Below, in pieces: positions 1 through 37,347 of a stretch of DNA of 37,347 bases. Source of the stretch: a virus; the IMG/VR virus record IMGVR_UViG_3300036806_000303, positions 1 to 37,347 of that record; one strand, given 5' to 3'. Both the position numbers and the translations under genes were made by a program. Within the stretch, counting starts at the first letter, position 1, and each line of letters begins with the position of its first letter. Under the pieces are notes generated by a model. It was not told the DNA's origin, made no database searches, and saw only the letters and a list, made by a program, of their open reading frames with translations.

Positions 1-544
1 TCCCCGACGCGCGGAGATACATCGGCACGTTCCAGCCCCAGTTCGAGCCCCACGGGATCTCGTGGACGCCGACCTGCGACTCCGCATACCGGATCACCCG
101 CTGCTGGCAGGCCGTCAACGTCGACCGGTGCTTGATCACGGTCTGCCGCTTCGCAGCCAACGCGATCCAGGCGAGCGGCCGCCGCTCCTTGCCGAGCAGG
201 ATCCGGATGAACATCGGGCCCGCCGTGAAGCCGCGACCCTGATGGAGATCGGCGGCCGGATACCCGATCCGCCACTTCATGTTCCAGACCGCGATCTTCG
301 TCCGGCGGCCGAACACGCCGGTCGGCGCGTGCCGGAACGTCTTGATCGAACGGAACGCCGACGGGTCGCGGCCGCCGAGGAGCCACTGAAGATTCTTCAC
401 ACGCCGGCCCGTCGAGCCGACATGCAGCACCGTCGAGGCTGACGGCCCGGTCGCGCGCGTATGCGCCGACCCCGACGCGGCGACCGCCGCGAACACGAAC
501 GCCGCAGACCAGACCGCGGCAAGCAGGAGAAGTCCTCGTCTCAT
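1..544 (-). CDS. Secreted endolysin, peptidoglycan-binding plus CHAP-like N-terminus (partial)
   Basis: Host-wall hydrolase, cut by the left edge after about 181 codons. The protein begins MRRGLLLLAAVWSAAFVFAA, a positively charged start followed by a hydrophobic stretch, so it has a signal peptide or a signal-arrest-release segment. Residues about 45-90 look like a peptidoglycan-binding type 1 domain (GSTGRRVKNLQWLL, then TGVFGRRTKIAVWNMK). Residues about 150-181 (ESQVGVHEIPWGSNWGW, then MYLRASG) match the entry segment of CHAP/NlpC-type lysin domains. The catalytic Cys and His lie outside the window. The start is fixed by a CGATAGGC element ending 6 nt upstream. The family call rests on motifs; the exact catalytic class is inferred. 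Confidence 0.72.
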   Translation of the reverse strand, partial: MRRGLLLLAAVWSAAFVFAAVAASGSAHTRATGPSASTVLHVGSTGRRVKNLQWLLGGRDPSAFRSIKTFRHAPTGVFGRRTKIAVWNMKWRIGYPAADLHQGRGFTAGPMFIRILLGKERRPLAWIALAAKRQTVIKHRSTLTACQQRVIRYAESQVGVHEIPWGSNWGWNVPMYLRASG

Positions 545-550
545 GCCCTC

Positions 551-558
551 GCCTATCG
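551..558 (-). promoter_or_regulatory. SAS-like start element (lysin)
   Basis: CGATAGGC on the minus strand, 6 nt before the lysin ATG. Here it lies in an inverted repeat, CCTCG-ATAGG-CGAGG, so the start region could form a small hairpin. Confidence 0.8.
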
Positions 559-602
559 AGGACATCCGCCCGCTCAGGCGCCGCTACCGGCTATCAGCCG
601 CC

Positions 603-616
603 ATGCAGATCTGCAT
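603..616. promoter_or_regulatory. 14-bp perfect palindrome, possible operator
   Basis: ATGCAGATCTGCAT reads the same on both strands. It lies in the 214-bp gene-free gap (545-758) upstream of the lysin gene, where a control site for lysis would be useful. No second copy was seen. Apart from this palindrome and the start element, nothing else was recognised in the gap. Confidence 0.35.
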
Positions 617-758
617 CGGTCAGGCGCCTCGAACGATGCCGCAAAACAGGAAGTCGGATGCTTTCCGCGGAGCGCGGCCGCGGCCGCGATGAACGCCGGT
701 CGCTACGGTGGACAGTCAATCCAGCCGACCGGCACCGGGCCCGGAAGGCGAGAGGAAC

Positions 759-1013
759 TCAGCCGCCGCGCCGGCGATGCTCGAGCGAGGCGCCGATGGC
801 GAGGCTGACGGGCGGCATGCCGTTCCCCCATACGCGCAGCTCGACCATTCCGCCGGCGGCGATCGCCGCGCGCTCGTCCTCGTCGAGCTCCCACACAGAT
901 TCGATCCAGGGATCGCCGTCGGTCGAGCCCGTGCGCACCCAGAGGTCGTTGTCTTCGTTCCCTCCAGCCAGCGAGAACACACGATTCGACAGCGGGGTTC
1001 GCCGAGGCCGCAT
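759..1013 (-). CDS. Small conserved phage protein of unknown function
   Basis: 84 residues. It contains FSLAGGNEDNDLWVR, then SVWELDEDERAAIAAGG and LRVWGNGMPPVSLAIG. This pattern recurs in small phage proteins of unknown function that sit among regulatory or replication genes. It has no membrane segment, signal peptide or Cys pair. The ATG overlaps the TGA stop of the HTH gene just upstream (TGATG), so the two are translationally coupled and probably share a transcript. The longer upstream reading in the same frame overlaps the HTH gene and was not used. Confidence 0.62.
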   Translation of the reverse strand: MRPRRTPLSNRVFSLAGGNEDNDLWVRTGSTDGDPWIESVWELDEDERAAIAAGGMVELRVWGNGMPPVSLAIGASLEHRRRGG

Positions 1014-1225
1014 CAGCCCATGGTCTCCGCATCGAACTGCTGAAGCTCGTTCGCCTCCCTGCTCGAGCTGGCGATCCACTTTGTGACGTCGCTCTTGCGC
1101 CAGATCCGGCCGGACGCGAGCTCGCTGACTGGCTTCGGGAAGCCCTGGGTGCGCGTGAGCTGGTCGGCGCGCTGCTTCGACACCCCGAGCAGCATCCCGA
1201 TCTCTGTGACTCCAAGAAGTTCCAT
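1013..1225 (-). CDS. Small AlpA/excisionase-type helix-turn-helix DNA-binding protein
   Basis: 70 residues. The N-terminus MELLGVTEIGMLLGVSKQRA is a MerR/AlpA-type helix-turn-helix: LGVTEIGMLLGVS, then the recognition helix SKQRADQLTR. It is followed by the typical wing GFPKPVSELASGRIWRKSDVTKWI. Proteins of this family act as excisionases or small transcription regulators. The gene lies left of a plus-strand gene, and the two 15-bp operators at 1242-1290 lie between them, so it is a candidate ligand of those operators. ATG at 1225 was chosen because the longer TTG start at 1261 would lie inside the operator/promoter. No good Shine-Dalgarno sequence is visible. Confidence 0.72.
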   Translation of the reverse strand: MELLGVTEIGMLLGVSKQRADQLTRTQGFPKPVSELASGRIWRKSDVTKWIASSSREANELQQFDAETMG

Positions 1226-1241
1226 GCTGCGGAGATTACCC

Positions 1242-1256
1242 CTTGACAGCGTCAAG
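1242..1256. promoter_or_regulatory. Operator O1, overlapping a -35 box
   Basis: CTTGACAGCGTCAAG: perfect 6-bp half sites around AGC. Its TTGACA (1243-1248) is also the -35 box of the plus-strand promoter. Confidence 0.7.
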
Positions 1257-1271
1257 CGCAAGCCCTACTCT
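1243..1271 (+). promoter_or_regulatory. Sigma70-type promoter for the gene at 1300
   Basis: TTGACA at 1243-1248 matches the -35 consensus exactly. A 17-bp spacer leads to TACTCT at 1266-1271, a weaker -10 box. Transcription would begin near 1278, inside operator O2, and the leader would carry the Shine-Dalgarno sequence GGGAGGAA just before the GTG at 1300. Confidence 0.6.
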
Positions 1272-1275
1272 ACCT

Positions 1276-1290
1276 CTTGACAGCGTCAAG
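1276..1290. promoter_or_regulatory. Operator O2, at the predicted transcription start
   Basis: An exact second copy of CTTGACAGCGTCAAG, 34 bp centre-to-centre from O1. A repressor bound here and at O1 would cover both the -35 box and the start point. Confidence 0.7.
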
Positions 1291-1299
1291 GGAGGAACG

Positions 1300-1758
1300 G
1301 TGAAGGTTCGGCTCACAGACTCGCAGCGCGCAGGACTCAAGACCCTGTATGACGCAGAGGTTCGGGCGTCGGCGGCCGGCAACCCGAAGCTCGCCTGGAT
1401 CGGCTCACGCGAAGGCATCAACGGCACGACAATCGAAGCCCTGGAACGGCGTGGCTTAGCCCGCGCGCAGTGCGTCAGCAAGCCCTACGCGCGCATCGTC
1501 GGCAGGATCATGCAGCCCGGCATCCAGCTCGTGCGCGATTGGAACGCGGCCGAAGGCGACGAGCTACAACGGCGCGCCGACGAGATCGCCAAGGGCGACC
1601 GCGCCCAGGACGTAAACGAGGGACGCTGCCCGATCTGCGGCGGCCTCAGACCAGGCGACCAGGCCCTGAACATCGTCAACCTCGCGCCCGCCGCGCACGA
1701 GCTCGTGCAGAGATGCAAGAATGCATTAGTCAGCGATGCGTGCCGAGCGCGAACGTGA
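1300..1758 (+). CDS. Winged-helix-like protein with a C-terminal CxxC motif, putative regulator
   Basis: 152 residues, starting at GTG 1300 behind a strong Shine-Dalgarno sequence (GGGAGGAA). The N-terminal third (LTDSQRAGLKTLYDAEV, then NGTTIEALERRGLARA) resembles a winged-helix domain, in which the last helix and wing read 'T..AL..RGL'. The C-terminal part has CPICGG followed by two further Cys, a possible zinc site. It is the only gene served by the promoter at 1243 and its two operators, so it may be an autoregulated or HTH-controlled regulator. Its end overlaps the 3' end of the convergent gene by 29 bp. The regulatory role is inferred. Confidence 0.6.
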   Translation: MKVRLTDSQRAGLKTLYDAEVRASAAGNPKLAWIGSREGINGTTIEALERRGLARAQCVSKPYARIVGRIMQPGIQLVRDWNAAEGDELQRRADEIAKGDRAQDVNEGRCPICGGLRPGDQALNIVNLAPAAHELVQRCKNALVSDACRART

Positions 1759-2068
1759 TCGCCGCCAACGTCGCGTTGACGAGCACGCCGACACCGGTCA
1801 CAAGTGCCGGCACGATCCAGCCCTTCCGCCGCTCCTTGACCACGTGGACCGCCGACACATCCTCGACGTCGTTCATCCGGTCGGCGAGCTCGTGGACGGC
1901 AGGCTGCAAAAACTGGCTCATCGCCTCCTGCTGCGCCAGCCGCCGCGACGCGTCGCCGGCCCAGACATCGAACTTGTCCATCCGCCGCTCGAACTCGCGG
2001 CGCGGAAGCATGTTCCGGACGACGTCGTCGAGGAGCCGCTCTATCCGTTCGGCGCGTGCCTCGTCCAT
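1730..2068 (-). CDS. Coiled-coil protein with C-terminal membrane helix, holin-like (XhlA type)
   Basis: 112 residues. Residues 1-80 are charged and heptad-like (RAERIERLLDDVV, later LADRMNDVEDV). A basic stretch KERRKG leads into one hydrophobic helix at about 86-108 (WIVPALVTGVGVLVNATLAA). This plan matches XhlA-type lysis accessory proteins, which lie on the inner membrane face and work with a holin or endolysin. The endolysin gene lies about 1.2 kb further along the same strand, which fits a lysis role. ATG 2068 follows the TGA of the preceding gene by one base. Another small membrane-anchored virion or regulatory protein is possible. Confidence 0.5.
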   Translation of the reverse strand: MDEARAERIERLLDDVVRNMLPRREFERRMDKFDVWAGDASRRLAQQEAMSQFLQPAVHELADRMNDVEDVSAVHVVKERRKGWIVPALVTGVGVLVNATLAAITFALGTHR

Positions 2069-2069
2069 C

Positions 2070-2558
2070 TCACACGACCCGCTCCGGATCGACGACGAAC
2101 TTCCGCCACCCGTCCGCGACCGCGGCACCCGACCCCGAGAAACGGTAGAAATGGTCGCCGTCCAGCGTCGGCGTAAAGGCCGCCGTCCAACGGCCCGTCT
2201 GCGTCGACACGGCGGTCAGCGTCGCCTCGTTGCCGTCCGGCTTCGCCACCTTGCACGTCACCGTCGACGGGTCGACCGGAGTCCCGACCAGCACCCGGTT
2301 CGCGGTCGTCATCGCCGGGTCGGCGATCGTCACCTGGCCCGCCCCCGACGACACAACCGTCGAGACAAGATCGCCGCCGATCCCGCCCGCCTCAGCCACA
2401 TAGATCGCCGCCGCCGGCGTCACGTCGAGGCCCGACACGTCGCGTACCTCGAGCAGCATCTGCCCTTTGAAAATCGTCCCGACCGTCCCGCCGGTCAGAA
2501 ACCAGCAGCCGAGCGTGATCTTCTCACCGACGTCGTAGAAGCCGAGCTGCTGTCCCAT
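2070..2558 (-). CDS. Virion-associated beta-rich protein of unknown function
   Basis: 162 residues, preceded by a CGATAGGC element 6 nt before the ATG. The second half (PSTVTCKVAKPDGNEATL, then GRWTAAFTPTLDGDHFYRFSG) has the strand pattern and closing aromatic residues of an Ig-like or carbohydrate-binding beta sandwich. Such modules decorate heads and tails. There is no signal peptide or membrane segment. It lies between the tail/fibre block and the lysis genes, where accessory tail or fibre-tip proteins are common. No specific family was recognised. Confidence 0.5.
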   Translation of the reverse strand: MGQQLGFYDVGEKITLGCWFLTGGTVGTIFKGQMLLEVRDVSGLDVTPAAAIYVAEAGGIGGDLVSTVVSSGAGQVTIADPAMTTANRVLVGTPVDPSTVTCKVAKPDGNEATLTAVSTQTGRWTAAFTPTLDGDHFYRFSGSGAAVADGWRKFVVDPERVV

Positions 2559-2564
2559 GCCATC

Positions 2565-2572
2565 GCCTATCG
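2565..2572 (-). promoter_or_regulatory. SAS-like start element (gene 2558)
   Basis: CGATAGGC ending 6 nt before the ATG at 2558 (GGTCGATAGGCGATGGC context). Confidence 0.8.
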
Positions 2573-2581
2573 ACCGAAAGA

Positions 2582-2610
2582 CGAAGCGCGGGCACCAGGC
2601 CCGCGCTTCG
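2582..2610 (-). terminator. Intergenic 12-bp hairpin, terminator-like
   Basis: CGAAGCGCGGGC / GCCCGCGCTTCG, a perfect 12-bp stem with a 5-base loop. On the minus strand it is followed by GTCTTTC, a short T-rich run. It lies between the gene ending at 2641 and the next start element, so it probably ends leftward transcripts. Confidence 0.6.
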
Positions 2611-2640
2611 CTGTCATGGACGAGCCGTTCAAGCCGCGGC

Positions 2641-3306
2641 TTAGGTGAACTGCACCTTCGCCGTGAGCTGCAACGTGTCGTTCTGGGCCAGGTTGATCAC
2701 CGCGAAGTCGCCCTTCGCCGTCAAGAACCCGCCCGCGCCGGTGCCCGTCGGCGAACCGACCGTGATGATCGACCCGGCCGTATGCGCAGCCGCGGTCGAG
2801 CCGTTCGCGCCGCGCGCCGTCACCGTGATCGTGGTGCCCGCGAGCGTGGCGGTCAGGACTTCCTGGTCGATCTGGTAGTCCGTCGACGCCGTCGGGAACC
2901 CGGTCGCCGACGTGATCGTGAACGTGCCGGTGGCGGTGCCCGAGAGGACGCCCTGCGTCGCGACCGTGTTCTGCGCCGGCCACGGGTTCGTGTCGAACAG
3001 GCCCGCCTCCGTGATCGCAAGCCCACCGACGAGGTTGCAGGTGATCGTGCCCTGCACCTGATAGGTGTCGCTCGTGTTCGTCGTCGTGACCTGCGAGCTC
3101 GTGCCCGCGATCCGCGTCGTCTGCCCGCCGTTCGCGACGATCTCCGCGCCCAACGCCTTGTCGGTCGTGAGCGAAGTGACCTGCGAACCGGCCGTCTTGT
3201 TGCCCTGGCCGAAGCCGATGTTCTTCGGCTCCGCCTGAGTCGGCGTCCCGCCGACGAGGCGGCCGGCGAACACCTGCTTTGCGATGGTCGGAATCACATT
3301 TGCCAT
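2641..3306 (-). CDS. Tail/fibre-associated virion protein
   Basis: 221 residues (MANVIPTIAKQVFAGRLVGG...). The first half is written as a small beta-rich virion protein with the sequence LAITEAGLFDTNPW. Residues about 130-190 carry a fibre module: GTFTITSATGFP, then EVLTATLAGTTITVTARGAN and GSTAAAHTAG. The 'TVTRG.NGTTAAAH' pattern is common in phage fibre and head-fibre proteins. ATG 3306 was chosen over longer readings because a CGATAGGC element ends 9 nt upstream. A strong hairpin follows the stop. Precise location in the virion is unknown. Confidence 0.6.
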   Translation of the reverse strand: MANVIPTIAKQVFAGRLVGGTPTQAEPKNIGFGQGNKTAGSQVTSLTTDKALGAEIVANGGQTTRIAGTSSQVTTTNTSDTYQVQGTITCNLVGGLAITEAGLFDTNPWPAQNTVATQGVLSGTATGTFTITSATGFPTASTDYQIDQEVLTATLAGTTITVTARGANGSTAAAHTAGSIITVGSPTGTGAGGFLTAKGDFAVINLAQNDTLQLTAKVQFT

Positions 3307-3315
3307 GTCGCCGCC

Positions 3316-3323
3316 GCCTATCG
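3316..3323 (-). promoter_or_regulatory. SAS-like start element (gene 3306)
   Basis: CGATAGGC inside GGCCGATAGGCGGCGGCGAC, ending 9 nt before the ATG. Confidence 0.85.
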
Positions 3324-3362
3324 GCCTCGACAAGCCGACCCGGACGGGCCACACTGGCGGGC

Positions 3363-3422
3363 GTGATCGAGGCCAAGCATGTAGCTCGTGCCGCGCTGGA
3401 AGCGGAGCGCGATCGTGGCTGA
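3363..3422 (+). CDS. Possible 19-residue coupled leader ORF
   Basis: GTG at 3363 opens MIEAKHVARAALEAERDRG and stops at TGA 3420-3422, overlapping the first codons of the next plus-strand reading frame (GTG 3415). This could be translational coupling. The Shine-Dalgarno sequence is weak (GGCGGGC) and the ORF is very short, so it may be chance. Confidence 0.25.
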   Translation: MIEAKHVARAALEAERDRG

Positions 3423-3965
3423 ACGGCCTTTGTGGTGGCCCCCCGCGCTCCGCCGTTCGCTCACCGAATGGCAGCAGCTCGCGGAGGCGCAAGAGATCGA
3501 GCTGATCGAGCTTCGCAGACTCGCCTGTGGTGTCGTCGACACGTTCGATCGTCGCCCGACTGACTCTTGCGTCAAGAACGTTATCGGCCTCGCAGAGAGT
3601 CTCCAGCGATATAGGGAGATGCGCTCCGGCATACCGCAGCAGCTTCGGCTTCCCCGCACGTCCCAGCAGAGGCCGTTTTCCGGTCAGGCGTGGGGTAACA
3701 ACAAGATCGGCGGTCCGGCGGGCGCGCTGAAGGTCCGCAAAGACCTCCGCCACGCGCCGATCCGCCTCGACGCCGGCTCCAATTCCGGGAGACGCTCGAC
3801 GACGGCTGCCACGAGCTCGTCATCCACGACGAAATCGTCGCCTACGTCGCCGAGAAGGACGTCATCATCGACACCGCGATCGTCGTCGAGCTCGAACCCC
3901 ACGAGGCAGCCGCGCTCGGGCTCCGCCAAGCGCTCGCCGGAATCGTCGGCACCGCCGCCGACTGA
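3415..3965 (+). pseudogene. Plus-strand gene interrupted by a frameshift
   Basis: Reading from GTG 3415 gives MAERPLWWPPALRRSLTEWQ and onward, with normal G/C-ending codons to about 3780. From about 3783 the coding signal moves to the frame one base back, reading FRETLDDGCHELVIHDEIVA and on to GIVGTAAD, with a stop at 3963-3965 directly before the tRNA gene. The second part has no start codon after the upstream TAA at 3696, so both pieces look like one protein of about 180 residues broken by a -1 shift. It may be a sequencing indel, a decaying gene or a programmed shift; no classical slippery heptamer was seen. The antisense readings are Ser/Arg-rich and look like shadows. Function unknown. 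Confidence 0.45.
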
Positions 3966-3967
3966 GA

Positions 3968-4040
3968 TGCGCGCGGGAGGACTCGAACCTCCGGCCTCCG
4001 GGCTCGCAACCCGGCGCTCTATCCGCTGAGCTACGCGCGC
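3968..4040 (-). tRNA. tRNA-Arg(GCG)
   Basis: 73 nt, complete cloverleaf. Acceptor GCGCGCG/CGCGCGC, D arm GCTC-AGCGGATA-GAGC, anticodon stem CCGGG/CCCGG with loop TTGCGAG, T arm GGAGG-TTCGAGT-CCTCC, discriminator A; CCA is not encoded. Anticodon GCG reads CGC and CGU. A20 in the D loop and C35 agree with arginine identity. Bacteria normally read these codons with an ACG (inosine) tRNA, so GCG is unusual. Confidence 0.88.
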
Positions 4041-4047
4041 CCGAAGG

Positions 4048-4398
4048 TCAGCGCGTACGCCGCAGCAGATCCAGGCCGACGCGCAGCACGCGGCCGCCGG
4101 CCAGACGAACATGCGGGATCCCGAACGTGCGCACCGCCTCCTCGGCCGACATCACCTGCTGGCCCGCGACCATCACCGTCTCGAAGCCCGGCCGCGTCGC
4201 CTTACACGCCGCACAGTCGAGATCGAAGCCGGGAAACGTCCCGTTCGTCTTCGGATGCGCCGGGCACGCCTGCGGCACCGTCAAGCAGGCCAAGCAGTCC
4301 GGGCTGAACCGCTCATGCTCGGGGCAGCTCGCGGAGAGCCAGCGGATCAGCTCGTAGCTGACAAGCGCCTGCTGCTCGGATGCGATGTCGGAAGCCAT
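4048..4398 (-). CDS. Small Cys/His-rich protein of unknown function
   Basis: 116 residues. The middle is rich in Cys and His: SCPEHERFSPDCLACLTVPQ, then ACPAH and DLDCAACKATRPG. This suggests one or two zinc sites. The C-terminal part (VMVAGQQVMSAEEAVRTFGI) resembles a small winged or beta-hairpin element. The start is fixed by a CGATAGGC element ending 7 nt before the ATG. It stands next to a tRNA and back-to-back with the fibre gene. No known family was recognised. Confidence 0.5.
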   Translation of the reverse strand: MASDIASEQQALVSYELIRWLSASCPEHERFSPDCLACLTVPQACPAHPKTNGTFPGFDLDCAACKATRPGFETVMVAGQQVMSAEEAVRTFGIPHVRLAGGRVLRVGLDLLRRTR

Positions 4399-4405
4399 CG
4401 CGGAC

Positions 4406-4413
4406 GCCTATCG
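4406..4413 (-). promoter_or_regulatory. SAS-like start element (gene 4398)
   Basis: CGATAGGC ending 7 nt before the ATG. It forms a back-to-back pair with the plus-strand element at 4437. Confidence 0.8.
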
Positions 4414-4436
4414 GCGCCGACGCTCCCTCGAGCGGG

Positions 4437-4444
4437 CGATAGGC
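4437..4444 (+). promoter_or_regulatory. SAS-like start element, plus strand (fibre gene)
   Basis: CGATAGGC on the plus strand ending 7 nt before the ATG at 4452. Its orientation follows the gene. Confidence 0.85.
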
Positions 4445-4451
4445 CGAGACG

Positions 4452-6962
4452 ATGCCCGCCACCCCGTCCTTCCGAAGCGCCGGCACCCACTCGTTCACGG
4501 CCAACAACGTCCAGAACCCGACGACGCTGACGCCGGGCGCACCGGCAGGGACCGCGGCCGGCGACCTGCTCCTCCTCGTCTGCGGGTCGCGGTCGATCAC
4601 CGCCACCGTCGCCACCCCGACCGGCTGGACGCTCGTCACCGGCTTCCCGAAACGCAGCGGCACCGCCTCGGGCGGCACCTTCTACGTCTTCACGCGGATC
4701 GCCGACGGCACCGGCACCGACACGCCCTCACCCATCTGGTCGGGGCTCACCACCGGCACCAGCGGCGACTCCTCCGGCGCCGGAATCATCTGCGTCCAGA
4801 ACGCGACCGCGACCCTCGACGGCACCGTCGCCTCCTCCGACCTCTCCGCGCAGACGACGACGTCGGTGATCCCCGCATTCACGACCGCCACCAACAAAAG
4901 CTACGTGCTCGGGCTCGCCCTGAAGCTGCTCGAGTCGTCCGGGCAGACCTCGACCGTCGCGACGTTCACCGAACGCGTCGACCAGTCAACCACCAGCGGC
5001 ACCGGCCACATCGTCGAGATCTCCGACAAGGTGCAAACCACCGCAGGCTCCTCCGGCACCGCCACCGTCACCTGGTCGGCCACCGGCAGCGCGCGCGCGC
5101 TCACCGTCTCGCTCGGCTTCAAGGCCGCCCCCGCCCAGCTCACCCAGACCGCGTCGTTCACGCAGCCGCAGACCTACAGCGACCAGCTCGCGACCGCGGC
5201 CGGCGCCAGCGACCTCTACACCCAGCCGCAAGACTTCGAGTTCCAGAACGCGGCCGCGAAAAGAGCCGCGTTCACGCAGGCCAGCACAAGCACGCTCAGC
5301 CGGGCCGCCTCGAAGCTGAAAGCCTTTACGCAGGCACAGACGATCGCCGCCTGGACCACGTTCAAGCAGACCGGCAGCAACGCGTTCACCGTCGCCGTCA
5401 CCGTCACCCAGGCGCAGACGCTCACCCTCCGCCGCAACGCGGCCGCGGGCCGCGTCTGGACCCAGAGCCAGACCGCGACGCTGACCAAGACGGTCACCGA
5501 CTCGAAAGCATGGACGCAGGCGTCCGCGTTCCTCTCCACGCGCTCCTCGACGAAAACCGTCGCCGCTGGCCAGCAGCAGCAGCTCACCAGCCGACGCGCT
5601 GCCGGCAAGACCGGAACGTGGACGCAGAGCTCGAGCCTCACCCTGCCGGCGCGCGCGATCGCCGCCGGCCGCGCCTGGACGCAGGGGCAGGCGCCGAACC
5701 TCGCGAAGGCGGTCACCGACTCGAAAGTCTGGACGCAGACGACCGGCTACCTCGCCGCGCGCGCCGCCGGCAAAACGCTGGCAATCAGCCAGCCACAGTC
5801 GGCGAGCATGACCCGGCAGCTCGTCCATCTCGTCACGCTCGCGTTCGCGCAGGCCCAGAGCTACCTCACCTCGAGAAGCGCCGGCAAGACCGGAACGTGG
5901 ACGCAGACGCAGACCGGCTCGAGCTCGCGCGCCGCCGGCGCAACCCGAACGTGGACGCAGGCCGAGAGCTCGAGCTTCCTCCGCGGCGCGATCGGCCGCG
6001 TCGTCTCGCTCGCCTTTACGCAGCCGCAGACGCTCACCCTGCAAAAAGCCGCCGCCGCCGCGAAAACATGGGCTCAGGCCCAGTCGGCGACCGTCGCCGA
6101 GCAGATCGTCAAGCTCGTCACGCTCGCGTTCACGCAGCCGCAAGCCCTCACCCTGCGCCGAAACGTGGCCGCCGGCCGCGCCTGGACGCAGAGCTCCGCC
6201 GGCACACTCCGAAAGGCGGCAGCCTCCTCGAGAGCATGGACGCAGACCGAGGCCGCCACGCTCAGCAAGGCGGCCGCGAAACGGGTCAGCGGCGCCCAGG
6301 CCCAAACCGCCGTCTTCTCCGCCCAGCTCGTACGGCTCGTCGTGCTCGCATTCACGCAGCCGCAGCAGCTCCTCACCCGCCGCGGCGCCGGCAAGGCCAC
6401 GGCCGCCGGCCAGGCGGCCGCCCTGAACGTGCGCAAGGCGGCCGCCGGCGAGCTCGACCTGCGGCAGCCGGCCGCCCTGAACGTGAACAAGCACGCCGCC
6501 GGCGAGCTCACGCTCGAGCAGCCGGCCGCCCTGAACGTGAACAAGGCCGCCGGCGCGGCCCGCTCCTGGACGCAGCCGCAGGCCGCGACCCTCACCGCCC
6601 GGCTGCTCCGGATGATCAGCCTCGCATTCGCGCAAGCCAGCACGGTCACCCTTTCGAGAGGCACCGGCAAGACCGTCGCCGCCGACCAGTCGCAGACCTA
6701 TATGACCCGGAAAGCCGTGGCCAGCACGATCAGCGCGACGGTCGGCACGGTCGGCTCCTGGATCCGCGGCATCGCCGAAAAGGTCGCGACCATGCTGCTC
6801 GGCGACAAGGCCACCACGCTCGCCGTCGTCGACGACAAGCCGACCCGCTACGCCATCCTCGACGACCAGCCCCGCGTCGCCGCCGCCTTCGACGACGCCG
6901 CCACCACACGGCTGCTCCTCGACGACGCCGCAGCCACCCGCGCCGCGCTCGACGACGCCTAA
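4452..6962 (+). CDS. Repeat-rich tail fibre/adhesin
   Basis: 836 residues. Residues 1 to about 230 form a beta-rich N-terminal domain: GTAAGDLLLLVCGSRS, ATPTGWTLVTGF and GTFYVFTRIADG, the 'GDLLLL..PxGWTLV...YVFxRIA' pattern of phage and bacterial surface proteins. Residues about 236-760 consist of about 28 repeats, mostly 18 residues long, with consensus [WF]TQxQxxxLxRxAAxxRx; some are 20 residues and end LVxLVxLA. The last 55 residues are a different 10-residue repeat built on a hydrophobic residue plus Asp-Asp. It is the only long virion-type gene on the plus strand, starts behind its own CGATAGGC element, and meets the 829-residue protein gene tail to tail. A role in receptor binding or as a fibre shaft is inferred. 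Confidence 0.7.
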   Translation: MPATPSFRSAGTHSFTANNVQNPTTLTPGAPAGTAAGDLLLLVCGSRSITATVATPTGWTLVTGFPKRSGTASGGTFYVFTRIADGTGTDTPSPIWSGLTTGTSGDSSGAGIICVQNATATLDGTVASSDLSAQTTTSVIPAFTTATNKSYVLGLALKLLESSGQTSTVATFTERVDQSTTSGTGHIVEISDKVQTTAGSSGTATVTWSATGSARALTVSLGFKAAPAQLTQTASFTQPQTYSDQLATAAGASDLYTQPQDFEFQNAAAKRAAFTQASTSTLSRAASKLKAFTQAQTIAAWTTFKQTGSNAFTVAVTVTQAQTLTLRRNAAAGRVWTQSQTATLTKTVTDSKAWTQASAFLSTRSSTKTVAAGQQQQLTSRRAAGKTGTWTQSSSLTLPARAIAAGRAWTQGQAPNLAKAVTDSKVWTQTTGYLAARAAGKTLAISQPQSASMTRQLVHLVTLAFAQAQSYLTSRSAGKTGTWTQTQTGSSSRAAGATRTWTQAESSSFLRGAIGRVVSLAFTQPQTLTLQKAAAAAKTWAQAQSATVAEQIVKLVTLAFTQPQALTLRRNVAAGRAWTQSSAGTLRKAAASSRAWTQTEAATLSKAAAKRVSGAQAQTAVFSAQLVRLVVLAFTQPQQLLTRRGAGKATAAGQAAALNVRKAAAGELDLRQPAALNVNKHAAGELTLEQPAALNVNKAAGAARSWTQPQAATLTARLLRMISLAFAQASTVTLSRGTGKTVAADQSQTYMTRKAVASTISATVGTVGSWIRGIAEKVATMLLGDKATTLAVVDDKPTRYAILDDQPRVAAAFDDAATTRLLLDDAAATRAALDDA
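5158..6735 (+). repeat. About 28 tandem imperfect 54-bp repeats
   Basis: In-frame degenerate repeats (54 bp, some 60 bp) coding for the 18-residue units of the fibre. The DNA copies are diverged but share segments such as ACGCAGCCGCAGACGCTCAC. Such an array can change copy number by recombination. Confidence 0.75.
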
Positions 6963-6972
6963 CCTACGATCG

Positions 6973-9462
6973 TTAGCCGGGCGTGATCCGCTGCCAGAGA
7001 TGCATCCCCGTCGGCAGCTCGAGACACTCGCCGACGGTACAGATCGCCGTCACGATCTTCGTCTGACCGACACCCCACTTCTCCGTCTCGACTGTCGGGC
7101 CGGCGATGAACGACGCGTAGTAGAGCGTCCGCGTGACGGGATCGTAGTAGGGCGGCGACTCTGCCGGCGCCCTCGAGGAATCGTTGCCCTGCCGGGAGGT
7201 GTTCGGCTCGCCGATCGCCTGCCCAATACCGTCGTTCAGCCAGTCGTGCAGGCAGATCCGGTCGAACTGGTCGACGGCACCCGCAGCGGGAATCCAGATG
7301 TTCCGCGGCTCCGAGACGAAGTCGAACTGGCTCGCGGCGGCCTGCTCAACCGCGGCCGCCCGGTCACCGTCCATCTCCGAGAAGACGGCGCTGCCGTCGA
7401 CCGGAACCCGGTAGACGCCGTTCGCTCGCCGGCCGGTCGTCACCGCGTCGATCCAGATCGGGATCACCAGATAGACCTCCTCGCCGTCGAGGGTCGCATC
7501 GACATACGGCGCCGACAGCGCGAACATGCGCCGCAGCATGTAGCCGGCGCCGAAGATGCTCGCGTCGGCTTCAGCCGACCAGAAGTTCGTGAGCGTGATC
7601 CCGACCTCGGAGACTTGCGGCAGCAGCGCGCCGTCGAGGGTCTGCAGCACCGCGGGCGCGTTCGTCGAGCTGGCCTCGATGTCCCAGAGCTCGAGCGCGG
7701 TCGGCCCGCTCATCGGCGCATACCTGAGCGGCGGCGTGTCGCCGGTGTCTTCGGTCTGCTGCCGGTTGACGAAGGCGAGCGGCCGGCCGCCGTCGTTGAC
7801 GACCTGGTGTTGCGCCGTCCATGCCATGTGGTCGGAAGGCGGGTAGTAGTTCTCGGTCGTCGGAGTGGCGCCGATGATGTCGTTGTAAAGCAGGTCACGG
7901 GACTCGATCAGGCCGCCGCTGCTCCACTGGGAATAGTTCGTCCGCCAGCCGCGGTTCGGCCAGAAGCCCGGCCCCGGATCGCGCTGCCCCCAGCGTCCCG
8001 ACTCCGCCCAGATCGCGTGGCAGACTCCCGGCTCCGCCGGTGAGGCGGCGAGGCTCGGCAGCGACGCGAGCGCGTCGGTGTCGCCGCTGTCGCCGCCGCG
8101 GTTGAAGAAGACCGCGTCGATGTCGCCGATCCGGGTGAAGCCCGCACCGTTCCAGACGTACATCGCGAGCCGCCACACCGACCAATGGCCGGAATGGCTG
8201 ACGCCTGCGTCGGAGAAGCCTGATCCTTGGCTGCAGCCGGTCGGCAGCGGCGTCGGATCGTTCGACCGCATCAGCTCGCCGTCCGCAGGATCGTGGTCGG
8301 GGACGCAGTCGCCGATGCTGCCGGCAAACCAGTATGGATACGGCACCTCGGCGAGCTCGATCACGCCCATCCAAAGGTTCTCGCCGTCACTCGCGAACTG
8401 GATCCCCTGCGTGAACAGATACCAGTGGGTGATCGTCATCAGATACTCGAAGCAGCATTGCTTGACGGTCGAGTTGATGTGGTCGTTCCAGTCGAACGCG
8501 TACTCGGTGTCGACGGGGTAGGCGGTCAGGGCGCCGGTCGCGTCGACGGTGCGCACCCAGATCCCCGGATCGGTCGACGGGAACCCTGCGGGATAGCCGA
8601 GATCGTTGTCCTGTGCGTTCGTCGGCTGCGCGACGAAATGGAGCCCTTGATGGTGGATGTAGGCGGCCGGCGCCTCGCCGGTGTTCGGCAGCCCCGGATC
8701 GGTCAGCGATTGGTTGATGTCCCAGGTGGCGAGCGCTTCCGGCGGCGTGTCGATGTCGAGCGACGAGGTGGTGTCCTTCAGCGTGACCTCGAGCAGCTTC
8801 CAGGTGAGCCGCAGCGCGCCGTTCCAGCCGGTCGGCGAGCCGGTGTCGTCGCCGGCAAGCTCGATATAGACCGTCTGACCGGCTTCCAGCACGACACCGA
8901 TCGACTGGCCGCCGTCAGCGCCGGCGCCGATCGAGCTCCAGAAGGTCGGCGGGCTCAGGTCGGTGTCGGCGACGAGATGGTTCGGCACCGCCTCGAGCGC
9001 GTCGCAGGTCCCCGTGTAGAGCGCCGCGGCGAGCGTGTAGGCAGCCCCGGTCGGATTGTGGAAGCTCAGCCGGAAGTAGCCGGCCACGCTCTGCGGATTC
9101 GTGAACGAGAACCAGACCTGCCGCGAGAAGACGCCGAGCAGATACAGCGTGTTGAACGGGTCATCGGCCGGCGCGGTCGTCGACGCGCCGACATTCGAGA
9201 CCGTCCCGTCGAGGCAGCAGCACGGCAGCGTCGCCGCGTCTGCGCAGTCGGTGTTCGGCGCCGGCGTCCCAAGCTCGCTGAACGATGCGAGCGCCATCCC
9301 AAGAAGCGCCGCGCCGCCGGAGAGCGCGATCGTGCCGAGCAGCGACGCCCCCGGCCTGGTGGCCCCGCAGGTGTCGCAGCGGTCGACGTCGCCGAGCTGC
9401 AGCTTCTTCGTCTTCGAGCAGCCGCAGCCGCCCTTCCAGCAATCGCAATGCCACGGCTTCAT
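6973..9462 (-). CDS. Large Cys-rich virion protein with N-terminal metal-site-like cluster
   Basis: 829 residues. The N-terminus has six Cys within residues 6-32 (CDCWKGGCGC, then CDTCGATRPG), like a zinc ribbon. A hydrophobic run follows at about 39-59 (ASLLGTIALSGGAALLGMAL), and then TDCADAATLPCCCLDG. Residues about 100-220 read like a PPC-type beta sandwich (RQVWFSFTNPQ, LSFHNPTGA, ALYTGTCDALEAV). The rest is aromatic-rich and beta-like, as in tail spikes or receptor-binding proteins, but no catalytic motif was recognised. It follows the repeat protein gene by 10 bp in the tail-tip operon. A tail-tip or fibre role is inferred from position. Confidence 0.55.
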   Translation of the reverse strand: MKPWHCDCWKGGCGCSKTKKLQLGDVDRCDTCGATRPGASLLGTIALSGGAALLGMALASFSELGTPAPNTDCADAATLPCCCLDGTVSNVGASTTAPADDPFNTLYLLGVFSRQVWFSFTNPQSVAGYFRLSFHNPTGAAYTLAAALYTGTCDALEAVPNHLVADTDLSPPTFWSSIGAGADGGQSIGVVLEAGQTVYIELAGDDTGSPTGWNGALRLTWKLLEVTLKDTTSSLDIDTPPEALATWDINQSLTDPGLPNTGEAPAAYIHHQGLHFVAQPTNAQDNDLGYPAGFPSTDPGIWVRTVDATGALTAYPVDTEYAFDWNDHINSTVKQCCFEYLMTITHWYLFTQGIQFASDGENLWMGVIELAEVPYPYWFAGSIGDCVPDHDPADGELMRSNDPTPLPTGCSQGSGFSDAGVSHSGHWSVWRLAMYVWNGAGFTRIGDIDAVFFNRGGDSGDTDALASLPSLAASPAEPGVCHAIWAESGRWGQRDPGPGFWPNRGWRTNYSQWSSGGLIESRDLLYNDIIGATPTTENYYPPSDHMAWTAQHQVVNDGGRPLAFVNRQQTEDTGDTPPLRYAPMSGPTALELWDIEASSTNAPAVLQTLDGALLPQVSEVGITLTNFWSAEADASIFGAGYMLRRMFALSAPYVDATLDGEEVYLVIPIWIDAVTTGRRANGVYRVPVDGSAVFSEMDGDRAAAVEQAAASQFDFVSEPRNIWIPAAGAVDQFDRICLHDWLNDGIGQAIGEPNTSRQGNDSSRAPAESPPYYDPVTRTLYYASFIAGPTVETEKWGVGQTKIVTAICTVGECLELPTGMHLWQRITPG

Positions 9463-9472
9463 CGGAGTGCAT

Positions 9473-10396
9473 TCAATACAGAACCGCGGACACGGAGAAC
9501 GCCCCGGTGCCCGTCGTGCCGCCGCCGCTGCCGCCGCTGCCGCCGCCGCCCTGGTTCGCGCCCGCCCCCGCCAGTGTCGGCGCGTCCGCCTTGAGCAGCA
9601 GGATCCCGGCCGCAGACGGACGGGCGATCACCGCCTGCGAGAACTCCGCCAACCCGCCCGCGAAGCGCAGCACCCCGGCCGCGGCCAGCTTGACCAGCAG
9701 CAGCGTCGGCGCGTCGCCGAGCAAGCGGAGTTGCCCCGACGACGTCGTCGGGAGCTGCGTCGGATAGACAAGCGGCGCCCCGGCGCGGAGCTGCAACGCC
9801 CCGCCCGTCACCGCCCCGACAGGCAGGTTCGGCGAGCCGGCGCTGAGCAGCATCGCCGCGCTCGCGGGAAGCGTCACCGGGTAGACGGTCGCGACACCAG
9901 CGGCGAGTAGCAGCGCCGCCGACGCGGCGAACTCGACCGGGATATGCGGGCTGTAGACGACCGTCACCGACGCGATGAACGGCACCACCACGTTCGAGCC
10001 CGCCGTCGTAACGATCGGCGTATACACCACCGTCGACGAAGCGATGAACGGGACGCTCAGCCGGTCCTGCAACGTGACCGCGTACAGCACCGTCGCCGAC
10101 GCGATGAACGGGACCGCGACCTCGTCCTCGAGCGTCAGCGCATAGACGACGGTGTTGCTCGAGATGAACGACGGCTGAACCGACGGCCGGTAGAGAACTT
10201 CGACTGCGAGCTGGGAGATCCGCAGGTGTGCGCTTGTCGGCGGGCTGTAGAGGACTTCGACCGCGACCTGGCTGACCAGCGCGTTCGCGGCCGCGGCCGC
10301 GTAGATGACCTCGACGGCCTCCTGGCTGATCCGGGCCTTGGCGCCGCTCTGCGAGTAGAGAACCTCGACAGCCTCTTGCGAGAGCCTGTCGGCCAT
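9473..10396 (-). CDS. Virion protein built of short SQ-VEVLY and FIAS repeats
   Basis: 307 residues. Residues 1-85 have four units of about 20 residues reading (I/L)SQxAVEVLY (RLSQEAVEVLY, RISQEAVEVIY, LVSQVAVEVLY, RISQLAVEVLY). Residues about 75-170 have four units of about 25 residues built on FIASxTVVY. Further on are looser units (AALLLAAG, GALQLRAGAPLVYP, GQLRLLGDAPTL) and a Gly-rich linker near the C-terminus. The 'RxSQxxVEVL' repeat is familiar from minor tail or fibre proteins. It lies between the LamG-like protein and the 829-residue protein with gaps of 3 and 10 bp, so all three form one unit. Function inferred from context. Confidence 0.6.
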   Translation of the reverse strand: MADRLSQEAVEVLYSQSGAKARISQEAVEVIYAAAAANALVSQVAVEVLYSPPTSAHLRISQLAVEVLYRPSVQPSFISSNTVVYALTLEDEVAVPFIASATVLYAVTLQDRLSVPFIASSTVVYTPIVTTAGSNVVVPFIASVTVVYSPHIPVEFAASAALLLAAGVATVYPVTLPASAAMLLSAGSPNLPVGAVTGGALQLRAGAPLVYPTQLPTTSSGQLRLLGDAPTLLLVKLAAAGVLRFAGGLAEFSQAVIARPSAAGILLLKADAPTLAGAGANQGGGGSGGSGGGTTGTGAFSVSAVLY

Positions 10397-10399
10397 CGG

Positions 10400-11389
10400 C
10401 TACGCGATCGTCTTGACGCCGAACTCGTCGCCGTTCACGACCGTCGCCGTCCAATCGGTGGCGGTCGGGTCCTGCCCGTAGATCTGCGAGTAGTAGGCGT
10501 AGGTCGAGCTGAGCGTGACCGTGGTGCCGACGTTGTCGGTTCCCGACTGGCGGATCACCGGCGCGATCTGCCGGGTAGCCGCGTCGTCTTTGCGCGCATA
10601 CAGATTCACCTGGACGCCGAGGACGGTCGCGCCGCCGTCGACGCTGGTGAAGGTGTAGGTGTCGAGGTCGCCGACGGTCGCGTCGGAGACATAGGTGGTG
10701 TCTCCGTCAGGGAACGTGCCCGACGACTCGTTGACACGGTCGTAATGGTTGGGGCCGCTCGACGGGGTCCACTGTGCATGCGCGCCGTCGGCGTTCGGAT
10801 AGATCGTGGCGACGCGGACGTCGCCGAGGAACGTGTTACGAGGTGCCGACCCGGTCGTGTCGCAGATGTAGATGTCGTCGTAGGTCATCGTCGGGCCGCC
10901 GCCGCCGGAGGTGAAAACAATGGTGTCGACGCCGGACGAGCCGAAGTTGCCGGTCGTGTTCGAGATCTCGGAGACGCCGTTTAACCGTGCGCTGCACGAC
11001 CCGGACGCGCCGTTGATCAGCATGTGAACCTCGACGTAATACCAGGTGTTCGTGAGCAGCACCGTCGTCCCGGTCGCGACCACTGTGCTGCTGCTGTTCT
11101 TGATGACCAGATGCCCGGTGGCGTCGGTGCCGATCCGGAAGGTGAGCGTCGCTCCCGTTCTCAACTGGATCTCGCCGCCGGTGCTCGTCGGACTGCTCGA
11201 CTGCCACGCGAAGCCGACGTAGAGCTCGGTGTATGTCGCGCCGATCCCCTTCGACCGGGTCGTCGACCCAGACGACTGGGCGGCTTGGCCGCCGAAGCGT
11301 CCCGTGGTCAGCGTAAGCCCGTTCCAGCCTTTTGCGTTAGCCGCGGCGGTTTGCAGATGGTCGAACCCCTCGATGAAGACGAGCGCCAT
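10400..11389 (-). CDS. LamG/concanavalin-like minor tail protein
   Basis: 329 residues. It opens MALVFIEGFDHLQTAAANAK; the 'GFDHL' start is typical of phage tail proteins with a concanavalin A-like lectin fold. The first 200 residues have the LamG strand pattern: TELYVGFAWQSS, TLTFRIGTDATGHLVI, TWYYVEVHMLING, TMTYDDIYICDTTG. Residues about 200-329 form a second beta domain (VATIYPNADGAHAQWTPSSG, DTYTFTSVDGGATVLGVQVN) often found joined to it. Likely a carbohydrate-binding tail-tip protein. The ATG follows the stop of the previous gene by 9 bases, which include TAGGCGGCC, a partial copy of the start element. Confidence 0.72.
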   Translation of the reverse strand: MALVFIEGFDHLQTAAANAKGWNGLTLTTGRFGGQAAQSSGSTTRSKGIGATYTELYVGFAWQSSSPTSTGGEIQLRTGATLTFRIGTDATGHLVIKNSSSTVVATGTTVLLTNTWYYVEVHMLINGASGSCSARLNGVSEISNTTGNFGSSGVDTIVFTSGGGGPTMTYDDIYICDTTGSAPRNTFLGDVRVATIYPNADGAHAQWTPSSGPNHYDRVNESSGTFPDGDTTYVSDATVGDLDTYTFTSVDGGATVLGVQVNLYARKDDAATRQIAPVIRQSGTDNVGTTVTLSSTYAYYSQIYGQDPTATDWTATVVNGDEFGVKTIA

Positions 11390-11398
11390 CGTGGCCGC

Positions 11399-11788
11399 CT
11401 ACGCGATCGAGAACAGGCCGGAGGCGTTGAAAACGACGGTGACGTCGAGACCCGACGGCGTATAGGTGGTGACGTCGAAGATCGCCACCAGCGGCGACGT
11501 CGAGTCGGTGCCGGTGTCTTTGTAGAGGATGACGTGCGTGAACGCGGACCCGGAGACGGCGGTGATCGTGATGTCGTTGGCGTCGAAGACGCCGCTGGTC
11601 ACGGTCTTGCCGGCGAGGGCGCCGGAGCGGGCGATGATGCTGGCGCCGGTCAGGTCGGAGACGAACTCGTGGCTACTCGAGAAGGAGCCCGCGTAGAAGA
11701 GGACTTTGGTCGTGTCGGCGACGAGGTCGACCTTCGTTGCGAGGCCGAGGATGTGGGCGGCGCCTTTCGGGTAGAGCTGCGACGCCAT
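11399..11788 (-). CDS. Small virion protein, paralogue of the gene at 11976
   Basis: 129 residues (MASQLYPKGAAHILGLATKV...). It matches small beta-rich proteins found among actinophage tail-tip genes: a 'YPKG' start, DTTKVLFYAGSF, DANDITITAVSG and THVILYKDTGT. The last motif and the overall plan are shared with the 147-residue protein at 11976-12419, so the two arose by duplication. The ATG overlaps the stop of the preceding small gene (TGATG). Function unknown; a virion structural role is inferred from position. Confidence 0.6.
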   Translation of the reverse strand: MASQLYPKGAAHILGLATKVDLVADTTKVLFYAGSFSSSHEFVSDLTGASIIARSGALAGKTVTSGVFDANDITITAVSGSAFTHVILYKDTGTDSTSPLVAIFDVTTYTPSGLDVTVVFNASGLFSIA

Positions 11789-11973
11789 CAGGCGGCCTCG
11801 ACTGAGCCGTCGTCGTGGACGTGGAAGACCTTGTCGTCGGCGGTGACGACGACGGGGCCGGTCTCGCCGGGGTCGCGGCGGGTCAGCGACACCTGTTCGC
11901 CGTGCTCGACGAGCAGCGCCTCGACGGCGACGTGCTCCTGGTCGTTCAGGGGGATGCGGCCGGGGGCCAGCAC
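11788..11973 (-). CDS. Small hypothetical protein between two paralogues
   Basis: 61 residues, from GTG 11973, 2 bases after the TAA of the preceding gene. It is acidic (LNDQEHVAVEALLVEHGEQV, then VVVTADDKVFHVHDDGSVEA) with no Cys or membrane segment. Its stop overlaps the next start, indicating coupling. A longer reading upstream would overlap the previous gene and was not used. No family recognised. Confidence 0.5.
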   Translation of the reverse strand: MLAPGRIPLNDQEHVAVEALLVEHGEQVSLTRRDPGETGPVVVTADDKVFHVHDDGSVEAA

Positions 11974-11975
11974 CG

Positions 11976-12419
11976 TTAGACCGCCTGGGCGTACCAGACG
12001 CCGGTGGTGGGCCACTGGACCGCGAACGGCAGCCCGGCCGGGTCCTGGTCGGCGCCGAAGTTGATGTACGCGATCAGGAACGACGTGCCGGCGGTGCCGG
12101 TGTCCTTGTAGATGACGCCGTACCGGAACGGCGCCGACGGCGTCAGCGCGCTGACGGAGAAGTCGGTCGCGTCGAAGCGTTCCTCGCGCGTGGTCGCGTC
12201 ATAGGAGAGCGCGCAGCCGGTGAGCGTGAAGCCGCCACTCGTGTAGCCGCCGCTACCGGACAGCTCGTTGGTGACCGCGGAGAAGTATTCGTCGTTGGCC
12301 TGCGAGACCGCGTAGCCGCTGGTCGTCAGCGCCAACTTGATCGTGTCCGACGCCCAGGCGAGCCCGCCCGCCTGCAGGTGGAAGCCGAGGTGGCCGTAGA
12401 CCTTGATCGAAGCTGCCAT
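11976..12419 (-). CDS. Small virion protein, paralogue of the gene at 11399
   Basis: 147 residues. The sequence WASDTIKLALTTSGYAVSQA, then NDEYFSAVTNELSGSGGYTS, belongs to a family common near phage tail fibres ('DTIKVALL.. YTPN...D.Y.....EV.G.GYT.GG..L'). The ending YGVIYKDTGTAGTSFLIAYI matches the paralogue's VILYKDTGT segment. The start has a CGATAGGC element ending 7 nt upstream. Probably a virion surface or tail-tip protein. Confidence 0.65.
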   Translation of the reverse strand: MAASIKVYGHLGFHLQAGGLAWASDTIKLALTTSGYAVSQANDEYFSAVTNELSGSGGYTSGGFTLTGCALSYDATTREERFDATDFSVSALTPSAPFRYGVIYKDTGTAGTSFLIAYINFGADQDPAGLPFAVQWPTTGVWYAQAV

Positions 12420-12426
12420 CCCCGGC

Positions 12427-12434
12427 GCCTATCG
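12427..12434 (-). promoter_or_regulatory. SAS-like start element (gene 12419)
   Basis: CGATAGGC ending 7 nt before the ATG. Confidence 0.8.
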
Positions 12435-12446
12435 GCGGCGACGGGG

Positions 12447-12830
12447 TTACGGGACGCCGTAGATGAACTCGCCGGTCGCGAGCAGCCGGCAAGGCACGTA
12501 GACGCCGGCGTCGTCGTGGCTGTGCACCGGCACGTCGTGGTCGAGCCGGTACTGGTCGGGCAGGACGAAGACGGTGTCGCCGGGCGCGACGCCGGTGACG
12601 TCGCCCTGAATCTCGAGGCCGCCGCCGAGCAGCCACCGGAACCGCAGCGGCACCGGGTTCGGGATCGCCGCCGTCGGATCCATGTTCGAGCCGGCGAGGA
12701 AGTCCGGCGAGCCGGGCCAGGTGCCGCCGACGTAGACCCAGCGGCCGTGCGCGCGTGCTCTGAGCCGGTCGAGCTCGCGGCGGTGGCCGCGCAGCTTCGC
12801 CCACTCGTCGTCGATCTGCAGCGGCTTCAC
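12447..12830 (-). CDS. Small virion-associated protein of unknown function
   Basis: 127 residues from a GTG start placed 6 nt after a CGATAGGC element. The N-terminus is helical and basic (WAKLRGHRRELDRLRARAHG). The rest is beta-rich with WVYVGGTWPGSPDF, LEIQGDVTGVAPGDTVFVLP and FIYGVP. The second part resembles small domains seen in tail or fibre accessory proteins. It lies between the Gp37-like tail gene and the small paralogues in a single-direction block. No family was recognised. Confidence 0.55.
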   Translation of the reverse strand: MKPLQIDDEWAKLRGHRRELDRLRARAHGRWVYVGGTWPGSPDFLAGSNMDPTAAIPNPVPLRFRWLLGGGLEIQGDVTGVAPGDTVFVLPDQYRLDHDVPVHSHDDAGVYVPCRLLATGEFIYGVP

Positions 12831-12836
12831 GCCGCC

Positions 12837-12844
12837 GCCTATCG
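12837..12844 (-). promoter_or_regulatory. SAS-like start element (gene 12830)
   Basis: CGATAGGC in GGCCGATAGGCGGCGGC, ending 6 nt before a GTG start. It supports GTG over any internal ATG. Confidence 0.85.
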
Positions 12845-12851
12845 GCCTCGC

Positions 12852-12908
12852 TCAGCCGCGGGTGCCGGTCGTGCGGTGCTCGGAAGGCTTGAGAGGCTTC
12901 AGGTTCAT
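12852..12908 (-). CDS. Possible 18-residue coupled ORF
   Basis: ATG 12908 overlaps the TGA of the Gp37-like gene (ATGA) and encodes MNLKPLKPSEHRTTGTRG, ending just before the next start element. It is coupled in the right way but too short to judge. Confidence 0.3.
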   Translation of the reverse strand: MNLKPLKPSEHRTTGTRG

Positions 12909-14164
12909 TCGGCGTCGGCGGAGGTGACGAGCTGGCCGACCCGCTCGACGCCCATGTCGCCGATCGTGACGTCGAACCCGTAGATGCGTTGCGTCGTCGA
13001 CGCGATCGCCGGGCCGACCTTGTTCGAGGTGTTCACGGCGACGAGGTCGCCGATGTTGTAGTCGGCCCACGGCGTGAACTGGGCGAAGTTGTCGCCTTTC
13101 GCGGCCGGGGTGACGTAGACGAGCTCGCGCGGCTTGCTGCGCAGCTTCGTCTCGGTCTTCCAGAGCTGGTGGTAGAGCGGCAGCGCCGCCTTGCCGTCGT
13201 CGTCGTCGTAGACGCGGGCCTGCGCGAACGTGCCGTACTTGACGCGCGAGTTGAGGGCGAGTGACTGGAACGTCTCGAGGCCGGCCTCGGTGCCGGTCAC
13301 GTTCGCGAACCAGTGGTCGAGGCCGTACTTCGGGCCGATCTCGTAGACCATCCGGTTGCCGAGCGTCGACATATCCAGCATCCGCGTGACCGCGGCCGTG
13401 TTCTTGAGGCCGGTGTCGTAGTCGAAGTGGACGGTGCCCGACACGTCGGCGCCGGCGACGTCGACGACGTTCATCACGCCCATCACGCCTGCGGCGGCGC
13501 CGAGCGAGGTGTCGGTCGGGGTGAGGATCACGTCGGCGGCGCCGGTGTCGGTGATCGTCGACATCAGGTCGCCGATCGTCATCGGCGAGTCGTTGATCAG
13601 CGCCCAGATGTTCACGGTCGCCGCGAACGTCCCCGTCGTGTAGTCGATCGGGAACGTCGCCGGCGTGTACGGGGTGCCGAGCAGCGTCACCGTGTTGTCC
13701 TCGAACGTCTCGCTCGAGCTGATCGCCGCGTGCAGCAGCGTGGCCGCGTCGATCGTCGGGTTGCCGGAGCCGTCGGTGCCGGTGACGGCGAGGAAGTCCC
13801 AGTCGGCGATGTGGCCGGTCAGGTCGAACACGTTGCGGTACTGGAGCCGGATCAGCGGGTCGAACGCCGTCACCGTCAGCTTCGGGTCGGTGCCTTCGTC
13901 GCCGGTCCACGAGCACGTCCAGACGAGGCAGTAGGCGACGAGGACGCCGTCCTTGTAGACCTTGATGCCGCGCGAGCCGGGAAACATTTGCGGGTCGCCG
14001 TCGGTCCAGGCGGTGTAGAGCTGCGCCTGGTCGGACGGCAGCGTCACCGTGATCTGCGTCGGCTTGTTCAGCCGCACCTTGATCTGCGTCTCGAGCGCGA
14101 TCGTGGTCAGATCGTCGAGCAGCGTGTCGGTCAGGACATCGGTGAGGTGAACCGTGTACGCCAC
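12905..14164 (-). CDS. Gp37-like tail (baseplate hub) protein
   Basis: 419 residues, GTG start. The pattern matches the Siphovirus Gp37-like family (first known from Rhodococcus phage ReqiPepy6). An N-terminal beta region has QIKVRLNKPTQITVTLPSDQ, then GIKVYKDGVLVAYCLVWTC, followed by TVTAFDPLIRLQYRNV. Later come TFAQARVYDDDDG and a C-terminal TPWADYNIGDLVAVNTSN, IYGFDVTIGD. Members form the tail hub below the distal tail protein. Gene order (tape measure, small protein, Dit-like, this) agrees. The GTG lies 8 bases after the stop of the Dit-like gene. Confidence 0.75.
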   Translation of the reverse strand: MAYTVHLTDVLTDTLLDDLTTIALETQIKVRLNKPTQITVTLPSDQAQLYTAWTDGDPQMFPGSRGIKVYKDGVLVAYCLVWTCSWTGDEGTDPKLTVTAFDPLIRLQYRNVFDLTGHIADWDFLAVTGTDGSGNPTIDAATLLHAAISSSETFEDNTVTLLGTPYTPATFPIDYTTGTFAATVNIWALINDSPMTIGDLMSTITDTGAADVILTPTDTSLGAAAGVMGVMNVVDVAGADVSGTVHFDYDTGLKNTAAVTRMLDMSTLGNRMVYEIGPKYGLDHWFANVTGTEAGLETFQSLALNSRVKYGTFAQARVYDDDDGKAALPLYHQLWKTETKLRSKPRELVYVTPAAKGDNFAQFTPWADYNIGDLVAVNTSNKVGPAIASTTQRIYGFDVTIGDMGVERVGQLVTSADAE

Positions 14165-14171
14165 GGTGGGC

Positions 14172-14630
14172 CTACGCGATCGCCGGGTCGGCTGCGACGA
14201 GGCCGAAGATGAACTGCTTGGGGCCTGGCGGCCCGCCGGGCCCGTTCGTGTAGTCGACGGCGATGTCGGAACGCACCGCGACCGAGTGCGACGCGCCGGT
14301 CGAGTCCGTCCACGCCCAGACGCCGTCGGCGGACTCGATGCTTTCGAGCGCGGCGATGAGCGCGTTGCACATCGCGGTCCGGGTCGGCGTGCCGGAGGCG
14401 GCGACGACGAGGCCGGTGACGGTGATCAGCCGCTCGTTCCGCAGCGACGGGTGCAGGATCGTGCCGGGCGCCTGCGGCTTCGGGTCGCGCGCGGTCCGCA
14501 GCGGCGCCTGCGCGAGCCCGTTCAGGTCGGTGAGCCAGTAGTAGTCGACCGTCGCGCCGAACGCCGGGTTGAAGCTGACGATGCCGCCCGGCGTGGTCAG
14601 CGTCGCCGCAGCATTGGTCTCGGCGCTCAC
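14172..14630 (-). CDS. Distal tail protein (Dit)-like
   Basis: 152 residues. The start GTG 14630 overlaps the TGA of the previous gene (GTGA), a coupling signature that decides against the longer upstream reading. The sequence VDYYWLTDLNGLAQAPLRTA, then LHPSLRNERLITVTGLVVAA, follows the N-terminal belt domain of siphovirus distal tail proteins: strand, 'DL.GL', then 'R.itltG'. Dit forms the ring joining tail tube to hub, and the gene lies in the expected place between tape measure and hub genes. The match is by pattern only. Confidence 0.6.
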   Translation of the reverse strand: MSAETNAAATLTTPGGIVSFNPAFGATVDYYWLTDLNGLAQAPLRTARDPKPQAPGTILHPSLRNERLITVTGLVVAASGTPTRTAMCNALIAALESIESADGVWAWTDSTGASHSVAVRSDIAVDYTNGPGGPPGPKQFIFGLVAADPAIA

Positions 14631-14977
14631 GTCAGCGGCAGCCGATACGCCCGGAACTTCAGCGTCGTCGACACCGACGGGTCGATGAAGACCGGGCCTC
14701 CGGACTGGTTGTAGGTCGCCACCGGCCACGGGCCGGCGTTGCGGGTGGCGCCGGCGGGGACGGTCACCGTCTTCGCGATCACCGACTGGCCGTCAACGGT
14801 CGCCGGGATCTCGAAGCCGACCGTCTGCGAGCCCGCGTCGGTCGAGACGATCTCGACCCAGGTCAGCCCGTCGTTGGAGTCGAGCTGGTTCTTGTTGGTC
14901 GCGTCCGCGTCGGTCTGGGCGGGCGGCGCGACACCGGCGCGGCTGAGCGCGGTGACAGGGATCGAGACGCGTGCCAT
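14627..14977 (-). CDS. Small tail-operon protein of unknown function
   Basis: 116 residues, MARVSIPVTALSRAGVAPPA and onward: a beta-rich small protein with no Cys. Similar 'R..IPVT.L.RAGVA' proteins occur in actinophage tail modules, and the C-terminus (DPSVSTTLKFRAYRLPLT) is strand-like. A CGATAGGC element ends 7 nt before the ATG. It overlaps the Dit-like gene by 4 bases. Likely a minor virion protein; function unknown. Confidence 0.55.
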   Translation of the reverse strand: MARVSIPVTALSRAGVAPPAQTDADATNKNQLDSNDGLTWVEIVSTDAGSQTVGFEIPATVDGQSVIAKTVTVPAGATRNAGPWPVATYNQSGGPVFIDPSVSTTLKFRAYRLPLT

Positions 14978-14984
14978 CGCCGCC

Positions 14985-14992
14985 GCCTATCG
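14985..14992 (-). promoter_or_regulatory. SAS-like start element (gene 14977)
   Basis: CGATAGGC in CGATAGGCGGCGGCG, ending 7 nt before the ATG. Confidence 0.85.
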
Positions 14993-15016
14993 GCGGCCGC
15001 GCGGCGGACGGGCCGC

Positions 15017-18000
15017 TCAGGTCGCGAAGGCGGAGCCCATCGCGTGCGCCGCATAGGACGCCTCACGCGACCCGTCGACCGACGGCGGATGCGGGAAATG
15101 CTGGTTGACGTTGACCATCACCGGCGGCTTCGAGCCCGGCGTGAAGTCGTTGCTGCCGTACTGGCCGTAGAACGACGCCTGCTCGGTCAGGAAGAACGCC
15201 TCGATGCCTTTCAGCAGGTCGCGCTGGTCCTTGACCAGCCGGGCGAGCTTCGTGTCGATCCCGGCGAGCAGCTTGTTCGCCGCCAACTGGAGCTTCATGT
15301 CGTGCTTCTCGGAGGCCCGCGCGACGATCCGCTTCAGATACGTCTGCTCGTGGCGGAGCGCGGCGATGTCGTCGCTGGTGGTGTTCGTGGTCTGCTCGGC
15401 CTTGTAGGCGTTGTTCAGCAGCTTCTTCCAGGTCGGGTCGTTCTTGAAGAAATCGGTCGGCGTCGCCTTCTCGCCCTTCTCGAGCACGCGCACCTTCTTG
15501 GCGTACTGGGTCAGCAGATCGTCGGCCTTCTTGTAGGCGACCGAGCCCTTGTCCTGCTTCGCCATGAACGACCGCAGCCACTTCTCGGCGGCCTCGTACG
15601 CCTTGATCTCGCGCGGCTTGCTGCCCGACTGGACCGCCGTGTTGATGTTGTGCTGGTAGCTCATCGGCAGGATCCCGCGGCCGCCGTTTCTGAGGCCCGC
15701 CGACGCGATCGAGGCGAGCTGCGACTTCGCCGCGTTGATCGCCGACAGCACCTCGCTGCGCTGCACGTCGTTGGTTGCCCGCTTGAAGTCGTCCCAGAGC
15801 CGTGCGATCTCCTCATGCAGCAGCGGCGCGACCTTCGAGTCCTCGCCGCGCGCCTGGAAGTACGCGATCTGTTCCTCGAGGTGGCCGAGCTTCGTGTCCT
15901 CGGAGGGATGGAAGTAATGCGGCGTCGACGAGCCCGACCCGGTGTGCGGGGCCGCGTTGGCGCCCTTCGGCATCGGGATCTTCGCGCCCTTCGGGATCTT
16001 TGTCGGCCCATGCTTCGCCAGCCACGCCGTCATCGCGGTGCCCTGGTTGCGGATCGGCTTGCCGTCGGGGCCGACCCATGCGCTGCCGTTCCAGCGCGCC
16101 GTCGTGGCGTCGTTGCCGGGCTTGAGGTCGGACGGCAGCAGCCCGTTCAGCAGCCCGTTCTTGCCGCCGAGGAGGTCGCCGAAGGCGATCTTGACGGCGT
16201 TCTCGGTGTTCTTCAGCGACGCCGGGTCGTAGCCGAACTTCAGGATCACCCGGACGTACTTCGGGTCGGTCGGGATCTTGTCGGTCTCGCGGGCGATCTG
16301 GGCGAGCGCGGTCGCGGTGCGCGCCAGCTTCGGGTTCGTCGCGCGCGCCTTGTCGGCGATCTTGTCCATCTTGTCGGCGAACATCTCCGCCTTCTGCGCC
16401 GGCGTGATCAACGCGACGCCCATCCCGCGCGCGCCGGCGACGACGATATGCGACGTCTTGTCGACACCGGTGCCGACCTTCACCAGCGACGCGACGAGCT
16501 GGTCGTTCTTCTTCTTCGCGAGCTCGGTCTGATGCTCGACGTCGACGTGCGCCTGCTTCAAGTTGTGCAGGTCGGTGAGCACCAGCCGGTTCGCTTCGCG
16601 CCACTGGGCCTGCGCCGTCTTCAACTGGAGCAACGCCTGCGCGTGCGCCTGGGTGCCGCGGGCGGCCCGTTCCTGCGCGCCGGCCTCCTTGAGCGACTGT
16701 CCGGCGTCGAAGCGGCTCGAACGGTCGTACTGGAGCTGGTTTCTGCCCTGGAACTCCGCCTGCTTAGCGGCGCTGACGTTGCGTCCTGCGGTCGCGGCCG
16801 CCGACGACAGCTTCATCAGCGACTCCGCCGTGTGGTCGGTCGAGTGGACGAGCTTGATCAGCGAGAGGCCGAGCCCGATCGCGCCGCCGAGCGCGGCGCC
16901 GGCGGGAACGGTGAGCGGGTCGAGCGGGCCGCCGAGCGTCCCGACCGTCGCGCCCAGCGCGGCGCCCTCGGCGACGTTGCCGAGCGTCGAGCCGACCATC
17001 GACCGGGTCGAGCCGTGACGGCCGCCGATCATCGACCGGACACCGAACGACGCGCCGATCGCGCCCGCGATCAGCGGATTCTTCATCTGAAGCATCTGGC
17101 CGACCATCAGGCCGCCGCCGGCGCCCATCAGCATGTTCGTGAGCCCCGACGCGCGGCCGCTGTTCAGGCCGGGGATCATCATCGGCGCCATCATCAGCGC
17201 GCCGCCGTACATCATCGAACGGTTGCCGAACTCCGGCGAGTTCATGAAGTTGCCGAACCGCTGGAACGGCGCGCGCGCCGACGCGGCCATCGCCCGCGCA
17301 CGCGCGAACGACGCCTGCTTCTCCGCCAGGAAGATCTCGTTGTCGAGCGGCGCCGCCAGCCCCATCGGGTCGACCTCGGACGGGCTGCGGAAGCTCGACA
17401 TCAGGCCGCCACGCAGACGCCCGTAGCGGAGCGTGCCGTTCGGGGTCTGCTGGGTGATCAGCGGCGACCCGACCGGCTCCGAGATGGGCCGGTTCGCGGC
17501 CATGTCGCGTTCGGCGATCTCGTCGGCGGTCAGCTTCCTGACCGACGAGTCGACGGTGTCGTAGGCGGCCGCCTGCTGCTGTGTCTTCTCGACGAGCTGC
17601 TGCGCCTGCGGAAGCATCTGCTGGATCTCGCCGCGCATCGCGCGCAGCGACCGGACCGCGTTGGCCTGCGGCGTCGTCGCGGCGGCGATCGCCTTCTGCG
17701 CGTCCGCTGAAGCGGTCGCCTGCTCCGCCGCGAGCTGCTCCTCCCGCGCAAGCGCGGCCTGGTCGGCCGCGGCCTTCTGCGCTGCCTCCGCCGACAGGGT
17801 CGTCTGCTCGGCCTCCTGCCGGCGCGCCGTCTCGACCTTCGTCGCCGCCGTCGCTTCACGCTGCGCCGACGACGCCGCCATGTTCGCGGCGTCTGCGAGT
17901 TTCCGCTTCGCGACGGCCTGCGCTTCGAGCTCCTTGACAGCGCCCGCCTGGCCGGCCTGTGGCAACGCACGCGTGATGCTCAGCGGCTTCAGCTCCTCGA

Positions 18001-21000
18001 GCGTGGCCGCCTTCTGCTTCGCCAGCGCCGGCAGGTCGGCGCGCCAGAGGTTGCCTTCCTCGTCGGCGTAATGCGGGACGCCGCCGATCATCTGCAGGTC
18101 GGTCGGCACGACGCCGTTGCTCAGGTCGCGCATCTGCCGGTTCAGCTTCGTGACCCGGCTCTGCAAGTCGGCCCGCCGCGTCTGCTGCGCCTTCGTGAGC
18201 TTCGTCGTCGACCGCGCTTGGCTGAGCGCGCTCCGCGCGTCCTTCGCGACCTGGTCGGCGACCCGCGCCTGCTCGGTCAAGCTGTTCGCACGCGAGCGCA
18301 ACGCGGCCGCCGACGTGCGCCGCGTCTCCGCCTCCACGCGGGCCTCGTCGGCGCGGCCGCGCGCGGCGGCCGCCTCCTCCGGGCTCGCGACAGAGCCGGC
18401 CGTGCGCACGACCATCGGCCCCTGACGGCCGCCTTCGATCAGGCCGCGCGCGGTGACGGTGGTCGGGTAGACGTATTCGCTGGCCGGCAGCGGCGCCGTC
18501 GAGGGGCGGCCCCGTTGCGCATTGGGGCGCAGCACCGTCGAGCCGGGGCCGAGCTGGCCGAGCTCGTCGAGGCGGGCCTGCTCGGCCGCGGTCGGCAGGA
18601 ACCACTGGCCGCCGCGGTTGACGTGCAGCTTGCCGCCGATCATCGCCGTCTGCAGCTGGGCGCCGCCGACCGGGATCGGGGCGCGGCCGGAGCCGTAGCC
18701 GCCGGTCGCGGCCGCGTTCGCGGCGGCGGCTTCGCGCTGGGCGAGCTTCTTCGCGAGCCGGTCGGCCTGCGCCCGCGCGAACGCCGCCCGGCGGGCCGGC
18801 GTCTCGCCGACCTGGGCTGCGAGCCGCTGCGAATAGTTGCCCGACGCCGCCCCGGAGACGAGCTGGCCGCGGGCGGCGAGGTCGGCTTCGGCCTGGGCGA
18901 GCATCTGCTCGAGCTCCGCATCGGACGCGTTGGCGAGGCCGGGCCAGGCCGGGTTGCCCTTGTAGTTGAAGCCGCGGCGTGCGCTCTGCTCCGCCGCGAT
19001 CCGGCGCACCTTGTCGCGGGCCTGGTTCGCCGAGACCTGCAGCTTGTCGAGCGCCGCCCCGCCGACAGACGTGCCGGACACGATCGCGGTCGGTGCCGCA
19101 GCCGCGGCCGCCGCGGCGGCCGGCGCGCGACGTTCAGCCTCGGTGTAGGCGCGGCGGGCCGCGCCGACGCGCCGCTGCGACTCCATCACCGCGTCGGGGC
19201 CGGTCGGAAGCAGCGAGACAGGCAGCCCGCCGCGGCCGGGGCCGGAGCCGCCGCGGACACCGGTCGCGGCGATGTTCTTCTCGTTGGCGATCGCCTGGTT
19301 GACGCCGATCAGCCGGTCACGGGCCGCCTGGATCTGCTCCGAGGTGTGCACCGGCTTGCCGCTGGTCGGGTGCTTCGCCTCGATGTAGCTGACAAGCGCC
19401 TGCTGCTGCTCCTGCAGCGGCGACAGCTTCGCGCCGAGCAGGCCGCCGGTGACGCCGGGCAGGCCGCCGCCGAGCGCGAGTCGGTCAGACGACGAGAGCC
19501 CCTGCTGGAACTGGTCGAGCCGTGCAACCTCGGCGACCGGCAGCCCGTACCGGGACGCGATCCGCTCGTAGAGCGCCTGGCTTCCGGCCGCCGACGCCGC
19601 CGGTGCTGCGACCGGCGCGGACGGCTGCACGATCCTGCTCAATCGTCCCGACTGGTAGCCCTGTTGCAGCTTCTCGGTGGCGGCGGCGAGATCGTTGGTG
19701 GCCGCGGTCTCCGTCTCGAGCGCGGCCGCGCGATCCTGCGACGCCGCGATCGCGTCCTTCGTCGTCGCGATGCCTGCGTCCTCGACGCCGGCGAGCTCCG
19801 CCTGCGCCTCCGCCTCCGTGGCGACCGCGTTGGCGTTCGTGTCGTGCGCCTCCGCCTCGGCGAGCTTCTGCTTCTTGCGGAGATCGGTGACCGTCCCGTG
19901 GGCGGCGCCGATCCGCTGGTCGAGCGCGGCGAGGTCGCCCTGCCGCCAGACCGGGACGATCCCGGCGACCGCGGCGCCGCCGGCGACGGGTGCGCGGCCG
20001 CTGCCGATCCCGCCGAGCGACGCCTTCGCCTTCTCGGCTTCGGTCTGGACGGCGCGGAGCGGGTTGAGAACCTCGTGGTTGATCGTCTTCGCGAACCCGA
20101 GCGCCTTGCGGAGCAGCAGCAGCTCGACGAGCAGCTTCAGCGAGTGGCCGGCGCCGCCGAACGCGCGGTCGGCGAGGTGCATGATCTCGCCCGCCTGGTG
20201 CATCGCGGCCGCGAACACCTTGGCCGCCTCGCCGGCGTCGTGGAGCGCTTCCTTCAGGTCGCGGGTGACGCGGGCCTGGTTGGCCGCTTTGCCGATCCAG
20301 TTCGAGAATCCGTCGGCGGCCTTGATCGTCGTCGGCAGCAACACGTCGCCGAGCTGGATCTTCAACACCTGCGCCGACGCCTTCAGCTTGTCGAACGCGT
20401 ACTCGGCGGTATGCACCTGCGCCTGCCAGCGCGAGTTGAACATCTGGGCGGTGCCCTCACGCGAGATCAGGTTGAACCGCTCGCGGAGCTGGCCGAGATG
20501 GGTGAGCAGATCGAGGATCGTCGTGTAGGAGCGGCCGCCACCGAAGGCGCGCTCGAGGATCGCGTGCTGCTGCTGGGCGTCGTAGCCGGACGTCTTCAGC
20601 TTCTCGGAGAGCAACTCGAGCGCCGGGACGAGCCCCTCAGACGCCATCTTGCGGCCGAGCTCGCCGGACGCCAGGCCGATCGAGCGGAGCTCCTTCTCGG
20701 CCTTCGGCGTCTGCACCGACAGCAACGCGATCGAATACCGCAGCCGGGTCGCGGCCAGCTCGGCCGGGGTGCCGTGAATCGTCAACGTCGCGAGCGCCGC
20801 GCCGAGTCCTTGCAGGTCGACGCCGGCGTGCTTGGCGGCCGGGATCACACCGGAGGCGAGCGCCTTGGTCAGATCCTCCATGCGCGTGTTGCCGGCGCCG
20901 ACGATCGCGTCGAGGGTGCCCATCGCCTGGCCGAGCTCCTGCGAGCCGCGGATCCCCGACTTCTGCGACGCAACGAGCGCGTTGACGGTCGCCTCGAGAT

Positions 21001-21670
21001 CGGAGTGGCCGAGCCGTGCGCCCTTCGCCGCCGTCGTCAGCACCTTCAACGCGGCCGCGCCTGCGTAGCCGGACGACTCGACCCGGTACAGCCCCTTCGA
21101 CAGCTCCATCGGCCCGGTCGCCAGCGGCCCCGACAGCCGCTTGACCGCCTCGGTCATCCGGTTGACCTCGCCGCGCGACTTCAACGCCTGCGTCTGGATC
21201 AGCCGCATCTCGCCCTGGAAGTCGGAGCTCGCCTTCACCGCCGCGTGGACGGCGTAGACGAAGCCGGCGCCGCCGAGGAACGCGTTGCTTGCGAACGTCA
21301 GCGCCCGGCCCATCCCCATGCCGCGGACGCCGCCGGCGATCATCCCGCGCTCGAACCGCGACATCGACGCCGTCGACTGGTTCTGCACGTCGTTCAGGCG
21401 GCGCATCTCGCCGATGTAGGTGGCGAGCGCGGTCCGCGCCTCCAACGTCGCCGCCGACGTCGTCCGAAGAATCCTCTGGTAGCGCTCCTGCGCGACCCCT
21501 GCGCGCAGCGTCCGCTCGGCGATCTCGCCGGCTGCCCCCGACATTCCCGCAGCGGTCCGCGCGAAGGTGCCCTCAGCCGCCGCGAGTTCCGCGTTGAACG
21601 CGGTGCTCTCGACGCCGAGGACGACCTTCGCGGCCGCTGCGGTGAAGCCACCGAGGGAGCCGAACGCCAT
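15017..21670 (-). CDS. Tape measure protein
   Basis: 2217 residues, by far the largest gene. It sets tail length and is ejected ahead of the DNA. Residues about 90-330 carry the TP901-type tape measure core (VKASSDFQGEMRLIQTQALK, GPLATGPMELSKGLYRVESS, GVIPAAKHAGVDLQGLGAAL). A long Ala/Arg/Gln-rich helical middle includes a coiled-coil stretch at about 1090-1410. Hydrophobic, Gly/Met-rich helices lie at about 1475-1605 (SMMYGGALMMAPMMIPGLNS, GAALGGAIGLGLSLIKLV). The C-terminus is Lys-rich. At the usual 0.15 nm per residue the tail would be about 0.33 micrometre. ATG 21670 is 2 bases after the stop of the second chaperone ORF. Confidence 0.95.
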   Translation of the reverse strand: MAFGSLGGFTAAAAKVVLGVESTAFNAELAAAEGTFARTAAGMSGAAGEIAERTLRAGVAQERYQRILRTTSAATLEARTALATYIGEMRRLNDVQNQSTASMSRFERGMIAGGVRGMGMGRALTFASNAFLGGAGFVYAVHAAVKASSDFQGEMRLIQTQALKSRGEVNRMTEAVKRLSGPLATGPMELSKGLYRVESSGYAGAAALKVLTTAAKGARLGHSDLEATVNALVASQKSGIRGSQELGQAMGTLDAIVGAGNTRMEDLTKALASGVIPAAKHAGVDLQGLGAALATLTIHGTPAELAATRLRYSIALLSVQTPKAEKELRSIGLASGELGRKMASEGLVPALELLSEKLKTSGYDAQQQHAILERAFGGGRSYTTILDLLTHLGQLRERFNLISREGTAQMFNSRWQAQVHTAEYAFDKLKASAQVLKIQLGDVLLPTTIKAADGFSNWIGKAANQARVTRDLKEALHDAGEAAKVFAAAMHQAGEIMHLADRAFGGAGHSLKLLVELLLLRKALGFAKTINHEVLNPLRAVQTEAEKAKASLGGIGSGRAPVAGGAAVAGIVPVWRQGDLAALDQRIGAAHGTVTDLRKKQKLAEAEAHDTNANAVATEAEAQAELAGVEDAGIATTKDAIAASQDRAAALETETAATNDLAAATEKLQQGYQSGRLSRIVQPSAPVAAPAASAAGSQALYERIASRYGLPVAEVARLDQFQQGLSSSDRLALGGGLPGVTGGLLGAKLSPLQEQQQALVSYIEAKHPTSGKPVHTSEQIQAARDRLIGVNQAIANEKNIAATGVRGGSGPGRGGLPVSLLPTGPDAVMESQRRVGAARRAYTEAERRAPAAAAAAAAAPTAIVSGTSVGGAALDKLQVSANQARDKVRRIAAEQSARRGFNYKGNPAWPGLANASDAELEQMLAQAEADLAARGQLVSGAASGNYSQRLAAQVGETPARRAAFARAQADRLAKKLAQREAAAANAAATGGYGSGRAPIPVGGAQLQTAMIGGKLHVNRGGQWFLPTAAEQARLDELGQLGPGSTVLRPNAQRGRPSTAPLPASEYVYPTTVTARGLIEGGRQGPMVVRTAGSVASPEEAAAARGRADEARVEAETRRTSAAALRSRANSLTEQARVADQVAKDARSALSQARSTTKLTKAQQTRRADLQSRVTKLNRQMRDLSNGVVPTDLQMIGGVPHYADEEGNLWRADLPALAKQKAATLEELKPLSITRALPQAGQAGAVKELEAQAVAKRKLADAANMAASSAQREATAATKVETARRQEAEQTTLSAEAAQKAAADQAALAREEQLAAEQATASADAQKAIAAATTPQANAVRSLRAMRGEIQQMLPQAQQLVEKTQQQAAAYDTVDSSVRKLTADEIAERDMAANRPISEPVGSPLITQQTPNGTLRYGRLRGGLMSSFRSPSEVDPMGLAAPLDNEIFLAEKQASFARARAMAASARAPFQRFGNFMNSPEFGNRSMMYGGALMMAPMMIPGLNSGRASGLTNMLMGAGGGLMVGQMLQMKNPLIAGAIGASFGVRSMIGGRHGSTRSMVGSTLGNVAEGAALGATVGTLGGPLDPLTVPAGAALGGAIGLGLSLIKLVHSTDHTAESLMKLSSAAATAGRNVSAAKQAEFQGRNQLQYDRSSRFDAGQSLKEAGAQERAARGTQAHAQALLQLKTAQAQWREANRLVLTDLHNLKQAHVDVEHQTELAKKKNDQLVASLVKVGTGVDKTSHIVVAGARGMGVALITPAQKAEMFADKMDKIADKARATNPKLARTATALAQIARETDKIPTDPKYVRVILKFGYDPASLKNTENAVKIAFGDLLGGKNGLLNGLLPSDLKPGNDATTARWNGSAWVGPDGKPIRNQGTAMTAWLAKHGPTKIPKGAKIPMPKGANAAPHTGSGSSTPHYFHPSEDTKLGHLEEQIAYFQARGEDSKVAPLLHEEIARLWDDFKRATNDVQRSEVLSAINAAKSQLASIASAGLRNGGRGILPMSYQHNINTAVQSGSKPREIKAYEAAEKWLRSFMAKQDKGSVAYKKADDLLTQYAKKVRVLEKGEKATPTDFFKNDPTWKKLLNNAYKAEQTTNTTSDDIAALRHEQTYLKRIVARASEKHDMKLQLAANKLLAGIDTKLARLVKDQRDLLKGIEAFFLTEQASFYGQYGSNDFTPGSKPPVMVNVNQHFPHPPSVDGSREASYAAHAMGSAFAT

Positions 21671-21672
21671 CG

Positions 21673-21972
21673 CTAGCGCCGACCCCCGATCCGGTTAGCC
21701 ATCGGGTCGACGCCGAACGTCTCGGCGTGGCGCCGACGCGCCTCTTCCATCGCCTGCTGCATCACCGGGTCGGTGATCTCGCCCGGCTTGCGGTTGCGCT
21801 CGACCTCGGCCTCCTGCTCAGCCTCGATCTGGGCGGCCGTATAGGCGTCGAAATAGATCAACGACGCCTCCTCGATGCAGAACTGCGTCACTTCGTCCTC
21901 GCCCTCGAACCCGCAGCCGCACTCACACGAGGCCCAGGTCAACCGAGGAAAGGGCGTCTTGGAGCGCCGCAC
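21673..21972 (-). CDS. Tail assembly chaperone, downstream frame (likely made by frameshift)
   Basis: Open frame of 99 residues overlapping the end of the upstream chaperone ORF by 50 bases and ending just before the tape measure gene, the classic place of the second chaperone frame. It has SCECGCGFEGEDEVTQFCIE and an acidic helical C-terminus (TAAQIEAEQEAEVERNRKPG). The nominal GTG at 21972 has no Shine-Dalgarno sequence, which suggests it is read as an extension of the upstream protein. The frame is +1 (equivalently -2) relative to the upstream ORF, not the common -1. A candidate slip region is GCCCTTTCC near 21949-21957. The exact site is inferred. Confidence 0.65.
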   Translation of the reverse strand: MRRSKTPFPRLTWASCECGCGFEGEDEVTQFCIEEASLIYFDAYTAAQIEAEQEAEVERNRKPGEITDPVMQQAMEEARRRHAETFGVDPMANRIGGRR

Positions 21973-22519
21973 ATGCGCTGCAATCCGGATCGCAGTCGTG
22001 GAAGTGACGAAATCGCTCCCACGAAGACAGCGGCTCGATGCCCAGACGCACCCCGCGGGCGTCGTAGTCGATCTCGCGGAGCATCACGCCGCCCAGCCAT
22101 TCCTTGTCCGGCGCCGGAAACTCCGGGTCGTTCAGGTCGTCCATCGTCAGCAGCACGCCGTAGACGCGGGCCGACTCGACGATCAGATGCTTCTGGATCT
22201 CGACGACGTCGTCGATCGCTTTCCGCAGCGCCGAGCTCTCGTCGTCGAGCAGCTCGGCGTCGGTGCGCTTCTCCTCGCCGTCCTGCGCGTCGTTGGCCTT
22301 CTTCAGCTCGTCGGTGACGACGCCGCGCAGCCCGGCCGGATGCGCCGCCGCCTTCAACGCGGCCGCGCGAAGCCGCTCCGGCACCGCGTCGTTCTTGATC
22401 AGCTCGGTGAGGTCCGGGATCCGAACCTCGACGCCGGCCATGCCGGACGGCGGCGTGACCTTGTGCCACGCACGATTCTGCGCCTTCCAGCCTTTCTTAC
22501 TGGTGGTGCTCGCTGCCAT
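21923..22519 (-). CDS. Tail assembly chaperone, upstream frame
   Basis: 198 residues from ATG 22519. The N-terminal half has WHKVTPPSGMAGVEVRIPDL, then TELIKNDAVPERLRAAAL, the 'LPSG..v.vr.p.l..ll..g.iP..L' pattern of actinophage tail assembly chaperones. The middle is acidic and helical (KANDAQDGEEKRTDAELLDD). Near the end come WERFRHFHDCDPDCSACAAL, three Cys and two His just before the possible frameshift. These proteins coat the tape measure during tail assembly. The gene sits between the tail tube and tape measure genes, as expected. Its start overlaps the small gene 22497-22670. Confidence 0.75.
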   Translation of the reverse strand: MAASTTSKKGWKAQNRAWHKVTPPSGMAGVEVRIPDLTELIKNDAVPERLRAAALKAAAHPAGLRGVVTDELKKANDAQDGEEKRTDAELLDDESSALRKAIDDVVEIQKHLIVESARVYGVLLTMDDLNDPEFPAPDKEWLGGVMLREIDYDARGVRLGIEPLSSWERFRHFHDCDPDCSACAALQDALSSVDLGLV

Positions 22520-22670
22520 GTCCGTTTGCCTCCTGGGCTCTCGGGTTGGGATCGGGCCCGAGCCGGTGCTCGAGCTCGGCAAGGAGGCGGGCCAGCGTCG
22601 AGACCTGACGACGGACGGCTTTCAACTGCGAGCGCGTCACCGTCAACAGGGCATGCGTGTCCGGGTCCAT
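22497..22670 (-). CDS. Small helical protein before the chaperones
   Basis: 57 residues: MDPDTHALLTVTRSQLKAVR, then RQVSTLARLLAELEHRLGPD. Mostly one long heptad-like helix, then a charged tail. A CGATAGGC element ends 9 nt before ATG 22670, which marks the true start and the head of the chaperone and tape measure unit. The 3' end overlaps the chaperone gene by 23 bases. Function unknown. Confidence 0.6.
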   Translation of the reverse strand: MDPDTHALLTVTRSQLKAVRRQVSTLARLLAELEHRLGPDPNPRAQEANGHGSEHHQ

Positions 22671-22679
22671 TGCGTTGCC

Positions 22680-22687
22680 GCCTATCG
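22680..22687 (-). promoter_or_regulatory. SAS-like start element (gene 22670)
   Basis: CGATAGGC in GGTCGATAGGCGGC, ending 9 nt before the ATG. Confidence 0.85.
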
Positions 22688-22728
22688 ACCAGACCCGCAC
22701 GGATCGGCTACAACGAGGCCAGGCTGTA

Positions 22729-22746
22729 GAGCCGCAGCCGCGGCTC
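22729..22746. promoter_or_regulatory. Hairpin in the divergent gap upstream of the plus-strand gene
   Basis: GAGCCGC-AGCC-GCGGCTC, a 7-bp stem, 22 bp before the ATG at 22769. Could be a leader hairpin or operator. Confidence 0.3.
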
Positions 22747-22768
22747 CGGCGACAATCGAGGAGGACTC

Positions 22769-23014
22769 ATGCAGCCAGCGAGCGGAGACGTCTACCGGCT
22801 ACGAGAGGAGCTGATCGGCGACGCGAAGATCGGCGACCGCATCGACACCGACGCCCTCAGGGCGCAGATGCGCGAGATCGTCGACGCGACGAGCCACGAG
22901 ATCGCCGCCGCCGAACAAGACCAGCTCGTCCGTGTCGGCGAGCCCGCCGCCCGGAAGCTGATGCTCGGCGACCGCGAACAACAGCGCCGACGGAAACGGC
23001 GGAAACGCCGCTAG
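22769..23014 (+). CDS. Small charged helical protein, plus strand inside the tail operon
   Basis: 81 residues: MQPASGDVYRLREELIGDAK and onward, an acidic helical protein ending in a cluster of basic residues (REQQRRRKRRKRR) that could bind nucleic acid. Unlike neighbouring genes it uses a classical Shine-Dalgarno sequence (GAGGAGGACTC then ATG) and lacks the CGATAGGC element. It is convergent with the tail tube gene and divergent from the chaperone unit; a strong hairpin lies after its end. Codon use resembles the rest of the phage. It looks like an independently expressed insertion ('moron'). Function unknown. Confidence 0.6.
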   Translation: MQPASGDVYRLREELIGDAKIGDRIDTDALRAQMREIVDATSHEIAAAEQDQLVRVGEPAARKLMLGDREQQRRRKRRKRR

Positions 23015-23030
23015 AGATCTGTAGCAACTG

Positions 23031-23044
23031 CTAGCAATTGCTAG
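23031..23044. promoter_or_regulatory. 14-bp palindrome after the plus-strand gene
   Basis: CTAGCAATTGCTAG is self-complementary and is preceded by a partial copy (GTAGCAACTGCTAG). It lies between the gene end and the terminator hairpin, and is AT-rich compared with its surroundings. Confidence 0.3.
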
Positions 23045-23052
23045 AGGCAACG

Positions 23053-23080
23053 CCGGAGGGCCGCTCGCGCGGCCCTCCGG
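23053..23080. terminator. Bidirectional terminator hairpin between convergent genes
   Basis: CCGGAGGGCCGC / GCGGCCCTCCGG, a perfect 12-bp stem with loop TCGC. It lies between the plus-strand gene (ends 23014) and the tail tube gene (ends 23105), so it serves both. There is no clear T run on either side. Confidence 0.65.
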
Positions 23081-23104
23081 TCGGATGAAGCTGCTGCTGC
23101 CTGC

Positions 23105-24067
23105 TTAGTAGGTCGCGACCGAGTTGATCGTGACGAACGACAGGTAGTTCGCGATCGCTGCCTGCGGCAGAGCCGAGAACGTCGCGGCGACACGGATCGG
23201 CTTGCCGGAGACATCCGGCGGCACCGGGTACGCGGTCAGCGCGACATTCGACAGGACCGCATGGATCGAGTCGGTGCCGTTGACCATTCCGATGTCGAGT
23301 GCCTCGGTGCCGAGCGCCGTCGTGAACGCGGTGCCGACCGCCGAACCGGTGTGGAACTTCCGATAATCGGCGTCCGACTCGAGCAGGATCGTGTACGACC
23401 CCGACACCTCGAGGCGGCCGAGCACGACGTCGTACGGCGTCAGGCTGTTGTCGCCGACGATGAAGTCCGCGTTGTTCGTCGCGGTCAACGTCCACGCCTC
23501 GACGGTCTTCGGGTTCGCCCCGGCCAGAGTCACGATGCACTCCGGATAGGTGAAGACGTGTCCCGTCGTGATCGCGGTCGAGTTGTCGGTCGTGCCGAGC
23601 AACGCGCCGAGACCCATCGCGTCGACCTTGCAGGAGAGAGCCTGGCCGGCGCCGCCCGACAGCTCGATCGAGCCGAGGGTGATGTCGGTGTACTTGTCGA
23701 TGATCGTGCCTGCGCCGAGGTTCTTCCATGCCGTGAGGTACGGAGGACGCTGCGCCGGCGTCGCGGTGTGCGTGTACGGGCCCGCGCCGGAGTCGACGTT
23801 GGCGCCGAGCGCCGCATAGGCGAACAGGCCGAACTCCTCCGGACGGATGTACCACTCCGGCTGGCCGACCACCTGCGCGCCGACGACGACCGTGTCGCCC
23901 TGCTGACGCGAGGCGTCGGTCTCCTGCAGCGTCAGGAGTTGCCGGTTCGGGCCGAGCTCGCCGCCCGTGATCTTCAGCTTGTAGCCGGTCGCTGCTCCGG
24001 CAGCAGCGCCCTTGGCGGTCTGCTTCGCGAAGGCGAGCGTGTAGACGTTACCGGCGATGCCAGTCAC
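23105..24067 (-). CDS. Major tail tube protein
   Basis: 320 residues, GTG start overlapping the preceding stop (GTGA). The sequence has the two-sheet tail-tube plan with GTIIDKYTDITLGSIELSGG, EAWTLTATNNADFIVGDNSL and RLEVSGSYTILLESDADYRK. In the last, 'lsGs.ti..e.d...yr' matches tube proteins that carry an extra domain. It forms the hexameric rings around the tape measure. Its position after the connector genes and before the chaperones supports the call. Confidence 0.82.
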   Translation of the reverse strand: MTGIAGNVYTLAFAKQTAKGAAAGAATGYKLKITGGELGPNRQLLTLQETDASRQQGDTVVVGAQVVGQPEWYIRPEEFGLFAYAALGANVDSGAGPYTHTATPAQRPPYLTAWKNLGAGTIIDKYTDITLGSIELSGGAGQALSCKVDAMGLGALLGTTDNSTAITTGHVFTYPECIVTLAGANPKTVEAWTLTATNNADFIVGDNSLTPYDVVLGRLEVSGSYTILLESDADYRKFHTGSAVGTAFTTALGTEALDIGMVNGTDSIHAVLSNVALTAYPVPPDVSGKPIRVAATFSALPQAAIANYLSFVTINSVATY

Positions 24068-24279
24068 GACTCATCACCGCCCCTGGTGGCCTCTGCGGCC
24101 TGCTTGGCAGCGGGCTTACCCGCCGACTGCGTGAGCGCGTGGGCGCCGTCGATCGAGAGGATCGAGATCTCGCGCTGATCCTCCGTCGTGAACGGCTTGC
24201 CGGTCTCGATACGCAGCAGCCCGTGGGGGCCGCCGGTCTCGAAAACATCCACGCCTGGATTCGTGGTGAACGTCGTCAT
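24064..24279 (-). CDS. Small protein before the tail tube gene
   Basis: 71 residues: MTTFTTNPGVDVFETGGPHG, then LLRIETGKPFTTEDQREISI. No Cys and no membrane segment; the C-terminus is helical and charged. A CGATAGGC element ends 9 nt before the ATG and the stop overlaps the tail tube start, so the two form one unit. Small proteins of unknown function are usual at this place in phage maps. No family recognised. Confidence 0.55.
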   Translation of the reverse strand: MTTFTTNPGVDVFETGGPHGLLRIETGKPFTTEDQREISILSIDGAHALTQSAGKPAAKQAAEATRGGDES

Positions 24280-24288
24280 GTCGCCGCC

Positions 24289-24296
24289 GCCTATCG
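24289..24296 (-). promoter_or_regulatory. SAS-like start element (gene 24279)
   Basis: CGATAGGC in CGATAGGCGGCGGCGAC, ending 9 nt before the ATG. Confidence 0.85.
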
Positions 24297-24321
24297 GACG
24301 GCCTCCACGCCTCGGGACGCG

Positions 24322-24903
24322 CTACGGAAACGGCCGCGGACTGACCGGGTAGTGCGTGCTGCGCGCCGGGTTGTGCAGCGAGGTCGTGTCGACGAGCGTC
24401 GAGCCGCCACCGAACTCGCCGGCGGAAGCGATCGCCTTGACGATCAGCGCCTCGATCGCCGGCGCGGACTGCTTCAACGCTTTCCGCATGAAGTAGAGCG
24501 GCGCGACACCGGAGTTACCCGACGTCGCCGTCCGGAACGGGAACACGTTGTTGGCGGTTTTCGACGACGCCTTGTACGCCTTCCGCCGCCGCGACCGGGT
24601 GCCGAGCTCCTGCCAGATCGCGTTCGGGTTGCGGCTGAACACCACGATCCGTGAGTTGGCGACGCCCATCGCGCCGGGCAGCACGTTGACGACGACCGAC
24701 TCGAAGCTGTCCCTCAGATGGGTGCCTTCCGGGACGTGGACGCCCTTCGTGCCGTCACCGACACGGGTCTCGTGCTCGCGGACCGCGTTCAGCAGGATCG
24801 CGGCGCCCTCGACGAGCGCCTTGTTCACGCGCAGCTCGACGAGCCGGCCGAACTCCTTGAACCGCATCTCCGACTCGACCTGAGCCGTGACGAGAAAAGC
24901 CAC
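24322..24903 (-). CDS. HK97 gp10-like head-tail connector/neck protein
   Basis: 193 residues from GTG 24903, two bases after the previous stop (the longer reading overlaps that gene). The first 100 residues have the gp10-like pattern: helix LVELRVNKALVEGAAILLNA, then RVGDGTKGVHVPEGTHLRDS, 'HLRDS(f).. v' being the hallmark. Later come RIVVFSRNPNAIWQELGTRS and a C-terminal FMRKALKQSAPAIEALIVKA ('p...paf......'). This family sits at the head-tail joint. The gene order connector, neck, terminator, tube fits. Confidence 0.72.
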   Translation of the reverse strand: MAFLVTAQVESEMRFKEFGRLVELRVNKALVEGAAILLNAVREHETRVGDGTKGVHVPEGTHLRDSFESVVVNVLPGAMGVANSRIVVFSRNPNAIWQELGTRSRRRKAYKASSKTANNVFPFRTATSGNSGVAPLYFMRKALKQSAPAIEALIVKAIASAGEFGGGSTLVDTTSLHNPARSTHYPVSPRPFP

Positions 24904-24905
24904 GG

Positions 24906-25334
24906 TCAGGCGGCTTGGCTCGGGTTGCCCGAGTAGGCGAAGATCTGGGCCTGGACGCCCTGCTCCTCGACGTCGAACTCGATCGAGGTGACACGCTGGA
25001 ACCAGGCGCCGAGCCCGGTCGGATGCCTGGCGAACGCCTGCTGGATCTGGTTCGACATCTGCTCGAGCGGCGTCGGGTCGAAGGGGACGTTCGCGTTCAG
25101 CACGCTCGACGAGTCGAACGGCGCGTAGGCGCGGAAGATCATGAACACCTGCAGCTCGGCGGGCCGGGCCGGGTCCTCCTGGACGCGTTGCAGGTAGAGG
25201 CTGCCGATCCACTCGCCGTGCGTCGTGTTCGGGCCGCTGATCAGGCCCGGCTGGATCAGCATCCCGCCCAGCTCGTCCTTCAGCATCGCTCCCACGTTCG
25301 ACCGGAACGCTTCCGCGTCGAAGATGTCTTCCAT
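24906..25334 (-). CDS. Head-tail connector or tail terminator protein
   Basis: 142 residues from ATG 25334, which shares a base with the TGA of the preceding gene (TGATG). It has an N-terminal helix (FRSNVGAMLKDELGGMLIQP), then strands LQVFMIFRAYAPFDSS and WFQRVTSIEFDVEEQGVQAQ, and ends in IFAYSGNPSQAA. The size and order between an adaptor and a gp10-like gene fit a head closure or tail terminator protein. No diagnostic motif was seen, so the subtype is open. Confidence 0.55.
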   Translation of the reverse strand: MEDIFDAEAFRSNVGAMLKDELGGMLIQPGLISGPNTTHGEWIGSLYLQRVQEDPARPAELQVFMIFRAYAPFDSSSVLNANVPFDPTPLEQMSNQIQQAFARHPTGLGAWFQRVTSIEFDVEEQGVQAQIFAYSGNPSQAA

Positions 25335-26041
25335 CAGCGGACGCCGGCGCCCCGACGCCGGTACGGCGAAAGCAGGGAACGCGCCGCGCGCGGCAGATAC
25401 AAGCCCTCCTCGGTGCCGGGAACGAACGACTCGTAGTCGGTCGTCGTCACGGGGCCGAGCTGGCGGGTGCGGTTCGCGCCGGGATTCGTCCAGGCGTTCG
25501 CGCACGCCTCCCAGAGCGCAAGCTGGACGTCGTCGGGGATGTCGGCGAAGTCGACGCCCCAGTCGCCGTTGACCGTCGCCTCGTAGCCGAGGTTGCGCCG
25601 GTTCAGCGTCGTGATCGGCTCGTCGTAGTACGGGTGATACGGGCCGAGCTCCGGCATCGTCAGCCACCAATAGGTGCCTTCCTGCGAACGCTGCCGCGGG
25701 TTCACCCGCCACTGAGACTCCTGCGTCGACGACCGTGCCGGCATCACCAGCCAGCTCGCGTCGGCGAGGTCGGTGTAGAGCGTGACGGTGTAGATCTCGC
25801 GTGCCTCAAACGGGGCGAGCGACAGGTAGCCGTTCCCCGAGTAGGCGAAGACCTTGTCGGTCCCGTCCTCGAGCGGCTGCCACTGACGCTTCGTGTACCG
25901 GTTGACCGCCGCGCTGTACGAGTTGATCAGCCGTTGCGCACGGTCGGCTTTCTTGCCGTTCTGGTCGGCGGGCTCGTTGATGTAGTCGAGGAACGCGTCG
26001 ACGGTGGTGAGCGCCCACGGCTTCGGAAGGACGGTCGGCAT
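25334..26041 (-). CDS. Head-tail adaptor protein
   Basis: 235 residues. The N-terminal helices (VDAFLDYINEPADQNGKKAD, then AQRLINSYSAAVNRYTKRQW) are typical of gp6-like adaptors, in which 'll..as..ie.yt.R.f' is followed by strands (EIYTVTLYTDLADASWLVMP). A later helix DDVQLALWEACANAWTNPG ('P..l..A....a') is also usual. These rings attach beneath the portal. A CGATAGGC element ends 7 nt before the ATG. The tRNA-Ser gene lies just upstream. Confidence 0.72.
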   Translation of the reverse strand: MPTVLPKPWALTTVDAFLDYINEPADQNGKKADRAQRLINSYSAAVNRYTKRQWQPLEDGTDKVFAYSGNGYLSLAPFEAREIYTVTLYTDLADASWLVMPARSSTQESQWRVNPRQRSQEGTYWWLTMPELGPYHPYYDEPITTLNRRNLGYEATVNGDWGVDFADIPDDVQLALWEACANAWTNPGANRTRQLGPVTTTDYESFVPGTEEGLYLPRAARSLLSPYRRRGAGVR

Positions 26042-26048
26042 CGCCGCC

Positions 26049-26056
26049 GCCTATCG
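26049..26056 (-). promoter_or_regulatory. SAS-like start element (gene 26041)
   Basis: CGATAGGC in CGATAGGCGGCGGCG, ending 7 nt before the ATG and starting 8 nt after the 3' end of tRNA-Ser. Confidence 0.85.
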
Positions 26057-26063
26057 GCGTGAG

Positions 26064-26147
26064 CGGAAGCGCCGGGACTCGAACCCGGAGAGCCTTGCGG
26101 CCTTACCGCGCTAGCAACGCGGCTCCTCATCCAGCCGGATCGCTTCC
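26064..26147 (-). tRNA. tRNA-Ser(GCU)
   Basis: 84 nt class II tRNA. Acceptor GGAAGCG/CGCTTCC, anticodon stem CCGCG/CGCGG with loop TTGCTAG (anticodon GCU, codons AGC/AGU), a variable arm with GGCC-GCAA-GGCT, T arm CCGGG-TTCGAGT-CCCGG, discriminator G as expected for serine. CCA is not encoded. Confidence 0.92.
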
Positions 26148-26160
26148 CTGAGCTGAGCGG

Positions 26161-26391
26161 CTATGCCGCGGCGGCGGCGCGGCGGCGCCGTGACGGGCGG
26201 CCACTGTGCGCCTTCGACTCCTTCGAGCGGTCGTGCCAGCGCTGCCGCTCGTAGGCGCGTTCGCAGTCAAGGCACATGCCCTGCCGGTAGCCCGACTTCA
26301 GCAGCCGGAACTTCGTGATCACCCTCGTCTTGCCGCAGGACCCGGTGCACTTCTTGCGGGCCGAGTAGATCGGCGTAGTCGCCTTCGCCAC
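26161..26391 (-). CDS. Small zinc-finger protein (HNH/endonuclease VII-type finger without nuclease)
   Basis: 76 residues, GTG start. It has RKKCTGSCGKTRVITKFRLL, then GYRQGMCLDCERAYERQRWH: two Cys pairs around 'K....F......Y', the finger seen at the N-terminus of many phage HNH and endonuclease VII-like proteins. Here the nuclease part is missing and the protein ends in a basic, Ala-rich tail (RPSRRRRAAAAA). It may be a stand-alone nucleic-acid-binding finger or the remnant of a homing-type nuclease gene. Upstream is a degenerate start element (AGATAGGGGC). It lies directly before tRNA-Ser. Confidence 0.6.
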   Translation of the reverse strand: MAKATTPIYSARKKCTGSCGKTRVITKFRLLKSGYRQGMCLDCERAYERQRWHDRSKESKAHSGRPSRRRRAAAAA

Positions 26392-26392
26392 G

Positions 26393-26401
26393 CCCCTATC
26401 T
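26393..26401 (-). promoter_or_regulatory. Degenerate SAS-like start element (gene 26391)
   Basis: AGATAGGGGC in place of CGATAGGCGGC, directly before the GTG start. Spacing is shorter than in the intact copies. Confidence 0.45.
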
Positions 26402-26415
26402 TACGGAGTCCGGGG

Positions 26416-26664
26416 TCAGGAACCCTGCTGCGGCGGCTGGCTCGGCTGGCCGGCGATGATCCGGGCGGCGGTCACGCGGCCGTGCGAGAGCTTCCAGACG
26501 CTGACCAGCAGCAGGTAGCCGATCGGGATCCAGATCGCCCCCAGCCCCGTGACGAGCTTCTCCGTCCTGTTGTCGATCAACGCCTGCGTCGCCAGCAGCG
26601 CAGCGGTCGCCGAGACGGCAGCGATCAGATAGTGGACGAACGGCGGCAGCTTCGTGAGATCCAT
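26416..26664 (-). CDS. Small membrane protein with two helices, holin candidate
   Basis: 82 residues. MDLTKLPPFVHYLIAAVSAT begins a first membrane helix (about 7-29); a charged loop (IDNRTEKLV) leads to a second (about 38-56, LGAIWIPIGYLLLVSVW). A polar tail ends in QPSQPPQQGS. This size and two-helix plan are holin-like, but the gene lies in the head module far from the endolysin, so another membrane role is equally possible. A CGATAGGC element ends 6 nt before the ATG. Confidence 0.5.
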   Translation of the reverse strand: MDLTKLPPFVHYLIAAVSATAALLATQALIDNRTEKLVTGLGAIWIPIGYLLLVSVWKLSHGRVTAARIIAGQPSQPPQQGS

Positions 26665-26670
26665 GCCTGC

Positions 26671-26678
26671 GCCTATCG
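26671..26678 (-). promoter_or_regulatory. SAS-like start element (gene 26664)
   Basis: CGATAGGC in GGCCGATAGGCGCAGGC, ending 6 nt before the ATG. Confidence 0.85.
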
Positions 26679-26767
26679 GCCGGGTGGAGGGTCTTGTATC
26701 CCGTCTTTCCCCTCCACCCTGCTGCCGGACGTGCAACAGGACCGGCGCCCTTGTGGGTGGTTCCTCG

Positions 26768-26789
26768 GCGGCCCTCGCGCGCGGGCCGC
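26768..26789 (-). terminator. Hairpin after the gene at 26796
   Basis: GCGGCCC / GGGCCGC with an 8-base GC loop, directly downstream of the stop of the 215-residue protein. There is no T run; a weak terminator or attenuator at most. Confidence 0.4.
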
Positions 26790-26795
26790 GCCTCG

Positions 26796-27443
26796 CTACT
26801 TCTTCTCCGGCTCCGGCTCCGGCGGCTTCGGCTTCTGGCCGCGACGCTTCTGCGTCGCCGTCTCGCGCGTCTCGGCTCCCGGAGCGGTCTGCCGCTCAGG
26901 CGACGGATTCGTGTCGCGCTTCTCGCCCACCTCTTCCTCCTCTCCGCTGCGCTCGATCGCCGCGCGCAGCTCTTTCGCGAGCTCGTTGCCGGGATCCTTC
27001 TCGAGGAGAGCCTCCGCCGCCGCCTTCTGTTCAGGGTCGAGCACCGGCGACTCGGATGCGTAGAGCGCCGCGAACACCGGCACCAGCAGCTCCGGCGTCT
27101 CCGGAGTCGACGCCGGCGGCGGCGGCGAGCCGTTGTTGAGACCCTCGCCGCTGGATCGGTCGCCAACCGGATCCGGTTCAGGCGGGACCTCTTCCCGTCC
27201 CGGCGGCGTCTCTGCCCGCATCGCCTCATGCTCGGGACCCGAGCCGAGCAGCAACGCCGCCCGCTCCGGCGTGATCAGCCGTGCACGAGGATCGTCGGCC
27301 GGCTGGCTGACGTACGCCTGCGCGAGCTCGACCGGAATGTCCTGCCCTGCGAAGAGCACCTGGTTGGGGGAGTACGCGAAGTTGTCGCCGCCGATCGAAG
27401 CCAGCATCTCGATCGCGTCGCCCTCTCTGATTTTGTCGGCCAT
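26796..27443 (-). CDS. Head-module protein with disordered acidic/Pro-rich tail
   Basis: 215 residues from ATG 27443 (MADKIREGDAIEMLASIGGD...). The first 75 residues contain FAYSPNQVLFAGQDIPVELA and RLITPERAALLLGSG, a compact domain with 'A..L......Rli.pe.a..Ll' like small head or connector proteins. The remaining 140 residues are Pro/Glu/Lys-rich with low complexity (PPPPASTPETPELL, RSGEEEEVGEKRD, KPPEPEPEKK) and probably unfolded. It follows the capsid gene but is separated from it by a strong hairpin, and it has no CGATAGGC element. No family recognised. Confidence 0.5.
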   Translation of the reverse strand: MADKIREGDAIEMLASIGGDNFAYSPNQVLFAGQDIPVELAQAYVSQPADDPRARLITPERAALLLGSGPEHEAMRAETPPGREEVPPEPDPVGDRSSGEGLNNGSPPPPASTPETPELLVPVFAALYASESPVLDPEQKAAAEALLEKDPGNELAKELRAAIERSGEEEEVGEKRDTNPSPERQTAPGAETRETATQKRRGQKPKPPEPEPEKK

Positions 27444-27498
27444 GCCGGAACCGTACCGCGTCACTCCGATAAAGTCGCCGCGGGCCTCACGGACGGAA

Positions 27499-27524
27499 GA
27501 GGGGCCCGCTCTCGCGGGCCCCTC
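27499..27524 (-). terminator. Hairpin downstream of the major capsid gene
   Basis: GAGGGGCCCGC / GCGGGCCCCTC, a perfect 11-bp stem with a 4-base loop. It is followed on the minus strand by TTCCGTCC. It lies 30 bases after the capsid stop codon; a terminator or transcript-end stabiliser. Confidence 0.65.
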
Positions 27525-27553
27525 GGTAACAAGACGAGACCAGTCGCTAAGAC

Positions 27554-28861
27554 TTAGGTCGCGCTGTTGACGTACGCCTTGATGGCACCCGTCTGATCGA
27601 CGAGGTTGCCGTCGGTCCGGTGGTAGCCCAGGAACCCGATCTGCAGGCCGTCCATGTAGCGCTCGTTCATCCGGATGACGCCGAAGGCGCCGACCGGCTT
27701 CTCGTCCGGCGTCGGGCCGGTGCGGCCGACGTCGCGGATCGTGTATGCGCTCATGTCGCCGAACAGGATCGACTTCGCGTTCGCGGTCATCGCGGGCATC
27801 GACGGATCCGCCCACATCGGCTTGCCGAGTAGAGTGTCGGGAGCACCGTTCGCGAGAACGGAGGCGACACCGCTGGTCGGCGACCAGATGTAGTTGTTCG
27901 TCGAGTCCTTCAACTTCCGGATCGCCTTCACGGTCGAGTCGGCGAGGAGCCACTCGGCGTTCGTGCGATATTGCGGGCCGACCGAGTAGAACAGGTCGAA
28001 GACGTTGTCGGCGGTGACCGACGTGGTCTGTCCTGCTGCACCCGTGACGCCTGCCGAGGTGAGCCCGATGAGCCCGGTCGGCTGGCCGGTGCCGGAGCCG
28101 TTCAGGTAGCCGTCGTTCTCGAGGAAACCGATCGACTGACCGATCGCCTTGCCGAGGTACGCGATGAGGCCGACGGCCTCGTCCTCGACGAGCTCGACGC
28201 TGACCTTGACGAGCCGACGCGCGGTGTAGGCGTTGAGCGTGATCTGCCCGAACGTCTCATCCGCAGCGCTGGAGGCAACGCCTTCTGCCACCCACGACGC
28301 GGCGCCATGCGCGGTCGTCTTCGGAACCTGCAGACCCTCACCCGTCGAGGTGACGATGGTGTTGACCCGCGTGCGGCGCACGGTGCCCGCCTGAACGGCG
28401 TGCAGCGCGAGCTGCTTCTGGAAGTCGGTCGGCACGAGGTAGCCGCCGAGGTTGTTCGTGCCCTTCGCCTGGTCGCGCATCTCGGCGCTTCCGGCAGCAA
28501 GGATGGAACGCGTGTCCGCGTCCACGTCGTTCGCACCACGGATGAGGTACGTCGCGAACGCGCGTGCGTAGTCCTCCGACTCGAACAGACGCTTGTCACG
28601 GGACTCGCCGCCCTGCAGCTCACGACCGGCTACGCCGTCGCGCTGCTCGAGTTCGAGTTCCATGTCGCGGAGCTTGATCTCCGCCTTGATCCGCTCGCCG
28701 TTCGCGTCGACGCGGGCCTCGAGGCGGTCATACTCCTGCCGCTCTTCGGCGGTCAGATCGCGGCCGCCGTCGGCGTCCGCCGTGTCCAGGATCGAGCGCA
28801 TGCGGCTGACGTTGCCCGTGCGCTCCTCCTGCAGCTCGGTGATCTTGTTGGAGATTTCCAT
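27554..28861 (-). CDS. Major capsid protein, HK97 fold
   Basis: 435 residues. Residues 1-110 form a charged helical delta-like region (SNKITELQEERTGNVSRMRS, then RLEARVDANGERIKAEIKLR) that the prohead protease would remove. From about 130 the HK97 core follows: GGYLVPTDFQKQLALHAVQA, AHGAASWVAEGVASSAADET, YLNGSGTGQPTGLI ('f..GdGtgqP.Gi'), EWLLADSTVKAIRKLKDSTN, LLGKPMWADPSMPA, ILFGDMSAYTIRDV. ATG 28861 is fixed by a CGATAGGC element ending 9 nt upstream; longer in-frame readings run through that element and a hairpin. Hairpins lie on both sides of the gene. Confidence 0.95.
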   Translation of the reverse strand: MEISNKITELQEERTGNVSRMRSILDTADADGGRDLTAEERQEYDRLEARVDANGERIKAEIKLRDMELELEQRDGVAGRELQGGESRDKRLFESEDYARAFATYLIRGANDVDADTRSILAAGSAEMRDQAKGTNNLGGYLVPTDFQKQLALHAVQAGTVRRTRVNTIVTSTGEGLQVPKTTAHGAASWVAEGVASSAADETFGQITLNAYTARRLVKVSVELVEDEAVGLIAYLGKAIGQSIGFLENDGYLNGSGTGQPTGLIGLTSAGVTGAAGQTTSVTADNVFDLFYSVGPQYRTNAEWLLADSTVKAIRKLKDSTNNYIWSPTSGVASVLANGAPDTLLGKPMWADPSMPAMTANAKSILFGDMSAYTIRDVGRTGPTPDEKPVGAFGVIRMNERYMDGLQIGFLGYHRTDGNLVDQTGAIKAYVNSAT

Positions 28862-28870
28862 TGCGCCGCC

Positions 28871-28878
28871 GCCTATCG
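28871..28878 (-). promoter_or_regulatory. SAS-like start element (major capsid gene)
   Basis: CGATAGGC in CGATAGGCGGCGGCGCA, ending 9 nt before the ATG. Confidence 0.85.
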
Positions 28879-28908
28879 GCGCGACTGCGCAACGCGGACA
28901 CCCAAAAC

Positions 28909-28936
28909 GAAGGGCCGCCAGTTTGGGCGGCCCTTC
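28909..28936 (-). terminator. Hairpin between protease and capsid genes
   Basis: GAAGGGCCGCC / GGCGGCCCTTC, an 11-bp stem with a 6-base loop, followed on the minus strand by GTTTTGGG. The best T run of the set. It lies between the protease stop (28960) and the capsid start element. Confidence 0.7.
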
Positions 28937-28959
28937 TGCCATCCGCTTCCGCGGAATCG

Positions 28960-30363
28960 TTAGACGAGTTCGAGCTCTAGCTCGGCGAGCCGGATCTTGC
29001 GACGCTCGGCCTCGAAGCGCTCGGTGCGCTCCTCGTCGAGTGTCTCGTCGCGTTCCTCGACCGGGTCGGTCTCGTCACGCTTCTCCGTCTCTGCCTCACC
29101 CGACCGGCCTCCCTCGGCCACGACGGCCGTCAGGAGCTCGGTGAGCTGCGTGATGATCGACTGCATCGCCTGCGCCTGCGCGTTGTCGGCGGCGTCGTCT
29201 TCGAGCGCCGCGTTGTACGACGCGGAGACCATGAAGCAGGACGCGGCCTCGATCATCTGCGTCAGCGACCACACGGCCATGTCGTCTTCCCAGTCCCAGG
29301 CGCGCTCCTCGAGCGAAGCCCGGAACGCGGCCAGGTCGGGAAGCTCGCGCTGCTCGGCGGCCTCCGGCTTGTGATCGTTCAGCTCGACGGTCTCAACGAC
29401 GGTCGAGTCTTCGATCGCCGCTGCGGCCGAGAGCACCTCGGCAAGCAGCTCTTGCGCCTGCGTCAGCTTCTCGGAGGTCGCGGCGGAGAGCTTCTTGCCC
29501 ACGCGCTCCTCCTTGTCAGTGTCGGTTTCGCGGGCGGCGCCGGCGGCGCCGCTCGTCATCGCCTCGATCTGCGCCTCGGCCGCGTCGCGGCTCTGGTGGC
29601 AGGACTGCACTTCGTCGTTGAAGTTCCACACGACCGCGACGCCGTCGCAGCACGGGTGGTCATCCTGGATCCGCACGCCGGCGAGGGCGCGGGCCTCCTC
29701 GAACGCGGCGCGGGCCCGGTCGAGCTCCGACTCGGTGTCGGTCTCGGGGGTCGTGATCACGTTCAGCTCCTCGAGGTCCTCGGCGGCGCGCTTGGCGCGG
29801 TCGAGCAGCTCGGGGTTGTGCTCGGCGATGTACGTCCGCACCTCGGCGGTCGTGTCCGGATACGCCGGGTAGGTCACGACGCTGACGTCGAACAGGTCGG
29901 CTTCGATCAGCTCGCGGATCGGCAGGCCGGTCTCCGCGTCCTTCTCTTTCCAGTCGTCGGACCGGGTGATGAAGCCGAACGACATCTGGTTGATGTCCTC
30001 GCGCCGCATCGACTCGACGAGGTCGTTCGCGTACGACGTGTTCGGCAGCTCGCACTCGACGCGCAAGCCGATCTCGTCCTCGGTGAGGGTGATCGTGCGC
30101 GGCGTGCGGCCGAGGATCAGGTTCGAGTCGTGGTTGATCAGGAAGCGGACGTCCTGGCCGTCCTCGACGGCTGAACGGAACGCGCCCGGCTGGATCCGCT
30201 CACGGAAGCCGCCGAGATTCACCGACAGCTCGTTGAAGACGGCGGCGTAGCCGCTGAAGGTCGCCGGGGCGTCACCCTCGGCCGACCGGACCTCACACTT
30301 GGAGAGGTCGAGCTTGAAATCGCGCCGCTCCGGGGCGGGGCGCTTGTTCTCGTGAGATGCCAT
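28960..30363 (-). CDS. Prohead protease (S78 type) with long C-terminal extension
   Basis: 467 residues, more than twice a typical HK97-type prohead protease. Residues 15-175 are the protease: FSGYAAVFNELSVNLGGFRE, RIQPGAFRSAV, FLINHDSNLILGRT (catalytic His78), INQMSFGFITR (Ser128), then EADLFDVSVVTYPAYPDT. The remaining 290 residues are acidic and helical, with a Cys/His patch (DDHPCCDGVAVVWNF, VQSCHQSRDA) at about 230-265 and a Trp/Met-rich segment at about 370-420. No separate scaffold gene is visible, so the extension may act as scaffold. The start has a CGATAGGC element ending 9 nt upstream. Confidence 0.88.
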   Translation of the reverse strand: MASHENKRPAPERRDFKLDLSKCEVRSAEGDAPATFSGYAAVFNELSVNLGGFRERIQPGAFRSAVEDGQDVRFLINHDSNLILGRTPRTITLTEDEIGLRVECELPNTSYANDLVESMRREDINQMSFGFITRSDDWKEKDAETGLPIRELIEADLFDVSVVTYPAYPDTTAEVRTYIAEHNPELLDRAKRAAEDLEELNVITTPETDTESELDRARAAFEEARALAGVRIQDDHPCCDGVAVVWNFNDEVQSCHQSRDAAEAQIEAMTSGAAGAARETDTDKEERVGKKLSAATSEKLTQAQELLAEVLSAAAAIEDSTVVETVELNDHKPEAAEQRELPDLAAFRASLEERAWDWEDDMAVWSLTQMIEAASCFMVSASYNAALEDDAADNAQAQAMQSIITQLTELLTAVVAEGGRSGEAETEKRDETDPVEERDETLDEERTERFEAERRKIRLAELELELV

Positions 30364-30372
30364 GTCGGCGCC

Positions 30373-30380
30373 GCCTATCG
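30373..30380 (-). promoter_or_regulatory. SAS-like start element (protease gene)
   Basis: CGATAGGC in GGCCGATAGGCGGCGCCGAC, ending 9 nt before the ATG. Confidence 0.85.
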
Positions 30381-30419
30381 GCCCCGGACGCGCGTCTCAG
30401 ACCCTCGAACGAGGAGGGC

Positions 30420-30743
30420 TTACTCGAGCGGGTCGAGGATCGACTGCGTGTAGCCGACCGCTACCGCGTGCGCACGGCTGCGCGCCGGCAGCTTCGCCAG
30501 CAGATGCCGGACATGCGACTTCACCGTCTCGGTCGAGATCACCAGCGCCGCGGCGACCTCGACGTTCGTCAGCCCGCACGCGATCAGTTGCAGCACCTCG
30601 ACCTCACGCATCGTCAGCGGCGACGCCGGCTCCTGCGGCAGCGAATCGAGTACCGGTCCGGCAGGCTCCGCGAACGCGACCAGGCGATGCTTGACGGCCA
30701 GCGCGTCCAGCAGCTCCCGCTGCCGGCCGGTCAGACCTGCCAC
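30420..30743 (-). CDS. LuxR/GerE-type helix-turn-helix protein
   Basis: 107 residues from GTG 30743, preceded by GAGG in the Shine-Dalgarno position; longer readings overlap the upstream gene. Residues about 47-100 are a LuxR-type HTH: LTMREVEVLQLIACGLTNVE, then VAAALVISTETVKSHVRHLL, AKLPARSRAHAVAVG. The hallmarks 'L..RE.eVL.l.a.G.tn.eIA..L.is..TVk.Hv..il.Kl' are all present. There is no sensor domain. The gene overlaps the upstream small gene by 13 bases and lies between the portal and protease genes. It could time late head-gene expression; that role is inferred. Confidence 0.8.
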   Translation of the reverse strand: MAGLTGRQRELLDALAVKHRLVAFAEPAGPVLDSLPQEPASPLTMREVEVLQLIACGLTNVEVAAALVISTETVKSHVRHLLAKLPARSRAHAVAVGYTQSILDPLE

Positions 30744-30898
30744 GACATCCTCAGCAGTTGCGCCGCCAGATCGGTCGCGAGCCGCAACTCGACGATCTCT
30801 CGCAGCAGCGTCTCGTAGGGACGGAAGTCGCCGGCGAGACGGCAACGCGCGACGTACCTGCGCGCCGCCGCAACGTGTGTCTCAGAGGCTCTGGTCAC
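30731..30898 (-). CDS. Small helical protein coupled to the LuxR-type gene
   Basis: 55 residues from GTG 30898, read directly from the sequence: MTRASETHVAAARRYVARCR, then LAGDFRPYETLLREIVELRL, and an end at LLRMSWQV. Two helices with hydrophobic heptads; no Cys pairs. A CGATAGGC element ends 6 nt before the GTG, which strongly supports a real gene despite its size. Its end overlaps the HTH gene by 13 bases, so translation is coupled. Function unknown; a partner or modulator of the HTH protein is one possibility. Confidence 0.65.
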   Translation of the reverse strand: MTRASETHVAAARRYVARCRLAGDFRPYETLLREIVELRLATDLAAQLLRMSWQV

Positions 30899-30904
30899 GG
30901 GGCC

Positions 30905-30912
30905 GCCTATCG
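30905..30912 (-). promoter_or_regulatory. SAS-like start element (gene 30898)
   Basis: CGATAGGC in GGGCCGATAGGCGGCC, ending 6 nt before a GTG start. Confidence 0.85.
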
Positions 30913-30927
30913 GCCCGGTGACGCTTC

Positions 30928-31000
30928 GAGCTGGCGGGCAAGGACTCGACCATCAAATCTCCGGCGGATCTAGCCCGGTGTCCTGCCATTAGACGACCGA
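30928..31000 (-). pseudogene. Degenerate tRNA-like sequence
   Basis: On the minus strand CGTCTAATGGCAGGACA is a clean Glu/Gln-type D arm. It is followed by a CCGG...CCGG anticodon-like stem and GGTCGAGTCC, a T-arm remnant. The anticodon loop is too long to read one anticodon, the T stem has mismatches, and the acceptor ends do not pair. It looks like a decayed tRNA gene in the portal to HTH gap (30906-31129). Little else was seen there except the hairpin below. Confidence 0.45.
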
Positions 31001-31099
31001 TTTTTGAGGGGGTGACACCGGGAATTGGTAAAGCCGCTGCTTTTAGTAATCAAGCCGACGCGCGAACTCTCGGTGGTGGTGCCGCGTCGCACCGGCGCG

Positions 31100-31121
31100 C
31101 AGCACCCAACGCTGGGTACTG
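31100..31121 (-). terminator. Imperfect hairpin after the portal gene
   Basis: CAGCACCCA / TGGGTACTG, a 9-bp stem with one mismatch, about 9 bases after the portal stop. A possible weak terminator. Confidence 0.4.
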
Positions 31122-31129
31122 GCGGCGTT

Positions 31130-32620
31130 TTAGTCTGATTCGACGGGCTTGCCGGCTGCGAGTGCGCGTTGCTCGGCGCGTTCGAGCGCGAACTGGCGGA
31201 TGTGCTCGGCGAGCTCGGGCTTGTCGCGCATGATCACGCTGAGCAGCGCGAGCGCGTTCTTCTGCGCCGTCGACCCGTCGGAGCCGGTCGTCGGCTGAGT
31301 GCCGCCGCCGTCCTTGTTGTTGTCGCCGCCGCCGCCCGACTTCGACGCGGAGCTGTTGACGTCGATCTGGTCGAGCTTCGACGACGGGATCATGTTCAGC
31401 GGCACCAGGAACTCCTCGAGCTGGAACTCCTCGTCCATCGTCCGCTCGCCGAGACGGCGACGAACATCGGCGCGTGAGAGGAAGCCCCACTGGATCCCGA
31501 TCGCGAACGCCTCGAACATCGACTTCATGTCGCCGCGCAGCAACGCGTCGAAGTTGAACCGCGGCTTCCGCTTCGCCGCCCGGTCCTGCTTCGACCCGAA
31601 CAGCTTGACGGTGAGCGCCTGCTCGGCGGAGACGATCCAGCCGCGCAACGCATAGGTGAGGAAGTCGATCGACTCCTGCTCCTTCGACACGCGCGACTGT
31701 CCCGCGTCGGGCTCGTTCAGCCGGTGCATCGGCACACCCCAGAGCCGCGCGATCTCATGCGTCGCGTACCGCTTCGTCTCGAGGAACTGCGCCTGCTCCG
31801 GCGAGATGCCGACGTCCTGCCACTTCGCGCCGCCCGACAAGATCCCGACCAGCTGGGAGCGCTTCAAGCCTTCATGGCCGGCCTTCCAGCGCTTCATGAA
31901 CTCGTCCATCTGCTCGTCGCCCATCTCCTCGGGCAACTCGATGATCCCGCCCGGCCGGGCGTTGTTCGCCCAGAAGCGGCCGCCGTACTGTTGCGCCGCC
32001 GACGCCGCGGCGAGCATGTCGCGGCTGTTGGTCACCGGCGAGATCCCGAGCACCGCCTGCAGCGGGATCACCCGCTCGGCGGGCAGCACGATCCGTGCAT
32101 GGTCGTCCGTCTCCGACTCGTAGGCGAGCTCGCCGTTCGGCAGCCTGACCGGCCGCGTCACGTCGGGCTTGAGCGGCCAGAGGCCGAGGATCTTGCCGGC
32201 CTTGTTCATCTCGATATAGAGGTAGCCGCGGCCCCAGAGCATCGCGTGCGCGATCCAGTTGCCGATCAGCTCGACGCCGGTCATCTCCGGATTCGGGAAC
32301 TCGTTGAGGAAGTCCCAGCGCTCGTCGTCGGGGACAAGCACGCGGCCCTCGCCGGTAGCGTCGTTCTCGGAGATCTCGATCGGCAGCGTCGCCACCGACT
32401 CGGTGACCACACGGACGCAGCCGTAGACAGCGGTGAGCCGGAACGCCTTGAGCGGCGTCATCGAGACGCCGGAACTGGTGGCCCCGTCGACGTTCGCGAC
32501 GATCGCCGAGATGATGTCGACCGACGGGTTCTCGAGCCCTGAGATGTCGCTTGCGGGGATGTCGCGCTGGCCGCCGCCGAGGCCGCCGGCGAGGAAGCCG
32601 CTGAGGAACGGGATCTTCAC
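31130..32620 (-). CDS. Portal protein, HK97 type
   Basis: 496 residues, GTG start placed 6 nt after a CGATAGGC element. The pattern is that of the HK97-like portal family: TPLKAFRLTAVYGCVRVVTE ('al....v.acv..ia'), SVATLPIEI, LIGNWIAHAMLWGRGYLYIE, ISPVTNSRDMLAAASAAQQY, FWANNARPGGIIELPEE, and EIARLWGVPMHRLNEPDAGQ ('IA..fgVPp.ll'). The C-terminus has a Gly/Asn/Asp-rich linker (KSGGGGDNNKDGGGTQPTTG) and a helical tail. The 12-mer portal ring is the DNA gate and docks the terminase. Confidence 0.94.
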   Translation of the reverse strand: MKIPFLSGFLAGGLGGGQRDIPASDISGLENPSVDIISAIVANVDGATSSGVSMTPLKAFRLTAVYGCVRVVTESVATLPIEISENDATGEGRVLVPDDERWDFLNEFPNPEMTGVELIGNWIAHAMLWGRGYLYIEMNKAGKILGLWPLKPDVTRPVRLPNGELAYESETDDHARIVLPAERVIPLQAVLGISPVTNSRDMLAAASAAQQYGGRFWANNARPGGIIELPEEMGDEQMDEFMKRWKAGHEGLKRSQLVGILSGGAKWQDVGISPEQAQFLETKRYATHEIARLWGVPMHRLNEPDAGQSRVSKEQESIDFLTYALRGWIVSAEQALTVKLFGSKQDRAAKRKPRFNFDALLRGDMKSMFEAFAIGIQWGFLSRADVRRRLGERTMDEEFQLEEFLVPLNMIPSSKLDQIDVNSSASKSGGGGDNNKDGGGTQPTTGSDGSTAQKNALALLSVIMRDKPELAEHIRQFALERAEQRALAAGKPVESD

Positions 32621-32626
32621 GCTGCC

Positions 32627-32634
32627 GCCTATCG
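32627..32634 (-). promoter_or_regulatory. SAS-like start element (portal), containing the HNH stop codon
   Basis: CGATAGGC ending 6 nt before the portal GTG. The TAG inside it (32629-32631) is the stop codon of the upstream HNH gene. Confidence 0.85.
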
Positions 32635-33000
32635 CCGGATCGCCGGATTCCGGCGTCTCTCAGCGCGTTCCCACGCCTCCACCTGGCCGTGGTGGCGGCC
32701 GCAGAGAACCACGACGCAGGCCACGTCGAACGGGTCGACGCCGTCCAGCAGCATCCGGGCGACGCCGCCGGGATAGTCGTGGTGGCCGTGCAGCTCCTCG
32801 GTCGCCGGGCAGCGGCGGCCGTGCTCGAGCGCCTGGCAGCGGCCGCCAGCGAGCCGGATCGCCTTCGCACGCGTCCGCGGCCAGCGCGGATCCTTGTAGA
32901 TGCGGCGGTGCGCACGTTCAGCGTCGAACGCGGACTGATGCTCACGGCAGCGGCCGCGGCGGACGACCTTCGGACAGCCCGCCTCCAAGCAAGGCCGCAC
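32629..33000 (-). CDS. HNH endonuclease
   Basis: 123 residues. RWPRTRAKAIRLAGGRCQAL, then ELHGHHDYPGGVARM and VVVLCGRHHGQ, is the HNH core, with Cys pairs at 55/64 and 95/100 for zinc. The HxHH...D...C..HH layout is a variant of the standard motif. An N-terminal CLEAGCPKVVRRGRCREH forms a second small Cys/His site. HNH proteins next to terminases assist packaging-end cleavage in many cos-type phages. The stop codon is the TAG of the portal start element. GTG 33000 lies 3 bases after the previous stop. Confidence 0.82.
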   Translation of the reverse strand: MRPCLEAGCPKVVRRGRCREHQSAFDAERAHRRIYKDPRWPRTRAKAIRLAGGRCQALEHGRRCPATEELHGHHDYPGGVARMLLDGVDPFDVACVVVLCGRHHGQVEAWERAERRRNPAIRR

Positions 33001-33003
33001 CCG

Positions 33004-33261
33004 TTACTCCGAGCGGAGTACGTCGATCAGATCGGCGACGAGCTGCTCGAGCCGGCCGAGCCGCTCGCTGACATCGAGCGGAACGAACGTCACCGGCAGC
33101 GGCGGCGGCGACCAGGCGTTCTGCGCGCGCGGAATGAGCACGGTCGAGCAGCCGGGACAGCCGCCCGCGCCGTACCAGCAGCCATGCCTCGAGCAGACGC
33201 CCGACAACTCCGTAAAGCCGACGTGGCCGCCGCAGGCGGATCCGGGCGGGCAGCTACACAT
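33004..33261 (-). CDS. Small Cys-rich protein, putative zinc binder
   Basis: 85 residues: MCSCPPGSACGGHVGFTELS, then GVCSRHGCWYGAGGCPGCST. Seven Cys and two His lie in the first 40 residues, so a zinc-binding fold is likely. The C-terminus is a helix (ERLGRLEQLVADLIDVLR) suited to dimerisation. The start overlaps the end of the previous gene by 8 bases and the stop lies just before the HNH gene. Unknown family; its place beside the HNH nuclease may mean a joint role in packaging. Confidence 0.55.
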   Translation of the reverse strand: MCSCPPGSACGGHVGFTELSGVCSRHGCWYGAGGCPGCSTVLIPRAQNAWSPPPLPVTFVPLDVSERLGRLEQLVADLIDVLRSE

Positions 33262-33535
33262 CGGCGCCCGCGTTCTCGGTCAGGTTGTACGTCGCGACGA
33301 ACTCGCCGAGCAGCGGATGATGATGCGCGTCGACGCGGATCCGGATCGGCTTCGACCACGTCCCGAGACCGGCCGCCATCGTCTTCGACATCGGCAGATA
33401 GATGCAGTCGTGCCGGCTCGCGTAGTCCTCGAGGTTGAGCGGGCCGACGTTGAGGCTGACCCGGTACAGCGCACCGATCAGGCCGGCAAGCGCGAGCAGA
33501 GCCAGAACGAGGGCGACGAGCAGGACAACGATCAC
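33254..33535 (-). CDS. Small membrane-anchored protein
   Basis: 93 residues, GTG start. The N-terminus MIVVLLVALVLALLALAGLI is a single membrane helix or uncleaved signal anchor. The rest is soluble and beta-like, with a His patch (RIRVDAHHHPLLGEFVATYN). A CGATAGGC element ends 6 nt before the GTG and fixes the start. Possible roles include superinfection exclusion or envelope modification, but no family was recognised. Confidence 0.55.
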   Translation of the reverse strand: MIVVLLVALVLALLALAGLIGALYRVSLNVGPLNLEDYASRHDCIYLPMSKTMAAGLGTWSKPIRIRVDAHHHPLLGEFVATYNLTENAGADV

Positions 33536-33541
33536 GCGGCC

Positions 33542-33549
33542 GCCTATCG
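33542..33549 (-). promoter_or_regulatory. SAS-like start element (gene 33535)
   Basis: CGATAGGC in GGCCGATAGGCGGCC, ending 6 nt before a GTG start. Confidence 0.85.
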
Positions 33550-33589
33550 GCCCGGAAATATTCCTGATCCATTCCTGAATCCGATCGAG

Positions 33590-33662
33590 CTGAGGAGGCA
33601 GGGATCGAACCTGCGACCGTCGCCTTAACAGGGCGCTGCTCTACCGGCTGAGCTACTCCTCA
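33590..33662 (-). tRNA. tRNA-Asn(GUU)
   Basis: 73 nt. Acceptor TGAGGAG/CTCCTCA, D arm GCTC-AGCCGGTA-GAGC, anticodon loop CTGTTAA (GUU, codons AAC/AAU), T arm GCAGG-TTCGATC-CCTGC, discriminator G. CCA is not encoded. One anticodon-stem pair (27-43) is mismatched. Confidence 0.92.
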
Positions 33663-33668
33663 CCGTCT

Positions 33669-33703
33669 GAGGGGCCGGTGATCGGCGGCTGCACCGGCCC
33701 CTC
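33669..33703 (-). terminator. 12-bp hairpin immediately upstream of tRNA-Asn
   Basis: GAGGGGCCGGTG / CACCGGCCCCTC, a perfect 12-bp stem with an 11-base loop, six bases before the tRNA 5' end. No T run. It may end terminase transcripts or mark tRNA processing. Confidence 0.5.
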
Positions 33704-33778
33704 GCTGATACCCAACCCCGGAGCGCGCCGCCCCGGCCCTGCGGCAGGACCAAGGGCGCGCGCTCCGAAGCCGAGCCC

Positions 33779-33786
33779 GCCTATCG
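33779..33786 (-). promoter_or_regulatory. Orphan SAS-like element
   Basis: CGATAGGC in GGCCGATAGGCGGGC, minus strand, with no ATG or GTG at the usual distance. Confidence 0.7.
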
Positions 33787-33805
33787 GCCGCAACGACGCT
33801 CCCAA

Positions 33806-33847
33806 CCGCCGAGTTTTGACCCCCCACCCGCCGAGTTTTGACCCCCC
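33806..33847. repeat. Two direct repeats, 20 bp with a 22-bp period
   Basis: CCGCCGAGTTTTGACCCCCC occurs at 33806-33825 and 33828-33847. Reiterated GGTCAAAA-type sequences are reminiscent of IS21-family ends, but no transposase or matching opposite end was seen. Confidence 0.65.
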
Positions 33848-34029
33848 GGCCTTCCAGGGGTGAAAGACGGGCGGTCTGGACCGTGGGAAGCGGGTCCGGA
33901 CCGTTTCAACGTGGAATGTTCGGCAGGGCGGCTCTGGTGGCCGGAGTGAAGGGATGACCCCGCGCACGACGAGGCCGCCCTGCCTGGCGCGTTCCCGAAC
34001 TGGGGTAAGGGAGCGCTGCCTACGTGGCC

Positions 34030-34037
34030 GCCTATCG
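34030..34037 (-). promoter_or_regulatory. SAS-like element containing the terminase stop codon
   Basis: CGATAGGC in GGCCGATAGGCGGCC. The TAG (34032-34034) is the TerL stop codon. No start codon follows at 6-9 nt. Confidence 0.75.
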
Positions 34038-35666
34038 GCCGCGCTCCTTCGGCGGGTCGGGAAGGTCGGGCTGTTCGCCGTCCATCGTCATCCAGTAGAG
34101 GCCCGGCTTCGTCGTGACGGCGTCGGCGAGGTCGCACCGCGACACCGCCAGCACCCCGGCCGCCATCGCGTCGATCTTCCCCGACGCCGCCCTGGTCACC
34201 CGCGGCCCGGACGCGGTCATCTCTTCGCCGGTCGCGGCCGCGTGCGCGGCGAGGTCTTCGTCGCCGTCATGCTCGAGGTCGCCGGATTCGGCGTACTGCT
34301 TCAGCAGCGTCCAGGCGGCGCGCGTGTGCGCGTGGAACGGCGGCATCTCGACGATCTGCTTCTCCCGCAGCCGGAGCCGTTTGCGGAGAAGCTGGATCGA
34401 GCGGCCGAAGAAGCTGGGGTCGTACGCGATCTCCTGGAGCCGGTACTTGCCGGCGAGCTCGGCGACGAAGTCCTCGATCACCTGCAGGTCGGTGGTGCCG
34501 CCCGGCATGAACTCGCCGACCTGGTCGCGGCGGACCGTCCAGATCTTCGCGCGGATCGCGATCTTCCCGTTCGGGAGCCGGGTCGCCCACACGACCGCGC
34601 TCGAGTCGTCGGTCCAGCCGATGTCGACGCCGATCCAGATCTTCGTCTTCCGCGGGAACGGGTCTGTGTCGCCGACGAGCGATCCCCAGAGGCCGGTACG
34701 CAGCCAGAGATGCTTCGCCGCCGTCCACATATTCAGATGCAACCGCTGGAAGTCGAGCTCGCTGAAGCCGGGCGCGGCGAGCTGCTTCTTCAGGTCGGCG
34801 ACCGAGATCCACGACGCCGGGTTCGCGTACCGCCAAAGCTCGGGGTCTTCCCAGCGGTGATGCAGCTCCTCGGGGATCCCGTACCACCAGAACAAGATCC
34901 CGTTCTCGCGGTCCTCGTGGATCCGCAGGCACGGATTCGAGTGCCTGATGTTCGCGACCGGCAGCGTCAGCGCCTCGTCGTAGGTCATGCCGAGCAGCGT
35001 GTCCTTCTTGAAGCCGGCCGTCGTGATCATCAACGCGTACGGGTCGTCGCGTTTATGCAAAGCCGTCCACATCGCCACCCACGTCTCGACCTCGCGCGCG
35101 GTGATCAGCGCATGCGTCTCGTCGCCGATCACGACCGCCGGGTTCTTGCCGTGCTGGCCGAGCCCGGACGCGGTCAGCACCTCGAAGAACGCGTGCGCCT
35201 TCTCATAGGTGATCTTGTTGCGGCCGGACCGGAAGCCGTGCTTCTGCAACGCGCTCGTCTCGACGAACGCGCGCGCGAACTCGTACACGACGTCGGCCTG
35301 CTTCTTCGACGACGACAGGCAGTAGGCGTGCGACGCGTCGCGTCTCGACGCCGTCTCGAACAGGCCATACCCGGCCGCCAGCGGGCTCTTGCCGTTACCT
35401 CTCGGGATGCCGAGGATGCCGAGCCGGAACAGCCGCGCCACCGGCTCGCCCGCGTACGGGTAGCGGCGCATCCCGTAGGTCACGAGCTCGTCCGGCGTGC
35501 ACGCCCGCAGCCCGTGGAAATAGTTGGTGAACCGCCGCTGCCAGCCCTCCATCACGAACGGCTGCCCGGCGCCGCGTCCCGACGGGAACGTCAGATACCG
35601 CTGGAAGAACTTGTCGATCGCGGGGCCGCGGCTGAGCGTGACCGCCGACGGCTTAGAGCTCGTCAT
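34032..35666 (-). CDS. terL: Terminase large subunit
   Basis: 544 residues. ATPase and nuclease motor that packages DNA through the portal. Walker A lies at about 86-94 (GIPRGNGKS), Walker B at 177-183 (AVVIGDE). The RNase H-like nuclease carboxylates are Asp348 (WIGVDIGWTDDS), Asp416 (EIAYDPSFFG) and Asp499 (KIDAMAAGV). All expected motifs are intact and the length is normal for P27-associated large subunits. The start overlaps the small-subunit gene by 14 bases. The stop TAG lies within a CGATAGGC element. Confidence 0.96.
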   Translation of the reverse strand: MTSSKPSAVTLSRGPAIDKFFQRYLTFPSGRGAGQPFVMEGWQRRFTNYFHGLRACTPDELVTYGMRRYPYAGEPVARLFRLGILGIPRGNGKSPLAAGYGLFETASRRDASHAYCLSSSKKQADVVYEFARAFVETSALQKHGFRSGRNKITYEKAHAFFEVLTASGLGQHGKNPAVVIGDETHALITAREVETWVAMWTALHKRDDPYALMITTAGFKKDTLLGMTYDEALTLPVANIRHSNPCLRIHEDRENGILFWWYGIPEELHHRWEDPELWRYANPASWISVADLKKQLAAPGFSELDFQRLHLNMWTAAKHLWLRTGLWGSLVGDTDPFPRKTKIWIGVDIGWTDDSSAVVWATRLPNGKIAIRAKIWTVRRDQVGEFMPGGTTDLQVIEDFVAELAGKYRLQEIAYDPSFFGRSIQLLRKRLRLREKQIVEMPPFHAHTRAAWTLLKQYAESGDLEHDGDEDLAAHAAATGEEMTASGPRVTRAASGKIDAMAAGVLAVSRCDLADAVTTKPGLYWMTMDGEQPDLPDPPKERGR

Positions 35667-36165
35667 CGTCGATCTCCGCCGCGACGTCGATCTCGCTCGC
35701 CTCGCCGGCGGTGATCTCCTCGAACTCGTCCTGCTGCCTGCGCGCCGCCGCCGCGGTCGCTACCCGTGCCCGCGCGACCGGTGTCGCCGCATACTCGGCC
35801 GCGAACTTCAAGATCGCCGCGTGCGCGCGCGCCTCGACCTTCAACGCCGGATGCTCGACGACCTGGCCGAGCGACCCGCGCGCGTAGTGGCCCTGCTCCT
35901 CGAGCACGTCGGCGGCCGCCATCGCCCGGTCCCACTGAAGACAGAGCGCCAGCAGGCCCGCCCGGTCGACCGCATACAGCGCTCCGATAGCGCCGAGCTG
36001 CGAGGTCATCTCCACCCAGAGCTCGGCGCCGTCGCGGCCGAGCATCCCCGGCGGCGTGAAATCGAGACCCTTCTCCGGCCGCAGCGGTTCAGGCAGCGGC
36101 CGGCGTCCAGGATTGCCGTCGACCTGGGCCAGCTCGACCGGCTTCGGCTTCCGTCCGCGTGCCAT
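35653..36165 (-). CDS. terS: Terminase small subunit, P27 family
   Basis: 170 residues. The N-terminus MARGRKPKPVELAQVDGNPG, then RRPLPEPLRP, is the P27 signature; WVEMTSQLGAIGALYAVDRA, then LLALCLQWDRAMAAADVLEE, matches the helical core, and the C-terminus is acidic. It recognises phage DNA for packaging and works with the large subunit directly downstream. A CGATAGGC element ends 7 nt before the ATG. The gene is divergent from the Ntn hydrolase gene across a 67-bp gap. Confidence 0.92.
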   Translation of the reverse strand: MARGRKPKPVELAQVDGNPGRRPLPEPLRPEKGLDFTPPGMLGRDGAELWVEMTSQLGAIGALYAVDRAGLLALCLQWDRAMAAADVLEEQGHYARGSLGQVVEHPALKVEARAHAAILKFAAEYAATPVARARVATAAAARRQQDEFEEITAGEASEIDVAAEIDDDEL

Positions 36166-36172
36166 CCGGGCC

Positions 36173-36180
36173 GCCTATCG
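36173..36180 (-). promoter_or_regulatory. SAS-like start element (small terminase)
   Basis: CGATAGGC ending 7 nt before the ATG. It faces away from the plus-strand copy at 36219 across the divergent gap. Confidence 0.85.
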
Positions 36181-36218
36181 GGCGAAACCGCGCCAGCCCG
36201 CGCAGAACGAGGCCCGGC

Positions 36219-36226
36219 CGATAGGC
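36219..36226 (+). promoter_or_regulatory. SAS-like start element, plus strand (Ntn hydrolase)
   Basis: CGATAGGC in GGCCGATAGGCCGCGCC, ending 6 nt before the GTG at 36233. GGCC-GATA-GGCC can form a hairpin. Confidence 0.85.
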
Positions 36227-36232
36227 CGCGCC

Positions 36233-36778
36233 GTGACCTGCATCGTCGGCGTCAAGACCAAGGGAGGCGTCCTGCTCGGCGGAGACAGCCTCGGCTCCGA
36301 CGGATCCAGCGGCATGAGCTACCAGGCGCCGAAGGTGTTTCGGCTCACCCGCCAGGTCGCCGCCGGCATGTGCGGCAGCTTCCGGATGGGCCAGCTCCTA
36401 CAGCATCACGTCGTCGCCGGCGACGTCGGCGGAGACGAGCTGAAGTGGGCGATCACGAACTTCGTCCCCGCGATCCGCGACGTCTTCTCAGAACACGGCT
36501 ACGCGCACATCAAAGACAACGAGGAGACCGGTGGCACCTTCCTCCTCGCCGTCCGCGACCGCCTATTCAAGGTCCAAGACGACTACTCGGTGCTCGAGTC
36601 GCGCAAGCCGTACGACTCCTGCGGCTCCGGCGAAGACTTCGCGCTCGGCGCCATGCACGCCCTCTGGAAGAACGATCTCCGCCAGCCGCGGAAATACCTG
36701 ACCGCCGCCCTGGACGCCGCCTCCGAATTCGCGGTCGGCGTCGCCGCCCCATACCACTTCACCCAGACCATCCGATGA
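36233..36778 (+). CDS. Proteasome beta/HslV-like Ntn hydrolase
   Basis: 181 residues, GTG start set by the element 6 nt upstream (this places Thr directly after Met). After Met removal Thr1 would be the nucleophile (MTCIVGVKTKGGVLLGGDSL). Asp17 (GGDS) and Lys33 (YQAPKVFRL) fall at exactly the numbers of the proteasome and HslV active site. The later CGSGEDFALGAMHAL matches the 'GSG..yALgA..al' helix of HslV and beta subunits. No propeptide and no ATPase partner lie in the window. A peptidase role in virion maturation or host-protein turnover is inferred. It is the first plus-strand gene beside the terminase. Confidence 0.8.
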   Translation: MTCIVGVKTKGGVLLGGDSLGSDGSSGMSYQAPKVFRLTRQVAAGMCGSFRMGQLLQHHVVAGDVGGDELKWAITNFVPAIRDVFSEHGYAHIKDNEETGGTFLLAVRDRLFKVQDDYSVLESRKPYDSCGSGEDFALGAMHALWKNDLRQPRKYLTAALDAASEFAVGVAAPYHFTQTIR

Positions 36779-36826
36779 ATCTATTTCTAGCTCTTAGATC
36801 TAAAGATCAAAGATCGTAGAAGCAGT

Positions 36827-36845
36827 AGGACCGGTGGAAACGTGG
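36827..36845. repeat. Iteron copy 1
   Basis: AGGACCGGTGGAAACGTGG. The other copy, at 36902-36920, differs at one base. Confidence 0.6.
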
Positions 36846-36847
36846 GC

Positions 36848-36886
36848 GGACTCCGAACTGCCTGCACCTGACGGACTCCGAACCGC
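36848..36886. repeat. GGACTCCGAAC(T/C)GC direct repeats
   Basis: Copies at 36848-36861 and 36873-36886, 25 bp apart, lying between the two 19-mer iterons. Confidence 0.55.
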
Positions 36887-36901
36887 AGCCCGTCTGTGGA
36901 C

Positions 36902-36920
36902 AGGACCGGTGGAAAAGTGG
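36902..36920. repeat. Iteron copy 2
   Basis: AGGACCGGTGGAAAAGTGG, 75 bp from copy 1. It directly follows a DnaA-box-like TGTGGACAG. Confidence 0.6.
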
Positions 36921-36984
36921 AGAACCTCGGACGCCCGCTCAACGCGGTGGATAACCCTCAACTCGTCCACGAGCCTTCAACAGG

Positions 36985-37004
36985 CTATTCACCACTATTC
37001 ACCA
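36985..37004. repeat. Tandem 10-mer CTATTCACCA x2
   Basis: Two exact adjacent copies, overlapping the stop codon of the right-edge gene. Confidence 0.6.
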
Positions 37005-37347
37005 GCCCGCGTTGATCTCTCGCCGCTCGCCGTCGAGCGGGCCGACGCCGAGCCGTTCCCGGTCGTCGTCTCCCATCGCGAACCGCTCGATCGACTCGCG
37101 GCCGTCCGCGACATAGGCGTTGCCGCCCGCCTGGCAATCCCAGCCGGTGTAGTCGCAGCCGGCCGCGAGGAAGAACCAGCGGCCATCGACGAGCTGGCCG
37201 CCGATCAACCAGTTCGGACCGTCCCTCTCGCCCTCCGCGTGCCAGACGATCGACGCGACGTCGTCGCGGCTGATCGCGTCCTGGTCGACGTCGGCGCCGG
37301 GCGGAACCCGCTGCGGCTGACGCGCATACAAGAACGCCTGCTCCCAG
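36999..37347 (-). CDS. Hypothetical phage protein (N-terminus beyond the right edge)
   Basis: The frame is open to the edge, giving at least 116 residues. It has SIVWHAEGERDGPNWLIGGQ, then LVDGRWFFLAAGCDYTGWDC and QAGGNAYVADGRESIERFAM. The 'W.L.GqL.DGrWFfl.AGCDYTGWDC.a' pattern recurs in small phage and actinobacterial proteins of unknown function. A TTG exists at 37331, but the reading continues upstream (WEQAFLYARQ), so a start outside the window is more likely. It is transcribed toward the origin-like tract. Confidence 0.6.
   Translation of the reverse strand, partial: WEQAFLYARQPQRVPPGADVDQDAISRDDVASIVWHAEGERDGPNWLIGGQLVDGRWFFLAAGCDYTGWDCQAGGNAYVADGRESIERFAMGDDDRERLGVGPLDGERREINAGW

What the first reader, a model, noticed from the sequence alone, without database searches (positions are those of the whole stretch)
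1225..1302. Paired identical operators built onto a promoter
Two perfect copies of CTTGACAGCGTCAAG lie 34 bp apart. The first contains the -35 box TTGACA; a 17-bp spacer leads to TACTCT; the second covers the expected start point of the plus-strand gene. This is a textbook repressor-controlled switch, next to the lysis genes, between an AlpA-like HTH gene and a winged-helix-like gene.
Basis: seen in the sequence. Interest (0 to 1): 0.7.

Follow-up and report, generated by a model that had tools for sequence, protein, structure and literature searches.

The report
Phage regulator's paired promoter operators
Two identical 15-base sites sit on a predicted phage promoter, and sites of the same kind recur beside relatives of the neighbouring small DNA-binding protein in other bacteria and phages, so this is most likely that protein's self-regulated on/off switch; the type of switch is ordinary, but it suggests a DNA-recognition rule for a little-studied regulator family.

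Summary
CTTGACAGCGTCAAG occurs exactly twice (1242-1256, 1276-1290; 34 bp start to start), the only such dyad pair in the window and not matched in 300 simulated sequences. The first copy contains TTGACA, 17 bp before TACTCT. The second covers the expected start, just before a GGAGG-GTG start.

The divergent 70-aa gene (1013-1225, minus) is a BldC/AlpA-like winged helix with an [ST]-x-Q-R recognition helix. Dyads TTG[AT]C-N2-6-G[AT]CAA lie directly upstream of 12 of 47 'QR-type' homologue genes against 1 of 62 others (p=1e-4). In an unbiased scan of all 5-base arms TTGAC ranks first. Several homologues have two dyads, and L082 repeats the window's layout with the same 34-bp spacing.

The same operator sequence is also used by TetR_C_33 repressors in cells (29 of 40 loci), but no such gene was noticed in the window. 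Family searches did not confirm 'lysis genes' or a winged helix in the plus-strand gene.

Binding, repression and transcription starts are inferred, not shown.

The parts
1242..1256 (.). Operator 1, CTTGACAGCGTCAAG; overlaps the plus-strand -35 box and lies almost wholly within the -35/-10 spacer of the candidate minus-strand promoter
   Evidence: exact match, dyad
1276..1290 (.). Operator 2, identical copy; covers the predicted plus-strand transcription start and ends just before the Shine-Dalgarno
   Evidence: exact match; same placement in L003, L011, L021, L046, L082
1243..1248 (+). -35 hexamer TTGACA of the plus-strand promoter
   Evidence: read in the sequence; not reported by the generic scan because of the weak -10
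1266..1271 (+). -10 hexamer TACTCT (fits TANNNT), 17-bp spacer
   Evidence: read in the sequence; spacer computed
1291..1296 (+). Shine-Dalgarno GGAGGA of the plus-strand gene
   Evidence: read in the sequence
1300..1758 (+). Regulated plus-strand gene, 152 aa, GTG start; orphan with a CPICGG motif; function unknown
   Evidence: ORF; no Pfam/PHROG/phage match; one weak match of its C-terminus in 396 actinobacterial genomes
1013..1225 (-). Proposed regulator, 70 aa, HTH_17/AlpA/BldC-like winged helix with SKQR recognition helix
   Evidence: PHROG 66 E 4.7e-7; model pLDDT 83, fold matches MerR, BldC, RdfS, AlpA-type excisionase; homologues up to 56% identical
1256..1261 (-). Candidate -35 (TTGCGC) of the regulator's own promoter
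   Evidence: read in the sequence; inferred
1233..1238 (-). Candidate -10 (TAATCT), 17-bp spacer; start near 1226 would make the regulator mRNA leaderless
   Evidence: read in the sequence; inferred; similar -10-to-ATG distance in L066, L071
759..1013 (-). 84-aa ORF overlapping the regulator's stop (TGATG), probable second gene of the same operon
   Evidence: sequence; weak phage homologues

Best explanation
The two 15-mers are twin operators for the small divergent HTH_17 protein at 1013-1225. A dimer of this winged-helix protein would bind each CTTGAC-N3-GTCAAG dyad. Bound at operator 1 it would cover the -35 box, and bound at operator 2 the start site, of the promoter for the gene at 1300-1758, switching that gene off. 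Operator 1 also lies between the candidate -35 and -10 of the regulator's own, probably leaderless, gene, so the protein would also limit its own synthesis. Shown: the operators, their placement, the predicted fold class of the regulator, and the association of its 'QR-type' relatives with upstream TTG[AT]C dyads. Inferred: binding, dimerisation, repression rather than activation, and both transcription starts.
For: Exact repeated dyad with chance excluded. The regulator is a lone winged helix of the HTH_17/AlpA/BldC type. Among 102 distinct actinobacterial homologues, dyads TTGWC-N2-6-GWCAA within 120 bp upstream of the domain: 9 of 40 with an [ST]xQR helix, 0 of 62 without; shuffled expectation 0.04 loci; in an unbiased count over all 5-base arms TTGAC is first with 5 loci, next 2. 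In loci fetched after the hypothesis: 6 of 25 against 0 of 45, p=0.0014. Position: 11 dyads in the 100 bp upstream (3.9 kb) against 6 in 120 kb elsewhere in the same loci. With viral homologues added: 12 of 47 against 1 of 62, p=1e-4. Pairs in L130, L135, L192 and L082; L082 has -35 in a dyad, 17 bp, TATCAT, 4 bp, dyad, AGGAGG, ATG with 34 bp between dyads, as in the window. Phage contigs L003 and L046 carry two and three N3 dyads on a TATACT promoter whose operon encodes an SRQR HTH protein.
Against: No homologue with a binding experiment is known to me. Best-studied relatives (BldC, RdfS) bind direct repeats or form filaments with loose sequence preference rather than discrete dyads (PMC11963761). 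The dyad spacer varies from 2 to 5 bp across the family. About three quarters of QR homologues show no such dyad upstream. The QR definition was loosened once after seeing hits: the first form required Q or Y after the motif, and still gave 10 dyads near the genes in 17 kb against 1 far away in 59 kb. The same dyad is a TetR operator elsewhere.
Confidence: 0.68

Rival explanations
1. The operators are bound by a host TetR_C_33 repressor, so that the phage promoter answers to a host signal.
For: CTTGACNNNGTCAAG pairs lie near a TetR gene in 29 of 40 genome loci across many phyla, TetR_C_33 where family-scanned, with the same -35 / -10 / start placement in several.
Against: No TetR gene was noticed in the window, and none was found by the model in the viral loci with such pairs. 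TetR sites mostly have centre ACT/AGT; AGC as in the window is rarer. The adjacent HTH gene's own family is linked to such dyads. Many repressors that cover a -35 box will converge on TTGACA.
Confidence: 0.1
2. The regulator is the plus-strand gene product (1300-1758) or a phage repressor encoded beyond the contig ends.
For: The plus-strand gene directly follows the operators; the contig is a linear virus record that may be a fragment, so an immunity repressor gene may be missing.
Against: No DNA-binding family match for 1300-1758. No further copies of the operator in 37 kb, unlike repressors with many phage-wide sites. The homologue statistics point to the 1013-1225 family.
Confidence: 0.13
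3. The small HTH protein is mainly an excisionase, and the repeats are its recombination arm sites rather than operators.
For: Best PHROG is 'excisionase and transcriptional regulator'; structural similarity to RdfS and an AlpA-type excisionase.
Against: No integrase was found among the window proteins scanned; the repeats sit in register with promoter elements and a ribosome-binding site; homologues show the dyads at their own promoters.
Confidence: 0.06
4. The repeat acts in RNA as a 6-bp hairpin that controls translation of the plus-strand gene.
For: Operator 2 could fold as CUUGAC/GUCAAG directly before the Shine-Dalgarno.
Against: The predicted start lies inside operator 2, which would remove part of the 5' arm; operator 1 would not be transcribed; the identical DNA copy is unexplained.
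Confidence: 0.03

Closest known systems
BldC of Streptomyces (lone MerR-like winged helix, HTH_17 group)
   Same: Size (68 against 70 aa), fold (Foldseek TM to target about 0.7), no effector domain
   Different: BldC binds direct repeats head-to-tail as cooperative multimers (PMC5859096; PMC11963761); here the sites are inverted repeats on a promoter
AlpA / RdfS / Pukovnik Xis excisionase-regulators
   Same: HTH_17 winged helix; RdfS also represses its own promoter (PMC11963761); PHROG 66 match
   Different: RdfS has no definable consensus site; no integrase found in the window proteins scanned; the C. glutamicum prophage protein named AlpA (homology to this protein not tested) binds TTAAnnG repeats (PMC5539076)
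TetR_C_33 repressors with paired CTTGACASTGTCAAG operators
   Same: Nearly identical operator and the same placement on -35 and start in several loci
   Different: No TetR gene was noticed here; the regulator fold is different
Lambda-type divergent repressor/operator regions
   Same: Divergent genes with operators that overlap both promoters
   Different: Two identical operators rather than three graded ones; unrelated fold; role in lysogeny unknown (lambda details from general knowledge)

Membership tests
HTH_17 / AlpA-BldC-type lone winged-helix regulators | winged HTH domain of this group | tested here: met
   PHROG 66 E 4.7e-7, AlphaFold model pLDDT 83 with HTH and beta wing, Foldseek to BldC, RdfS, 8c3t at about 2-3 A though with E-values above 0.01. 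Pfam HTH_17 itself scores 13.8 bits, below its 27-bit cut-off
HTH_17 / AlpA-BldC-type lone winged-helix regulators | binds direct repeats or forms filaments, as BldC does | not testable with these tools
   sites found are inverted repeats; the mode of binding needs an experiment
QR-type subfamily defined here | [ST]-x-Q-R at the recognition helix | tested here: met
   SKQR in the window protein; Q18 and R19 invariant in alignment A2
QR-type subfamily defined here | TTG[AT]C dyad beside the gene | tested here: met
   two dyads within 65 bp upstream of the ATG; family statistics; feature seen in about a quarter of members only
TetR_C_33 regulon | adjacent TetR_N/TetR_C_33 gene | tested here: not met
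   neighbouring window genes gave no TetR match; the TetR model search covered the window ORFs only through /scratch/all.fa and reported none; the rest of the window was family-scanned only in part
Excisionase (recombination directionality factor) | linked integrase and attachment site | tested here: inconclusive
   none among the proteins scanned, but the contig may be a fragment

The most novel reading that the evidence does not exclude
Lone BldC/AlpA-type winged-helix proteins with a QR recognition helix are a widespread, undescribed class of palindrome-binding autorepressors in Actinomycetota and their phages, reading TTG[AT]C half-sites whose spacer (N2-N5) differs between lineages.
Probability: 0.45. 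Interest if true: 0.55.

Novelty: new variant of a known kind. Interest (0 to 1): 0.42.

Why it matters
Small HTH_17 proteins of this kind occur in many actinobacterial and phage genomes and, to my knowledge, generally lack an assigned operator. A predicted recognition rule (QR helix, TTG[AT]C dyad at the own promoter) makes their targets searchable and testable with a single gel shift. It also warns that the same CTTGACA...TGTCAAG sequence belongs to TetR repressors in other genomes, so an operator motif alone does not identify its regulator.

Tried and rejected
Relatives of either protein in viral contigs by single-sequence search: none; the terminase likewise. Exact 15-mer pairs elsewhere in viral contigs: none. 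Phage-record search with the promoter DNA: only weak chance-like matches. The 152-aa gene: no phage relative, no family, poor model, one weak C-terminal match. TetR as the regulator was considered first because and demoted after no TetR gene was noticed and the QR-family statistics came in. Most viral pairs have no recognised regulator nearby and some look like coding or other repeats. Phage homologues L185-L187 showed no dyad. A papers search for the operator sequence with TetR gave nothing relevant. The RNA hairpin idea was rejected because the predicted start site cuts it.

Full report
The window is a 37,347-base linear virus record, possibly a fragment, 69% G+C. Most recognisable genes run on the minus strand: terminase, portal, protease, major head protein, tape measure and a minor tail protein. 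The best terminase relatives in phage records are about 26% identical, in phiC31-like Streptomyces phages. The locus of the finding lies near the left end.

Observation. CTTGACAGCGTCAAG occurs exactly at 1242-1256 and 1276-1290. Each copy is a 6-3-6 dyad with centre AGC. In the whole window this is the only identical 15-mer dyad pair within 60 bp, and none arose in 300 Markov sequences. TTGACA lies in the first copy; 17 bp later comes TACTCT, a weak match to TATAAT but of the TANNNT form. The second copy covers the expected start, followed by GGAGGA and a GTG that opens a 152-aa frame. On the other strand an ATG at 1225 opens a 70-aa frame whose stop overlaps the start of an 84-aa frame (TGATG at 1011-1015).

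Candidate regulator. The 70-aa protein matches PHROG 66, excisionase and transcriptional regulator (E 4.7e-7). Its model (pLDDT 83) is a winged helix resembling MerR proteins, BldC, RdfS and an AlpA-type excisionase (individual Foldseek E-values are weak, as expected for so small a domain).

Who uses this operator? A scan of 84,980 species genomes for two CTTGACNNNGTCAAG sites 15-23 bp apart found 40 loci. In 29 of them a TetR gene is in reach, nearly always immediately adjacent; those family-scanned are TetR_C_33. In several the first dyad holds the -35 box, a TATAAT-like box lies 17 bp on, and the second dyad abuts it. This suggests that the arrangement serves as an operator pair in nature, but no TetR gene was noticed in the window, so the regulator must be another protein or a host one.

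Homologues of the 70-aa protein decide the matter as far as sequence can. They were collected from actinobacterial genomes. The first set suggested that genes with an [ST]xQR recognition helix have TTG[AT]C dyads at their promoters. L082 is the clearest: after the HTH gene comes CTTGACACGCCGTCAAG, a TATCAT box 17 bp after the -35, four bases, CTTGACGGAGCGTCAAG, AGGAGG and an ATG, with 34 bp between the dyads. Over 102 distinct homologues, 9 of 40 QR genes and 0 of 62 others have such a dyad within 120 bp upstream of the domain; shuffled sequence predicts 0.04. Counting all possible 5-base arms without prejudice, TTGAC is first with five loci and the next has two. In the loci fetched only after the idea had formed, the count is 6 of 25 against 0 of 45 (p=0.0014). 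Dyads are concentrated in the 100 bp upstream: 11 in 3.9 kb, against 6 in 120 kb elsewhere in the same loci. Adding viral homologues and a slightly wider upstream region gives 12 of 47 against 1 of 62. Pairs of dyads occur at L130, L135 and L192 as well as L082. One caution: the definition of QR was loosened once after seeing the data; the tighter form still gave 10 dyads near against 1 far.

Two further phage contigs, L003 and L046, were found by the dyad pattern alone. They carry two and three N3 dyads on a TTGACA-17-TATACT promoter. The operon downstream encodes a protein ending in an SRQR HTH domain in both.

Mechanism. The most likely reading is an autoregulated divergent switch. The HTH dimer would cover the -35 box and start of the plus-strand promoter, and also the spacer of its own candidate promoter (TTGCGC 1261-1256, 17 bp, TAATCT 1238-1233). 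That promoter would start at about 1226, giving a leaderless message, as seems to be the case for homologues L066 and L071. Repression is inferred from geometry; activation is not excluded for the minus-strand promoter.

Relation to known systems. The protein is of the BldC/AlpA/RdfS group by fold. BldC binds direct repeats (PMC5859096); RdfS binds without a clear consensus but represses its own gene (PMC11963761). Discrete inverted repeats at the promoter would be a variant of binding mode for this group. Lysis genes as neighbours could not be confirmed by family searches.

Overall the finding is real and of an ordinary regulatory kind. Its value lies in a testable recognition rule for a family that, to my knowledge, generally lacks assigned operators.

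Noticed in passing
window, minus strand: 550, 2564, 3315, 4405, 12426, 12836, 14984, 22679, 24288, 26048, 26670, 28870, 30372, 30904, 32626, 33541, 33778, 34029, 36172: A repeated motif CCGATAGGCGGC: 19 exact GATAGGCG, all on the minus strand (chance 0.8), 17 of them 5-8 nt before a start codon. It resembles the start-associated sequence GGGATAGGAGCCC of cluster K mycobacteriophages (PMC3203893), but here it precedes late structural genes and lacks AGGAG; a possible phage-wide expression signal.
   Followed up: partly
L005-L044 (genome contigs): Paired CTTGACASTGTCAAG operators accompany TetR repressors across many bacterial phyla (29 of 40 loci); the Glycomyces loci carry the pair with no TetR in reach.
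   Followed up: partly
L135:1483-3051 (oriented to the HTH gene): A QR-type HTH domain fused to what looks by eye like a Ser/Thr kinase, with two TTGAC dyads 28 bp apart upstream; compare the Rv2175c wHTH family, weakly matched by one family member.
   Followed up: no
33806-33847: Direct repeat CCGCCGAGTTTTGACCCCCC, two copies 22 bp apart in the short gap beyond the terminase gene; function unknown.
   Followed up: no
4452-6962 (+): 836-aa repetitive frame (many 'AFTQPQT...' units) on the plus strand amid minus-strand late genes, no PHROG match.
   Followed up: no

Follow-up and report, generated by a model that had tools for sequence, protein, structure and literature searches.

Proteasome homologs in bacteria and phages

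Fuchs, Alva and Lupas described 22 proteasome homologs in 2021 (PMC8665760). In that work, AAH was found in alpha-proteobacteria, Actinobacteria and phages, and PPH was described as a protein of about 140 residues without helix H2. Group I members of the AAH kind lack the S12/H5 element, and propeptides are confined to 20S beta and HslV subunits, most of which carry one (PMC8665760). Neither an Actinobacteria-specific AAH phage nor an informative genomic context was reported (PMC8665760). AAH and PPH are described families that are functionally blank, and our literature search found no functional study of either, and likewise no activity, oligomer or substrate. Here we analysed a 37,347-nt stretch of viral DNA (IMG/VR record IMGVR_UViG_3300036806_000303, positions 1 to 37,347; referred to as the window), which encodes a proteasome homolog beside its terminase genes.

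A GTG-initiated gene encodes a proteasome homolog without propeptide

The ORF of the protease runs from 36233 to 36775 on the + strand and is followed by a stop codon at 36776-36778. It has a GTG start and 181 codons, and the encoded protein of 181 aa opens with MTCIVGVKTKGGVLLGGDSLGSDGSSGMSYQAPKVF. The features of the gene and of the sequence preceding it are:

36218..36229, +, start-associated motif CCGATAGGCCGC, directly upstream of the protease GTG (motif counts)
36233..36778, +, AAH-type proteasome homolog, predicted N-terminal threonine peptidase without propeptide (PF00227, phrog_1040, AlphaFold2, PDB matches, conservation)
36236..36238, +, codon of Thr1, the predicted nucleophile once Met is removed (Thr in 178/180 relatives)
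36284..36286, +, codon of Asp17, GAC (180/180 relatives)
36332..36334, +, codon of Lys33, AAG (179/180 relatives)
36374..36376, +, codon of Gly47, the proteasome oxyanion-hole position (Ser in most relatives; residue role from PMC8665760)

In Pfam the protein matched a single family, PF00227 (Proteasome), with 40 bits where the cut-off is 22.4 (E 4e-10). Residues 1-173 were matched by phrog_1040, the 'peptidase HslV family' (E 2e-23). Because of these two matches and a gene-like GC content at the three codon positions (0.66/0.44/0.90), we do not regard the ORF as a chance one. A longer ORF from a GTG at 36056 was rejected, its codon-position GC (0.63/0.76/0.80) not being gene-like. The GTG at 36233 is backed by the 180-sequence alignment, in which relatives begin with Met-Thr at this column, and by the start-associated motif 7 nt upstream. 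The same evidence places the start codon next to Thr1, leaving no propeptide. With Met removed, Thr1, Asp17 and Lys33 fall in exact proteasome register, and the motif CGSGEDFALGA at residues 129-139 runs into helix H3; both features had been picked out in an earlier, sequence-only reading of this DNA, the latter as a GSG..ALGA helix.

The motif preceding the gene, CCGATAGGCGGC with the core GATAGG, was found throughout the window. The exact sequence CGATAGGCNGC occurs in 14 copies compared to 0.11 expected, and GATAGG itself occurs at 24 sites, 18 of which precede the start of an ORF of 60 aa or more by 7-10 nt, compared to 9.7% of random sites. The motif marks about 18 genes, head genes included. 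Besides the site before the protease gene, examples are:

36170..36181, -, before the divergent terminase small subunit (motif scan)
30370-30381, 26046-26057 and 24286-24297, -, further examples
4436-4447, +, preceding the ORF at 4452

The clear + strand cases are those before the protease gene and before the ORF at 4452. Since the protease gene has this motif in common with other genes of the phage, it is a resident gene, wired like the phage's own, and its GTG start gains support. The motif resembles the start-associated sequence of cluster K mycobacteriophages, GGGATAGGAGCCC, which lies 3-7 bp before starts and only in the non-structural genome half (PMC3203893), but the window motif also marks virion genes. 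A second sample yielded, independently, an assembly of almost the same phage (IMGVR_UViG_3300036801_000181, 1-11789), with 99.7-100% identical proteins, and the motif is present there as well. This assembly spans the portal end to the tape measure and ends short of the protease gene.

The predicted fold is that of a proteasome subunit

An AlphaFold2 monomer model, built with 92 sequences in the alignment, reached a pLDDT of 96.5 and a pTM of 0.91. The model has Ntn-core strands, helices at residues 50-59, 69-87, 134-145 and 152-166, and a last strand at 174-178. Helices H1-H4 are all present in it, H2 being residues 69-87, and there is no C-terminal S12/H5 element. The best match among solved structures was BPH of Thiobacillus (Z 21.2, rmsd about 2.3, 172 residues; Foldseek E 1e-10), followed by HslV (Z 20.2) and the 20S beta subunit of Mycobacterium tuberculosis (Z 20.1). 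Anbu was absent among the top structure matches listed, which excludes nothing. Structure prediction and comparison with solved structures therefore agree on the Ntn-hydrolase/proteasome fold proposed by the sequence-only reading, and not on the different fold that it had named as contrary evidence.

We provisionally filed the protease as AAH on the published family description, because its 181 aa, the presence of H2, the absence of a propeptide and of S12/H5, and its bacterial kin fit that family. It shares with AAH the residues Thr1/Asp17/Lys33, four helices and the missing propeptide and S12/H5 element, and its kin likewise occur in alpha-proteobacteria, Actinomycetota and phages. Unlike the AAH phages of PMC8665760, the carrier phage here is probably actinobacterial. 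PPH is also a phage-borne proteasome homolog, but at about 140 aa and without H2; with 181 aa and H2 at residues 69-87, identity with PPH was rejected. The protease has a fold (Z about 20) and triad in common with HslV (ClpQ). Identity with HslV was rejected on the curated equivalog models (28.8 vs 137 and 25.7 vs 157.75 bits), and no HslU-like gene was recognised among the window genes searched. The bacterial and archaeal 20S beta equivalogs were rejected likewise (27.6 vs 191.9 and 26 vs 224 bits). BPH, the beta-proteobacteria proteasome homolog (PDB 5ovs/5ovt/5ovu), is the closest solved fold, yet shares only about 22% identity. Many deposited phage homologs carry the name of PHROG 1040, 'peptidase HslV family', which is an annotation transfer.

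The catalytic triad is nearly invariant among numerous relatives

Relatives of the protease were found by tblastn in 177 of 50,697 deposited phage records and in 24 plasmids, mostly rhizobial. An alignment-based pattern scan revealed at least 364 IMG/VR stretches that encode relatives and, in bacterial genomes, 97 stretches, chiefly from rhizobia, Azospirillum, Frankia and Streptomyces; the bacterial carriers include Rhizobium, Azospirillum, Mesorhizobium, Streptomyces, Frankia and Actinoplanes. Single-protein pattern scans returned no close relatives in the viral or genome collections, so that among the pattern scans the viral and bacterial kin came only from the alignment query. The sequence-only reading had called such a gene unusual. 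This did not hold, given relatives in 177 phage records and in 364 or more IMG/VR stretches, many of them with the gene near packaging genes, and the families described in 2021 (PMC8665760). The observation itself was correct, and the gene is nothing out of the ordinary within a family that is known but functionally uncharacterised.

Among 180 aligned relatives, 178 have Thr1, all 180 have Asp17 and 179 have Lys33, contrary to the loss of Thr1 or Lys33 in relatives that the sequence-only reading had considered. Of the two exceptions at Thr1, one (L016) has Ser, and the match of the other (L177) begins at query residue 10, its start being uncertain. The idea that some relatives lack Thr1 was rejected; it arose from two misannotated starts, each with an M-T-type start just upstream. 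In Moorella phage MTATph1 CDS0188 (L003:2899-2941) the start is annotated too late, and a TTG near 2899 (TTG-ACT-TGT-ATT) gives MTCIAG with Thr1. In Microbacterium phage Cassita gp16 (L008:4929-4963) the annotated GTG start cuts off the catalytic Thr. An in-frame ATC-ACT-ACC-ATT lies upstream, past a GGAG stretch, and would give the family start M-T-T-I, which suggests a rare ATC start. In four related genomes of Rhizobium lusitanum, leucaenae and freirei (L103, L104, L105 and L106), the AAH gene looks broken, because its frame stops past residue 38.

In a tree of the family, bacterial copies were scattered among viral ones (14 label changes compared to 19.1 in shuffles), with few strongly supported branches; the window copy sits on a long, poorly placed branch (1.52). 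Since the bacterial copies are scattered in this way, exchange of the AAH gene between phages and hosts is likely. As many AAH carriers are nitrogen fixers, a link to nif genes was examined using queries from L108. It was dropped, since nif genes were nearby only in two near-identical Ensifer contigs (L108:7996-11408 and L109), where AAH lies about 1.5 kb from nifX-nifN-nifE; this was not seen at other bacterial loci. Escherichia phage 121Q (L014:969-2501) encodes a ClpP-like and a ClpYQ/HslV-like protease (gp473 and gp475) two genes apart, and a Sir2-like protein is encoded next. A 'proteasome-like' gene is listed, by annotation only, for Alteromonas phage V22.

The gene recurs near the packaging module

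In the window, the protease gene adjoins a packaging and head module on the opposite strand:

35653..36165, -, terminase small subunit, P27 family, divergent neighbour 67 nt from the protease gene (TIGR01558, PF05119, phrog_83)
34032..35666, -, terminase large subunit (PF03354, PF20441, phrog_9)
31130..32620, -, HK97-type portal protein (TIGR01537, PF04860)
28960..30363, -, S78 prohead protease, the phage's own maturation protease (TIGR01543, PF04586)
27554..28942, -, HK97 major capsid protein, motif-supported start at 28861 (TIGR01554, PF05065)

Three tRNA genes, all on the - strand, are scattered in the window: Arg-GCG (3968-4040), Ser-GCT (26063-26147) and Asn-GTT (33589-33662).

The stand-alone gene beside the terminase, as first noticed, reflects a recurrent location. 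We sampled 49 IMG/VR contigs carrying the gene, 29 of which had a detectable portal or TerL gene. The AAH gene lay within 5 kb of portal or TerL in 15 of these 29, compared to 6.2 expected at random positions, the p value of about 1e-4 being a guide only because the contigs are fragmentary and the phages share ancestry. When contigs were treated as circular, the count was 17 compared to 6.9 expected. A portal-like gene was a recurrent neighbour in 17 of 80 viral loci, mostly downstream on the same strand. This proximity, together with the start motif common to AAH and head genes, would be expected if the enzyme served virion assembly, trimming a scaffold or head protein in addition to S78. However, S78 prohead protease is present in the window phage and in 20 of the 29 comparable contigs; in large phages, including jumbo and T5-like ones, the AAH gene lies among nucleotide-metabolism/metabolic and unclassified genes; and some bacterial copies, such as those of Azospirillum and rhizobial plasmids, have no nearby detectable head genes. 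We consider an assembly role improbable. The presence of S78 in the window and in 20 of the 29 contigs suggests that the AAH gene does not replace the prohead protease, and makes the role in virion maturation put forward earlier less likely. The protein was also rejected as a prohead protease by type, as it matches only the Proteasome Pfam family, not S78/U9, and a separate S78 is encoded in the genome. A related possibility, which we regard as quite improbable, is that the head/packaging programme has phage AAH as an additional protease: produced together with the head genes, this proteasome-type particle would degrade or trim a packaging or scaffold component untouched by S78.

The GC content of the window is 68.9% and its terminase is nearest to those of Streptomyces phages (25-27% identity), from which we infer that the host is probably actinobacterial. 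TerL patterns identified no closer kin of the phage, and when a host genome was sought, the record proved to be a lone virus contig. A Streptomyces contig (L153) also carries AAH, upstream of portal and S78 protease genes. The window phage and this contig both bear on the earlier report of no Actinobacteria-specific AAH phage (PMC8665760).

A different role, proteasome interference, had been suggested from the sequence, and an actinobacterial host may have a 20S proteasome. The protein could then be a beta-like subunit with a dominant-negative effect, joining the host 20S particle and poisoning it, as the GC content and the Streptomyces-like terminase would allow. Against this, the active-site triad is intact, the score is far under the 20S beta equivalog cut-offs (27.6 vs 191.9 bits for the bacterial model), and relatives abound in phages of hosts without 20S proteasomes; to our knowledge, the hosts of rhizobial, Bacillus, Salmonella and E. 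coli phages have none. We found no positive evidence for interference, and phages and bacteria without a 20S proteasome commonly carry the family. This role is extremely unlikely.

A predicted threonine peptidase that probably acts in the infected cell

Collectively, these results suggest that the gene encodes an AAH-type threonine peptidase, probably oligomeric, that acts in the infected cell and is not a capsid-maturation protease (probability roughly 0.7). The triad, its conservation, the start and the context are read from sequence, and the fold is a confident prediction. With Thr as the next residue, Met would be removed by the host methionine aminopeptidase. Lys33 and Asp17 would then activate the exposed Thr1 as a single-residue nucleophile, as the geometry of the predicted fold suggests. 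The compact subunit probably forms a BPH/HslV-like homo-oligomer with active sites facing an inner chamber. It may cleave unfolded or peptide-like substrates and need no unfoldase partner of its own. Its gene, next to the packaging genes, is expressed from the start-associated motif that belongs to the phage, and the protease would act on phage or host proteins in the infected cell.

Its target might instead be one specific host protein, removed as an anti-host or counter-defence measure. The patchy spread over unrelated phages and the likely exchange with bacterial genomes are typical of accessory genes and agree with such a role. However, the protein had no match among the defence-system models of PADLOC, no linked defence or counter-defence gene was found in the window, and the family is also retained widely in bacteria, where its active site is invariant. 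We therefore consider this unlikely. New here are the statistical link of AAH to the packaging module and a likely actinobacterial phage carrier, along with the Streptomyces contig. Given these and the almost invariant active site over 180 members, phage AAH is a tractable candidate for a first functional test.

Substrate-pocket positions of the window copy

The window copy departs from near-invariant family residues at six positions (R29Y, D31A, F45M, T46C, S47G and Q118S). Positions 31, 45 and 49 belong to the S1 pocket in proteasomes. Because of the departures at near-invariant positions and the long branch, an altered specificity of this copy is possible. In the family as a whole, the oxyanion and S1 positions differ from those of classical beta subunits, and a ligase, connectase, belongs to the proteasome-like superfamily (PMC8665760), so a highly specific, connectase-like Ntn ligase or amidase has to be weighed beside a peptidase. 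In the model, however, the helix pairs of H1-H4 are both present and there is no connectase-type insertion between S3 and S4, and the closest folds are peptidases. We judge a ligase or amidase very unlikely. At the oxyanion-hole position, Gly47 makes the window copy of the predicted peptidase more proteasome-like than most of its kin.
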